Below are positions 1 to 40,385 of a stretch of 40,385 nt of DNA, in pieces. The translations under genes were made by a program, and so were the position numbers. The stretch is from Candidatus Thermoplasmatota archaeon (lineage in GTDB: Archaea > Thermoplasmatota > Thermoplasmata > RBG-16-68-12 > JAGMCJ01). Positions within the stretch are counted from its first letter, which is position 1. The number at the start of each line of letters is the position of its first letter. The notes beneath the pieces were generated by a model, which saw nothing but the letters and a program-made list of their open reading frames with translations, was not told where the DNA came from and did no database searches. Location of the stretch: the NCBI GenBank assembly GCA_022848865.1, contig JAJISE010000016.1:1-40385 (forward strand), given 5' to 3'.

Positions 1-430
1 GGAACGTATCCCTCGTTGAAGCGCTCGCTGTTCCCCACGAAGTCGAGCATGAGGAATGATCTCTTCCCCGCGCACAATCGCGTCCCGCGACCGCGTATCT
101 GCTTGTACAGTATCTCCGAGCCCGTGGGGCGGCAGAAGACTATGTTCATGGCCCCGGGGCAGTCGAAGCCCGTGTCCAGCATGCCGACGGAGACCGCGAT
201 CCGAGGATACTCCTCCCGCTTGAAGCGCCTGATGGCGTCCTGCGGGTCCTCGCTGTCCGTCGTAATGGCCTCCGCGTATCGCCCGCCGAGTGTTCGGACA
301 CGAGGACCGAGCAATGGCCACCACTGCAATAGGCAGAGTTCTCGACTCCAGGAAGATGCCGAGATACGTCCTCGACTAGGTCATGTATCATGAGTTGCTC
401 CATATCAAACGCGGCATCGGATATTCGGAG
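1..430 (-). pseudogene. Frameshifted relic of a type I restriction (HsdR-like)/DEAD helicase, C-terminal helicase domain
   Basis: Read on the minus strand, the frame open from position 380 to the left edge encodes a superfamily 2 helicase C-terminal segment. It contains a motif V-like GMLDTGFDCP, then NIVFCRPTGSEILYKQIRGR, and a motif VI GRGTR, followed by SFLMLDF. This arrangement is typical of HsdR-type restriction subunits. The frame is blocked by a TGA at 381-383 and has no ATG before the MLDTGF methionine. Immediately upstream, a second minus frame (about 290-430) carries LVEDVSRHLPG and SVLVSEHSAG, which resemble the preceding helicase strand, so a frameshift near 280-300 is inferred. 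Nothing resembling the helicase N-terminal half is seen above 430. The gene continues past the left edge. I read it as a decaying defence gene, although the off-window part was not seen. Confidence 0.6.
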
Positions 431-606
431 GGGAAGAGAAGGACGCACACGAAGGCCTTCCGAGGGGAAGGGAGGAAGTTTACCAGATACGAGCAGGCGA
501 GGGACTGAGGTCTCATGAGATTCTTGGATGACGGGCATACAAGCCAGGGGATGGAAGAAAGATGCGTGGTGGACAGAGATACTCTTGGATACGCAATCAC
601 GAGGGC

Positions 607-650
607 AAATTATATGTGCATTTATGTCATAACATCCCAAGAAGTGGGAT
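607..650 (+). promoter_or_regulatory. Promoter and putative autoregulatory operator of the AbiE operon
   Basis: A TATA-like AAATTATATG lies at 607-616, predicting a transcription start near 638. Two inverted repeats follow: TTATG-T-CATAA at 622-632 and ATCCCA-N5-TGGGAT at 634-650. The second spans the predicted start site and ends just before the GTG start codon at 654. AbiEi antitoxins are known to repress their own promoters by binding inverted repeats, so these are good operator candidates. The repeats are seen directly; the regulatory role is inferred. The stretch 431-606 contains no recognisable gene. Confidence 0.5.
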
Positions 651-653
651 ATT

Positions 654-1295
654 GTGACACGAATGAAGACTCCTATGATATGGAAGAAGCTGCTGATAGA
701 CGGACATAAGATAGCCACTTCCACGAAGATTCATGAATTAGCTCGCAGACTGGAAAAAGGGGACGTGAGGAGCCTTCGGTATCTTCAAGAACAAGGCTAC
801 ATCTCGAGAATCTTGAGAGGGATCTACTACGTCAAGAGCCCGGACGAGCGCGAGAGGGGTTTCTTCCAACATTCGGTCTATGAGATGGTGTCCAAGGCTC
901 TGAAAGCCAAGGGCGTCAAGCACTGGTATTTCGGCCTGGAGACAGCTCTCAGGCTCAACGGCATGACTCACGAGTACTTCGCAGTAGACTATGTCATAAC
1001 CGATTCGTACAGGAGCACCAAGGTGATCAACATCCTCGATACGAAGTTTCAGTTCTTGAAATGGAGCAAAAGGCATTTTGATTTCGGCATCGTGAGAAGG
1101 GATGGCCTGATGTGCTCGGACAAGGAGAAGACGGTGCTCGATCTGGCCTACAGGCGATACAGAAGAGGCGAGGGAAGGCTGCATGCAGTCAATCTTATCC
1201 AGGAATACATGGGGATGTTGGACAAATGGAAGTTCGAGAACTGCCTGGACCGCTACCCACAAAGATTCCAAAAGGCGGTCAAGGGGAGCCTATGA
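654..1295 (+). CDS. AbiEi-type antitoxin (type IV toxin-antitoxin)
   Basis: A 213-residue protein with an N-terminal winged-helix-like segment (about residues 20-65, ending LRYLQEQGYISRILRGIYYV) and a larger C-terminal domain with the GLETALRLNG and SDKEKTVLDLAY stretches typical of AbiEi antitoxins. Family members neutralise the AbiEii nucleotidyltransferase without forming a stable complex and repress their own operon. The start could be GTG 654 or ATG 663 (third codon downstream). The TATA box at 607-616 supports transcription just upstream of either. The stop codon overlaps the start of the next gene as ATGA (1292-1295), giving translational coupling. The assignment rests on domain pattern and partner gene. 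Confidence 0.75.
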   Translation: MTRMKTPMIWKKLLIDGHKIATSTKIHELARRLEKGDVRSLRYLQEQGYISRILRGIYYVKSPDERERGFFQHSVYEMVSKALKAKGVKHWYFGLETALRLNGMTHEYFAVDYVITDSYRSTKVINILDTKFQFLKWSKRHFDFGIVRRDGLMCSDKEKTVLDLAYRRYRRGEGRLHAVNLIQEYMGMLDKWKFENCLDRYPQRFQKAVKGSL

Positions 1296-2212
1296 AGGAC
1301 TTCTTTGAAATGCTGAACACGCTGGGAAAGCCCAAAAGGAGCGACATAATCGAGAAGGACTTTCACCTCCACAGATTACTGCATATGATATCCCAAGACG
1401 ATTACCTCAGTGGAAGTCTCACCTTCAAGGGGGGAACATGCCTCGTCAAGGCCTACCTGGGGTTCTATCGCTTCTCAGAGGATATCGACTTCACCTGGCA
1501 GAGTGATGACCTCTGGAAGGGCAGGACCGTGGCCGAAACGAGAAGGCTTTGCTCCGAGGAAATCACCACCCTTGCGGGGCATTTCAGGGTCATGGCCGAC
1601 ACCCTCGGAATGAACTTCAGTGGCGACAAGACCATAGCAGGCGAGGTTCACATCAGCAGCGGTGGCAGGATGGTACTCTTCTTCATCGGCTACCAATCAG
1701 AGATTTTGAACATGCCCAGCAGCATCAAGGTGGAGATCAACTTCGTGGACAAGACTCTCTATCCGTTCAAAGACAGGGAATTGAGAAGCTATGTGGAGAA
1801 CGTAGAATCGGAGGAACTGGAGTTTCTCTATGAGAAGCTCTGGAACGAGTACAATACAGAAATACAACTTGGCTGCTACGATCCCAGAGAGATATATGTG
1901 GAGAAGTGTAGGGCGTCATTGACCAGGATGGCATACAAGCTTCGGGATGTGATAGACATACTCTTCATGGAAGAGGAATTTGGCTACTCTGTCAATGAAT
2001 ACAAGGAGCAGATCGAAGAGAAGGTCAGATTCATGCTCGAGCTGTACGAACGATACAGGGAGAACATAGAGTTGATGCGGTTTCCACCTGCAGACATCCT
2101 GGGTTCGGAGGAAATGAAGCTGTTTCTGATCGAGCCACCGAAGGACTTGGGTCTTGAGGTTCTTCGGATACACAGCGAATTGGATGACATCCGAAAGGAA
2201 CTGACGGCTTAA
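1292..2212 (+). CDS. AbiEii-type nucleotidyltransferase toxin
   Basis: A 306-residue protein of the AbiEii/MenA toxin family, DNA polymerase beta-like nucleotidyltransferases that inactivate tRNA or other targets by adding nucleotides. The catalytic signature is clear: KGGT at residues 46-49, followed by RFSEDIDF with the metal-binding aspartates D64 and D66. A later conserved region around the EIYVEKCRASLTR stretch and a C-terminal helical part fit the family. The start is the ATG at 1292, which overlaps the antitoxin stop by four bases; the frame stays open further upstream, but those codons lie inside the antitoxin gene. Length matches full-length toxins (about 300 residues) and no catalytic residue is missing, so the toxin looks intact. 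The intergenic 2213-2319 holds no gene I can recognise. Confidence 0.8.
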   Translation: MKDFFEMLNTLGKPKRSDIIEKDFHLHRLLHMISQDDYLSGSLTFKGGTCLVKAYLGFYRFSEDIDFTWQSDDLWKGRTVAETRRLCSEEITTLAGHFRVMADTLGMNFSGDKTIAGEVHISSGGRMVLFFIGYQSEILNMPSSIKVEINFVDKTLYPFKDRELRSYVENVESEELEFLYEKLWNEYNTEIQLGCYDPREIYVEKCRASLTRMAYKLRDVIDILFMEEEFGYSVNEYKEQIEEKVRFMLELYERYRENIELMRFPPADILGSEEMKLFLIEPPKDLGLEVLRIHSELDDIRKELTA

Positions 2213-2319
2213 TCATTCGGAGAGGTGTCAGGACCTGAGATGAATCGATGTCTTAGTCCGAGTGCCTTCCCCGCCGGTGTCAACCGAAAGCGAGGAGCGC
2301 GCCCCTTCCAAGAAGCTGC

Positions 2320-2574
2320 CTACTGGCGGTAGATTGTGCTCCTATGGCCCAGAGTGAGCACGTACACGACCTCCTCTCCCCAGTCGATGTCCGCTATCAG
2401 GCGGTGGTCCACCACCCTGATCTTGAACGCGCCGATGCCTCGAAGAGGTGACACGCTCCGCCTCGGGTTTGCGGCCACCTCGCGCAGCTTCCTGACTATG
2501 CGCTCCCGGACTTCCTTGTCCAGCTTACGGAACTTCTCCGCGGCCAGCTCGGTGAACTCGACCCGAAAGGGCAA
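2320..2574 (-). CDS. RelE/ParE-family toxin
   Basis: An 84-residue basic protein with the RelE/ParE fold pattern. An N-terminal strand VEFTELAAEKFRKL leads into a two-helix hairpin, then strands including FKIRVVDHRLIADIDW and a C-terminal VLTLGHRSTIYR. The GHR-x3-Y ending is common in archaeal RelE homologues that act as ribosome-dependent mRNA interferases, but this short family also contains gyrase poisons, so the target is not certain. It starts four bases after the antitoxin stop, in the same operon, with the antitoxin gene first as usual. Full length for the family. Confidence 0.8.
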   Translation of the reverse strand: MPFRVEFTELAAEKFRKLDKEVRERIVRKLREVAANPRRSVSPLRGIGAFKIRVVDHRLIADIDWGEEVVYVLTLGHRSTIYRQ

Positions 2575-2578
2575 GCGC

Positions 2579-2800
2579 TCACTTTCCCTCTAGCCCGCTC
2601 AATGGGACCGTCTTCCGCTGCCGCACCTGCCTGCGGGCCTCGAAGATCTCTTCCAGGGTTTCCACGCTGAGCTCCTCCTCCAGGGACCTCGCGATCGCAT
2701 ATCGTATGAACTCGGACTTCGAAGGGAATCCTCTCCTGACCGCTGTCGCGGAGATGAGCTTGTCCTGTTCGGGAGAGACCTTCAGGCTGATTGTCTTCAT
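2579..2800 (-). CDS. Ribbon-helix-helix antitoxin
   Basis: A 73-residue protein whose first ~45 residues look like a ribbon-helix-helix DNA-binding domain: strand MKTISLKVSPEQ, then helices through KSEFIRYAIARSLEEEL. The C-terminal ~28 residues are polar and would wrap the toxin. RHH antitoxins bind direct or inverted repeats in their own promoter as dimers. The start at 2800 is supported by the TATA-like element centred ~27 bp upstream, implying a leaderless mRNA. It forms a two-gene operon with the RelE/ParE toxin just downstream. Confidence 0.75.
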   Translation of the reverse strand: MKTISLKVSPEQDKLISATAVRRGFPSKSEFIRYAIARSLEEELSVETLEEIFEARRQVRQRKTVPLSGLEGK

Positions 2801-2809
2801 CCATAATAG

Positions 2810-2831
2810 GTATTACGCGCGTATTACTTAA
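2810..2831 (-). promoter_or_regulatory. Promoter/operator of the RHH-RelE operon
   Basis: On the minus strand two copies of GTAATAC flank GCGC (plus strand 2810-2816 and 2821-2827), with a perfect ACGCGCGT palindrome at the centre (2815-2822). The upstream copy overlaps a TATA-like TTAAGTAAT (2823-2831) located about 27 bp from the antitoxin ATG. Tandem half-sites over the TATA box are what an RHH repressor would be expected to bind. The binding itself is inferred. Confidence 0.5.
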
Positions 2832-3075
2832 TGCTTGCTGCCTGAGCCATCATCGACAACCGATTCCGCATGCGAAGTACACCGAAGAGGGCCATACGAG
2901 ATATGCGTCCCGTCCCTGCGGGAGAATCGCGGGAGGCGCTGAGATAGAGCCTGGGATGCATCAAGTACCGGGGGCACGCGGGACGCCGTCAGATTCTCAG
3001 CGATCCTCGCCTTTCGGGGTCATTCCGGGATTACTTAAGTCTTTGCATGGACTTGTCGGAAGTTCCCAGTAGCTT

Positions 3076-3229
3076 CCTTGCAGTCCGCTTGCTCCTTTCT
3101 TGCAGGTTTCTTGCTCCTCGCTTGCTTGATCCTTGCTCCTCGCTTGCTGAAACCTTGTGACATCCTAGGGACTTACCAGGGACATACCTGCTACATCCTT
3201 GCAGGATGCTTGCATTCTCCTGCAGTTCC
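3076..3229. repeat. Tandem array of fourteen 11-bp units (NCTTGC-N5)
   Basis: Starting at 3076, an 11-bp period runs without slippage for 14 units. Units 1-7 all carry CTTGC at positions 2-6 (starts 3076, 3087, 3098, 3109, 3120, 3131, 3142). Unit 8 has CTTGT, units 9-11 are degenerate, units 12-13 (3197, 3208) restore CTTGC, and unit 14 is partial. The second half of the unit is often TCCTC or similar. The period is close to one turn of the DNA helix, so the motifs face the same side. It is not a CRISPR, because units are contiguous and short. The surrounding 2832-3356 has no gene I can support. Confidence 0.7.
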
Positions 3230-3356
3230 GCCCAGTGCCCCCAGAGGCATTCGGAGGGGCTCGGGTCTCCTTGGGAACGTCCAGAGGCGGACAGGAAAAG
3301 GCATATCCTCTGAGACAACGATGTGACCTTCCGTGGCTTGGTGAGGGGACAGATAC

Positions 3357-3509
3357 ATGGACATGGACGAACGATGCTCCAAATGCGGGGAAGGATGCGA
3401 GAAGGGAAGCGACCAGTGGGACACGTGCGCCGAGCTCTCGGACGAGGAGTGGCTGGAGCTTCTGGCGGGCGGGATGTTCTTCACGGACTTCATTGAGACC
3501 ATGTTCTAG
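3357..3509 (+). CDS. Small acidic Cys-containing protein (50 aa), function unknown
   Basis: A 50-residue frame begins with ATG 3357 and ends with TAG 3507-3509. A GAGGGG ribosome-binding site lies ~9 bases upstream and a TATA-like GCATAT lies further up near 3301. The protein has four cysteines (7, 10, 14, 24) in the pattern C-x2-C-x3-C-x9-C, which could bind zinc or a metal cluster. An acidic, hydrophobic tail follows, containing EEWLELLAGGMFFTDFIE. No family is recognised. The ribosome site, the four cysteines and the amphipathic tail argue for a real gene, but there is no homology evidence from sequence alone. It sits alone, convergent with the flippase gene. Confidence 0.5.
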   Translation: MDMDERCSKCGEGCEKGSDQWDTCAELSDEEWLELLAGGMFFTDFIETMF

Positions 3510-3549
3510 AATGAGGTCAGAACCCGCGGGAACTGGACAGCGGACCGCC

Positions 3550-4866
3550 TCAGGCCTGGGAACGCCGCTCGAGGATGTATCCCGTCAGAACGTAGACGCC
3601 TATCCCCAGGCTGACAAGGCCTTGGCTCAACATCCAGGCGAGCGCGACCCCGATCAGACCGAACACGTCCAGAAACACGTACGCCAGTCCCACGATGACG
3701 AAGGCGTTGAACATGGGGATGGCTATTATCGGCCTCAGCCTCTTGAGAACCCGCCTCGTTGCCATGAAGATGCTGTTGAAGGTGATGAAGACGCTGGAGA
3801 GCGCGAACACCTGCAGCAGGAGCAGCCCCCCGGCCGAGTACTCCTTTCCGAAGAGAAGGAGCAGGTACTCGCCGAGGAGAAGGACAATGACCACGGCTGG
3901 TATCAGAAGAATGAATACGAACTTCAGCGCCTTCCGCACGTTGCTCTTCAGCTCCCTCTCGAAGTGCGAACCCTCCGCGAAGAGGGACAGGGTCACCGCG
4001 TACGCTATCGCGAAGATGAGACCGGAGATCATGAGCGCGAAGTAGTAGTACGCAACGTTCTCACCTGCGACCTCCAGTCCCTGCGGGCCGAAGAAGTTGA
4101 GTATGACAAGCGGGAGCAGGAAGGCGGGCATCCCGCCGAAGATCTCCGCCACGTAGTTCCCCGCCGAGTAGCGGACCATCTTACCGATCGCGCTCTTCTT
4201 CACCGTCGGCACCGGCCGATACCCGGGGTTCACGCGTGGCATCAGCACGAACAGACCGAACAGCACTGTCAGAAGAAAGGCAACGCTCATGGAGGCAAAT
4301 ATCCCGAATGCCCCTAGCCCGAACAGGAGGAAGAACACCGCCGGAAAGGCAATCCTGGACCCGCTGATCAGACTCCCGATGAAGACGTACTCCGCCTTCC
4401 TTCTGGCAACGAAGACCTGGTTCATCAGCGGGAAGAGGACGAAGACAACGGAGAAGAGCACAAAGGCCACGAGGAAGACCGGGTTCTCGCGGATGAAAGT
4501 GAGCTTCTCGGCCCAGATGTCCAGGCCGGCGAGGAAGACTATGGAAACGAGGATGACCATCCCGCCGCTGATCGTGAAGCAGGTGTTGATCAGGTCCTTC
4601 GAGTTCTTCCCTGCATTGGGGAGGAACCTGATCAGTCCCACGTCGAACCCCAGCTTCGAGAGCATGGCGAGGAAGACTATGGCCTGGAGCGTCACAACCG
4701 CCAGTCCCGCCTGGAACGGCTCGTAGTACCGTGCGACGACAATCCAGAAGACGAATCCGAGGCCGCTTGCGGCGACCGTGTTCGCCATCAGGAAGATCGC
4801 GTTCTTGTAGAGCGGCGTCCTCAGGAATTCAGGTAGTCTGCGAATGTACTCTCCGACGAATGCCAT
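3550..4866 (-). CDS. Polysaccharide/lipid-linked glycan flippase (MATE-like, Wzx family)
   Basis: A 438-residue polytopic membrane protein with about 12-14 hydrophobic segments. The N-terminal pattern NTVAASGLGFVFWIVVARYY, followed by a second segment with GLIRFLPNAG, is typical of oligosaccharide flippases of the MOP superfamily, which move lipid-linked sugars across the membrane. C-terminal helices include the SSVFITFNSIFMATRR loop. It lies downstream of the UDP-GlcNAc 2-epimerase on the same strand (102-bp gap), consistent with surface glycan or N-glycan assembly. Exact substrate unknown. Confidence 0.85.
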   Translation of the reverse strand: MAFVGEYIRRLPEFLRTPLYKNAIFLMANTVAASGLGFVFWIVVARYYEPFQAGLAVVTLQAIVFLAMLSKLGFDVGLIRFLPNAGKNSKDLINTCFTISGGMVILVSIVFLAGLDIWAEKLTFIRENPVFLVAFVLFSVVFVLFPLMNQVFVARRKAEYVFIGSLISGSRIAFPAVFFLLFGLGAFGIFASMSVAFLLTVLFGLFVLMPRVNPGYRPVPTVKKSAIGKMVRYSAGNYVAEIFGGMPAFLLPLVILNFFGPQGLEVAGENVAYYYFALMISGLIFAIAYAVTLSLFAEGSHFERELKSNVRKALKFVFILLIPAVVIVLLLGEYLLLLFGKEYSAGGLLLLQVFALSSVFITFNSIFMATRRVLKRLRPIIAIPMFNAFVIVGLAYVFLDVFGLIGVALAWMLSQGLVSLGIGVYVLTGYILERRSQA

Positions 4867-4968
4867 GATCCCACTTTCTGCGTCCGTGCCTCGATATCCG
4901 TGATCTCAAGAGCGGTCGACCAGCTCCTGACCCGCGCTCACTAGAACCGCTTTGCTTTTAAACGTTTC

Positions 4969-6045
4969 TCAGCTGTTCCCAAGCGCGTCAACTATCCTCG
5001 CGGAGGCCGTGCCGTCCCCGTAGGGGGATGGAGAGGTCGGGCTCTCGCCCTTCTCCGTGTAAGCGTTGATCGCGGCCAACGCTCTCTTCGAGTCGGTCCC
5101 CACGACCTCACAGTAGCCGGCCTCGACTGCTTCTGGTCTCTCGGTCGACGTCCTGAGCACAAAGACCTTTTTTCGTATGTTCGGGGAGGTCGCCTCCTCC
5201 TGGATGCCTCCAGAGTCCGTTAGTATGAACTCGCACCCTCTCATGAGGAGGAGGAAGTCGAGGTAGCCGACCGGTGGCAGGAGCTGGACGTTCTCCGATC
5301 GGGAAAGACCGTCGTAGAGGCCGAACTCCTTCAGCATCTTCACCGTCCGTGGATGAATCGGATAGACCACGGGAACGGGAGACCCTAGAAACGTCTCAAC
5401 GAACTCCGAGAGAACGTCGCGGTCGTCCACGTTCTCCTTCCTGTGGGCCGTCGCCAGGCAGAATCTCTCGAACCCGATCTTGTCCAGGATGTCCGACTTC
5501 TCCGCGGCGACCTCCATGAAGGTCATGCAGGCATCGATGACCGTATTGCCCGTCACCCAGATGCGTCCCCAGACGTTCTCCTTCTTCAGGTTCTCCTCGG
5601 CTGCCGTGGTCGGAGCGAACAAGAAGCTCGAGAGGTGGTCGGTGAGCTTCCTGTTGTGCTCTTCTGGCATTCTCAGATCGTGGCTTCTGAGACCCGCCTC
5701 GACATGGCCAACGTCGATCCCCATCTTTGCGGCTGCCAACGCGCCCGCCAGGACGCTGTTTGTGTCTCCCTCAACAAGAACAACATCGGGCTCGGTCTCG
5801 CCAAACGTTCTCTCGAGCTTCACCAGGGCCTCTCCGGTCTGCACAGCCTGACTGCCCGAGCCGACATCGAGCGTGCGGTCAGGGTCCGGGAGACCCAGGT
5901 CATTGAAGAAGACCCCGGAGAGCTCCCTGTCGTAGTGCTGGGCGGTGTGTATGATGTCGAAGTCCATCTGCCTTCTCTTCAGTTCAAGCACTATGGGTCC
6001 CATCTTGATGATCTCGGGTCTTGTGCCCACAACGAGCGATATCAT
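4969..6045 (-). CDS. wecB: UDP-N-acetylglucosamine 2-epimerase (non-hydrolysing)
   Basis: About 358 residues of a GT-B fold epimerase that interconverts UDP-GlcNAc and UDP-ManNAc in the cytoplasm for surface polysaccharide or N-glycan precursors. Visible family motifs are VVGTRPEIIKM at the N-terminus, VEGDTNS, HVEAGLRS, MPEEHNR, ATAHRKENV, YPIHPRT and TDSGGIQEEA, covering the active-site carboxylates and His. I place the start at 6045 because the family usually begins just before VVGTRPE. An ATG at 6102 in the same frame would add 19 residues that match nothing in the family. The neighbour downstream is the glycan flippase. Confidence 0.9.
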   Translation of the reverse strand: MISLVVGTRPEIIKMGPIVLELKRRQMDFDIIHTAQHYDRELSGVFFNDLGLPDPDRTLDVGSGSQAVQTGEALVKLERTFGETEPDVVLVEGDTNSVLAGALAAAKMGIDVGHVEAGLRSHDLRMPEEHNRKLTDHLSSFLFAPTTAAEENLKKENVWGRIWVTGNTVIDACMTFMEVAAEKSDILDKIGFERFCLATAHRKENVDDRDVLSEFVETFLGSPVPVVYPIHPRTVKMLKEFGLYDGLSRSENVQLLPPVGYLDFLLLMRGCEFILTDSGGIQEEATSPNIRKKVFVLRTSTERPEAVEAGYCEVVGTDSKRALAAINAYTEKGESPTSPSPYGDGTASARIVDALGNS

Positions 6046-6147
6046 GACGGTCTGCGTAGGCTGGAACCCGCATAAAAGCTCTTCTACGACGGAATGTGTC
6101 ACAGAACAACTTGGCAGTGGAGAGACGGCGAAGGCGACCAGCCAGAC

Positions 6148-6669
6148 TTACGTTCCTCCCTCGGGACCCTCGACATTGAACCTGCCCAGGAACAGGAGGA
6201 GGGCGAGGTAGACGAGGATGATCGCGCCCACGACCTCTCCCGCCATGGCGTAGGGGCTCGCGGTGAGGTGCCCCCAGCTGAACTCTCCGGTGGGGAAGCC
6301 GAGACCGTAGGCGGGCCAGAGGAGTATCTCAGGGTCTTCCCACATGAGGTCGAGGAGGAGATGTATCCAGACGGCGAGGGTGAAGAGCAGGGGCAGGAAC
6401 GATGTCGCCAGCTCCCTGCGGGTCGCCCAGCGCCACGCGACGAGAGAGACGGCCATGACGATGACGGAGAACAGGAGCGTGTGGGCGAACAGCCTGCCGC
6501 CCCCCTGAAAGCCGTAGAGCAGCCCGATCGGCTTGTCGATCAGGTCTGGGAGCACTGCCGCCACTCCGACGATTATGACGAACGTCTTCGGGTCCGGGCT
6601 CTTTTTCAGAATGCGCACGAGGGCGAACGCGACGCCCAGCGCTATCCCGACGTGACCCAAAGGGAACAT
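6148..6669 (-). CDS. Small membrane protein of the YdjM/DUF457 metal-dependent hydrolase-like family
   Basis: A 173-residue integral membrane protein with about five hydrophobic segments. It starts MFPLGHVGIALG and carries the spaced histidine/aspartate motifs GHVG, LPDLIDKP, FAHTLL and HLLLDLMW, which define the family annotated as LexA-binding, inner-membrane metal-dependent hydrolases. Conserved His and Asp residues near the membrane face probably bind a metal. The biochemical role in archaea is not established. The start at 6669 is the natural ATG; the frame stays open upstream, but that extension is out-of-frame antisense of the ABC ATPase gene and is not protein-like. Confidence 0.75.
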   Translation of the reverse strand: MFPLGHVGIALGVAFALVRILKKSPDPKTFVIIVGVAAVLPDLIDKPIGLLYGFQGGGRLFAHTLLFSVIVMAVSLVAWRWATRRELATSFLPLLFTLAVWIHLLLDLMWEDPEILLWPAYGLGFPTGEFSWGHLTASPYAMAGEVVGAIILVYLALLLFLGRFNVEGPEGGT

Positions 6670-6779
6670 TTCGCCACTGGAAGAGCGACTTAGCAGAAAT
6701 CGTTTGTGTTCGAGGGCCCACGCGCATGCATGTTCTGTGCGCCCTCCGTGATTCGAAGCGCCTCGGTCGGAGATGCAGC

Positions 6780-7457
6780 CTACGCGCCGTCGTCGGGACC
6801 CGTCTTCAGCCGCCCGTCGAAGAGGAAGAACTTCTTCTCGATGTGGTCGTACAGCAGCGGGTCGTGCGAGGCGACTATCACGGTCGCATCGAAGCCCTCC
6901 CTTATCCTCCTGAAGGCGTCCAGGACCATCTCGCAGCTCTTGGAGTCCAGCGACGCGGTGGGCTCGTCCGCGAGCAGTATCGCCGGGTCGTTCGCCAGCG
7001 CCCTCGCGATGGCCACCTTCTGGCTCTCGCCCCCGCTGATCTCCCCCGGTCTTTTCTTGGCGAGGGTGTCCAACTCGAAAGCGGCCAGCAGGCTCTTCGC
7101 CTTGGCGTCCGCCTCCCCGTCCCGGGCGATCTTGAGCGGGAGCAGCACGTTCTCCTCCACCGTGAGGTCGTCGATGAGGTTGTGGTGCTGGAAGACGTGC
7201 CCTATGCTCGTCAGCCTGAGCCTGGCCAGCTGCCTCGGGGAGAGCTCGGACGTGTCCTTGCCGGCGACGATGACCTTCCCGCTCGAGGGGACGTCTATGC
7301 ACCCCACGAGGTTCAGGAGGGTCGTCTTCCCGCTGCCGTTCCTGCCCCAGAGGAGGACCATCTCGCCCTGCGCCACTTTGATGTCGACGTCCTTGACGAC
7401 GTCCCTGACGCCGTCGTAGCTCTTGGAGACCTGCTCCACAACAACAGGGAATTCCAT
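6780..7457 (-). CDS. ABC transporter ATP-binding protein (LolD/MacB-type)
   Basis: A 225-residue ABC ATPase. Walker A GRNGSGKT is at about 38-45, Q-loop near FQHH (89-92), signature ISGGESQ (140-146), Walker B LLADEP (161-166) and H-loop ASHD (196-199). Size and pattern fit the MacB/LolD group that powers FtsX-fold permeases. Two such permeases start divergently 84 bp away, so this is almost certainly their ATPase. Start chosen at 7457; an ATG at 7508 in the same frame adds 17 residues but would fall upstream of the TATA-like element. No catalytic residue is missing. Confidence 0.9.
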   Translation of the reverse strand: MEFPVVVEQVSKSYDGVRDVVKDVDIKVAQGEMVLLWGRNGSGKTTLLNLVGCIDVPSSGKVIVAGKDTSELSPRQLARLRLTSIGHVFQHHNLIDDLTVEENVLLPLKIARDGEADAKAKSLLAAFELDTLAKKRPGEISGGESQKVAIARALANDPAILLADEPTASLDSKSCEMVLDAFRRIREGFDATVIVASHDPLLYDHIEKKFFLFDGRLKTGPDDGA

Positions 7458-7541
7458 CGTTTCCACCGATATTTCTTTAAATTGGCAGGTGATTGACGTG
7501 TCATTCATCCAGATGGTATTAAATGTTTCCCGGAGGCCAGG
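7458..7541. promoter_or_regulatory. Divergent promoter region of the ABC transporter genes
   Basis: An 84-bp gap between the ATPase gene (minus) and first permease (plus). On the minus side an AATTTAAAG element sits about 20-28 bp from the ATPase ATG, consistent with a leaderless or near-leaderless transcript. On the plus side a GTATTAAATG element at about 7515-7524 precedes a GGAGG ribosome site just upstream of ATG 7542. Paired promoters would allow coordinated expression of the split transporter. Confidence 0.45.
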
Positions 7542-8639
7542 ATGAGGGATGTATTTCTGAAGATGGCCACGAGGACTAACTGGAGGACCCTCGTTACCGT
7601 TGTCGGAATAGCAGCGTGCGTGATGTACATGGCGGGAACGACCGCCATGGTGGAGGGGCTCGACTCGGGGACGGACGCTCTGGCGGCCAGGGTGCAGGAG
7701 GGCCCGTACATCGCGCTCGAAGGCTCGAACCTGGCGGACAGCACGGTGCCGATGAGCGTCCTGGACCTGATCGAGGGGAACCGCACGCTCTGCTGGGCCT
7801 CCTGGGTCGACGTTGAGATTCAATCCGTTCACGTAGGCAGCACGTACGCGATCGCGTGCAACGACACGAGCGGGATGGTCGTCCCGGACCTCGCCCCCCT
7901 GAGCGGGTCCTCGCTGTGGATGGGAACCCGCCTGAAGGACGACGCGGAGAGGATGAACATCACCCTCTCGAGCGGCACCGAGGTCGTCCTGGACACCGCG
8001 CAAGGGAACGTGACCCTCGAGTACGAGAGGACGCTCAACTACGGCGCGTTCTTCTCCACCGACTGGGTACTGGTGTCGGAGGACGTCCCCCCGCCGATCG
8101 CGCCGAGCGTGGATTCCGTCTCGTTCATACTCATACCGAAGGAGAGCACCGAGGACCTGGAGAGGCTGCGGGAGGAGGGGCTCATGCTCATACCGATGAC
8201 GGGAACGATCGCCTTCTTCAAGGGAGGGATCGAGCAGGTGCAGTCGAGCCTGTACGTCGTGTCGCTGTCGACGTCGGTCGTGATAGCCGTCCTGGTCGCG
8301 AGCCTGATGAGCGTCGAGGTCCACTACAGGAGGAACGACATCGAGGTCCTCAGGCAGATAGGCGGAAGCCCCTCGCTGATAGCGGGGATATTCACCCTGC
8401 AGACGCTCTACGTGTCCGTCTTTGGCGGGCTTTTGGGAGTCACGCTGGGATACGTGGTCACCAACTTCATCACCTCTTTCGCGCCCCTGATGGGGTACGC
8501 GAGCTTCGTCGTCCCGCAGGCCACCCTGAGCTCGACGTTGCTGCCCTTCATCCTCGCACTGGTGTTCGGGATCATTGGCGGGCTGCCTGTGGCAATTCTT
8601 GCATCGAGAAAGCTGAAGAAGGAGGGACCGCCACGCTGA
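7542..8639 (+). CDS. ABC transporter permease, FtsX/MacB fold (first of two)
   Basis: A 365-residue permease with the MacB/FtsX layout: one N-terminal transmembrane helix (about 15-35), a large extracytoplasmic domain (about 36-235), then three C-terminal helices. The coupling segment YRRNDIEVLRQIGGSP between helices 2 and 3 is the FtsX-family signature contacting the ATPase. A GGAGG ribosome-binding site precedes ATG 7542. The substrate is unknown; relatives export lipoproteins, peptides or drugs or transmit mechanical signals. Its stop TGA (8637-8639) overlaps the next gene's putative CTG start. Confidence 0.85.
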   Translation: MRDVFLKMATRTNWRTLVTVVGIAACVMYMAGTTAMVEGLDSGTDALAARVQEGPYIALEGSNLADSTVPMSVLDLIEGNRTLCWASWVDVEIQSVHVGSTYAIACNDTSGMVVPDLAPLSGSSLWMGTRLKDDAERMNITLSSGTEVVLDTAQGNVTLEYERTLNYGAFFSTDWVLVSEDVPPPIAPSVDSVSFILIPKESTEDLERLREEGLMLIPMTGTIAFFKGGIEQVQSSLYVVSLSTSVVIAVLVASLMSVEVHYRRNDIEVLRQIGGSPSLIAGIFTLQTLYVSVFGGLLGVTLGYVVTNFITSFAPLMGYASFVVPQATLSSTLLPFILALVFGIIGGLPVAILASRKLKKEGPPR

Positions 8640-9838
8640 TCAGGAAGAGGACCGCCGTAGGGCTGGTGCTCTGCATCGCCCTCCTCAGCGGCTCGATCCC
8701 GCTGCTCCTCGCGATAGGCTCACTGCCGCAGGAGCAGTTCTACGGCGAGAACGTGTACGTCGTGTCCCAGATAACCAACGACGAGCCGCTGCCGCCCGAG
8801 CTCCTTGAGGACCTCAGGGACCAGACGTGGATCGACGCCATCAGCCCGGAGACGTATGCCTTCTGCGTGGTGAAGGGCGAGCCCGTGGTCGTGAGGGGCA
8901 TCGACAGCGAGGGCTTCATCGCGATCGACCGGGGCGAGGTCACGTCAGGCTCGGCGGACGGCGTGTTCCTTCTGGCGGGCGAGCGCCTCAGCTCGAGACT
9001 TGACATCAACCTGGGCGACAGGATCATACTCACCGGATCGACGCACCCCTACCTGGAGGAGATGGAGGTCACGGGAATCTACGAGAGCGGCGGCCCGCCG
9101 AACGACGAGATACTCATCCCGCTGAACCGCTCGTGGGGCATATCCCCCGTGGGAAAGGACGGCCTGCTCGCCATCAGGGTGAGGACGGACGAGTATGACA
9201 CCCTGAAGGATCACCTGAACGGGACCGGTGTCCCCCTCGTCCTCGGGGACGGGACGAAGAGCGTCGTGCTGAACAGCGACGAGAGGTTCGACGCGAGGCT
9301 GGCCACCCTCCTGTTCCAGCATCCCGAGCTGGGCGGTGAGAGGGGCGTGGCGCACACGAGCGTCTTCGTCCAGCAGGCGGGAAGCAGCGTCCAGATCGTC
9401 GTCTGGGGATTCCTCGTCCTCAACAGCGCCCTCATCACATTCGGGATCGTCGCCGTGCTGGCCAAGGCCGTGGTCGAGAAGAGAAGGGACTTCGGCGTGC
9501 TCTCGGCGATCGGTGCGAACCGAGCGCAAATGGCCAGGATGCTCCTGCGGGACCTGGTCATCCTCTCCGTGCCGGCGGTCCTGGCGGGGATCCTCCTCGG
9601 GTATCTCCTCGCGACCGCCCTCGGTGCAGGGGACGTCATAATCCTCTTCGGCCATTCCATCCAGCCCTCGTACGATCTCGTGCTTCTTGTCCAGCTCGCG
9701 GCTGCGGGACTCGTCCTGTCGATCGTCCTGGGCACGGTGATCTACCACCTGATAAGCGGCGAGAGGCCCGTGGAGATGATGCGCGGCGTCGCTGCGAGAG
9801 AGGAGAGGAAGACGCTGGAGGAGGTGCTCTCGGATTGA
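8636..9838 (+). CDS. ABC transporter permease, FtsX/MacB fold (second), probable CTG start
   Basis: About 400 residues with the same layout as its neighbour: an N-terminal helix (RTAVGLVLCIALLSG), a large external domain, and three C-terminal helices with the coupling motif EKRRDFGVLSAIGANR. The two probably pair as a heterodimer. No ATG is available near the N-terminus. The most likely start is CTG 8636, which follows GGAGGG (8621-8626) by 9 bases and overlaps the upstream stop as CTGA. The next gene uses the same arrangement with TTGA. A GTG at 8666 is the alternative, but it would remove the basic IRKRT start and part of the first helix. Confidence 0.75.
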   Translation: MIRKRTAVGLVLCIALLSGSIPLLLAIGSLPQEQFYGENVYVVSQITNDEPLPPELLEDLRDQTWIDAISPETYAFCVVKGEPVVVRGIDSEGFIAIDRGEVTSGSADGVFLLAGERLSSRLDINLGDRIILTGSTHPYLEEMEVTGIYESGGPPNDEILIPLNRSWGISPVGKDGLLAIRVRTDEYDTLKDHLNGTGVPLVLGDGTKSVVLNSDERFDARLATLLFQHPELGGERGVAHTSVFVQQAGSSVQIVVWGFLVLNSALITFGIVAVLAKAVVEKRRDFGVLSAIGANRAQMARMLLRDLVILSVPAVLAGILLGYLLATALGAGDVIILFGHSIQPSYDLVLLVQLAAAGLVLSIVLGTVIYHLISGERPVEMMRGVAAREERKTLEEVLSD

Positions 9839-11475
9839 GGAGACACGCCCTTCCCATCATGCTCATCTTCTTCGTGGCGCTCACCATCAGGCTGGTCCCG
9901 CTCCTCTTCTCCCCGCTGCCGTACAACATTGACGGCTTCCCGCAGGCGAGGATAGCCGAGGACATCATGGACACGGGGAGGTGGTACGACGGCGGCCCGC
10001 TCGTGGAGCTGGAGTACAACGAGAAGCTACCCATCCTGCCGCTGTACTTCGCCATCAGCTCCCTCGCGGCGGGAGAGGAGCCCCTCTACTTCATCCAGAT
10101 AGCGATGGTCCTGCTCACGTCCCTCTCAGCAGTGTTCGTGTACATCCTGGCGTTCAAGATCACGGACTCCAGGGTCGCGGCCATCTTCGCGGGGCTGTTC
10201 ATGGCGCTCTGCGGCACGTATGTCTTCCTGACGGCATCGATAATGAAGCAGAACATAGGCCTGGTCCTCCTGCCGATAGTGCTCTACCTGTACCACGAGA
10301 GGCACAATCCCAAGTACAGGGCGCTGGCGGCGTTCCTGCTCCTCTTCATGGGCCTGGCGCACCACCTGGCGACGCTCATCGCCTTCGGGATGATTACGTA
10401 CATGATGGCGGCCCAGAACGTGGAGAGCCTGAGGAGGGGAGAGTGGAGGTGGAGGTCCTTCCTGCTGGACGTGCTCCTCGGGCCCGCTCTGATCCTCGCG
10501 ATCGTTGCGTACTACCTCGCGGTCGAGATGCCCTTCTTCATGGATGCCATGGACGTGAACACGATCTTCCTCTTCATGTCCGTGTACTTCCTCGTAGCGC
10601 TGCTGGCGGTCCACCTGTCATCTCCCAAGACGCTGAAACCTTGGTTCACGAACACCAAGAGGTCGCTCCCCAAGTACATCGACCAGAAGGTGCTGTTCAT
10701 CCTCGGCGCCGCATCCCTGCTCGTTCTGAACCACTACACGAACGTCTTCACTGGCACGATAAGGACGAAGGGCGACTTCCTCATCATCGCGGCCCCTTCC
10801 ATCGCGCTCCTGTTCGTTGCGCTCGTGGGCTTCAATGTGATGCGGAACTCGGAAACGCGGTTCAGACCTCTCATCACAGCGGCCTTCATGGCCCCGATCG
10901 CGGTGATGCTGTTCTCCTTCCTCTGGGGGCTGAACCCCGAGTCGTTCGTCGTCCTCTACAGGACCTATGACTACATGGACGTCGCTTTGGCCGTCTCGAT
11001 AGGCATCGCCTTTGCGGTGGCGCTAAAGAAGTCCAGGTCCCCCGCCAGAAAGGCCGTGCTTGCCGCCTCCTTCCTGGGGCTCATCCTTCTGACAACGCCG
11101 CTCGCGTACGGGAGCGAGGATTTCTACGATGTGCAGAACACGACCTATCCCGCGGAGTTCAGTGCGATGGAGCACATGAATGCGCTCAACATAAGCAATC
11201 TAGGATCGGACCAGAGGCTCCACGACACGTACAGATACTACTTCGGCGAGGACGAGGGCGATGGACTCCTCCCGTTCCGTATGGCGACAGGCAGTGACAT
11301 CACCATGTACGACTACCTCCTCCTCGAGTCGAAATGGACGACGAAGGGCGCCCAGGAGCACCCGCTACCGAGCGTGGTCATTGAGGACAGCATCTTCAAA
11401 AGAACGGTGGCGGAGGCCGACCTCATCTACAATTCGGGGCCGGGAGAGACCGAGATATTCATCGTGGCCAACTAG
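9835..11475 (+). CDS. Polytopic membrane protein resembling GT-C glycosyltransferases
   Basis: A 546-residue protein with roughly 11-12 transmembrane segments. The first external loop begins right after helix 1 and contains YNIDGFPQARIAEDIMDTG, with acidic residues placed like the catalytic loop of GT-C enzymes (oligosaccharyltransferase and PMT-like). A soluble C-terminal part of ~110 residues follows. The start is TTG 9835, overlapping the upstream permease stop as TTGA, with GGAGG sites just upstream, so it is translated coupled to the ABC permease. GT-C enzymes use lipid-linked sugars outside the membrane, which fits the nearby flippase and epimerase, but the reaction here is inferred. 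Its end overlaps the convergent KaiC-like gene by four bases. Confidence 0.65.
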   Translation: MRRHALPIMLIFFVALTIRLVPLLFSPLPYNIDGFPQARIAEDIMDTGRWYDGGPLVELEYNEKLPILPLYFAISSLAAGEEPLYFIQIAMVLLTSLSAVFVYILAFKITDSRVAAIFAGLFMALCGTYVFLTASIMKQNIGLVLLPIVLYLYHERHNPKYRALAAFLLLFMGLAHHLATLIAFGMITYMMAAQNVESLRRGEWRWRSFLLDVLLGPALILAIVAYYLAVEMPFFMDAMDVNTIFLFMSVYFLVALLAVHLSSPKTLKPWFTNTKRSLPKYIDQKVLFILGAASLLVLNHYTNVFTGTIRTKGDFLIIAAPSIALLFVALVGFNVMRNSETRFRPLITAAFMAPIAVMLFSFLWGLNPESFVVLYRTYDYMDVALAVSIGIAFAVALKKSRSPARKAVLAASFLGLILLTTPLAYGSEDFYDVQNTTYPAEFSAMEHMNALNISNLGSDQRLHDTYRYYFGEDEGDGLLPFRMATGSDITMYDYLLLESKWTTKGAQEHPLPSVVIEDSIFKRTVAEADLIYNSGPGETEIFIVAN

Positions 11476-12254
11476 AGCCGTGAGACCATTCTGCCCACGT
11501 CATACCGCTTCGGAGAGGCCCAGAACCTGCGGTCCTTGAACTCGAGAACGTAGTACCCCGGGTCGTGATTGACCTCTCTCATCTTCGTGCACCTGAGGAC
11601 CCTCGAGAGGTTCAGCTCCGCGGACGTCTCCATGAGCAGGTGGAGGATGCCGTCGGCCATGAAGTCGCTCTCGCGCACGATCTTCTCGTCCGGGGGGTTC
11701 TCGGATATTATGAACGTCGTGGTCCCCAGATCGTGAAGCCACCTGAAGAGTCTGAAGAGGCCGTACCTGCTGTTCCTGATGCCGCACACGATCTCGACAA
11801 GGGGCAGGGAGTCTATGACCAGGAGATCGTAGTCGATCACCTTCTTCTGGGTCTCCAGTATGTTCCTGAACTTCTTGAACCAGGGGGATTCCCTTCTCCC
11901 GTCCTCGCCAGAGTCGCCCATCCAGTCCTCCTCACCCTGGCGGAATACGGAGAGATCGAGGATCTCGACGCCGAACTCCCTGCCGACGAACATCCCCAGC
12001 TTCTGCATCTGCCTGATCAGGCTCTCCCTTGTCTGCTCCAGGGTGACGTACAGACCGCTTGCCAGGTCCTCCCTCGCGTTGTTGTAGAGGATGCTGAACG
12101 CCAGCGTGGATTTCATCGTCCCGGGCGCACCGGAGACCAGGACTATGTGACCCTGTGGGATCCCATCACCGAGATGGCTGTCAAAGCCCTCGATGTAGGT
12201 GCTGTAAGCCTTCTCCATCTTCTCAGGGCTGGGCTGAGCTTCTGAGATAGACAT
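11472..12254 (-). CDS. KaiC/RAD55-like (GvpD-type) RecA-superfamily ATPase
   Basis: A 260-residue single RecA-fold ATPase. The Walker A loop at residues 42-50 reads GAPGTMKST, with Met in place of the usual Gly before the Lys. Walker B is YDLLVIDSLP (about 143-152). The start at 12254 is supported by the TATA-like CTTATAATC centred 26-27 bp upstream, so the mRNA is probably leaderless. Related archaeal proteins are RAD55/KaiC-like or GvpD-like regulators often linked to signalling, chemotaxis or gas-vesicle control. The exact role is unknown. It lies directly behind valS but has its own promoter and an operator-like element shared with the Rab/TPR GTPase at 17358-18158. Confidence 0.8.
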   Translation of the reverse strand: MSISEAQPSPEKMEKAYSTYIEGFDSHLGDGIPQGHIVLVSGAPGTMKSTLAFSILYNNAREDLASGLYVTLEQTRESLIRQMQKLGMFVGREFGVEILDLSVFRQGEEDWMGDSGEDGRRESPWFKKFRNILETQKKVIDYDLLVIDSLPLVEIVCGIRNSRYGLFRLFRWLHDLGTTTFIISENPPDEKIVRESDFMADGILHLLMETSAELNLSRVLRCTKMREVNHDPGYYVLEFKDRRFWASPKRYDVGRMVSRL

Positions 12255-12275
12255 CGCCTATCGATTCTGGAAAGC

Positions 12276-12315
12276 GATTATAAGCTGTTTGCCGTGATTA
12301 TCAGTGTTGATAGCG
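12276..12315 (-). promoter_or_regulatory. Promoter and putative operator of the KaiC-like gene
   Basis: The TATA-like CTTATAATCG occupies 12276-12285, about 26 bp from the ATG at 12254. Upstream, at 12296-12312, is GATTATCA-N4-TGATA, whose TATCA-N4-TGATA core is a perfect inverted repeat centred 25 bp from the TATA centre. The same core, at the same offset, precedes the Rab/TPR GTPase gene. The element fills the gap behind the valS stop codon. Activator binding next to the BRE/TATA region is the likely role, by inference. Confidence 0.5.
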
Positions 12316-12317
12316 GA

Positions 12318-14633
12318 CTAGCTGGCCAGCCTGTGCATCCTCGTCAGGTCGTCCTCGAAGGGCTTCAGCTCGCCTGGAATCGAAACCCCGGATATATCCT
12401 CGCGCAGGCTGAGCCCGCTCTCCTTCTTCAGCTTCCAGACCTCGGAGTTGAAGTCCATCAACTGCTGCGTGAGCTCGGTCAGCGGGCTGCTCCGATCCTC
12501 CCGCATGGAGGGCATCTCCTCCCTGTGGACGTCCCCGCCGTAGATCTCCTCCCAGATCCTGGCGGTTATGAACGGCGTTATCGGTGCCATCAGCCTCAGC
12601 AGGACCCTGAGGACCTCGTGCAGAGCGTAGAGCGAACCTGTCTGGCCCTCGTAGGCCCTCCCCTTGACCATCTCAACGTAGTGGGGCGCGAAGACGTTCC
12701 ACAGGAACTCCCTCACCCTGTTGGAGGGGACGAAGAAGTCGAAGTCCTCGTATGACTCCCTGCACGCCTCCGTCAGGGCGTTCACCTCCGCCAGTATCCA
12801 CTCGTCCGCGGGGCTCAGATCGCCCTTCTCCCCGGCGGGGAACGAGGATATGAACCGCGCCACGTTCCAGAGCTTCGTGAGGAACTTCTTGGCCCCGCCG
12901 ATCCTCTCATCGGATATGCGGAAGTCCGCCCCGATGGCGCAGCCGGCAGCGGACCAGTAGCGGAACGCGTCGGCGCCGTGCTTCTCGATCACCGGACCGG
13001 GGTCGATCACATTGCCGAGCGTCCTGTGCATCGCCCGCCCGTTCTCGTCCAGTCCCATCCCGTGAATGAAGACGTGCTGGAACGGCTTCTTCCCAGTGAC
13101 GAGGAAGCTCTTCAGGTGCGTGTAGTGCAGCCATGTGCGCACGATGTCCCGCCCCTGCGGCCGGAGCGAGCAGGGGAAGTTGTCCTTGAAGAAGCCCTCG
13201 TCCTGCATGTACTTGGTGACAATGAGATTCGAGTTGCTCGAGTCCATCCAGGTGTCGAACACTCGGTCCTCGCCGGTGAAGCTGCTCCCCCCGCACTTGG
13301 GACACGACTCGAGCGGCGGCGGGTCCTTCCACGGCTGGTAGTACTCCCCCGGTGGCGGGACGATGACCTCCCCGCAACCGTCGCAGTACCAGAGCGGGAT
13401 CTCGGTGTGGTAGTAGCGCCTCCTGCTCACGGGCCAGTCTATCGTTATCGCATCGAGCCACGTGTCGAGGTACCGCTTGGAATCGGACGGGTGGAACTCC
13501 ATCTCCCCCGCCAGCTTCCTGAGCTCGGGGACGAACTCAATCTGCTTGACGTACCACTCCTCCATTGAGATGAACTCGACCGACGTCCTGGAGCGGCTGC
13601 ACATCGGGCTGACGTGCATTATGGACTCCTCTTTCACGACGAGCCCCTGCTCGTGTAGGTCGTCGGTGATCGCCCGCCTGGCCTCCTCGGTGGTCATCCC
13701 CGCATACTTGCCGGCGGCCTCGGTCATCCTGCCCTCCACGTCGATCCCCTTCACCGCCTCCAGGCCGAGCTCCCTGAAGAACTGGACATCGACCTGGTCA
13801 CCGTAGGAGCACATCATCGCGGCGCCGGTACCGAACTCGGGCTTCGCGTAGTGATGCGGGTAGATGTTGACCTCCGTCCCGTATATCGGGACGATGGCCT
13901 TCTTGTTCTGGATGTGCGCGAACCTCTCATCGCCCGGATGCACGATGACGGCCTTGCACGCGCAGAGGAGCTCCGGGCGGGTCGTCGCGATGGGCAGGTC
14001 CTCGCCCGTGTCCTTGACCTTGAAGTTGACCGTCGTCATCGTGGACGGCTTCTCGACATACTCGATCTCCGCCTCCGCGATGGGCGTCTTGCAGGCGGGG
14101 CAGTAGAAGCTGGGCCTCTCGCCCTTGTAGACGAGCCCCTTGTGCCACAGGTCGATGAAGACCGCCTGCGTTATCCGCCTGTACTCGGGAGTGTCGGTCT
14201 CGTAGTAGCTATCCTCCCAGTCCGCGGACATCCCCATCCTGTGGGAGAGGTCCAGTATGCCCTCGGAGATCTTGCCGATCTCCTCCCTGCAGATGTCGAT
14301 GAACTCCTGGCGGTCGAACTCGTGCAGGCTCTTCTTGTGCTTCCTCTCGACCGTCAGCTCGATGTTTATGCCGTTCTTGTCCAGGCAGAAGGGGAAGAGG
14401 ACCTCGTACCCGAGCATCCTCCTCGAGCGGGCGATCATGTCGATGAGCGAGTAGCCGGCGACCGCCCCGATGTGCCACGTGCCCGAAGGATACGGCGGCG
14501 GGGTGTCTATGACGAACACGGGCTTCCCGGAATCGGGATCGAAGGGATGCAGGTCCTCCTGGGTCCATCTGTCCAGGAGTTCCTCCTCGAACTTGATTTC
14601 CCATCGTTTTTCCGTGATCTTGGGAGCAGCCAT
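12318..14633 (-). CDS. valS: Valyl-tRNA synthetase (class Ia)
   Basis: About 771 residues of a class Ia synthetase that charges tRNA-Val. The N-terminal nucleotide-binding half has PPPYPSGTWHIGA (the HIGH position is H54-I-G-A57). An editing-domain stretch IATTRPELLCACKAVIVHP follows, then Zn-ribbon-like CPAC and CDGC...CPKC pairs. The second signature at about residue 533 is AMHRTLGN where KMSKSxGN is expected. The C-terminal anticodon-binding helices follow (FVPSNRVREFLWN and after). The start is placed at the ATG at 14633 because GGGAGG lies immediately upstream; a codon five residues earlier (14648) is possible. The short length and HIG-x form suit archaeal ValRS. The departures from the consensus signatures are discussed separately. 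Confidence 0.85.
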   Translation of the reverse strand: MAAPKITEKRWEIKFEEELLDRWTQEDLHPFDPDSGKPVFVIDTPPPYPSGTWHIGAVAGYSLIDMIARSRRMLGYEVLFPFCLDKNGINIELTVERKHKKSLHEFDRQEFIDICREEIGKISEGILDLSHRMGMSADWEDSYYETDTPEYRRITQAVFIDLWHKGLVYKGERPSFYCPACKTPIAEAEIEYVEKPSTMTTVNFKVKDTGEDLPIATTRPELLCACKAVIVHPGDERFAHIQNKKAIVPIYGTEVNIYPHHYAKPEFGTGAAMMCSYGDQVDVQFFRELGLEAVKGIDVEGRMTEAAGKYAGMTTEEARRAITDDLHEQGLVVKEESIMHVSPMCSRSRTSVEFISMEEWYVKQIEFVPELRKLAGEMEFHPSDSKRYLDTWLDAITIDWPVSRRRYYHTEIPLWYCDGCGEVIVPPPGEYYQPWKDPPPLESCPKCGGSSFTGEDRVFDTWMDSSNSNLIVTKYMQDEGFFKDNFPCSLRPQGRDIVRTWLHYTHLKSFLVTGKKPFQHVFIHGMGLDENGRAMHRTLGNVIDPGPVIEKHGADAFRYWSAAGCAIGADFRISDERIGGAKKFLTKLWNVARFISSFPAGEKGDLSPADEWILAEVNALTEACRESYEDFDFFVPSNRVREFLWNVFAPHYVEMVKGRAYEGQTGSLYALHEVLRVLLRLMAPITPFITARIWEEIYGGDVHREEMPSMREDRSSPLTELTQQLMDFNSEVWKLKKESGLSLREDISGVSIPGELKPFEDDLTRMHRLAS

Positions 14634-14745
14634 GCGACCTCCCTTCACGATTCACTTCTGCTATAAAAAGAGAAGCCCCGCCGATGGTATGACTGGTAGC
14701 GCTGAACGCTCTTCCCTCGCTCCTCGGGTATCGGAAGCGAAACGC

Positions 14746-14752
14746 TTTTTAT
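14746..14752 (+). promoter_or_regulatory. TATA box of nadE
   Basis: A TTTTTAT element centred about 26 bp upstream of the ATG at 14775 is placed exactly for a leaderless transcript and decides this start over the upstream in-frame TTG at 14763. valS starts divergently at 14633. Confidence 0.5.
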
Positions 14753-14774
14753 CGCTGAGCCCTTGGCAGGGCTG

Positions 14775-15578
14775 ATGGCGCTCACGCCCAAGTTCAGGAA
14801 GGAGCTCGTCACGGTCATAGAGATGTTCCTGCGGGACTACCTGAAGAAGTCGGGAAGGAAGGGCATCCTCGTCGGGATGAGCGGGGGACTGGATTCCGCC
14901 ATCGTGGCGGCGCTCTGCGCTCGTGCTGTGGGACCGGAGAGCACCGCTTGCATCCACCTTCCGGACAAGGACTCGCCCAAGCAGGACGAGAAGGATGCGA
15001 GAGAGCACGCGGAGTCGCTGGGGATATCCTACATCGCGATCCCGATCGACGGCTTCGTGGAGTCGTTCCTCTCCCTGGAGGATACAGACGACAGGGTGAG
15101 GCTGGGCAACATCAAGGCGAGGTGCAGGATGGTCGTCCTCTACCACGCCGCGCATTCGATGGACCATATAGTCGCGGGAACGAGCAACAAGAGCGAGCTC
15201 CTCGTCGGGTACTTCACGAAGTACGGTGACGGGGCCTCGGACATCGCTCCCATAGGGGACCTCTACAAGACGCAGGTCAGGGACCTGGCGAAGGAGATAG
15301 GCATCCCGGACCGCCTGATGGAGAAGACGCCTTCGGCCGCCCTCTACCCCGGCCAATCGGACGAGGAGGAGCTGGGGATCTCCTACGCGGAGCTGGATTC
15401 GGTCCTGCTGGGCATCGAGCTGGGCTTCACTGCGGAGGACATCGTCGAGCGGACGGGGACGGACCTCGCGAAGGTGCACGACGTCTTCGAGCGGGTGAAG
15501 AAGAGCGCCCACAAGAGGCGGCTTGGGCTAGTGCCTAAGCTTGGCATAAGCACGGTCGGACTCGACTGGCGGGAGTAG
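14775..15578 (+). CDS. nadE: NH3-dependent NAD+ synthetase
   Basis: About 267 residues of an N-type ATP pyrophosphatase that converts nicotinic acid adenine dinucleotide plus ammonia and ATP to NAD+, the last step of NAD synthesis. The ATP-binding P-loop SGGLDSA is at residues 36-42, followed by NIKARCRM, the GTSNKSELLVGYFTKYGDG signature, and PIGDLYKTQV. There is no N-terminal nitrilase domain, so it uses free ammonia. The length is usual for the archaeal enzyme. Its 3' end overlaps the convergent PH-like gene by 51 bp; both frames are well supported. Confidence 0.93.
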   Translation: MALTPKFRKELVTVIEMFLRDYLKKSGRKGILVGMSGGLDSAIVAALCARAVGPESTACIHLPDKDSPKQDEKDAREHAESLGISYIAIPIDGFVESFLSLEDTDDRVRLGNIKARCRMVVLYHAAHSMDHIVAGTSNKSELLVGYFTKYGDGASDIAPIGDLYKTQVRDLAKEIGIPDRLMEKTPSAALYPGQSDEEELGISYAELDSVLLGIELGFTAEDIVERTGTDLAKVHDVFERVKKSAHKRRLGLVPKLGISTVGLDWRE

Positions 15579-16073
15579 TCCCATTCTCTCCCGCACTGCG
15601 TAGACGAACCTCTCCGGCTCGTCCACGCTGACGATGAGCTCGGTCGCCGACTTGCCCAGCACGAGAAGGAAGCGGATGGGGTTCCTCAGCCTTATGGAGA
15701 CGAGCCCGTGTTGCGATGTCGCGATGAAGACCTTGTCCTTGACCCAGGAGGACTTCACACCGTACTTGGCGACCTCGTTGGTCATCCCGATGGACTCGAT
15801 CTCGGCGTAGGGGATGGACACCTTGAAGTACAGCCCCTGTCTCAGCACGAGCATGGCCAGTGTGACCCAGTGATTGGTGAAGAACGGGGAAACGCCCACG
15901 ACGATGAGATACACGGCCAGCATCACGATGAGGAGGACCGACCAGGCCCCGAAGACGGGGAACAAGGATACCAGCATGAGCACGAGCCCCACGACCATCA
16001 GTACCAGGATCAGCCTGAGGACGAGGTACCCCTTCGGATAGGTGAAATCCAGCCTCCTGGACGAGTGCTCCAT
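15528..16073 (-). CDS. Membrane protein with C-terminal PH-like domain
   Basis: About 181 residues: two transmembrane helices near the N-terminus (YLVLRLILVLMVVGLVLMLV and AWSVLLIVMLAVYLIVVGV), then a soluble beta-rich segment (LYFKVSIPYAEIESIGMT through IRLRNPIRFLLVLG and IVSVDEPERFVYAVRERM). The pattern resembles bacterial PH-domain proteins of the YdbT/YcxB kind, membrane proteins of poorly known function. I chose ATG 16073 because a TATA-like ATATCAATA lies about 27-30 bp upstream; an ATG at 16145 in the same frame is a less likely start. The gene ends inside nadE. Confidence 0.65.
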   Translation of the reverse strand: MEHSSRRLDFTYPKGYLVLRLILVLMVVGLVLMLVSLFPVFGAWSVLLIVMLAVYLIVVGVSPFFTNHWVTLAMLVLRQGLYFKVSIPYAEIESIGMTNEVAKYGVKSSWVKDKVFIATSQHGLVSIRLRNPIRFLLVLGKSATELIVSVDEPERFVYAVRERMGLLPPVESDRAYAKLRH

Positions 16074-16157
16074 CGTTGCTCTCAAGAACCCGGTCCCTAT
16101 TGATATTTTCCCCTTGGTTATGCAGAACAGTTCCGAAAGCTTCATTATCGTTCCCTG

Positions 16158-16172
16158 GTATTGTATCAATAC
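16158..16172 (+). promoter_or_regulatory. Palindrome in the divergent PH-like/thioredoxin promoter region
   Basis: GTATTG-TAT-CAATAC is a perfect inverted repeat with 6-bp arms and a 3-bp centre, placed 15-29 bp upstream of the thioredoxin-like gene's ATG at 16187. It overlaps where a TATA box for a leaderless transcript would lie and is in the gap between two divergent genes. It is a likely operator, though the regulator is unknown. Confidence 0.4.
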
Positions 16173-16186
16173 AGGACTGAAGCCAG

Positions 16187-16876
16187 ATGACCAAGATGAG
16201 TAGATGCCCCATTTGCGGCAGCCCCGTGAAACCCGAGAACCTACCAAGGCATCTCAAGAAGGTCCACCCTGAAGAAGACGCGGAGAGCCGCATATCCAAG
16301 GCCCAAGGGAGGAGGGCCAAGGCGCGAGGGGGCGTCAGGAGGCGGGAGGGTGTCGTGTTTGCGGGTATAGCCATCGCGATCGTGGTCATCATCGTTCTAG
16401 CCATAGCCTACCAAGGACCCGCAGACTCGATGGTCGGCGAGGAGGCTCCCAGTTTCTCCATTGTGGACGTCAGAACGAGGATTCCCTACACGGTCCCGAC
16501 TTCCTTCCACGGTGAGCTGGTCTTCTTGGAGTTCTTCTCACCAAGCTGCGGCGCCTGTATCGACTTCATACAGACGATGGTGGAGCTCACGCAGACTTTC
16601 GGTTCGGACGCTGTGAACTTCATCTCCATTGACGTCAGGGCGGGTGACACCGACGCCATCCTCCTGGATTTCCTCAACCAACATCCTGAGGCTCAGTGGA
16701 CACACGCAATCGATACGTCCAACATGGCGAGTGCCTACAACGTCGGAGGAACCCCCAAGTTGTTCATATTGGACCTGATAGAGGAGCCTATGAACGGCAT
16801 CGTGAAATACGACCATGTCGGCACTGATACGTACAGCAACATCGCTTCCATTCTCAACGATCTACTGGGCAAATAG
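16187..16876 (+). CDS. Membrane-anchored thioredoxin-fold protein with N-terminal C2H2 zinc finger
   Basis: 229 residues in three parts. Residues 1-28 form a zinc finger-like unit, C7-x2-C10 then H22-x4-H27 (CPIC ... RHLKKVH). A basic linker follows, then a transmembrane helix at about 56-75 (FAGIAIAIVVIIVLAIA). Residues ~85-229 form a TlpA/thioredoxin domain with the redox pair C121-G-A-C124 and the cis-proline-like GGTPKLFI. With the basic linker inside, the zinc finger would face the cytoplasm and the CGAC site the outside. The VKOR gene starts 8 bases downstream, so the pair probably oxidises cysteines of exported proteins. The zinc-finger fusion is unusual. Start may be 16187 or the ATG at 16196. 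Confidence 0.85.
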   Translation: MTKMSRCPICGSPVKPENLPRHLKKVHPEEDAESRISKAQGRRAKARGGVRRREGVVFAGIAIAIVVIIVLAIAYQGPADSMVGEEAPSFSIVDVRTRIPYTVPTSFHGELVFLEFFSPSCGACIDFIQTMVELTQTFGSDAVNFISIDVRAGDTDAILLDFLNQHPEAQWTHAIDTSNMASAYNVGGTPKLFILDLIEEPMNGIVKYDHVGTDTYSNIASILNDLLGK

Positions 16877-16884
16877 GGATTATC

Positions 16885-17361
16885 ATGTACACGCGAATAC
16901 ACAAGGAGGGGACCGTCCTCAGGCTGATTCTCGTTCTCTCCCTCTTGGGAATCGCTCTCTCGGGCTACCTCACCTACGTCCACTACAACAGATCGGAGGG
17001 CTGGTGCCCGATAGGCGGCGGATGCTACGATGTCTGGGATAGTGAGTACAGCGTGGTCTTCGGGATCCCCGTCGCCCTCATCGGACTCCTGGGCTACATC
17101 GCACTGTTCGGCATGTCCTACCTGAGGCTCTACTACCCGGAGATGGGAATCGCAGAGAACTTCCCCACGTACATGCTCATCATTGCGATCATAGGCGCCG
17201 GGTTCTCGACCTACCTGACGCTTATCGAGATATTCGTCATCCAGGCCGTATGCGACTACTGCCTCTCCGCCTTCGTGGTCATGATGGCGATCCTCGGGTT
17301 GATAGCCTACGGCATCTTGAAAGGTAAGGATGAAGCTGCCGCGGAGCCCGTGGCGGCCTAG
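16885..17361 (+). CDS. Vitamin K epoxide reductase (VKOR) family protein
   Basis: A 158-residue protein with four or five transmembrane helices and the complete VKOR cysteine set: loop pair C41/C47 (WCPIGGGCYD) and active-site C123-D-Y-C126. VKOR homologues regenerate the oxidised form of a thioredoxin-like partner by passing electrons to quinone, functionally replacing DsbB. The partner is encoded immediately upstream, eight bases away, in the same operon. The C-terminal tail KGKDEAAAEPVAA is cytoplasmic-looking. Its stop overlaps the end of the convergent GTPase gene by four bases. Confidence 0.92.
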   Translation: MYTRIHKEGTVLRLILVLSLLGIALSGYLTYVHYNRSEGWCPIGGGCYDVWDSEYSVVFGIPVALIGLLGYIALFGMSYLRLYYPEMGIAENFPTYMLIIAIIGAGFSTYLTLIEIFVIQAVCDYCLSAFVVMMAILGLIAYGILKGKDEAAAEPVAA

Positions 17362-18158
17362 GCCCTGACATTGCAGAGCGCGGCCATCTTCTCATCGCCC
17401 AGTTTGCTGAAAACCTCTGCCTTGAGCCCCCAGACGTCGGGGTAATCCGTATCCAATCTCGTCACCTCGTGGAGGACGGCTATGGCCTCATCATACCTCT
17501 CAAGGATCACGAGTGCCTCTCCCTTGATGTAGAGGGAGTCTATGTCTTCAGGACTGGACTCGAGCGTCTTCTCCGCCTCGTCCAGACCGGCCTGAGCGTC
17601 ATCATATCTCTTCTGGACTATCCTGGTAGCAAGGTTCAAGAAGATCTCCTCGACGAACTCACCAGTCTTTGCGCTCGTCATCTGGTACGGGCAGTCGTAG
17701 GTCCCTGCCATCTCTTTCATCTCCTTCTCCTCGAATGACACGCTGCCGAGGTCGATCTTGTTCGCGATGAGGTACTGCGGGATGTCCCCGGTTATCTCGG
17801 TGACAGCCTCCACCCAATGGACCAGCTTGTCGAAGGTCTCCCTCTCGCCGGAGTCGCACACGACTATGACGCCCTTCGCTCCGAAGAAGTAAGCGTCCCT
17901 CAGAAGGTCCCGGAACTGCTTCTGCCCCATTATGTCCCAGACGATCATGTCCACGTCCAGCGTGCTGTCGTTCAGCGGATGGGTCAGCTGGAGCTTCTTC
18001 TTCCAGATGTTCGTTCCTATCGTGGAGAAGTACTTGGGGTCGAAGGTGTTGAAGACGAACCGCCTCACGAGGCTCGTCTTCCCCACGGCGGGTTCCCCGA
18101 CGAGACAGATCTTCATCTTCATCGAGATTCTCTGAGCGAGAGTGGACTTGCTAGCCAT
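17358..18158 (-). CDS. Rab/Ras-like small GTPase with TPR-like C-terminal tail
   Basis: About 266 residues. A Ras-superfamily G domain spans residues ~14-180: P-loop GEPAVGKTS (21-29), switch I with STIGTN, WDIMGQ (G3, catalytic Gln kept), NKID (G4) and TSAKTG (G5). The last ~80 residues contain two TPR-like helical pairs (RYDDAQAGLDEAEKTLESSP and ILERYDEAIAVLHEVTRL). Small Rab-like GTPases of this kind occur in archaea, with unknown roles in signalling or motility. The start is set at ATG 18158 because an in-frame upstream ATG (18188) lies within the TATA box. A perfect inverted repeat upstream is shared with the KaiC-like gene. Confidence 0.85.
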   Translation of the reverse strand: MASKSTLAQRISMKMKICLVGEPAVGKTSLVRRFVFNTFDPKYFSTIGTNIWKKKLQLTHPLNDSTLDVDMIVWDIMGQKQFRDLLRDAYFFGAKGVIVVCDSGERETFDKLVHWVEAVTEITGDIPQYLIANKIDLGSVSFEEKEMKEMAGTYDCPYQMTSAKTGEFVEEIFLNLATRIVQKRYDDAQAGLDEAEKTLESSPEDIDSLYIKGEALVILERYDEAIAVLHEVTRLDTDYPDVWGLKAEVFSKLGDEKMAALCNVRA

Positions 18159-18185
18159 TGACGTTCCCAGAATTCGCATGGCCTT

Positions 18186-18224
18186 CATATAGGGCTTTCC
18201 GAGAGATTATCAGGTATGATAATC
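18186..18224 (-). promoter_or_regulatory. Promoter and inverted-repeat operator of the Rab/TPR GTPase gene
   Basis: On the minus strand a TATA-like CTATATG lies at about 18186-18192, 31 bp from the ATG at 18158. Upstream, 18205-18224 is a perfect inverted repeat with 8-bp arms GATTATCA and TGATAATC and centre GGTA. Its centre is about 25 bp from the TATA centre, the same distance as for the KaiC-like gene. The remaining sequence to 18378 shows only weak promoter-like A/T runs for the deoxyhypusine synthase gene. Confidence 0.55.
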
Positions 18225-18378
18225 TTCAGCGGTCCGACACCGCGCTGTCCCGCCCCTCCAAGAAGGACACTGAGCGGTGAGGGAAAGGGCTCGACGTGTA
18301 CGATCGCCGCCAGGGATTGATCCCGCTCCGAAGGCGCAAACGAAAACATGAATACCACGCAACGAATAGGCCTTCCTG

Positions 18379-19425
18379 ATGGCGATGGAATCCGTTGTTG
18401 AGACTCTGGACGTGAAGCGGAGGAGCGTTTCCGATCTTGTGAAGGCGATGGGGAGGACGGCCTATCAGGGCAGGACGCTGGGAAGAGCAGTGGACATAAT
18501 CGAGAGCATGATACGCGATGAATCCGTGACCATCATGTTCGGATATGCAGGCTCACTCTCGACCGCGGGGCAGTGGAGGACGATCAAATGGTTCATCGAG
18601 CAGGGCTACATCGATGTGCTGGTGTCCACAGGCGCCAACATCTCGGAGGACATCGTCGAGGCGATGGGCTTCAACTACTACCATCTGGACGATCGGATCG
18701 GCTCGACGGATGCCGGGCTGTTCGAGGACGGCTACAACCGGTACTATGATGTTGCTGGAAAGGAAGGCGACTATTTCGAGATGACGAGTCTGATTAGCGA
18801 TTTCATGATGGGGTTGGAGGCGGGCCACAACCACTCTTCAAGAGAAGTCCTGGAGGGCTTCGGGAATTGGCTCGCGGACAAGGGGATTGACTGCATCGTC
18901 TCGTCGGCGGCGAAGCACGCCGTCCCGGTGTTCTGTCCTGCAATCGTGGACAGCCCGTACGGGGATGCCGCACTGATCGCTCACTCCAAAGGGCACGGCG
19001 TGAGCATAGACAATGTGAAGGACTATGTGGAGTTCATGAAGCTCGCGGAGGAAGTGGAGGACACCGGGGCCATCTACATAGGGGGAGGTGTGCCGAAGGA
19101 CTTCATCCAGCTGTTCGCCGCAACATCGGACCTCCTGTACGAGGACCTGAAGGTTCCCGGCAAAGCAGAGGGGCTCAAGAGGAAGGGGACGGATGAGTCG
19201 TACTACCCGCACAAGTACGCGGTCCAGATCACGATGGATTCACCGCAATGGGGAGGTCTGAGCGGAGCGACCCTCGAGGAGGCGATCTCCTGGGGAAAGG
19301 AGTCCGCTGAGACCAGAATGGGCGTTTGCTACTGTGACGCGACGATCGCGCTGCCGCTCATAGCACATTCGCTCTACGAACGTCTGGAAGGGTACGAAAG
19401 GAAACGACGCGCGCTGTACCGGTGA
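18379..19425 (+). CDS. dys: Deoxyhypusine synthase
   Basis: A 348-residue enzyme transferring the aminobutyl group of spermidine to a lysine of archaeal translation factor aIF5A, the first step of hypusine formation. Family landmarks are the N-terminal AYQGRTLGRA, VSTGANISEDIVE, and a C-terminal SGATLEEAISWGK in which K307 matches the catalytic lysine that forms the enzyme-substrate imine. The late YCDATIALPLI stretch is also conserved. The protein is restricted to archaea and eukaryotes plus some bacteria, which supports the archaeal assignment. ATG at 18379 or 18385. It ends four bases before the convergent giant surface-protein gene. Confidence 0.93.
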   Translation: MAMESVVETLDVKRRSVSDLVKAMGRTAYQGRTLGRAVDIIESMIRDESVTIMFGYAGSLSTAGQWRTIKWFIEQGYIDVLVSTGANISEDIVEAMGFNYYHLDDRIGSTDAGLFEDGYNRYYDVAGKEGDYFEMTSLISDFMMGLEAGHNHSSREVLEGFGNWLADKGIDCIVSSAAKHAVPVFCPAIVDSPYGDAALIAHSKGHGVSIDNVKDYVEFMKLAEEVEDTGAIYIGGGVPKDFIQLFAATSDLLYEDLKVPGKAEGLKRKGTDESYYPHKYAVQITMDSPQWGGLSGATLEEAISWGKESAETRMGVCYCDATIALPLIAHSLYERLEGYERKRRALYR

Positions 19426-19429
19426 GAGC

Positions 19430-22400
19430 CTAGTAGACTGGGACTTCCCCTTCGGAGGGGGGTTCCGCCGGTGCTGGAGGCTCATCGGGTTCAACAGGCT
19501 CCTCAGGAATGATCTCCTCGAGTTCGGGGATCTCCTCCTCCATTGGCACGTCCTCCTCGAGCACTGCTGGCTCCTCGACCGGGGCGGGCGGCTTCCTCTT
19601 CATCAGGAGGAGGAGCACCACGATGACTATCAGGATGATTATGATGAGGATGAGCCACCAGGCCTGTGCTATGTCGAATTCAGCTGACGGTGCGGGTGGT
19701 CCTTCTGGCTCGACCACTGTTGTGAAGTCCACTACCTCCTGGGACAAGGAGTTCCCCGCGAGATCCTCAGCTCCTGAGCCAATGGTCAGCGTATAGTCAG
19801 TGTCGTAGATGGCATCCCGCAGCTCGATCGTGACTGCCGAGGAGTCTGCGTTCCAGTAGAAGTCGTGAATCGTTCCGGCCGAGATGTCGGTCGCGGTCTC
19901 GACGGATGCCTCATCCATGGGTTCACTGAAGACGACCACGATCGTGATCGTTCCATCGACCATTGGGATATCGTTGTCTCCGTCATCTGGATACGTCAAG
20001 ATAACCTCTGGAGGCGTGGTGTCGACTGCGGGCTCTGCCTCGGTGTGGAACAGTACGAGATAGTGTTCGAATATCGTGTTCCCAGCCAGGTCCGCTGCAG
20101 TGTCGGTGATATTGACGAGGTAGGACGTGGAGTAGGCCAGAACCGGCAGGATCACCGTCACGGTCGTGTCTCCAGACCAGGAGAAGCCTGTCGGCGTTAC
20201 ACCGCTGATGATGATCGCCGCCTCGACGGATGCTGTGTTCATGGACTCGCTGAACACTATGACCAGATTGGCGTTCACGTTGATGTCCGTCTCTCCGTCG
20301 TCCGGGGAGGTGAACCGTATCACTGGTCGTGTGATATCTGCGCCGGGGGCGAAGGTCGTGAAGTGGAGGGTGAAGTCAGCTGACATGGGGTTCCCCTCCA
20401 CGTCCTCCGCCACGGTGGTTACAGTGACCGTGTATAGTGTGCCTTCCAACAGACCCACAAACTCCACCTCCAAGACCGTGTCGTTGTAAGTCCAGTAGTA
20501 ATTGGTCGCACCCACGACCGGGCTTATCGATACTGCTGCCTCAACAGAATCTGTGCTCATCGGCTCGCTGAAGACTATGTAGACGCTGGCGGTTATCGGA
20601 ACGCCCAGTGCACCTTCCTCAGGATCGGTGAATATGATCTCAGGCGGTATGATATCCACGACTGGAGGATCCTCCGTCGTGAATGCGGCACTGTATGCTG
20701 CGCTGAGCGGGTTGCCCGCTGCGTCTTGGGCGGTCACGGAAACCGACAGCGTGTAGGGTGTTGAGTAGGAGAACGGAGCTGTGGTAATAATCTCAACGAG
20801 TGTGTTGTTGGAGAACCAGCTGTAGCTCTGAATTGCGGCTCCTGATATCGTTATGGCCGATTCCGTCATTATGGTGTTCATGGGCTCGCTGAAGACGACC
20901 TTCAGGATGACATCTATCGGGACGCCGGTGGCCCAGTCCTCGGGATATGAGTATATCACTTCGGGCGATATGATGTCGGGTCCTGCCGACGCTGTGGTCA
21001 TGAAGTTGAAGAAGTATGCGCTGGTCATCGGAATCCCTGACGCATCGGTGGCCGTTGCGTTCACGTTGATCACGTACATCGAGCTGTACGCGAGGTTCGA
21101 CAGACTCAACGTAACAATGTCGTCCTGGAGGTTCCAGTTGTAGGCCGTGATTACGGCTCCGCTGCTTATTGTGATTTCTGCCTCCACAGAGGCCGTGTCC
21201 ATGGGCTCGCTGAATCCTATGACCACCGATGTGCTGAGCGGCTGGTCCGTTGCGCCATCGTAAGGTGATGTGAATATCACGGTTGGCGGTGTTGCATCCA
21301 GTACGGTCACGGTCATCGTGTCGATACCTGCCCATCCTGCACCGTCCCAGACGGTCAATGTGACTATGTAGCCTCCTGGCTCTGTGAAGACGTAGGTGGG
21401 CGATACACCGATCAAGGCGACCACGTTCGCACCTTCTATGAACGTCCACCTGTAGTCGACCACTCCCACATTGTCAGTGGAGCCTGAGCCGTTGAACGTC
21501 ACCACTGTGTCCTCGTTGACGATCTGATCTGGACCTGCGTCCGCAATTGGGGGATCGGCGTCAAAGACTGTCACGACCATGTTGTCCGCGCCGCCGTTTG
21601 AGGCGTTGTCGCGAACGTTCAGGATCGCTGTGTAGTCTCCGGGTGTCACGAATGTGAATGTTGGATTCACACCGTACAGTGTGATGAGTGTGGCGTTGTA
21701 CGTGAATGTCCACGTGTAGTTGACCACGCCCACGTTGTCCGTGGAACCGGAACCGTCGAACTGGACCAGTGTCCCGGAAGGAACGTTCCGATCGGGCCCG
21801 GCGTCCGCGGTTGGTGGTGTCACATCGAGCACGGTTATCTGAACTGTGTCCGTGGCTGGAGGATTCGCCCAATCATCGACTTCCAGCGTGATCGTGTAGA
21901 CCCCTGGCTCGGTGAACACATACGTCGGTGTTGGACCTGGGAGACTCTGCGGAACACCTTGGTCAATGAATGTCCATGTGTAGGATTGGATTTCGACGTT
22001 GTCTGTGGAGTTGGTTCCGTCGAGCAGCACAACGGTGTCCTCGTCAACGATCTGATCGGGGCCCGCATCTGCGATGGGTCCGTCCACATCCCAGATTACC
22101 AGCTGGAGGTGCACATATGCGTAGAAGCTGTACGTCCTCAAGGCAGTCCCCACTCCGGGCGCATTGGCCGTTATGTCGTACGGATTGTAGTGTACGGCAG
22201 TCATGGCATTCCGCCACTGATCGTCCACGAAGTTCAGTCTGAGGAAGCCGTCCGCGCCTGTTGTGCCATTTATGTACGGCGTCCCGAAAGTGTCGCTCGT
22301 ATCGACGAAGGCCCCTGCAAGAGGAGAAGCTCCGTTGGTCATCACCTCGATGTCTATGTACCAGCTTCTCTTGGCCCACGAAAGCGCATCGAGGAACATG

Positions 22401-25400
22401 CCGTTGTTGATGTTGAACGTGGTGTTTATTCCCCAGAGTGTGGAGTTCCCGTCCAGTACAAAGTCGACTTGGGATGCGCTATCAAGCGAAGAGTTGTACA
22501 CCACGAAGTGAGCGCCGGATGGCAGATTGAGAGATTGGTTGTTCATGACGATCTGGCTACTCTCCACGATCGCATCCGAGCTGATTGAGTAGATGCCAGC
22601 CTGGTGTCCCTGAATCAGGGCATCCGAGATCCTGGCGTTCACCCCGAACATCACGATCCCGAACTCACCATTTCCCACGGCCGTGATGTCACGTAGTGTG
22701 ACGTTTGCAGCCGGAGATGCGCTGAAATCGAGCATCGTTCCGGAGCACCATCCGCCATTCTGGCAGTTCGCGAAGAAGTCTGAACCGTCGATGTCGACAT
22801 CAGACACTCCGAAGGCGCCCAGATAGAGTCCGTCCCATCCATTGAGGGCGAAGGTGTCCGATCTCCCTGTGTAATTGAGATTCCCGAAGCCGAAGGCGTT
22901 AATGCCGTATCCGGCGTTGTTGCTGAATTCGTTTGAGCTGGTGACCAGGGTCAGGTTGGACATGGCGAAGACGCCCAAGCCATAGTTCATGGTATTCACG
23001 TTGAATTCCGAAATCGAGATGTCGATTACGGCATCGTTGTTCGAGGAGACATAGAGACCCGCCTGGTTCTTACGGAATGCTGAATCGATAACGTCCAAGG
23101 TCAGCTGCCCGTTGTAGTGGAATATCATCCATCCGGTCGCGTCGTTGCCATTGATCCAACCGCGCCTGATCGTCACGTCGGCGGACCGGTTCAGCTCGAA
23201 GAGGATCTCCCGGTCGTTTCTCAGGGAATACATGTAATCCCATAACATGTCCGAGGTCCCCTCAGCATAGACTCTTGCGGAGTAGCTGCCGACGGAGTCC
23301 ACGGAGAAATCGAAGTAGGAGTCGATCATCAGATGACCGTACGGGTCCGTTGCCGTCAGGTTGAAGTTGACGCGGCTCTGGATGAAGCTGTTCCATTCCG
23401 TTACTAGGTTTGCCGACGGGGCTTCCAGATGGAACCCATCGTGCGCTGCATTGCCCATGCGGTTGTTCAGCATCGTCAGATTGGCCTGACCGCCAGTGAC
23501 AATGTAGACCGAACTATCGAAGTTGCTCTGCTCGAACCTGTTGTTGTCAAGAATGGCATCCAACCAGCCGCCTATGTTGACGTAGAGGGAGTTGTAGTCC
23601 CCGAACCTGACGTTGTTGAAGTGGGCGGTCAGTGTCAAATTGCCTGATGGGAACTCCAGCCAGATTCCATCCACGTAGTTGGAGAACACATTGTTGCGAA
23701 GCGTGACTGTCGCATCCCCTCCCATGCTGTCGGAGTATATTCCTCCCCAGATGTTGCCACCAGTGTTGTTGCTGCTGTCTATGTCAACGGCGCCGTCACC
23801 CGCGACGGCGTAAATCGACCAAAACCCGATGTTCAGGAAGGAATTTCCAGAGACACTGCCTCGTATCCCCGCCCATGCCGCTGAGACAATTCCGAAGTCG
23901 GGTGTTGTCTGAACCGTGTTGTTGAGTATGTCGAACTGCGCGGTTCCCGTATTGGCCAAGACGAGGATGCTGGCGGGAAAGAACATGGGCATAAGGCCGG
24001 TATCGATGAGCCTGTTATATTGGATGTCGGCGAGGACGCTACCAACGTCCGACAAAGCAAGGATGCCAACGTCATTGCAGATGTCGATCGAGTTCTCATA
24101 AGCATAGACCTCAACATCGCCTCCGAACGAGTAGAAGTACATGGCGCCGCAGGTGTTCGGACCGCAGTCGGTCGACGAGTTGGTTATGGTGTTATTGTGC
24201 GACCAAGCAATGATGTACGCATCCAGACCTGAGTACACGGCGACCCCTGGGCCGCTGACGTTCGTGATTGTGTTGTTCGCGACACGGACATCGGCGAACT
24301 GCTGTGACTCAACGTACATGCCATGGCTGCCCGAACCGTACGTGTTGTTGATGGTGTTCAGCTCCATGTTCACGGTTGCGGAGACGCTCGAGAGGATGTA
24401 CACGGCGTCTCCTGAATGGTCGTCGAAATCGTTCCTGGATATGTCCATGTCGACCGTCTCACCGTCGACCACGATCCCGCTGACGCCATTCCACAGAGTG
24501 TTGCCAGCAAAGTTGCCAGTGATGTTCAGTCCGGTGACGAACGCGCCTCGATTGTAGATTGTGATGTCGTTCCGCCGGAATTCGATGTGCGAGTCTGCCG
24601 AAGCTAGAGCAGGGCTGACCCGCAGTGCGACAGAGTGATCCTCTATCCAGTTGTCAGCTGCCACCGCGATGATATCGACACCTGGGGGGGAGCCCCAGGC
24701 AAGTCCGGCCCCTCCGTTCTGGTATATCCATGAGTTCGTGACCACCATAGTGGAGTCGGAGGCGAATGCGCCGTTCCCTGCGTTCTGCATTATGGCGCAG
24801 TAATCCATGAGAAGCGTGGAGCCGCGGTAGGCGTACAAACCATCCACTCCCGGACCCCAGCCGTTTCGAGCGATGAAAGAATCGTTCAGATACATCCTCG
24901 AGCCATTGAGGAAGACGCCCTGTGAGGCCGCCCACACGATCTCGACATCCGTGAATTCGAGCAGGGCGTTCTCCGCACCTACGACACCGTATTCGCCATT
25001 GTAGATCCAAGTCCTCCTGACAATTGCCCTGCTGTGATTTGCGATAAGCCCAATGGAATTCATGTCCAGAATCGAGTCCTCGATAACCGTCAGATCGGAC
25101 TCGGAGTATATGCCGAAGTCGTCACCATAAGTGGGATTGCCCACAGGGGGCAGACCACAATGAACGACCCTGCTGCGGTTCAGCAGGAAGGTCCCGCCCT
25201 GTCTTATGTAGAACCGGTATCGCTCTACGAGTCCGGGACCCTGTATCGTGCTGGCGTCGCTGTCACCCATGTCCAAGGGCGAGAGGCCGTCGCCGCCATC
25301 GTAGACCAGGAATGTCCCACCGGGTTGAACCTCGATGAAGAACTCGCCCGGAAAGGTGCTGTTGATCTGCAGGACCACGTTGAACAGCACCAGTGTGCCT

Positions 25401-25630
25401 TGACCTTCGATTATGAGGTTGCCGTTCACGTAGATCGTCTTGTTCCCGTGGACCACGTAGTCCCCTGCTTCGATGGTCCACGTCCCAGATGTCTCCCAAT
25501 AACCGGGAGAAATCATGGTGGGTGGATTCAGCTCGGCCTTTGCCGACGGCACGAGTGCCGAGAACATCGAAGCCAGAAGCAGCACCATCACTGCCACAAC
25601 CAGATACCTACCGCTCACTCCATTACTCAT
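19430..25630 (-). CDS. Giant cell-surface protein: beta-helix, PKD and SbsA Ig-like domains, C-terminal membrane anchor
   Basis: About 2,066 residues. A signal peptide (to about residue 33, ending SAKA) precedes a very long right-handed beta-helix region (about 40-1150, NosD-like, rich in Asn, Gly and Ser). Three PKD domains follow (from about 1187, each opening like ADAGPDQIV), then five SbsA-type Ig-like domains (about 1447-1970, repeating VFSEPM). A C-terminal transmembrane helix (about 1991-2010) is followed by KRK and a 56-residue cytosolic tail rich in Glu and Pro. Such proteins are surface adhesins or glycan-binding S-layer-associated proteins. Start is uncertain: ATG 25630 with GGGAGAG upstream is preferred; a GTG at 25648 behind GAGGAGGC is plausible. 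A TATA-like TTATAA lies at about 25690. Confidence 0.85.
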   Translation of the reverse strand: MSNGVSGRYLVVAVMVLLLASMFSALVPSAKAELNPPTMISPGYWETSGTWTIEAGDYVVHGNKTIYVNGNLIIEGQGTLVLFNVVLQINSTFPGEFFIEVQPGGTFLVYDGGDGLSPLDMGDSDASTIQGPGLVERYRFYIRQGGTFLLNRSRVVHCGLPPVGNPTYGDDFGIYSESDLTVIEDSILDMNSIGLIANHSRAIVRRTWIYNGEYGVVGAENALLEFTDVEIVWAASQGVFLNGSRMYLNDSFIARNGWGPGVDGLYAYRGSTLLMDYCAIMQNAGNGAFASDSTMVVTNSWIYQNGGAGLAWGSPPGVDIIAVAADNWIEDHSVALRVSPALASADSHIEFRRNDITIYNRGAFVTGLNITGNFAGNTLWNGVSGIVVDGETVDMDISRNDFDDHSGDAVYILSSVSATVNMELNTINNTYGSGSHGMYVESQQFADVRVANNTITNVSGPGVAVYSGLDAYIIAWSHNNTITNSSTDCGPNTCGAMYFYSFGGDVEVYAYENSIDICNDVGILALSDVGSVLADIQYNRLIDTGLMPMFFPASILVLANTGTAQFDILNNTVQTTPDFGIVSAAWAGIRGSVSGNSFLNIGFWSIYAVAGDGAVDIDSSNNTGGNIWGGIYSDSMGGDATVTLRNNVFSNYVDGIWLEFPSGNLTLTAHFNNVRFGDYNSLYVNIGGWLDAILDNNRFEQSNFDSSVYIVTGGQANLTMLNNRMGNAAHDGFHLEAPSANLVTEWNSFIQSRVNFNLTATDPYGHLMIDSYFDFSVDSVGSYSARVYAEGTSDMLWDYMYSLRNDREILFELNRSADVTIRRGWINGNDATGWMIFHYNGQLTLDVIDSAFRKNQAGLYVSSNNDAVIDISISEFNVNTMNYGLGVFAMSNLTLVTSSNEFSNNAGYGINAFGFGNLNYTGRSDTFALNGWDGLYLGAFGVSDVDIDGSDFFANCQNGGWCSGTMLDFSASPAANVTLRDITAVGNGEFGIVMFGVNARISDALIQGHQAGIYSISSDAIVESSQIVMNNQSLNLPSGAHFVVYNSSLDSASQVDFVLDGNSTLWGINTTFNINNGMFLDALSWAKRSWYIDIEVMTNGASPLAGAFVDTSDTFGTPYINGTTGADGFLRLNFVDDQWRNAMTAVHYNPYDITANAPGVGTALRTYSFYAYVHLQLVIWDVDGPIADAGPDQIVDEDTVVLLDGTNSTDNVEIQSYTWTFIDQGVPQSLPGPTPTYVFTEPGVYTITLEVDDWANPPATDTVQITVLDVTPPTADAGPDRNVPSGTLVQFDGSGSTDNVGVVNYTWTFTYNATLITLYGVNPTFTFVTPGDYTAILNVRDNASNGGADNMVVTVFDADPPIADAGPDQIVNEDTVVTFNGSGSTDNVGVVDYRWTFIEGANVVALIGVSPTYVFTEPGGYIVTLTVWDGAGWAGIDTMTVTVLDATPPTVIFTSPYDGATDQPLSTSVVIGFSEPMDTASVEAEITISSGAVITAYNWNLQDDIVTLSLSNLAYSSMYVINVNATATDASGIPMTSAYFFNFMTTASAGPDIISPEVIYSYPEDWATGVPIDVILKVVFSEPMNTIMTESAITISGAAIQSYSWFSNNTLVEIITTAPFSYSTPYTLSVSVTAQDAAGNPLSAAYSAAFTTEDPPVVDIIPPEIIFTDPEEGALGVPITASVYIVFSEPMSTDSVEAAVSISPVVGATNYYWTYNDTVLEVEFVGLLEGTLYTVTVTTVAEDVEGNPMSADFTLHFTTFAPGADITRPVIRFTSPDDGETDINVNANLVIVFSESMNTASVEAAIIISGVTPTGFSWSGDTTVTVILPVLAYSTSYLVNITDTAADLAGNTIFEHYLVLFHTEAEPAVDTTPPEVILTYPDDGDNDIPMVDGTITIVVVFSEPMDEASVETATDISAGTIHDFYWNADSSAVTIELRDAIYDTDYTLTIGSGAEDLAGNSLSQEVVDFTTVVEPEGPPAPSAEFDIAQAWWLILIIIILIVIVVLLLLMKRKPPAPVEEPAVLEEDVPMEEEIPELEEIIPEEPVEPDEPPAPAEPPSEGEVPVY

Positions 25631-25888
25631 TCTCTCCCATATCGCCACAAGAACGCCTCCTCTGTGATGGCGGGTAATCCACATCGGCTTATAAGAATGT
25701 TGACGACGGAGCTGATGGTGGCCATTGCGGGCCTCACAGGGCCTCGGAGACTCGGTGAGGTTCATTGAGATGCGGCCCACTGAGTACGTGAAGGACTGGT
25801 GTTTGGCTCAACTCCTCCCGCCACACCCGGGTCCTCGATCCTGTATCTCCCCTGAATGACAAACGAGAGTTCATAACCATCGGCATCC

Positions 25889-25949
25889 CAAGTACTACAC
25901 AGCGACGCCGAGGTGGGGCGTCTAACAAGTACCAATGTTTAAAGGAGGT
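25889..25949 (+). promoter_or_regulatory. Structured leader with strong ribosome site of the small secreted-protein gene
   Basis: A hairpin-forming inverted repeat GACGCC-N7-GGCGTC (25904-25922) is flanked by two CAAGTAC copies (25889-25895 and 25926-25932). Then AAAGGAGGT (25941-25949) sits 6 bases from the ATG at 25956, an unusually perfect anti-16S match. A TATA-like TTCATAACC near 25870 would give a ~60-nt leader containing the hairpin. The stretch between 25631 and 25888 otherwise holds the promoters of the divergent giant surface-protein gene and this gene; no other gene is seen. Confidence 0.5.
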
Positions 25950-25955
25950 AAATAT

Positions 25956-26483
25956 ATGAAAACAATATTCGCCACAGCTCTGACCGCGTTGGTCGCCTTC
26001 ATGATGGTCTTTTCCTTTTCGGCTTCGGCCATGACCGTCGAGAAGATCCCCAAGGGATTCGAACAGGAGCCCATAATCGAGGTCGACGGTGTCGACTACT
26101 ACTTGGCTGGCCCGCCGTTCCTCAACGACATACCTGGACACTACTGGAACGTCAATGGAAACCACATAACCGGTCTGCACTTCAACGAGGGTCCGATGCC
26201 GAACTTCTGGGCATCTGACATCGACGAGGGCGCCCTGCTGTTCAAGATCGATGCGATCATCGGCTACAACGATGGGAGCATGGTCCCGACGCAGCCCGGC
26301 TACGTTCACTGGCACGAATTCGCTCCAGTCGATCCGAGTATGCCGTACGATCCCGACATCGGGCTCTTCCTGAAGCATACAGCGGTCGACTACTTCTTCT
26401 TCGAAGCTGGACCTATGCCCATGAACGCACATTGGGTAGAGCCTGGTATAGACTACAACTTCATGAACAATGTGGTCTACTAG
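25956..26483 (+). CDS. Small secreted protein of unknown function, strong expression signals
   Basis: A 175-residue protein beginning MKTIFATALTALVAFMM with a clear signal peptide ending near SASA (about residue 25). The mature part of ~150 residues is rich in Trp, Tyr, His and Pro, with motifs VDYYLAGPPF, GHYWNVNGNHITGL, GYVHWHEF and MNAHWVEPG. The histidines could bind a metal, but I recognise no family. It has no membrane anchor and only a few basic residues. An AAAGGAGGT ribosome site decides the start at 25956 over an in-frame upstream ATG at 25935. A private terminator follows. Its codon use is more A/T rich than most neighbours. Confidence 0.75.
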   Translation: MKTIFATALTALVAFMMVFSFSASAMTVEKIPKGFEQEPIIEVDGVDYYLAGPPFLNDIPGHYWNVNGNHITGLHFNEGPMPNFWASDIDEGALLFKIDAIIGYNDGSMVPTQPGYVHWHEFAPVDPSMPYDPDIGLFLKHTAVDYFFFEAGPMPMNAHWVEPGIDYNFMNNVVY

Positions 26484-26502
26484 GCAGGACGACTAATACG
26501 AA

Positions 26503-26536
26503 GAGGACTCCTGGAGTCCTCACTCTTCCCTTTTTC
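26503..26536 (+). terminator. Hairpin plus T-tract terminator
   Basis: GAGGACT (26503-26509) pairs with AGTCCTC (26515-26521) around CCTGG, and CCCTTTTTC (26528-26536) follows. It lies 20 bp after the secreted-protein stop codon, where a hairpin plus T-run would end that transcript. The short remaining gap to 26619 shows nothing else. Confidence 0.55.
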
Positions 26537-26619
26537 TGAACTAGTGATTTCCTCACTGATTGTTGACTACTTAGGAATCCCTGCAAGTGGTTGGAGCAAG
26601 CATGTCCGAGATAGGTCTC

Positions 26620-28554
26620 TCATAGCTCCAATTCTCCAATCTCTGCGAGATCGTCCATTCGGTTTATCTTCACCAGGCTTTCGGAGATTGTGTAGATGAG
26701 CTCTTCGATGTACAGCGACCTGCGAACGCTGTAACGTGACCATCCCCCGTAGTCCCCTTCCAGAATGTCGTTGGCGTGTGATATCCCACCTCGTGGTTGA
26801 AACCCACCCTCAATGGTGAGGGAGAAGACGCACGCACCAGTCCACACAATATCTCCTCGAGTGTTGGGCGGAATGCCATTTGGGTACTTGTCGGGGTCAA
26901 TCTTGGCTAGGGTTATCGGGATTATCAGGAGGTTGTTCGACCTGCTGAACAGGAAGGCCTTGTGGTCGTAGAGGGCCTCCGAAGTGGTTCCCCGGTCTCC
27001 AATCACATACTTGGACAACTCGACCGGATTCGTCACTTCAGTCACGTCGAACAGAGAGAGCTTGACGCCTTGATACCAGGCGAAGTTGCCTTCCTCAGCC
27101 TCGACTGTCTCCTTCCCCAGGCCAATCATATGGTTCTCGTCGTACGGGTGCAAGTAATCTGAGTATCCTGGTATCTTGAGCTTGCCGAGGACCTGGGGAT
27201 TAGTGGGGTTCGATAAGTCAATGACGAAGAACGGATCGATCTTCTTGAACGTCACCAGATAGCAGCGGTCTCCCATGAACCTCGAGGAGTATATCTTCTC
27301 TCCAGGAGCTAGGTTCTCAAGTCGGCCCACAATCGCGAGGTTCTGATCAAGCACGAAGACGTGGTTCTTCGAATCGGAGGTCATTCTCCCCAGGCGGCCT
27401 TCGGTTGTGGCAATCCTGAAGTAACCCTCATGCTCGTCCATGGAGAACTGGTCGTTGATCTTTCCAGGGACTTCTCCTCTGGCGACGTACTCGATGACGT
27501 CCCCCTGAATCGATATCTTATGGACGGTTGTCGCCTCGGATCTTTCGTTGTTGGGATCGCTAAACCAGTAGCTGTAGTAGAGCGACGCAAGGTACACGTT
27601 CTCCTGAGAGACATAGACCTCCCCAGCGCTATCGGTCAGGAAGACGCCGTAGCTGACTTCTTCAGTGTTGATGTTTATGGAGACGATCGTTGTGTACACG
27701 AAACTCGGGGCAGGTTCATCGAAGAAGCAGATGTCCCAGGGCTCTACTGAATGGGTGGAGCCCCCGCTTGATATTTCTGGTAGTCTGAAGATATACTCAC
27801 CCATGGCGTAGTACTTGACTCCCTGGGAGGCGATAACGTAGACGAATTCGCCAATCATGCGGGAGTCGACGAACCTCCCTGAGATGGACACGTTGGTGAC
27901 GTAGGCTGGCGAGGATCTCGATGAGATATCGAATATGTGCACATTGGTTCCTCCCCGAGAGGCTCTCTCAAACAGAATGAGTCTTGAGCCGGACACAAAT
28001 ATCTCCGAGACGTCGTTCTCAACTGATATTCGGGAAAGAATCTGAGCGTCCTCCCCAGGATAGGCCTTGAGTACTGCCACCTCACCGTTGGAGACCACGT
28101 AAAGATGTTCCCCATCAGTCTTCACGATGTCGGGCTCATCAACACCTTCAACCTGAATGTTCGTCGTTGAGTAGTCCAGAGACCCTTCGTCCGCGAAACC
28201 GAGCAGCATTGTGCCCCCCCAGAATCCTCCGACTATCTCAGCGAAGCCCCCACCAGAGTAGTAGTCATAATACGTGGTCGTCGCGTTTTCCACGAAGAGT
28301 TCTAGCTCCTCTTGGCTTGAGAATCTATTCGGACACGTGCAGTTCGCTCCCACGTCAAAGCTCGTGCCTTCCGAAGGTGTCACTACTTCAACGTCTTCGT
28401 CGTCTTCAACTTGGACCACATCCTCGACGTCATCCCAGACAGAATCGTCAAACCAGACGACGGGAGTGATTTGAGCGGTTCCGGGAAGGTACAGCAGAAT
28501 CGCTATCATTATGACTCCCGATGTTAACGCACTTCTCCTCCACATATTGCCCAC
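26620..28554 (-). CDS. Secreted C-terminal beta-propeller protein (COG4880-like)
   Basis: A 644-residue exported protein. After a signal peptide/anchor (about 10-28, VIMIAILLYLPGTA) and an acidic linker (DDVEDVVQVEDDEDVEVV), the rest is a predicted beta-propeller. The conserved opening TNIQVEGVDEPDIVKTDG is the signature of the secreted beta-propeller family found in many archaea. Propeller blades with HIFDIS, YVVSNGEVAVL and ending GELEL follow. Function is unknown; probably surface-bound binding or processing. The start is GTG 28554, preceded by AAGGAGGT at the right spacing. In the gap 28555-28654 only a promoter (AAGCTTATG near 28600) and the ribosome site are seen. Confidence 0.85.
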   Translation of the reverse strand: MGNMWRRSALTSGVIMIAILLYLPGTAQITPVVWFDDSVWDDVEDVVQVEDDEDVEVVTPSEGTSFDVGANCTCPNRFSSQEELELFVENATTTYYDYYSGGGFAEIVGGFWGGTMLLGFADEGSLDYSTTNIQVEGVDEPDIVKTDGEHLYVVSNGEVAVLKAYPGEDAQILSRISVENDVSEIFVSGSRLILFERASRGGTNVHIFDISSRSSPAYVTNVSISGRFVDSRMIGEFVYVIASQGVKYYAMGEYIFRLPEISSGGSTHSVEPWDICFFDEPAPSFVYTTIVSININTEEVSYGVFLTDSAGEVYVSQENVYLASLYYSYWFSDPNNERSEATTVHKISIQGDVIEYVARGEVPGKINDQFSMDEHEGYFRIATTEGRLGRMTSDSKNHVFVLDQNLAIVGRLENLAPGEKIYSSRFMGDRCYLVTFKKIDPFFVIDLSNPTNPQVLGKLKIPGYSDYLHPYDENHMIGLGKETVEAEEGNFAWYQGVKLSLFDVTEVTNPVELSKYVIGDRGTTSEALYDHKAFLFSRSNNLLIIPITLAKIDPDKYPNGIPPNTRGDIVWTGACVFSLTIEGGFQPRGGISHANDILEGDYGGWSRYSVRRSLYIEELIYTISESLVKINRMDDLAEIGELEL

Positions 28555-28654
28555 CGTATCACCTCCTTATAGAATCTGTTGCCCGACTGACATAAGCTTT
28601 CTGGTACAGTTTTTGTACAGATAGGTGGACTCGTCCGGAGCGCGGCGTCTTGAT

Positions 28655-29284
28655 CTATGGTCCAGGCAGCGGGACGGGGATTCCAGAAACAGGCCCGTTC
28701 GACTGAGGAGTGTGCGGGGAGTTGAACCCTTCAGCTATAGTAGCCGTGGTATTGCACATACCCCACATGTAGTCGTCATCCCAGACAACCAAGAGGACGC
28801 TGAAGGTTGCGGGCCACCAATATGTCCATTCAGGATTCGAACCTCCTCCGAAGTCTCCATCACCGAAGTCCCAGTAGTATGTCACATCTGTGTGGCGGAT
28901 GGTCGCCCTTCCGGTGGCATTCACCTGCAGTCCATTCCAATCACCAGGGGAAGGCGTAGAGGGGTTGGATGTGTAGTCTATCGCTGAGGCGGGCGTTCCC
29001 ACTGAATAGAGGACTCCCTCCAGGTAGATCGTGTAGAGGCCATTCAAAAGGACCTCGACTCCTGGTTCGACTGTCAGGTTCGCGGGACTGAGGACGACGA
29101 CGTCGACCTCGACCCAGTATGGGCTTCCGTCCACGGTCCAGCTCGTGTCTGTTGAGATTGGCCCCTGGACTGGAGTCCCTGCGGTTGCTCGGTTTGGGCT
29201 GATGAGAAGGCTTGTGATGACCAAGACTCCCACGACGAGAACTGCTTGAATGCTTGACCTCGGGGTTCTCATTCGCCACAACAT
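28655..29284 (-). CDS. Short secreted beta-helix/PKD protein, possibly an internal-deletion derivative
   Basis: A 209-residue protein with a signal peptide (to about residue 35, ending RATA). It then has a beta-helix cap segment of the kind that opens NosD-like proteins (SWTVDGSPYWVEVDVVVL, LTVEPGVEVLLNG, PGDWNGLQVNATGRATIRHT). This joins abruptly at about residue 135 to a PKD-like strand YYWDFGDGD with later LLVVWDDDYM. The tail carries no membrane anchor and is Pro/Gly rich. It looks like two ends of a larger surface protein spliced together. ATG 29284 is favoured by a TATA-like AAGGATAAGT about 25 bp upstream. Gap 29285-29419 contains no gene. Confidence 0.65.
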   Translation of the reverse strand: MLWRMRTPRSSIQAVLVVGVLVITSLLISPNRATAGTPVQGPISTDTSWTVDGSPYWVEVDVVVLSPANLTVEPGVEVLLNGLYTIYLEGVLYSVGTPASAIDYTSNPSTPSPGDWNGLQVNATGRATIRHTDVTYYWDFGDGDFGGGSNPEWTYWWPATFSVLLVVWDDDYMWGMCNTTATIAEGFNSPHTPQSNGPVSGIPVPLPGP

Positions 29285-29419
29285 ACTATCTCTTCCTGGC
29301 CGTACTTATCCTTTCTAGACCGGAACACTCTGAGTGTATTCAGAATTTACTCATGGACTAGCACAGGAGATTGCATATTCATTGCGATCTGGACTCTCAG
29401 GGTCCGTTAAGAGCAAGTC

Positions 29420-30253
29420 TCACCGGTCAGAGATCCACCGGATCAAAGACGCGTGCTCGTCGCAGAACTCCTTGTCTCCGAGCTGAGAGGCGAGCACCTC
29501 CTCCTGCCAGTGAGAGTTGTACAGCCTGCATTCCGGGTCCTCACAGAAGGGTTCGTGCGTGATCGCGTAGAAGAGCGCCTGAAGCGAGTACCCCTTCATC
29601 ACGTCGGTCAGGCGGGGATCGTCGTAGTCCAGAAACCTCCCTTGGATCTGCTCTTTCAGGACCTCGGCGGGGACGTCCTCGCCCAATGCCCTGAGCTTCT
29701 CCCTCATCAAATAGTACTCCCTGGGCTTCGCGGGTGCTTCCACGATCCCGCTGGTGGAGATGATGCTCGGATATCCGCACAGGATCACCCGCGCGTGATA
29801 CCTTCTGTCTGCGTCATCGAAGGTTCCGAAAAGCCTCGACGTGAACGCCGCGTGGACAGCTCTGAGACTCAACTCCTCTTCCGGTATCATCTCCCGCAGG
29901 ACGAGATGAAGTCTGGCCGCATCGTACAGGACGCCGGAAATCCCACTCTCTGGCCTTTCGAGAAGCCTCTCCTCGAATCTGATCTCGCCGAGAAGGGGAT
30001 CGAAGCTCTCGAAGGGGTCGCTGATGTTCCTGACCTTCGTGCGCGCGATTCTCTCAGCCAGCTCCTCGGTGCTTCCGTGGTAATGGTGAGATACGAAATC
30101 GCCTCTGACCTCCACCCTCATTCCGGGGAAGAGTCCTCGAATGTGTGAAGCGATCTCCTCGATGACGAGCGTCTTTGCGGACGGATCGTTGTAGACGAAA
30201 ACATCGGTTGGGATGTTCCACTCACTTGAGTAGGTCGAGGGCAATTTCTGCAC
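29420..30253 (-). CDS. Putative metalloprotein, possibly DUF6775-like, overlapping thi4
   Basis: A 277-residue cytosolic protein. The C-terminus contains [17 protein letters not shown] followed by FCDEHA, a cluster of three cysteines and two histidines that resembles the Zn-binding end of archaemetzincin-like and DUF6775 putative metallopeptidases. The middle has [22 protein letters not shown] assign the family only tentatively. The start overlaps the end of thi4 by 32 bases. GTG 30253 is possible; TTG 30244 preceded by AAAGGTG is an alternative. The tight overlap suggests translation coupled to thi4. Confidence 0.55.
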
Positions 30254-31001
30254 CTTTCTTTCCGGAGAGGAGCATCCCGCCGAATGTCGGACCCATCCTA
30301 GGCAGGCCGTAGGTGGCTGCCACTGCCATTCCCAGTGCCATCAGCCCCGGATGAACCTCGCCTGTGTGCTCGACGACAAGGTCCTCGGATTTCTCCACCC
30401 ACATCCCTCCTTCGCCGACCTTCTTGAGGATTCCCCTCTGCTCGAGCTTTGTCACCACTTCGGCCTCGTGCCCGGTCGCGTCCATCACGAGCTTGGACTC
30501 CAATGCGATGGGGTCGACGCATGTGATCTCCCGCGGAAGCGCGCTGACGGGTGTCCAGTTCACGACGACACCGCCCACCCTGTTGTTCTCCCTGAGGACC
30601 ACGTCATCGAACTTCGTCATGTTGAGTATCTTCGCCCCCGCATCGCAGGCCGCCGCGATGAGCTTGGAGCATGCATGCGGTCCCGGTGTCACGAAGAGGT
30701 TCTTCGAGAACTCCTTGTACGGGACGCCCAGTTCGTCCAGGACCAGATGAGCCGGCGCCCTGACCGTGATCGTGTTCATGAGGTAACCGCCAATCCAGAA
30801 GCCACCGCCAAGGTAGTTGTTCCTCTCGATGATCAGAACGCGAACGCCTTTCAAGGCGAGATCCCTGGCGGCCATGAGCCCGCTCGGCCCGCCACCGACT
30901 ATGATGACCTCCCCCTCCGCGAACTTCTCTAGATCTGCGGCAAAACCGCTGATGATGGCCCGCGTGACTTGACTCTCAGTTACCTTCTCAAAGGTTGTCA
31001 T
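30222..31001 (-). CDS. thi4: Thiamine thiazole synthase, Thi4 family
   Basis: A 259-residue flavoprotein-like enzyme that makes the thiazole precursor of thiamine from NAD and glycine. The dinucleotide-binding [14 protein letters not shown] lies at residues ~32-45, with [14 protein letters not shown] (59-72), [10 protein letters not shown] and the C-terminal [17 protein letters not shown] also conserved. The residue that decides sulfur supply is C161 in TCVDP. In methanogen enzymes this position is His (sulfide-dependent), while in fungi, plants and Haloferax it is the Cys that donates its own sulfur. GAGGTGA lies 4 bases from ATG 31001, and a TATA-like CTATATAC is at about 31033-31042. The frame stays open upstream but is not protein-like there. 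Confidence 0.92.
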
Positions 31002-31063
31002 GAGTTCACCTCGCGAGAAATAGCTGCAACCAGTATATAGGATTTGGGAATCCCGGGCCCGCT

Positions 31064-31990
31064 TCACACGGAGGCTTCGGAGCCGCTGTAGAGCCGCTGG
31101 GTGAGATCGGCGTAGCCCTTGTAGAACTCCCACTTCCTCTCGATGCTCTCCTGCAGCTCGGCGATCTGCTTCTCGTCCATGTGCCTGAAGCGTCCCTGCA
31201 TCTTCAGGTATGTTTCGAGGTTCTTCATCTTCGGCTCGCGGTTGATCTTGAGCCGCCCGTTCTCGCACTCTAGAAGGAACCACATGCCGCATTCGACGGC
31301 AAGCTTCCCCACCTCGACCGTCTTGGACTGCTCGTACCTCCATCCTGGGACACAAGGAGCGTAGACCTGGAGGTAGCGGAAGCCCTTCGTCTCCTTGGCC
31401 TTCTTCACCTTGTTGATGAGGTCGAGCGGAAAGGACGCGCTTGCGGTAGCCACGTACGGGACGCCGTGAGCCATCATGATGAGCGGGACGTCCTTCTTGA
31501 AGTCCTGGTTTCCCTTCGTCAGCTTGCCGACGGGCGTGGTCGTCGTCGACGCCCCATGAGGCGTGGACCCGCTCCGCTGCACGCCGGTGTTCATGTACGC
31601 CTCGTTGTCGTAGCAGATGTAGATGACGTCCTCGTTCCGCTCCGCCGCTCCGGACAGTGCCTGAAGGCCTATGTCCGCCGTCCCGCCATCACCGGCGATT
31701 CCCACGACGGTCACGTCGTCGAGGCCCTTGCGCTTCATCGCCCGCGAGAGCCCCGATATCGCTGCACCGGTGTTCTCAAACACGGTGTGGTGATAGGGGA
31801 CCGTCCACGCGCAGTTCGGGAACAGGCCGTTGAAGACGCTCAGACAGCTGGCGGGGACGTAGATGATGACTTCCTTTCCCAGAACCTTCGCGATGTTCCG
31901 GACCGCCATTGCCGCGCCGCAACCAGCGCAGGCGGTGTGCCCGCTCGAAAAGATGTTCTCCTCAGGGAGGTCCTTCAGCTTGAGCCTCAT
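31064..31990 (-). CDS. porB: 2-oxoacid:ferredoxin oxidoreductase, beta subunit
   Basis: 308 residues of the TPP-binding subunit. The N-terminal [10 protein letters not shown] carries the CxxC that binds part of a [4Fe-4S] cluster, and the [18 protein letters not shown] stretch with later [10 protein letters not shown] is the TPP/Mg-binding motif. A third cysteine is in APCVPGW. The enzyme decarboxylates pyruvate or a related 2-oxoacid to acyl-CoA, reducing ferredoxin. ATG 31990 overlaps the alpha-subunit stop as ATGA; an upstream ATG at 32020 would lie inside porA. It is the last gene of a GD-A-B operon. Confidence 0.9.
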
Positions 31991-33168
31991 CCCAGGGCCA
32001 CCCCCCTCGTGCTCACCCATTCAACGTTCCTCTTCGCCTTCCCGGTCTTGGCGGCCTCTAGAAGGACCTCGTATATCGACCGGACGTCGGCCTCGGTGAC
32101 GTCCCTCCCGCCGAGACCACCTATGAAATCTATCACCGGAACATCGGAGTCGAAGAGAGCATTCCTCGCCTCCAGGTAATGGGGGCCTCCTACCCCGAAC
32201 GAGACGGACCTGTCGTAGACCCCGACGGCCTTCACATCACCGCAGACCTCGGCGATTTTCTCTACCGGATAGGGTCTGAACGCCCGGACCTTGACCAGAC
32301 CGACCTTCTTTCCCTTCTCTCTCAGCTCGCGGACAACCCCTCGTGCTGTTGACGTCACGGTTCCGAGGGTCAGGAAGGCCGCATCGGCGTCGTCCATGAA
32401 TTCGGTCTCGACGAGGCCGCTGTGGTCCCGCCCGAACGCGTCGGCGAAGTCGCGGTTGACCTCCTCGATAACGTCCTTCGCCTCGAGCATCGCCCTATGT
32501 ATCTGGTATGCAAACTCCTGCCGGTATTCTCTAGGTGTGACTATCCCGGAACCGATCGGGTCCTTCGGATCAAGGTAGGAGTGCCTCGCCTCGTACTTGG
32601 GAAGGAACTCATCGACCTCCTCCTGCTCAGCGAGCTCCACGGGCTCGACCGTATGGGAGAGGATGAACCCGTCGCTGCAGATCATGATCGGGAGAAGGAC
32701 ACGCTTGTCCTCGGCGATCTTGTAGGCCTGCAGGATCATGTCGTGGACCTCCTGGTTGGTCTCCACGTACATCTGCAACCATCCGCAGTCTCTCTGTGGC
32801 ATGGAGTCGTTGTACTCCACCCATATCCCGCCGGTGCTTCCAACGCTTCTGTTGACAACGCCCATGACGATGGGGAGCCTGAGCCCCCCGGCGCTGAAGA
32901 GAAGCTCGTGCATGAGCGCGAGTCCCTGCGAAGCCGTGGATGTGAACGACCTCACGCCGGCGGCCTGGGAGGCGATGACCGCGCTTATCGAGCTGTGCTC
33001 GCCCTCCACCTTGATGTACTCGCAGTCCATGATGCCGTCGTTGATGAACTTGGCTATGTGCTCCACCATCTGCGTTTGGGGCGTTATCGGGTAGGCCGCG
33101 ATGACCTCGACCCGGGCCCTCATGACGGCGTGTGCTGTGGCATAGTTCGACCCGACGACCCGCCTCAT
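31987..33168 (-). CDS. porA: 2-oxoacid:ferredoxin oxidoreductase, alpha subunit
   Basis: 393 residues. Typical alpha-subunit features are AAYPITPQTQMVEHIA near residue 25, EGEHSSISAVIASQAAGVRSFTSTASQGLALMHE and a C-terminal transketolase-like segment (VGLVKVRAFRPYP). It forms the catalytic core with the beta subunit. ATG 33168 overlaps the stop of the upstream gamma-delta gene by four bases (ATGA). Substrate is most likely pyruvate but branched-chain 2-oxoacids cannot be excluded from sequence alone. Confidence 0.9.
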   Translation of the reverse strand: MRRVVGSNYATAHAVMRARVEVIAAYPITPQTQMVEHIAKFINDGIMDCEYIKVEGEHSSISAVIASQAAGVRSFTSTASQGLALMHELLFSAGGLRLPIVMGVVNRSVGSTGGIWVEYNDSMPQRDCGWLQMYVETNQEVHDMILQAYKIAEDKRVLLPIMICSDGFILSHTVEPVELAEQEEVDEFLPKYEARHSYLDPKDPIGSGIVTPREYRQEFAYQIHRAMLEAKDVIEEVNRDFADAFGRDHSGLVETEFMDDADAAFLTLGTVTSTARGVVRELREKGKKVGLVKVRAFRPYPVEKIAEVCGDVKAVGVYDRSVSFGVGGPHYLEARNALFDSDVPVIDFIGGLGGRDVTEADVRSIYEVLLEAAKTGKAKRNVEWVSTRGVALG

Positions 33169-34136
33169 CCCTCCACCTCCCTGACCATGGTTATGGCATC
33201 CACGGGACAGACCTCAGAGCATATGCCGCAACCCTTGCAGTAGAAGTAGTCGACGCTGACCGATTCCTTGTCGGGGACTCTTCCGATGCAGCCGTCCGGA
33301 CAATGGAACCAGCACAGCATGCAGTAGGTGCATTTCTCGTCGTCGACGATTGGGTGGAACGTCCGCCAGGAGCCCGTCTCGTTCTGAACGGTCGACCCGG
33401 GACCGAGCCTTCCGTATTCGGTGTCCTGCGATCTGATTGCACACCCTGGTGGGAGTTCATCGACGTCCGGCAACCATTTCTTCTGAGCGGGGAATTCTCT
33501 CCCTCCGCTGCACATTCCGACCTCGGTCCTCTCGAATCCCAGCTTTGCCGCCTTGACGTTCTTCTCGGCGATGCCTTCTCCGAGCCTCTCGCCGAAGACG
33601 TCCATTATTCCCTTCTCGATCGATCCGATGCTGACCTCTTCCGTGGTCTTCGCAAAGGCGCCGAGCATGCAACTGTTGGTCGCCGGATGCCCCAGCGTCT
33701 CCAGGGCTATCGTGGTGGCATCCACCGTTCCCACACAGACCTCAAGGCTCAGCCGCACTTCGTCGGGCGGGCGGGCGGTGTTCAGGACTGCCGCTCCCTT
33801 CTTGTTCAGGCCCTGGCAGATATCCGTCTTCACGCTTCCCATGGGGACCCCTCCTGACGTTCCCTCGTGTCCCTCCATCCCTTTCGCAACGTCCACCAGC
33901 CCGGCAAGCCAGGGGTCCAGAACGATCACGTAGTCCGGTTTGTAGATGTGCGCCTTCGTGAGTATGCGTCCCTCTGCTATCCTGGCGAATGCAGCAACGG
34001 GAGCTCCTCGTCTCTCAGCTCCGAAGTGCGGGAAGGCCATCGCGTACTTGTCCTCGAAGACGGCCGCGCTCGCGAGTGCCTGCGCCGCCAGTACGGCTCC
34101 CTGTCCGCCTCTGCCGTGGAATATTATCTCCTTCAT
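33165..34136 (-). CDS. porGD: 2-oxoacid:ferredoxin oxidoreductase, fused gamma-delta subunit
   Basis: 323 residues. The N-terminal ~200 form the gamma subunit (starting MKEIIFHGRGGQGAV, with GAERRGAPVAAFARI). The C-terminal ~105 carry the delta ferredoxin with two complete [4Fe-4S] motifs, CTYCMLCWFHCP and CKGCGICSEVCP. In many archaea gamma and delta are separate genes, and here they are one polypeptide. It is the first gene of the operon. The promoter lies in the gap upstream, with a TATA-like TTTTCATC about 26 bp before the ATG and GGTGGT as a ribosome site. Confidence 0.88.
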   Translation of the reverse strand: MKEIIFHGRGGQGAVLAAQALASAAVFEDKYAMAFPHFGAERRGAPVAAFARIAEGRILTKAHIYKPDYVIVLDPWLAGLVDVAKGMEGHEGTSGGVPMGSVKTDICQGLNKKGAAVLNTARPPDEVRLSLEVCVGTVDATTIALETLGHPATNSCMLGAFAKTTEEVSIGSIEKGIMDVFGERLGEGIAEKNVKAAKLGFERTEVGMCSGGREFPAQKKWLPDVDELPPGCAIRSQDTEYGRLGPGSTVQNETGSWRTFHPIVDDEKCTYCMLCWFHCPDGCIGRVPDKESVSVDYFYCKGCGICSEVCPVDAITMVREVEG

Positions 34137-34157
34137 CTAGGTTACCACCAATGTGTC

Positions 34158-34206
34158 AGATGAAAAGTTGGACGATTCGATTCTGATAAACAGTTGGATG
34201 ATATGA
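34158..34206. promoter_or_regulatory. Direct repeats upstream of the por operon
   Basis: Two 15-bp imperfect copies of AGTTGGAYGATWYGA occur at 34166-34180 and 34192-34206, spaced 26 bp. They overlap or flank the TATA-like element (minus strand, about 34159-34168) of the por operon and are upstream of the divergent GTPase gene. Regulator binding is inferred. The rest of the gap to 34347 (about 140 bp) shows no gene; a GAGAGGAG ribosome site lies just before the GTPase TTG start. Confidence 0.45.
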
Positions 34207-34347
34207 ATATTGGCACAGCCACGAAAAGGTGCGCAGGCAGAGCCATCGCTGAGGCACGTTCTTATCGCAAATGAGAATCAGAGCGTGGGGTTGAAAATCT
34301 AAGGGGGGAATGGAACCGTTGACGAGTTTAGTCGAGAGGAGAGCCAT

Positions 34348-35238
34348 TTGCGGTCGAAGAAGAGAAGGAAGATACTGTTGGAGGGTGTTTCCAGCGGGAA
34401 TCTCGTCGACGTCAATAAGGAAAGCAGGATAATCTTTGAGATTCTTGTGAAGGGGTCGCCCTATCGTCTGCAGACTATCTCGACCGTGCTCGAGGCGGAT
34501 GGCTGGCTTCATGATGAGGATCGGATCTTCCTAACGGTCCCGAAGAATGCGTTCTCCCAGCCCGAGATGATAAGAGCGGTCCACGACGCCGTGAAGAGAG
34601 TGCAGTACCTCCTGAAGACAAGCGGGATAGAGTACGAGATGAGAATCGTGTCGGAGGACAGGCCCAGGCCGACAGGGAGCGTCCTCAAGGCCAAGATCGG
34701 CCTGGTCGGGGATCAGAAGGTCGGGAAGACCAGCCTCATCCGAAGATACGTTCTGGACCAGTTCAGTGACAAGCACATAAGGACGATAGGAGCGAAGGTC
34801 TCGAAGAAGCAGGTCTATCTCGACTTCCATGAAGGCAAGGCGGTCAGAGTGGACATGATGATCTGGGACATCATCGGGGAGAGGCACCTGGCCGAGCTGC
34901 ACATGAAGGAGTACTATGTCGGTGTGCAGGGAATCCTCGTTGTCATTGACATAACTCGAAGGAAGACCCTCGCGGGCGTTGAGGACTGGCTTTCATCCGT
35001 TCTAGAGGTCACGGGGGACGTCCCCATACACCTGCTCGTCAACAAGTGCGACCTGGAGGACAGGTTCGACATGGAGGGGGGAGAGATCGCTGCTCTCTCC
35101 ACGAAGATTCGTTCTCCTTTCATTTTCACAAGTGCCAGGACCGGGAAGAACGTGGAAGGCGCTTTCGCGGACCTTGCCATGAAAATCGCAGTCAAGACCG
35201 GGGAGTCTTCCAGGGAAGCCCTTAGGGCAACAGCGTGA
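34348..35238 (+). CDS. Rab-like GTPase with unique N-terminal domain
   Basis: 296 residues. Residues 1-105 form a separate alpha/beta domain of unknown kind (KILLEGVSSGNLVDV, SPYRLQTISTVLEADGWLHDEDR). The G domain from ~113 has P-loop GDQKVGKTS (121-129), HIRTIGA in switch I, WDIIGER (G3, with Glu where Ras-family proteins have catalytic Gln), NKCD (G4) and TSARTG (G5). It resembles the GTPase at 17358-18158, including the WDI-x-G motif and the EVTGD-(V/I)-P segment, but lacks its TPR tail. The start is TTG 34348 with GAGAGGAG upstream. The role is unknown; the Gln-to-Glu change may slow GTP hydrolysis. Confidence 0.8.
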   Translation: MRSKKRRKILLEGVSSGNLVDVNKESRIIFEILVKGSPYRLQTISTVLEADGWLHDEDRIFLTVPKNAFSQPEMIRAVHDAVKRVQYLLKTSGIEYEMRIVSEDRPRPTGSVLKAKIGLVGDQKVGKTSLIRRYVLDQFSDKHIRTIGAKVSKKQVYLDFHEGKAVRVDMMIWDIIGERHLAELHMKEYYVGVQGILVVIDITRRKTLAGVEDWLSSVLEVTGDVPIHLLVNKCDLEDRFDMEGGEIAALSTKIRSPFIFTSARTGKNVEGAFADLAMKIAVKTGESSREALRATA

Positions 35239-35247
35239 GCACCGCCC

Positions 35248-35493
35248 TCAGCACGACGTATGTTTTATCGCCTGAGTTGGACAGGCCTCCACGCATGCAC
35301 AGCACTCGATGCATTCATCGATGTTCGGAGCGGTCGACTTGCCGTCCACAAGCTCGTAGACCTCGGTAGGGCACACGTCGACGCACTCCCCCGCGCCTAT
35401 GCACTTGTCGCGATCTATCTCTATTGTGAATCCGAGGGCATCGCTCTCATACTTCTTGACCGTCAGGTTCCCAACGTTCGAGCGAATGCGCAT
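35248..35493 (-). CDS. 7Fe-type dicluster ferredoxin
   Basis: About 81 residues with two cluster motifs. The first is CIGAGECVDVCP, in which the second cysteine of the usual CxxCxxCxxxCP is Ala. The second is the complete CIECCACVEACP. This is the pattern of [3Fe-4S][4Fe-4S] ferredoxins such as those of Sulfolobus and Thermoplasma, which have Asp at the missing position. Neighbours are acyl-CoA dehydrogenase (divergent), EtfAB and FixC, so a FixX-like electron carrier is possible. The start at 35493 is the first ATG before the conserved part; the reading frame is open far upstream but not protein-like there. Confidence 0.8.
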   Translation of the reverse strand: MRIRSNVGNLTVKKYESDALGFTIEIDRDKCIGAGECVDVCPTEVYELVDGKSTAPNIDECIECCACVEACPTQAIKHTSC

Positions 35494-35563
35494 CCAACTA
35501 TTACACGTCTTCCTCGCCTTGTGGAGCGTGTCGACAGAATGTGGGCGGGCCTTCATGCGAATG

Positions 35564-35602
35564 TTTATAGACGCCGAAGTTTTCCCCCTTCTGCGTAGGG
35601 GG
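35564..35602 (+). promoter_or_regulatory. TATA element and hairpin before acyl-CoA dehydrogenase
   Basis: TTTATA at 35564-35569 would start transcription near 35593. Between it and the ATG at 35610, CCCCCT (35584-35589) pairs perfectly with AGGGGG (35597-35602) around a 7-nt loop. The 3' arm is also the purine-rich ribosome site, so a hairpin could mask it if the transcript starts upstream of the 5' arm; otherwise the element may be a DNA operator. The same A/T element may also serve the divergent ferredoxin gene. Confidence 0.45.
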
Positions 35603-35609
35603 TAGGACA

Positions 35610-36749
35610 ATGGATTTTGACTTGAGTGATGAACAGAAAATGCTGAAGAAGACCGTCCGGGACTTCGCGGAAAAGGAGATCAAGCCGACTCGGGCGGAGT
35701 TTGATGAAAATGAAGAATACCCAATCGAGATCCTGAGAAGGCTGGGCGAGATGGGAATAATGGGCATGGCGGTCCCGCCCGAGTACGGCGGCTCGGGTGC
35801 GGACGTGATAAGCTATGCCATCGCCATCGAGGAGCTTTCCAAGATAGACCCATCCGTGGGTGTGGCGGTCTCGGTCCACAACTCGCTCGGATGTGATCCG
35901 ATAGTCAAGTTCGGAACTGAAGAGCAGAAGAAGAAGTGGCTTCCAGGCCTCGCCAGCGGGAAGAAGATCGGATGCTTCTGCCTGACGGAACCAGATGCGG
36001 GCTCGGATGCGGCAGCCATAAAAGCCACAGCGAGGCTGGAGGGTGACGAATACATAGTCAACGCGAAGAAGCAATTCATCTCGAACGCGGCTGGTGCGGA
36101 CCTTTCTTTGGTCTTCGTCATGACGGACAGGGAGAAGGGGTACAAGGGAATAAGCGGGTTCCTTGTTCCGACCGATGCGCCTGGGTTCTCGAGAGGAAAG
36201 AAGGAGAAGAAAATGGGAATCCACGCGTCCGTGACGATGGAGATGAACTACGAGGACTGCAGAATCCCGAAGGAGAACCTGCTCGGAGAAGAGGGTGGGG
36301 GGTTCGGGATAGCTCTGTGGGCCCTCGATGCGGGGCGAATCGGAGTCGCCGCTCAGGCGGTCGGAATAGCCCAGGGCGCTCTGAACGAGGCAATCGCCTA
36401 CTCGAAGGAGAGAGTCCAGTTCGGCAAGCCCATATCTTCGTTCCAGGCTATCCAGTGGATGGTAGCGGACATGGCCACGGAAATCGATGCTGCGCGCTTC
36501 CTCGTCTACCACGCGGCGTACGTGAAAGACAAGGGAGGGAAGTTCTCCAAAGAGGCGGCAATGGCGAAGCTGAAGGCCTCGGACGTCGCCGTGAACGTCA
36601 GTCGAGATGCGGTACAGATTTTCGGCGGGTACGGATACATGCGCGAGTATCCCGTCGAGCGGTACTACAGGGACGCGAAGATCACGGAGATATACGAAGG
36701 GACAAGCGAAATCCAGAGGCTCGTGATCGCCAGGGCGCTGCTCAGGTAG
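35610..36749 (+). CDS. Acyl-CoA dehydrogenase
   Basis: 379 residues, the usual size for a soluble acyl-CoA dehydrogenase, which oxidises acyl-CoA thioesters to enoyl-CoA, reducing FAD and then electron-transfer flavoprotein. Motifs: [15 protein letters not shown] (about residue 125), an FAD/CoA segment [13 protein letters not shown], and the C-terminal [15 protein letters not shown] in which E363 is the expected catalytic base. The [17 protein letters not shown] signature is complete. It sits directly beside etfA (convergent overlap of 8 bp), so the pathway is likely beta-oxidation or branched amino-acid catabolism. Specific chain length cannot be read from sequence. Confidence 0.92.
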
Positions 36750-37764
36750 GATTCTTGGCGGGACGCCTTTCCCTGATCTGGCGGATCACTTCCGGGACTA
36801 TCTCGAAGAGGTCCCCCACGATGCCGAAATCGGCGATCTTGAAAATCTCCGCCTCGGGATCGTTGTTTATGGCGATTATCTTCTCGGACTCCTGCATCCC
36901 CGCGAGGTGCTGGACCGCTCCTGATATCCCGATCGCCACGTAGATGTTCGGCCTTACGGTCTTGCCCGTCTGCCCCACCTGCCTGTCCTTGGAAAGCCAC
37001 CGGAGATCCACGACCTTTCTGGACCCGGCCACCGTGCCGCCGAGAACGTCTGCGAGTTCCTGCAGCGTTCCGAACGTGTCCGCCTTTCTGATACCGTGAC
37101 CGCCGGCCACTACAACGTCCGCGTCGGCGAGCCTCGTCGCCTCGTCCTCCATGTGGGCGATGAACTGGACCATCTTGGCATCCACATCCTCGGGGCCGAG
37201 CTCGATGTCCTCTTTGATGATTCTGCCCTTCCTCTTCGGATCCCTCTCGGGCTCGGGGAAGACGTTCGGGCGGGCGGTCGCCATCTGGGGTCGCGTCTTC
37301 TTGCACATGATGTGAGCTAGGCTCTTCCCGCCGAACGCAGGGCGAATCATCACGAGGTTCTTCCCCTCGCTGACGCGGAACGCGGTGCAATCCGCTGCCA
37401 ATCCCGTCTGGAGATGGACGTAGAATCTGCCACCGAGCTCTCTTCCGTTCTTCGTGGCGGCCAGGAGCAGGATCTCCGGCTTGTACCTCTCGACGAGCTC
37501 GACCATGACCTTCGAATAGGGGCTCGCGGCATAGCTGGCGAGAATGGGATGTTCCACGAGGTGGACCTCGTCGAGGCCGTACTGCATCGCCTCCTTGGCG
37601 TACTCCCCGACACCGTGGCCGAGAAGCGCCCCGCTAAGTTTGACGCCGAGAATGTCCGCGATCCTCCTTCCCTCGCCGATGAGCTGGATGGACCCCCGCC
37701 GGATATGGTCCCGCCTGAACTCGATGAAGACCATCACTCCCTTGGATTTCTTGGCCCCGCTCAT
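36742..37764 (-). CDS. etfA: Electron transfer flavoprotein, alpha subunit
   Basis: 340 residues. The C-terminal FAD-binding signature is clear: [21 protein letters not shown] followed by [21 protein letters not shown]. The N-terminal domain pairs with EtfB to hold the second flavin or AMP. ATG 37764 overlaps the stop of etfB (ATGA at 37761-37764), so the subunits are translationally coupled. It accepts electrons from the adjacent acyl-CoA dehydrogenase and passes them to FixC-like or quinone acceptors. Whether it bifurcates (two FADs) needs the EtfB flavin-binding residues to be checked. Confidence 0.92.
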
Positions 37765-38567
37765 ATGATGCCCTCCGCCTCGAGGTCGTCGAGGAGCTTC
37801 CTCACGGCCTCCCTCGCTTCTCCGCTGTAAATCCTCCCGCTTCTGTCCGGGAGCTCGACCGTCTCGATCCTGTCCACGACCGTCGGTGAGCCGCTCAGGC
37901 CTATCCTTTCCTTGTCCAGGCCGACGTCGTCGGCGTTCAGGTCATCAATGACCCCTATCGTTCTCGCCTTGATCTTCCCGAGAAGGGTCGGTTCCCTGGG
38001 ATGATTGCATCCGTGATTCACTGTGATGACGAGCGGAAGCGTGGTCTCCCAGACCTCGAACCCGTCCTCGACGGCCCTCTTGGCCCTGACGTGCCCGTCC
38101 CGGACCTCGACCTCGACGACATAGGTCAGCTGGGGCAGGTCCAGGTTCGCGGCCATTCCCGGCCCGACGTGCCCCGTGGAGCTGTCCGTCGTCTCCTCCC
38201 CGCAGAAGACAATATCGAAGTGCCCGAGGTGCTCGACCGCCTTCGAGAGCGCATAGGACGTGGGAAGAGTGTCGGAACCGCCCAGGGCTCTGTCCGAGAG
38301 GAGGATGCCCTTGTCGGCGCCCATGCCTATCGCGGTCTCCAGGGCCTGTATGAACCTTGGCGGGCCCATGCTCAGCGCGAGGAGGGAACCGCCGTGCTTG
38401 TCCTTCAGCTGAAGAGCCATCTCGAGCGCGTGCAGGTCCGAGGGATTGATCTCGCTCTCCACGCCCTCCCTCACAAGGGTCTTCTTGACCGGGTCTATCT
38501 TGAGCTGCTCGGCCTTGGGGACCTGCTTGATGCAGACGACCATTCTGAGTCCACTGGGTTCGGGCAT
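37761..38567 (-). CDS. etfB: Electron transfer flavoprotein, beta subunit
   Basis: 268 residues. Landmarks of EtfB: VVCIKQVPKAEQLKID near the start, ALEMALQLKDKHGGSLLALSMGPP, a core GEETTDSSTGHVGPGMAANLDLPQLTYV and the C-terminal segment ARTIGVIDDLNAD. The family binds AMP or FAD. The start at 38567 gives eight residues before VVCIKQV; an ATG at 38543 is also possible. The gene follows fixC by two bases and overlaps etfA. Together fixC-etfB-etfA is one operon in that order. Confidence 0.9.
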   Translation of the reverse strand: MPEPSGLRMVVCIKQVPKAEQLKIDPVKKTLVREGVESEINPSDLHALEMALQLKDKHGGSLLALSMGPPRFIQALETAIGMGADKGILLSDRALGGSDTLPTSYALSKAVEHLGHFDIVFCGEETTDSSTGHVGPGMAANLDLPQLTYVVEVEVRDGHVRAKRAVEDGFEVWETTLPLVITVNHGCNHPREPTLLGKIKARTIGVIDDLNADDVGLDKERIGLSGSPTVVDRIETVELPDRSGRIYSGEAREAVRKLLDDLEAEGII

Positions 38568-38569
38568 GC

Positions 38570-39862
38570 TCACATCGACCTCGTTCCGCCGAGAAGGTCC
38601 TGCATCAGCTGCATGAGTGAGATCTTCCCCTTCATCTCCTCTTTCGCAATGTGGAACATCTTCTCCTTCTTTGTCCCATCGACCGTGTACATCCTGTTGA
38701 GGATCCCGCAGAGGAGCTGAGGATACGCCCTGTATATCCTCGGGTTCATTAGGAACGACGGCGTCCTGCCGAACTCCTCCAGCTCGCTGAGGACCCCGAA
38801 ACTTCGAAGGTCGTGAAGGTATCTGGAGAGAGAGCCCGCCGAGTAGTCGTTCGCTGCGCGGGCGGCCTTCACCGTCTCCGCCGCCGCCATCCCGGAGAGG
38901 ATGGCCAGGTCGACGCCTCGGTACGTGTACCCGTGGCTGAGGACGAAGCCAGCGGCATCGCCCACCGCGAGGAACCCGTTGGCGTAGGGCCTCGGGATCA
39001 TGCGGGTCCCCAGCTCTGGGATCATGTGCGCCGAGTACTCGACGACTTTTCCTCCCTCGATGTACTTCTGAATGGATGGATGAAGCTTGAATCTCTCCAT
39101 GAGCTCCTGGATCTCCGTTCTGTGGCTGGACAGATCTTCGGACTGTACGACGACGCCGAGGGACACGGAGTCCTCGTTCGTGTAGAGGAAGCCGCCCCCG
39201 CGGAGGAAGTTCGTCACCTGTCCCATGTAAGCATTGGCCACGCCCTCCTTCTCGCCGACGTTGAACCTGTCCTCGATCCTCTTCTTCGTGAGCTTGATCG
39301 TCTCTTTGACCCCGACGGAGATCTCCTTTGGAATCAGCTCCGGTCGTATCCCGGCCTTCTGGGCGAAGATCGATGCGACACCGTCCGCCGCGATGATTAC
39401 GTTCGCCTTCACCTCGTCGCCGCCCGCCCGGACACCGAAGACCGTGCCGTTGGAGACCAGCAGATCGTCGACCCTGGTCCCACTTATGACCATGGCCCCC
39501 TCTTCTCCCGCCCTCTTTGCCATCCACTTGTCGAACTTCGACCTGATCGCCGTGAAGCTGTTCACCCGCGAGCTCCCCGTTCGCAGTGAGTCGTACTGGA
39601 TCGTGACCGCTGTGTCCTTGGAGAGCATGGAGATGTTCTCCTGGACAACATAGCGCTCGATGGGCGCCTCCCGCCAGTCATCCGGAAAGAGGCGCTTGAG
39701 TGGGTAGGTGTAGATCCTCCCGCCATAAACGTTCTTGGAACCTGGGAACTTGCCCCTTTCGATGATGAGGACGCTGAATCCCTCTTTCGCTAGGGAATAT
39801 GCCGCCGAGCTTCCCGCGGGACCAGCTCCTATGACTATCACATCGAACCTGTCCATGGTCAT
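38570..39862 (-). CDS. fixC: FixC-like flavoprotein (ETF-quinone oxidoreductase type)
   Basis: 430 residues. An N-terminal Rossmann FAD site (VIVIGAGPAGSSAAYSLAKEGF) and a second region NGFLAVGDAAGFVLSHGYTYRGVD are typical of FixC and geranylgeranyl-reductase-like flavoproteins. The gene order with etfBA makes FixC the best reading. It lacks the C-terminal ferredoxin domain of ETF-quinone oxidoreductase, which a separate ferredoxin (35248-35493) could supply. ATG 39862 or 39856 are the candidate starts, with AAGGATGA near the second. The gene begins the fixC-etfBA operon. Confidence 0.85.
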   Translation of the reverse strand: MTMDRFDVIVIGAGPAGSSAAYSLAKEGFSVLIIERGKFPGSKNVYGGRIYTYPLKRLFPDDWREAPIERYVVQENISMLSKDTAVTIQYDSLRTGSSRVNSFTAIRSKFDKWMAKRAGEEGAMVISGTRVDDLLVSNGTVFGVRAGGDEVKANVIIAADGVASIFAQKAGIRPELIPKEISVGVKETIKLTKKRIEDRFNVGEKEGVANAYMGQVTNFLRGGGFLYTNEDSVSLGVVVQSEDLSSHRTEIQELMERFKLHPSIQKYIEGGKVVEYSAHMIPELGTRMIPRPYANGFLAVGDAAGFVLSHGYTYRGVDLAILSGMAAAETVKAARAANDYSAGSLSRYLHDLRSFGVLSELEEFGRTPSFLMNPRIYRAYPQLLCGILNRMYTVDGTKKEKMFHIAKEEMKGKISLMQLMQDLLGGTRSM

Positions 39863-39945
39863 CCTTCTGTGGCTCGGTGCAAGGTAAAACTCGGGCGATT
39901 AAGAACCTTACCATCTGCTTGCTGACAGAGAGGGTGTTCGTACTG

Positions 39946-40385
39946 CTAGTTCTCGACTATCCATGCCTGGGGGACGTCCACCCAAATCCAGTAGCCCTCT
40001 CCTGCGGTCATGATGTCTGCGGGACTCAGGTGCCTCAGGTGATACGGAGGCGTATCGCTGTATCCATCAATCTTCGTCCAGTCTATCGCGGACAGGGCTC
40101 CAGCCACGGTGTCATCAAAGAAGCACGGATAGCCCACGAAGTTCCACTCGTGGCCGAGCCGAATCTCCGTGACCGCAGGAACGAGTCCCGCAACAACGAG
40201 ATGATCGTCCTTCGTTATCTGGATCCAGAATCCCATGTTGTGGTTGATCTCGAAGAGCGTGCGATATGTCTTGAAGGTCCAATATGACTTCCAATGATCG
40301 CTCTGGTCCGAGGACCTGTAATAGCGGACGTGGTTGTAGCTGCCCGTCAGGGATTGCAGGACGGTCTCGAGCGTCTCGTCGTCCT
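39946..40385 (-). CDS. Secreted or surface protein, C-terminal part (runs off the right edge)
   Basis: The frame is open to the right edge and so lacks its N-terminus. The visible ~145 residues end with the C-terminal repeat pattern of archaeal surface proteins: a HVRYYRSSDQ stretch, then EWNFVGYP, DTVAGALSAI, DGYSDTPPYHLRHL, AGEGYWIWVDVPQAW and a short IVEN end. A start could be read at 40236, but the upstream codons are equally protein-like, so the gene is longer. No membrane helix is seen in this part. Confidence 0.7.
   Translation of the reverse strand, partial: DDETLETVLQSLTGSYNHVRYYRSSDQSDHWKSYWTFKTYRTLFEINHNMGFWIQITKDDHLVVAGLVPAVTEIRLGHEWNFVGYPCFFDDTVAGALSAIDWTKIDGYSDTPPYHLRHLSPADIMTAGEGYWIWVDVPQAWIVEN

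Follow-up and report, generated by a model that had tools for sequence, protein, structure and literature searches.

A CsmR-type operator upstream of Ras-family GTPase and KaiC-like ATPase genes points to a signalling regulon in an uncultured Thermoplasmatota archaeon

CsmR (HVO_1209) of Haloferax volcanii is a 13-kDa winged-helix protein whose ChIP-seq motif, TATCA(N4)TGATA, was recovered in 50 of 65 peaks (PMC13286277, PLoS Genet 2026). As reported in June 2026, this motif is placed upstream of the BRE and the TATA box and forms with the TATA box an element of ~34 bp. CsmR has 2P4W as a structural neighbour, is linked to the KaiC-like protein CirA and targets archaellum, chemotaxis and cell-shape genes. 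Deletion of csmR raises the expression of motif-bearing genes, and the authors make a case for positive control as well; according to them csmR is almost entirely confined to Halobacteria and some Thaumarchaeota (PMC13286277). In the haloarchaeal gas vesicle system, the activator GvpE and the P-loop ATPase GvpD are encoded together and act on their own promoter, where a 20-nucleotide 8-4-8 element adjoins the BRE and the ATPase controls the activator (PMC4390858). The glycolytic motif (TGM) of TrmBL1/Tgr in Thermococcales, TATCAC-N5-GTGATA, lies upstream of the BRE and TATA box at activated promoters (PMC4158304). Finally, KaiC-like ATPases have been described as archaeal signal-transduction hubs (Makarova, Galperin and Koonin 2017), as cited in PMC5847659.

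The DNA analyzed here comes from the metagenome-assembled genome GCA_022848865.1 of an uncultured Candidatus Thermoplasmatota archaeon (2,026,789 bases, or 2.03 Mb, in 136 contigs). The window, meaning the whole stretch that was analyzed, is contig JAJISE010000016.1, positions 1 to 40,385. A preliminary description had reported two copies of TATCA-N4-TGATA in this window, and we confirmed both in the sequence, at 12299-12312 and 18208-18221. The first forms the core of an operator on the minus strand (12296..12315) that reads CGCTATCA-ACAC-TGATAATC in gene orientation; its core is perfect, as described, and its TATA-facing half is complete. It is followed by an A-rich BRE (about 12285-12290, minus strand) directly upstream of a TATA box read from the sequence as CTTATAAT (12277..12284, minus strand), which is identical in the related genomes G001 and G004. 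The gene behind it encodes a single-domain KaiC-like ATPase of 260 residues (11472..12254, minus strand; PF06745, 3e-33) and is predicted to be leaderless. The second copy belongs to an operator at 18205..18224 on the minus strand that is, again as described, a perfect 8-4-8 inverted repeat, GATTATCA-TACC-TGATAATC in gene orientation and GATTATCA-GGTA-TGATAATC when read on the other strand. A TATA box read as CCTATATG (18186..18193, minus strand) separates it from the gene of a Ras-family GTPase with C-terminal TPR (17358..18158, minus strand; PF00071, 3e-32, and PF14559), for which we prefer the ATG at 18158 over 18188 because the latter overlaps the TATA box. At both promoters the operator centre lies about 24.5-25 bp upstream of the TATA centre, in agreement with the earlier figure of about 25 bp. 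Exact TATCA-N4-TGATA was observed twice in the window against 0.02 expected, while a loose version allowing two mismatches was not enriched there (5 observed against 8.2 expected). The divergent deoxyhypusine synthase gene (18379) was ruled out as an operator target, as a TATA box at the right distance is absent. A weak operator-like site, TCTTATCGCAAATGAGAATC (34260..34279, plus strand), scores 9.5 with the position weight matrix (PWM) at -79 of the next gene; it is a possible site and not a firm one, shuffled windows yielding 1-3 matches as strong. The window contains one more gene for a Ras-family GTPase, its second, which encodes 296 residues (34348..35238, plus strand; PF00071, 6e-33). 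The window also holds an open reading frame of 2116 codons (19430-25780, minus strand).

Since the operator sequence and layout agree with those of Haloferax CsmR (PMC13286277), the circuit, which the preliminary description had taken to be undescribed, is not wholly so. The operator is of the already known CsmR type, with the same TATCA(N4)TGATA palindrome in the same ~34-bp placement upstream of BRE and TATA (here a 14-bp site, with the TATA box ending about 20 bp beyond it). The system differs from CsmR in its phylum, in its Ras, KaiC and longin targets, in its GvpD-like partner and in having several paralogues of the candidate regulator; the target set, the GvpD-like pairing and the phylum are new. 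Archaellum, chemotaxis and cell-shape genes were not found among the operator sites for which genomic context was retrieved. The TrmBL1 motif is likewise an inverted repeat with a TATCA/TGATA core upstream of BRE and TATA, but its TATCA-to-TGATA spacing is 7 instead of 4, and its targets belong to sugar metabolism whereas those found here are mainly signalling genes. The wrong spacing rules out that this is the TGM regulon, and the candidate regulator lacks the TrmB effector domain. With GvpD/GvpE the system shares an 8-4-8 element by the BRE and a GvpD-like P-loop ATPase (PF07088) encoded beside a candidate transcription factor, but the element sequence differs and GvpE resembles a leucine-zipper protein, whereas the candidate here is a winged helix. 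No gas vesicle genes were seen among the operator targets. The grouping of KaiC-like ATPases with DUF835 proteins and response regulators recalls the hubs mentioned in PMC5847659. A literature search did not find a shared operator joining KaiC-like ATPases to Ras-family GTPases and longin proteins.

Throughout the genome (G000; contigs are given as C numbers) the motif is far more frequent than expected. Exact TATCA-N4-TGATA occurs 22 times against once for the reversed pattern, which served as the control for motif counts, and TTATCA-N4-TGATAA with up to one mismatch occurs 34 times against 0. By the simple gene calls made in this analysis, on which several target assignments also depend, 20 of the 22 exact sites are intergenic; two (L006 and L019) fall within ORFs. 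The exact site at C1:85144 has no evident promoter. When 295 genomes of the phylum were searched for the perfect 16-mer, 10 copies were counted in this genome alone and 0-5 in any other.

The sites show a clear preference for signalling genes. The genome contains 29 KaiC matches and 19 Ras-family matches, 17 of the latter near full length. Five of these 17 Ras genes have a perfect site directly upstream; if about 2,000 genes are assumed, 24 of them site-bearing, the hypergeometric p is about 1e-6. With the PWM, 11 of 15 scorable Ras genes reach at least 8.5 bits (Fisher p 2e-6), a test that is circular for the Ras promoters whose perfect sites are in the training set and conservative in that the background genes were drawn from site neighbourhoods. 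One further Ras gene sits in an operon behind a PWM site of at least 8.5 bits. Other operator-bearing units encode wHTH-KaiC-KaiC/TPR proteins (C52) and a 231-residue protein followed by a KaiC protein (C8), and operators also precede genes for DUF835 proteins (C8 and C13), TPR proteins (C3 and C20), stand-alone AsnC ligand-binding proteins (C10 and C17) and small winged-helix proteins. The proposal that KaiC-like and Ras-like genes form one regulon under a single factor is supported by enrichment and by the conservation described below, but not its restriction to two genes, the regulon being much larger. Non-signalling targets exist, among them OTCase, aldehyde ferredoxin oxidoreductase and PHA genes. 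At C3:37941-40379 (minus strand, L022) four genes for Ras-family GTPases lie in tandem; two operators of this array are perfect and two are degenerate. A similar four-gene array occurs on C48 of genome G014.

In eukaryotes, small GTPases have longin domains among their partners (see also PMC10933270). At C6:20200-27001 (plus strand, L066) an operator leads a unit that encodes a response regulator (C6:20200-21009), a PAS/GAF histidine kinase of 1355 residues and two KaiC-like proteins; a Ras gene lies immediately downstream of this unit. The C-terminal domain of the response regulator is predicted to adopt a longin-type fold (pLDDT 76, from a three-sequence alignment), and its Foldseek matches include the small subunits of AP and COPI, VAMP7, Sec22b and the Mon1-Ccz1 GEF. 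Such a domain is also present in an operator-linked protein on C2.

The motif is also retained in relatives, as the preliminary description had anticipated for a genuine operator. The named relatives are Thermoplasmata or Thermoplasmatota metagenome-assembled genomes; f1-f6 designate families of the order, f2 being a sister family. The four same-genus genomes contain 9-18 matches per strand and those of f2 contain 3-26, with controls of 0-1 in both cases. At the KaiC gene, G001 and G004 have a perfect operator and G003 a version with one mismatch; at the GTPase gene the operator is retained in G001, G003 and JAGMCJ010000007, with an altered spacer in two of these. Conservation among close relatives is in itself weak footprinting, because identity is ~90% across the whole promoter; the promoters of f2 carry more weight. 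In f4 perfect sites are almost absent although the winged-helix protein is present, and the Ras promoters of the f4 genome G007 have degenerate sites alone, with 3 of 13 reaching at least 10 bits against 1 of 26 neighbours, a difference too weak to count on its own. Family f14 genomes, G079, G082 and G096 among them, have 3-5 perfect 16-mers each (controls 0-1), and a smaller regulon elsewhere in the class is possible.

A candidate for the regulator is encoded on C8, where small winged-helix genes come directly after the gene of a GvpD-like KaiC-family ATPase (PF07088, PF06745). Winged-helix proteins are encoded on C8 at 20244-20585 and 19772-20116. Several of the small winged-helix genes have operators of their own, while some winged-helix paralogues have no good operator. 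The candidate has ~113 residues. Searches of Pfam and NCBIfam gave weak matches alone (HTH_20, TrmB, Sta1 and Phr), and the structure model (pLDDT 87) has Phr of P. furiosus (2p4w) as best match. Compared by size, winged-helix fold and structural neighbour (2p4w), CsmR and the candidate agree. The ATPase/winged-helix pair is kept through the order, with an ATPase identity of about 47-56%. In the sampled f1-f6 genomes the first winged-helix gene is preceded by an operator match at -51 to -54. This match is often diverged, as in TATCA-N4-CGAGAA in f4, and shuffles of the same upstream sequence reach its score in at most 1% of trials. In the distant genomes G012, G038 and G040 perfect sites are rare, and several are at winged-helix/GvpD-like genes. 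From the operators at these loci and the winged-helix model, the best candidate is a winged-helix factor that would regulate itself, and the small winged-helix protein is most likely the operator binder. Among seven haloarchaeal plasmid relatives of the winged helix, TATCA-N4-TGATA was absent from the 8-kb stretch and a csmR locus was not found there. An unlikely alternative is that the regulon is real and has another binder, the small winged-helix genes being mere targets. Examples are a winged-helix protein of 240 residues (C52:2767-3489) and an HTH-TPR protein (C8:12489-13826), whose genes also bear perfect operators. The association of an operator match with the small winged-helix/GvpD-like locus in f1-f6, G038 and G040 argues against this, as does the likeness in size and nearest structural neighbour of the small winged helix to CsmR, which binds the motif in Haloferax.

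In 48 promoters from five genomes the layout reads TATCA-N4-TGATAA, ~8 bp, A-rich BRE, TATA. The TATA-facing half is the better kept: 44 of the 48 have A beside TGATA, and 22 have the mirror T. Because orthologous promoters share their ancestry, this count is only descriptive. In this genome, 17 promoters have a good TATA box, and in 13 of these the TATA box is 22-28 bp away from the operator centre (p about 3e-8 under uniform placement). Such a fixed position beside BRE and TATA might be expected of a generic strong-promoter or architectural element without a single regulator, but the motif is palindromic, occurs no more than about 34 times in 2 Mb and is strongly biased to Ras and KaiC-type genes, and we regard this explanation as very improbable. 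The number of sites in one genome and the clustering of several exact ones on C3 and C8 might suggest a palindromic repeat that has spread as a mobile element, but this is hardly credible given their unrelated flanks, near-random spacers and fixed TATA distance, and given that at orthologous sites the spacers change while both half-sites are kept.

The explanation that we consider quite probable as a whole is a signalling regulon of ~25-35 promoters under the winged-helix candidate, autoregulated and tuned by the ATPase. From the sequences we infer that one factor acts at all operators. A DNA-binding protein, probably a dimer, would occupy ATTATCA-N4-TGATAAT immediately upstream of BRE and TATA and would set how easily TFB, TBP and RNA polymerase load at its targets. 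These would largely make up a signalling network of Ras-family GTPases, KaiC-like ATPases, DUF835, TPR and longin-fold proteins and stand-alone AsnC-ligand-domain proteins, and the winged-helix protein would control its own promoter. The GvpD-like ATPase probably modulates the winged-helix factor, by analogy with the tuning of GvpE by GvpD and with that proposed for CirA and CsmR. Activation by TFB recruitment would fit a site upstream of the BRE; repression is equally possible by analogy with the raised expression of motif-bearing genes on loss of CsmR in Haloferax.

There is about an even chance that a widespread type of regulator, a small winged helix with a KaiC-family ATPase and one operator, has been rewired in Thermoplasmatota so that it governs, as master switch, an expanded network of Ras GTPases, longin and KaiC proteins. 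If so, eukaryote-like small GTPases could be approached through their transcription in archaea other than Asgard, in which the role of such proteins is poorly known; this genome has 17 near-full-length Ras-family members. A small DNA-binding protein resembling CsmR probably places the eukaryote-like signalling proteins under common control here. Because the common operator groups Ras GTPases with KaiC-like ATPases and a longin-fold response regulator, their partners can be named and tested. The CsmR-type operator of haloarchaeal motility control is now seen in another phylum with different targets, which makes the evolution of an archaeal regulon testable.

Some further loci deserve mention. 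The operator-linked small TPR proteins at C20:24271-24975 (minus strand, L221) are similar by eye to the TPR tail of the window GTPase. At C5:37673-38482 (minus strand, L216) a Ras-family gene with a one-mismatch operator upstream is broken by an in-frame TGA just past the P-loop, which may be an assembly error, a pseudogene or recoding. At C13:24248-26543 (minus strand, L072) an operator precedes a short-chain dehydrogenase gene followed by genes for PHA synthase subunit E-like proteins, and the G014 ortholog of the dehydrogenase gene (L075) likewise has an operator; carbon storage may therefore belong to the regulon.

Follow-up and report, generated by a model that had tools for sequence, protein, structure and literature searches.

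To our knowledge, few structured leaders common to many genes are known in archaea. The preQ1 riboswitches are very small pseudoknots located directly upstream of the Shine-Dalgarno (SD) sequence, and the genes they precede are related to their ligands. In the tisB mRNA of Escherichia coli, an H-type standby pseudoknot affects ribosome loading downstream (PMC7708055). Comparative genomics has also yielded flpD and other candidate structured RNAs, one of them for Euryarchaeota, as described in Weinberg 2010 (PMC2864571). We report here on a leader element found in front of gene P (P0001) in the window, that is, the whole 40,385-nucleotide stretch of Thermoplasmatota DNA that was analysed. The same element stands in front of many unrelated genes and probably controls the strength of their translation.

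The orphan gene and its product

Gene P (positions 25956-26483, forward strand) encodes a 175-residue secreted orphan protein. Its open reading frame, its signal-peptide-like start, AAAGGAGGT and its length all agree with the earlier note on this DNA. An in-frame ATG is also found at 25935, the start equipped with an SD being that at 25956. The dN/dS ratio is ~0.1 against the sister-family relatives G010 and G005 (dS 1.40-1.77); judged by this comparison, gene P is real and under purifying selection. Its ribosome site, previously described as perfect, is strong without being unique, as its best-start SD score is matched or exceeded by 18 of the 118 ORFs in 140 kb of the same genome, a control that is biased upward because any start was accepted. 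The high expression proposed earlier finds no backing in codon usage, which has no discriminating power: the codon score of gene P exceeds those of all 13 reference ribosomal-protein genes, but 20/105 ORFs score as high or higher. High expression is something that we only infer. Downstream of the gene, a hairpin (26503-26521) and a run of five T (26531-26535) form a probable terminator (26503-26535, forward strand). Hairpins and T-runs of differing sequence occupy the equivalent site in relatives, whereas a consensus terminator scan scored nothing on the forward strand downstream of the gene.

The gene is present as a single copy in its 2.03-Mb genome and its distribution is patchy. Homologues occur in three of the five genomes of the genus, its own included, and in two sister-family genomes (5/100 relatives), in 5/400 genomes of the class, and in G107, the one positive among 12 genomes of another class; a second draw across the phylum returned them in 3/388 genomes. 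The other genus copies reside in JAJISH010000111.1 and JAGLRN010000092.1, both from Thermoplasmatota metagenome-assembled genomes. A further candidate from the phylum profile searches, in G186, was dismissed as a chance match of 51 residues within a 905-residue frame resembling a periplasmic binding protein. No relatives of the protein were returned from the viral contigs, plasmids or phages searched.

The window region 19410-28875 is a variable surface-protein island. Genome G001 is devoid of the gene for the 2116-residue PKD/Big_5/beta-helix protein (19430-25780), window position 19477 being joined there to 25829, and in G002 some 380 bases replace the whole 19410-28875 segment, gene P included. 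In the sister family, gene P adjoins a NosD-like gene instead of a Beta_propel gene. Gene P thus keeps its leader and its trailing hairpin while its surroundings change, and the gene of this exported orphan would carry the leader element along into different genomic neighbourhoods.

The product of gene P is a secreted, beta-rich orphan protein. Searches of Pfam, NCBIfam and PDB sequences returned no match at E≤10 and PHROGs nothing relevant, and the absence of a clear match to a known family thus agrees with the previous description. Two AlphaFold runs reached pLDDT values of 43 and 39, too poor for a fold search. If the protein alone mattered, it might be an extracellular metalloprotein binding metal through the histidines of its HYW, HFN, HxHE and KHTAV motifs, a reading that we consider doubtful. 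Five of its seven histidines (H62, H75, H118, H120 and H141) and E121 are invariant in all six homologues, H118, H120 and E121 belonging to the VHWHEF motif. However, the histidine excess is only slight, because 58 of the 175 positions (~34%) are invariant in this set, in which identity goes down to 44%. Moreover, no fold was obtained, and the AHWVE motif is no conserved site, since its H159 is replaced in two of the six homologues (by lysine in G005 and by another residue in G107). H70 varies too, and the protein is devoid of cysteine.

The leader of gene P

Three segments of the forward strand compose the leader. The P1 hairpin (25904-25922) possesses a GACGCC/GGCGTC stem and a GAGGTGG loop (25910-25916). 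The ensuing tail, CAAGTACCAAT (25926-25936), contains a CCA (25932-25934) that can pair with the UGG of the P1 loop (25914-25916). Lastly, the P2 hairpin, GUUUA [AAGGAGG] UAAAU (25937-25953), presents the SD in its 7-base loop. The 5' hairpin reported before is real and conserved: 18 of its bases (ACGCCGAGGTGGGGCGTC) are identical in all five leaders from two archaeal families between which synonymous sites are saturated, and the string TACCAAT is likewise unchanged between both families. Regarding the CAAGTAC repeat said to flank it, conservation is limited to the copy on the 3' side (25926-25932), which belongs to the tail; the 5' copy (25889-25895) varies among relatives, and pairing between the two copies is therefore not conserved either. 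The leader of the G107 homologue, from another class, has no such element. Folding of the whole gene P leader gives no excess stability over shuffles (z 0.33; z -1.33), and its minimum-energy fold contains a UACC x GGUA pairing and is devoid of the P2 hairpin. The leader is indeed unusual, as the earlier note had it, but it belongs to a multi-gene RNA element, of which it is a single copy, and is no private expression signal of gene P.

Occurrence of the element

When the order (37 genomes) was searched for exact copies of the 15-base core, seven were found in G005, three in G016, one in G010, two in G014 and four in G018. A reversed control pattern matches nowhere in these five genomes, even when one mismatch is tolerated. 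These places precede start codons, those of secreted paralogues starting with MKWKYAAVLASF, whose full-length members reach ~850 residues, and also that of a different 152-residue secreted protein. Three further exact matches (G019:C75, G025:C64 and G033:C135) lie within coding DNA and look like chance. In the genome of gene P itself, a copy with one mismatch, a GAGGCGG loop and a TACCGAT tail is located upstream of an ATP-cone protein gene.

A covariance-type search with model R1, built from 14 leaders and run over the 37 genomes, provided 39 places that were inspected in context, of which 29 were kept, one is a truncated copy (L120) and nine were judged chance matches (L116, L118, L119, L124, L125, L127, L130, L134 and L137). 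Among the places inspected, the element is present in at least 15 of the 37 genomes. Model R2, built from 30 leaders, was run over 389 genomes of the phylum with stricter filters and matched 11 of them at E≤0.02; inspection of the context confirmed the element in six genomes outside the order, three of the class (G038, G048 and G418) and three of other classes (G118, G164 and G277). The R2 matches in G074 and G217 were not confirmed in context. In total, 59 leaders were accepted on inspection. Within the order they represent 15 genomes or more, and the remainder come from the six outside genomes and one viral contig; three of the 59, two in G164 and the viral one, are not followed by a clear start codon.

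Some copies are incomplete. The truncated copy in the genome of gene P (L120:2371-2394, reverse strand) is a second ATP-cone leader with a tail and only half of the hairpin. Two of the five matches in G164 are hairpins devoid of a tail (G164:C251:15106 and 18522; L153 and L155), located a few hundred bases past copies that have one. In G005, two secreted-paralogue hairpins (L058 and L060) stop at contig ends, which suggests that the repeated leader breaks the assembly and that copies are undercounted. The secreted family itself (L055, L057 and L061-L069; up to ~860 residues) is multi-copy with near-identical leader and signal-peptide DNA, and the three of its proteins that were scanned have no Pfam match.

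Architecture and covariation

The element comprises a stem of 5-6 pairs, a 7-base loop, a linker, a tail of consensus (A)ARUACCNA, the SD and the start codon. Covariation was analysed in an alignment (A10) of 37 of the 59 leaders, 35 of them distinct. The 22 others are two near-identical gene P leaders, seven near-identical paralogue leaders, three leaders of G164 and ten with odd features or long linkers (L104, L114, the second of L115, L123, L126, L131, L132, L133, L135 and L136).

P1 emerges from this alignment as an RNA hairpin with compensatory changes. Four of its six pairs are changed on both sides among the 35 distinct sequences, and the cells with such double changes number 27, compared with 8.2 on average in shuffles (0/500 shuffles), a signal that sliding destroys; the outermost pair is unpaired in 19/35 distinct sequences. 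These compensatory changes point to RNA rather than DNA. A DNA-level operator or a shared promoter copied between genes would fit the upstream DNA that the secreted paralogues also share by descent, but it is made highly improbable by the stem changes and by the lack of a common AT-rich box at a fixed upstream distance in 43 leaders. In the same 43 leaders, a placement of the hairpin at the 5' terminus of the transcript, based on TATA-like boxes, was dismissed, as these have no common position. With its conserved stem, its compensatory changes and its location upstream of start codons, the element qualifies, on comparative grounds, as a structured cis-acting leader RNA.

The P1 loop is mostly GAGGNGG or AAGGAGG, with T (16 rows), A (15), C (5) or G (1) at position 5. 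This base predicts one base of the tail in all 37 rows (T-A 16, A-C 15, C-G 5, G-C 1), and none of 200000 permutations over 25 gene-family units reaches the observed mutual information, although a single gene family supplies the C-G class and a single place the G-C class. One genome harbours three of the classes, with its own gene P (T-A), the ATP-cone gene (C-G) and ydhR (A-C). Twenty of the 22 leaders outside the alignment obey the same rule by eye. Of the other two, L123 could be assigned to no loop-tail class, and L133, left out because the patterns searched allowed no T at the variable position of the tail, combines a loop A with a tail U, a Watson-Crick pair. The linkage of loop base 5 with the tail base suggests a pseudoknot, and the G-C pairs 14 and 15 are invariant. 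What speaks most against a pseudoknot of plain Watson-Crick pairs is the A.C class (15/37 loop-tail pairs), which could be explained by an A.C wobble or by a bulged A with G4-C pairing. Long linkers occur in G164 and, with an extra hairpin, in L131-L133; they would be expected of a tail that has to fold back spatially onto the loop. L131, L132 and L133 are leaders of PKD proteins, and their extra hairpin lies between P1 and the tail.

In gene P and the secreted paralogue family, comparison places the SD in the loop of a second covarying hairpin. The SD, AAGGAGG, is framed there by arms in which all five pairs are changed on both sides; among the 13 rows compared (12 paralogues and gene P), nine are distinct, all cells are paired, and the covariation score is reached in 0/500 shuffles. 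The three PKD-protein leaders have a P2-like layout by eye, and the L131 fold contains a P2-like hairpin. No SD hairpin was seen in the ATP-cone leaders, and P2 is not universal.

Genes behind the element

The element with its UACCNA tail is found ahead of the SD and start codon of unrelated genes. Recognised products are ATP-cone, CMD, SCO4226-like, GYD, ydhR, DUF4440, T4 gp19-like tail tube and PKD proteins; Pfam gives no match for several secreted proteins, for very short hydrophobic ORFs or for unknown products. No single pathway links them. This weighs against the idea of a riboswitch, in which a small pseudoknot of the H type beside the SD would bind a metabolite or ion as preQ1 riboswitches do: the near-invariant loop and tail, the covarying stem and the position directly upstream of the SD would suit it, but the downstream genes share no pathway and the core is very small, and we regard it as improbable.

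The heterogeneity of the genes would agree with a constitutive ribosome standby site, or an mRNA-stabilising leader, for abundantly made single-gene products, in which nothing is sensed. A strong SD, a viral copy beside head genes and the E. coli standby pseudoknot (PMC7708055) argue in the same direction. In silico, the loop GAGGUGG scores -10.3 kcal/mol with a typed anti-Shine-Dalgarno sequence. However, codon usage bears no mark of high expression, and the 20-kb ribosomal-protein cluster of the genome of gene P (L022) contains no copy of the element, which within this cluster is thus no ribosomal-protein leader. This second alternative is rather unlikely, less so than the riboswitch.

The viral copy (L164:2389-2420) belongs to contig IMGVR_UViG_3300033149_005121, where it is followed by an ORF lacking a clear start codon. 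Its neighbours are a gene that, by eye, resembles that of a major capsid protein, and a cement-like one (PF09956, E 2.9e-5, 24.8 bits for a cut-off of 24). Another pattern scan of viral contigs, aimed at the T-A class, gave no match. Two T4 gp19-like tail tube proteins (PF06841; L110:683-1183 and L123:642-1145), from two families of the order, are encoded behind the element and have signal-peptide-like N-termini. An exported tail tube protein is odd.

A proposed model for translational control

We assign a probability of about one half to the reading that the leader belongs to a structured cis-acting RNA family acting on translation initiation. Pairing of the tail with loop positions 5-7 (NGG x CCN) would create a small pseudoknot of the H type. 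Since the P1 loop is itself SD-like (GAGGUGG, GAGGAGG or AAGGAGG; in the alignment, AAGGAGG in 6/37 rows and GAGGAGG in 9/37), the UACC of the tail may alternatively pair with the real SD (GGUA or GGUG) in many leaders. The P1 loop would then act as a competitor that holds the tail off the SD (ON), the closed state being that with the tail on the SD. The tail would be displaced, and initiation altered, if the pseudoknot were lost or if the P1 loop were occupied by a protein or ribosome, and a trans factor may bias the competition. UACC can pair 4/4 with the SD region in 22/37 rows, a count that allows G-U pairs, is based on rows of which four were badly cut, carries no shuffle control and is weakened by GGAGGUG being an ordinary strong SD. 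The working mode may be a tail switch, a ribosome standby site or a riboswitch.

A bolder version of this tail competition, which we put forward tentatively and hold to be less probable, is an archaeal 'twin Shine-Dalgarno' switch extending across the phylum. The tail would choose between the P1 look-alike and the real SD, which some genes display in the 7-base loop of a second hairpin, and initiation would be set by this choice. Such a switch would serve a scattered regulon of secreted and small proteins, and a virus appears to use it too.

Comparison with known systems

Apparently, the element is a new, undescribed cis-acting translational leader of Thermoplasmatota. The window gives no Rfam 15 match at the gathering cut-off, seven leader loci searched against Rfam 15 at E≤1 give two sub-gathering matches, neither of them over the element, and searches of the open-licence literature returned no description of it. 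If the model is true, an element spread over several classes, a viral contig and genes without relation to one another would represent a common post-transcriptional control layer of Thermoplasmatota. It would also mark a regulon in mostly uncultured organisms, and offer a simple testable model for archaeal initiation set by RNA structure.

As a candidate structured RNA obtained by comparative genomics, the element can be likened to flpD and the other motifs of Weinberg 2010; the word 'Thermoplasm' is absent from the text of that article (PMC2864571). The flpD motif is in Rfam, where the element has no match. Archaeal ribosomal-protein leaders (PMC7247131) are likewise structured and act on the gene they precede. 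However, they precede ribosomal-protein genes, and the element is absent from the L022 cluster. The preQ1 riboswitches (PMC11625349) are among the closest known systems. They differ from the element in consensus, and it has no match in Rfam.

We know of no ribosomal protein S1 of the tisB-relevant kind in archaea. The tisB leader (PMC7708055) and the element have in common a 5' mRNA H-type pseudoknot, predicted here, upstream of the ribosome-binding site, but tisB needs S1 and a far-off site and serves one toxin mRNA. The element, unlike tisB, is a small conserved motif close to the SD of many unrelated archaeal genes.
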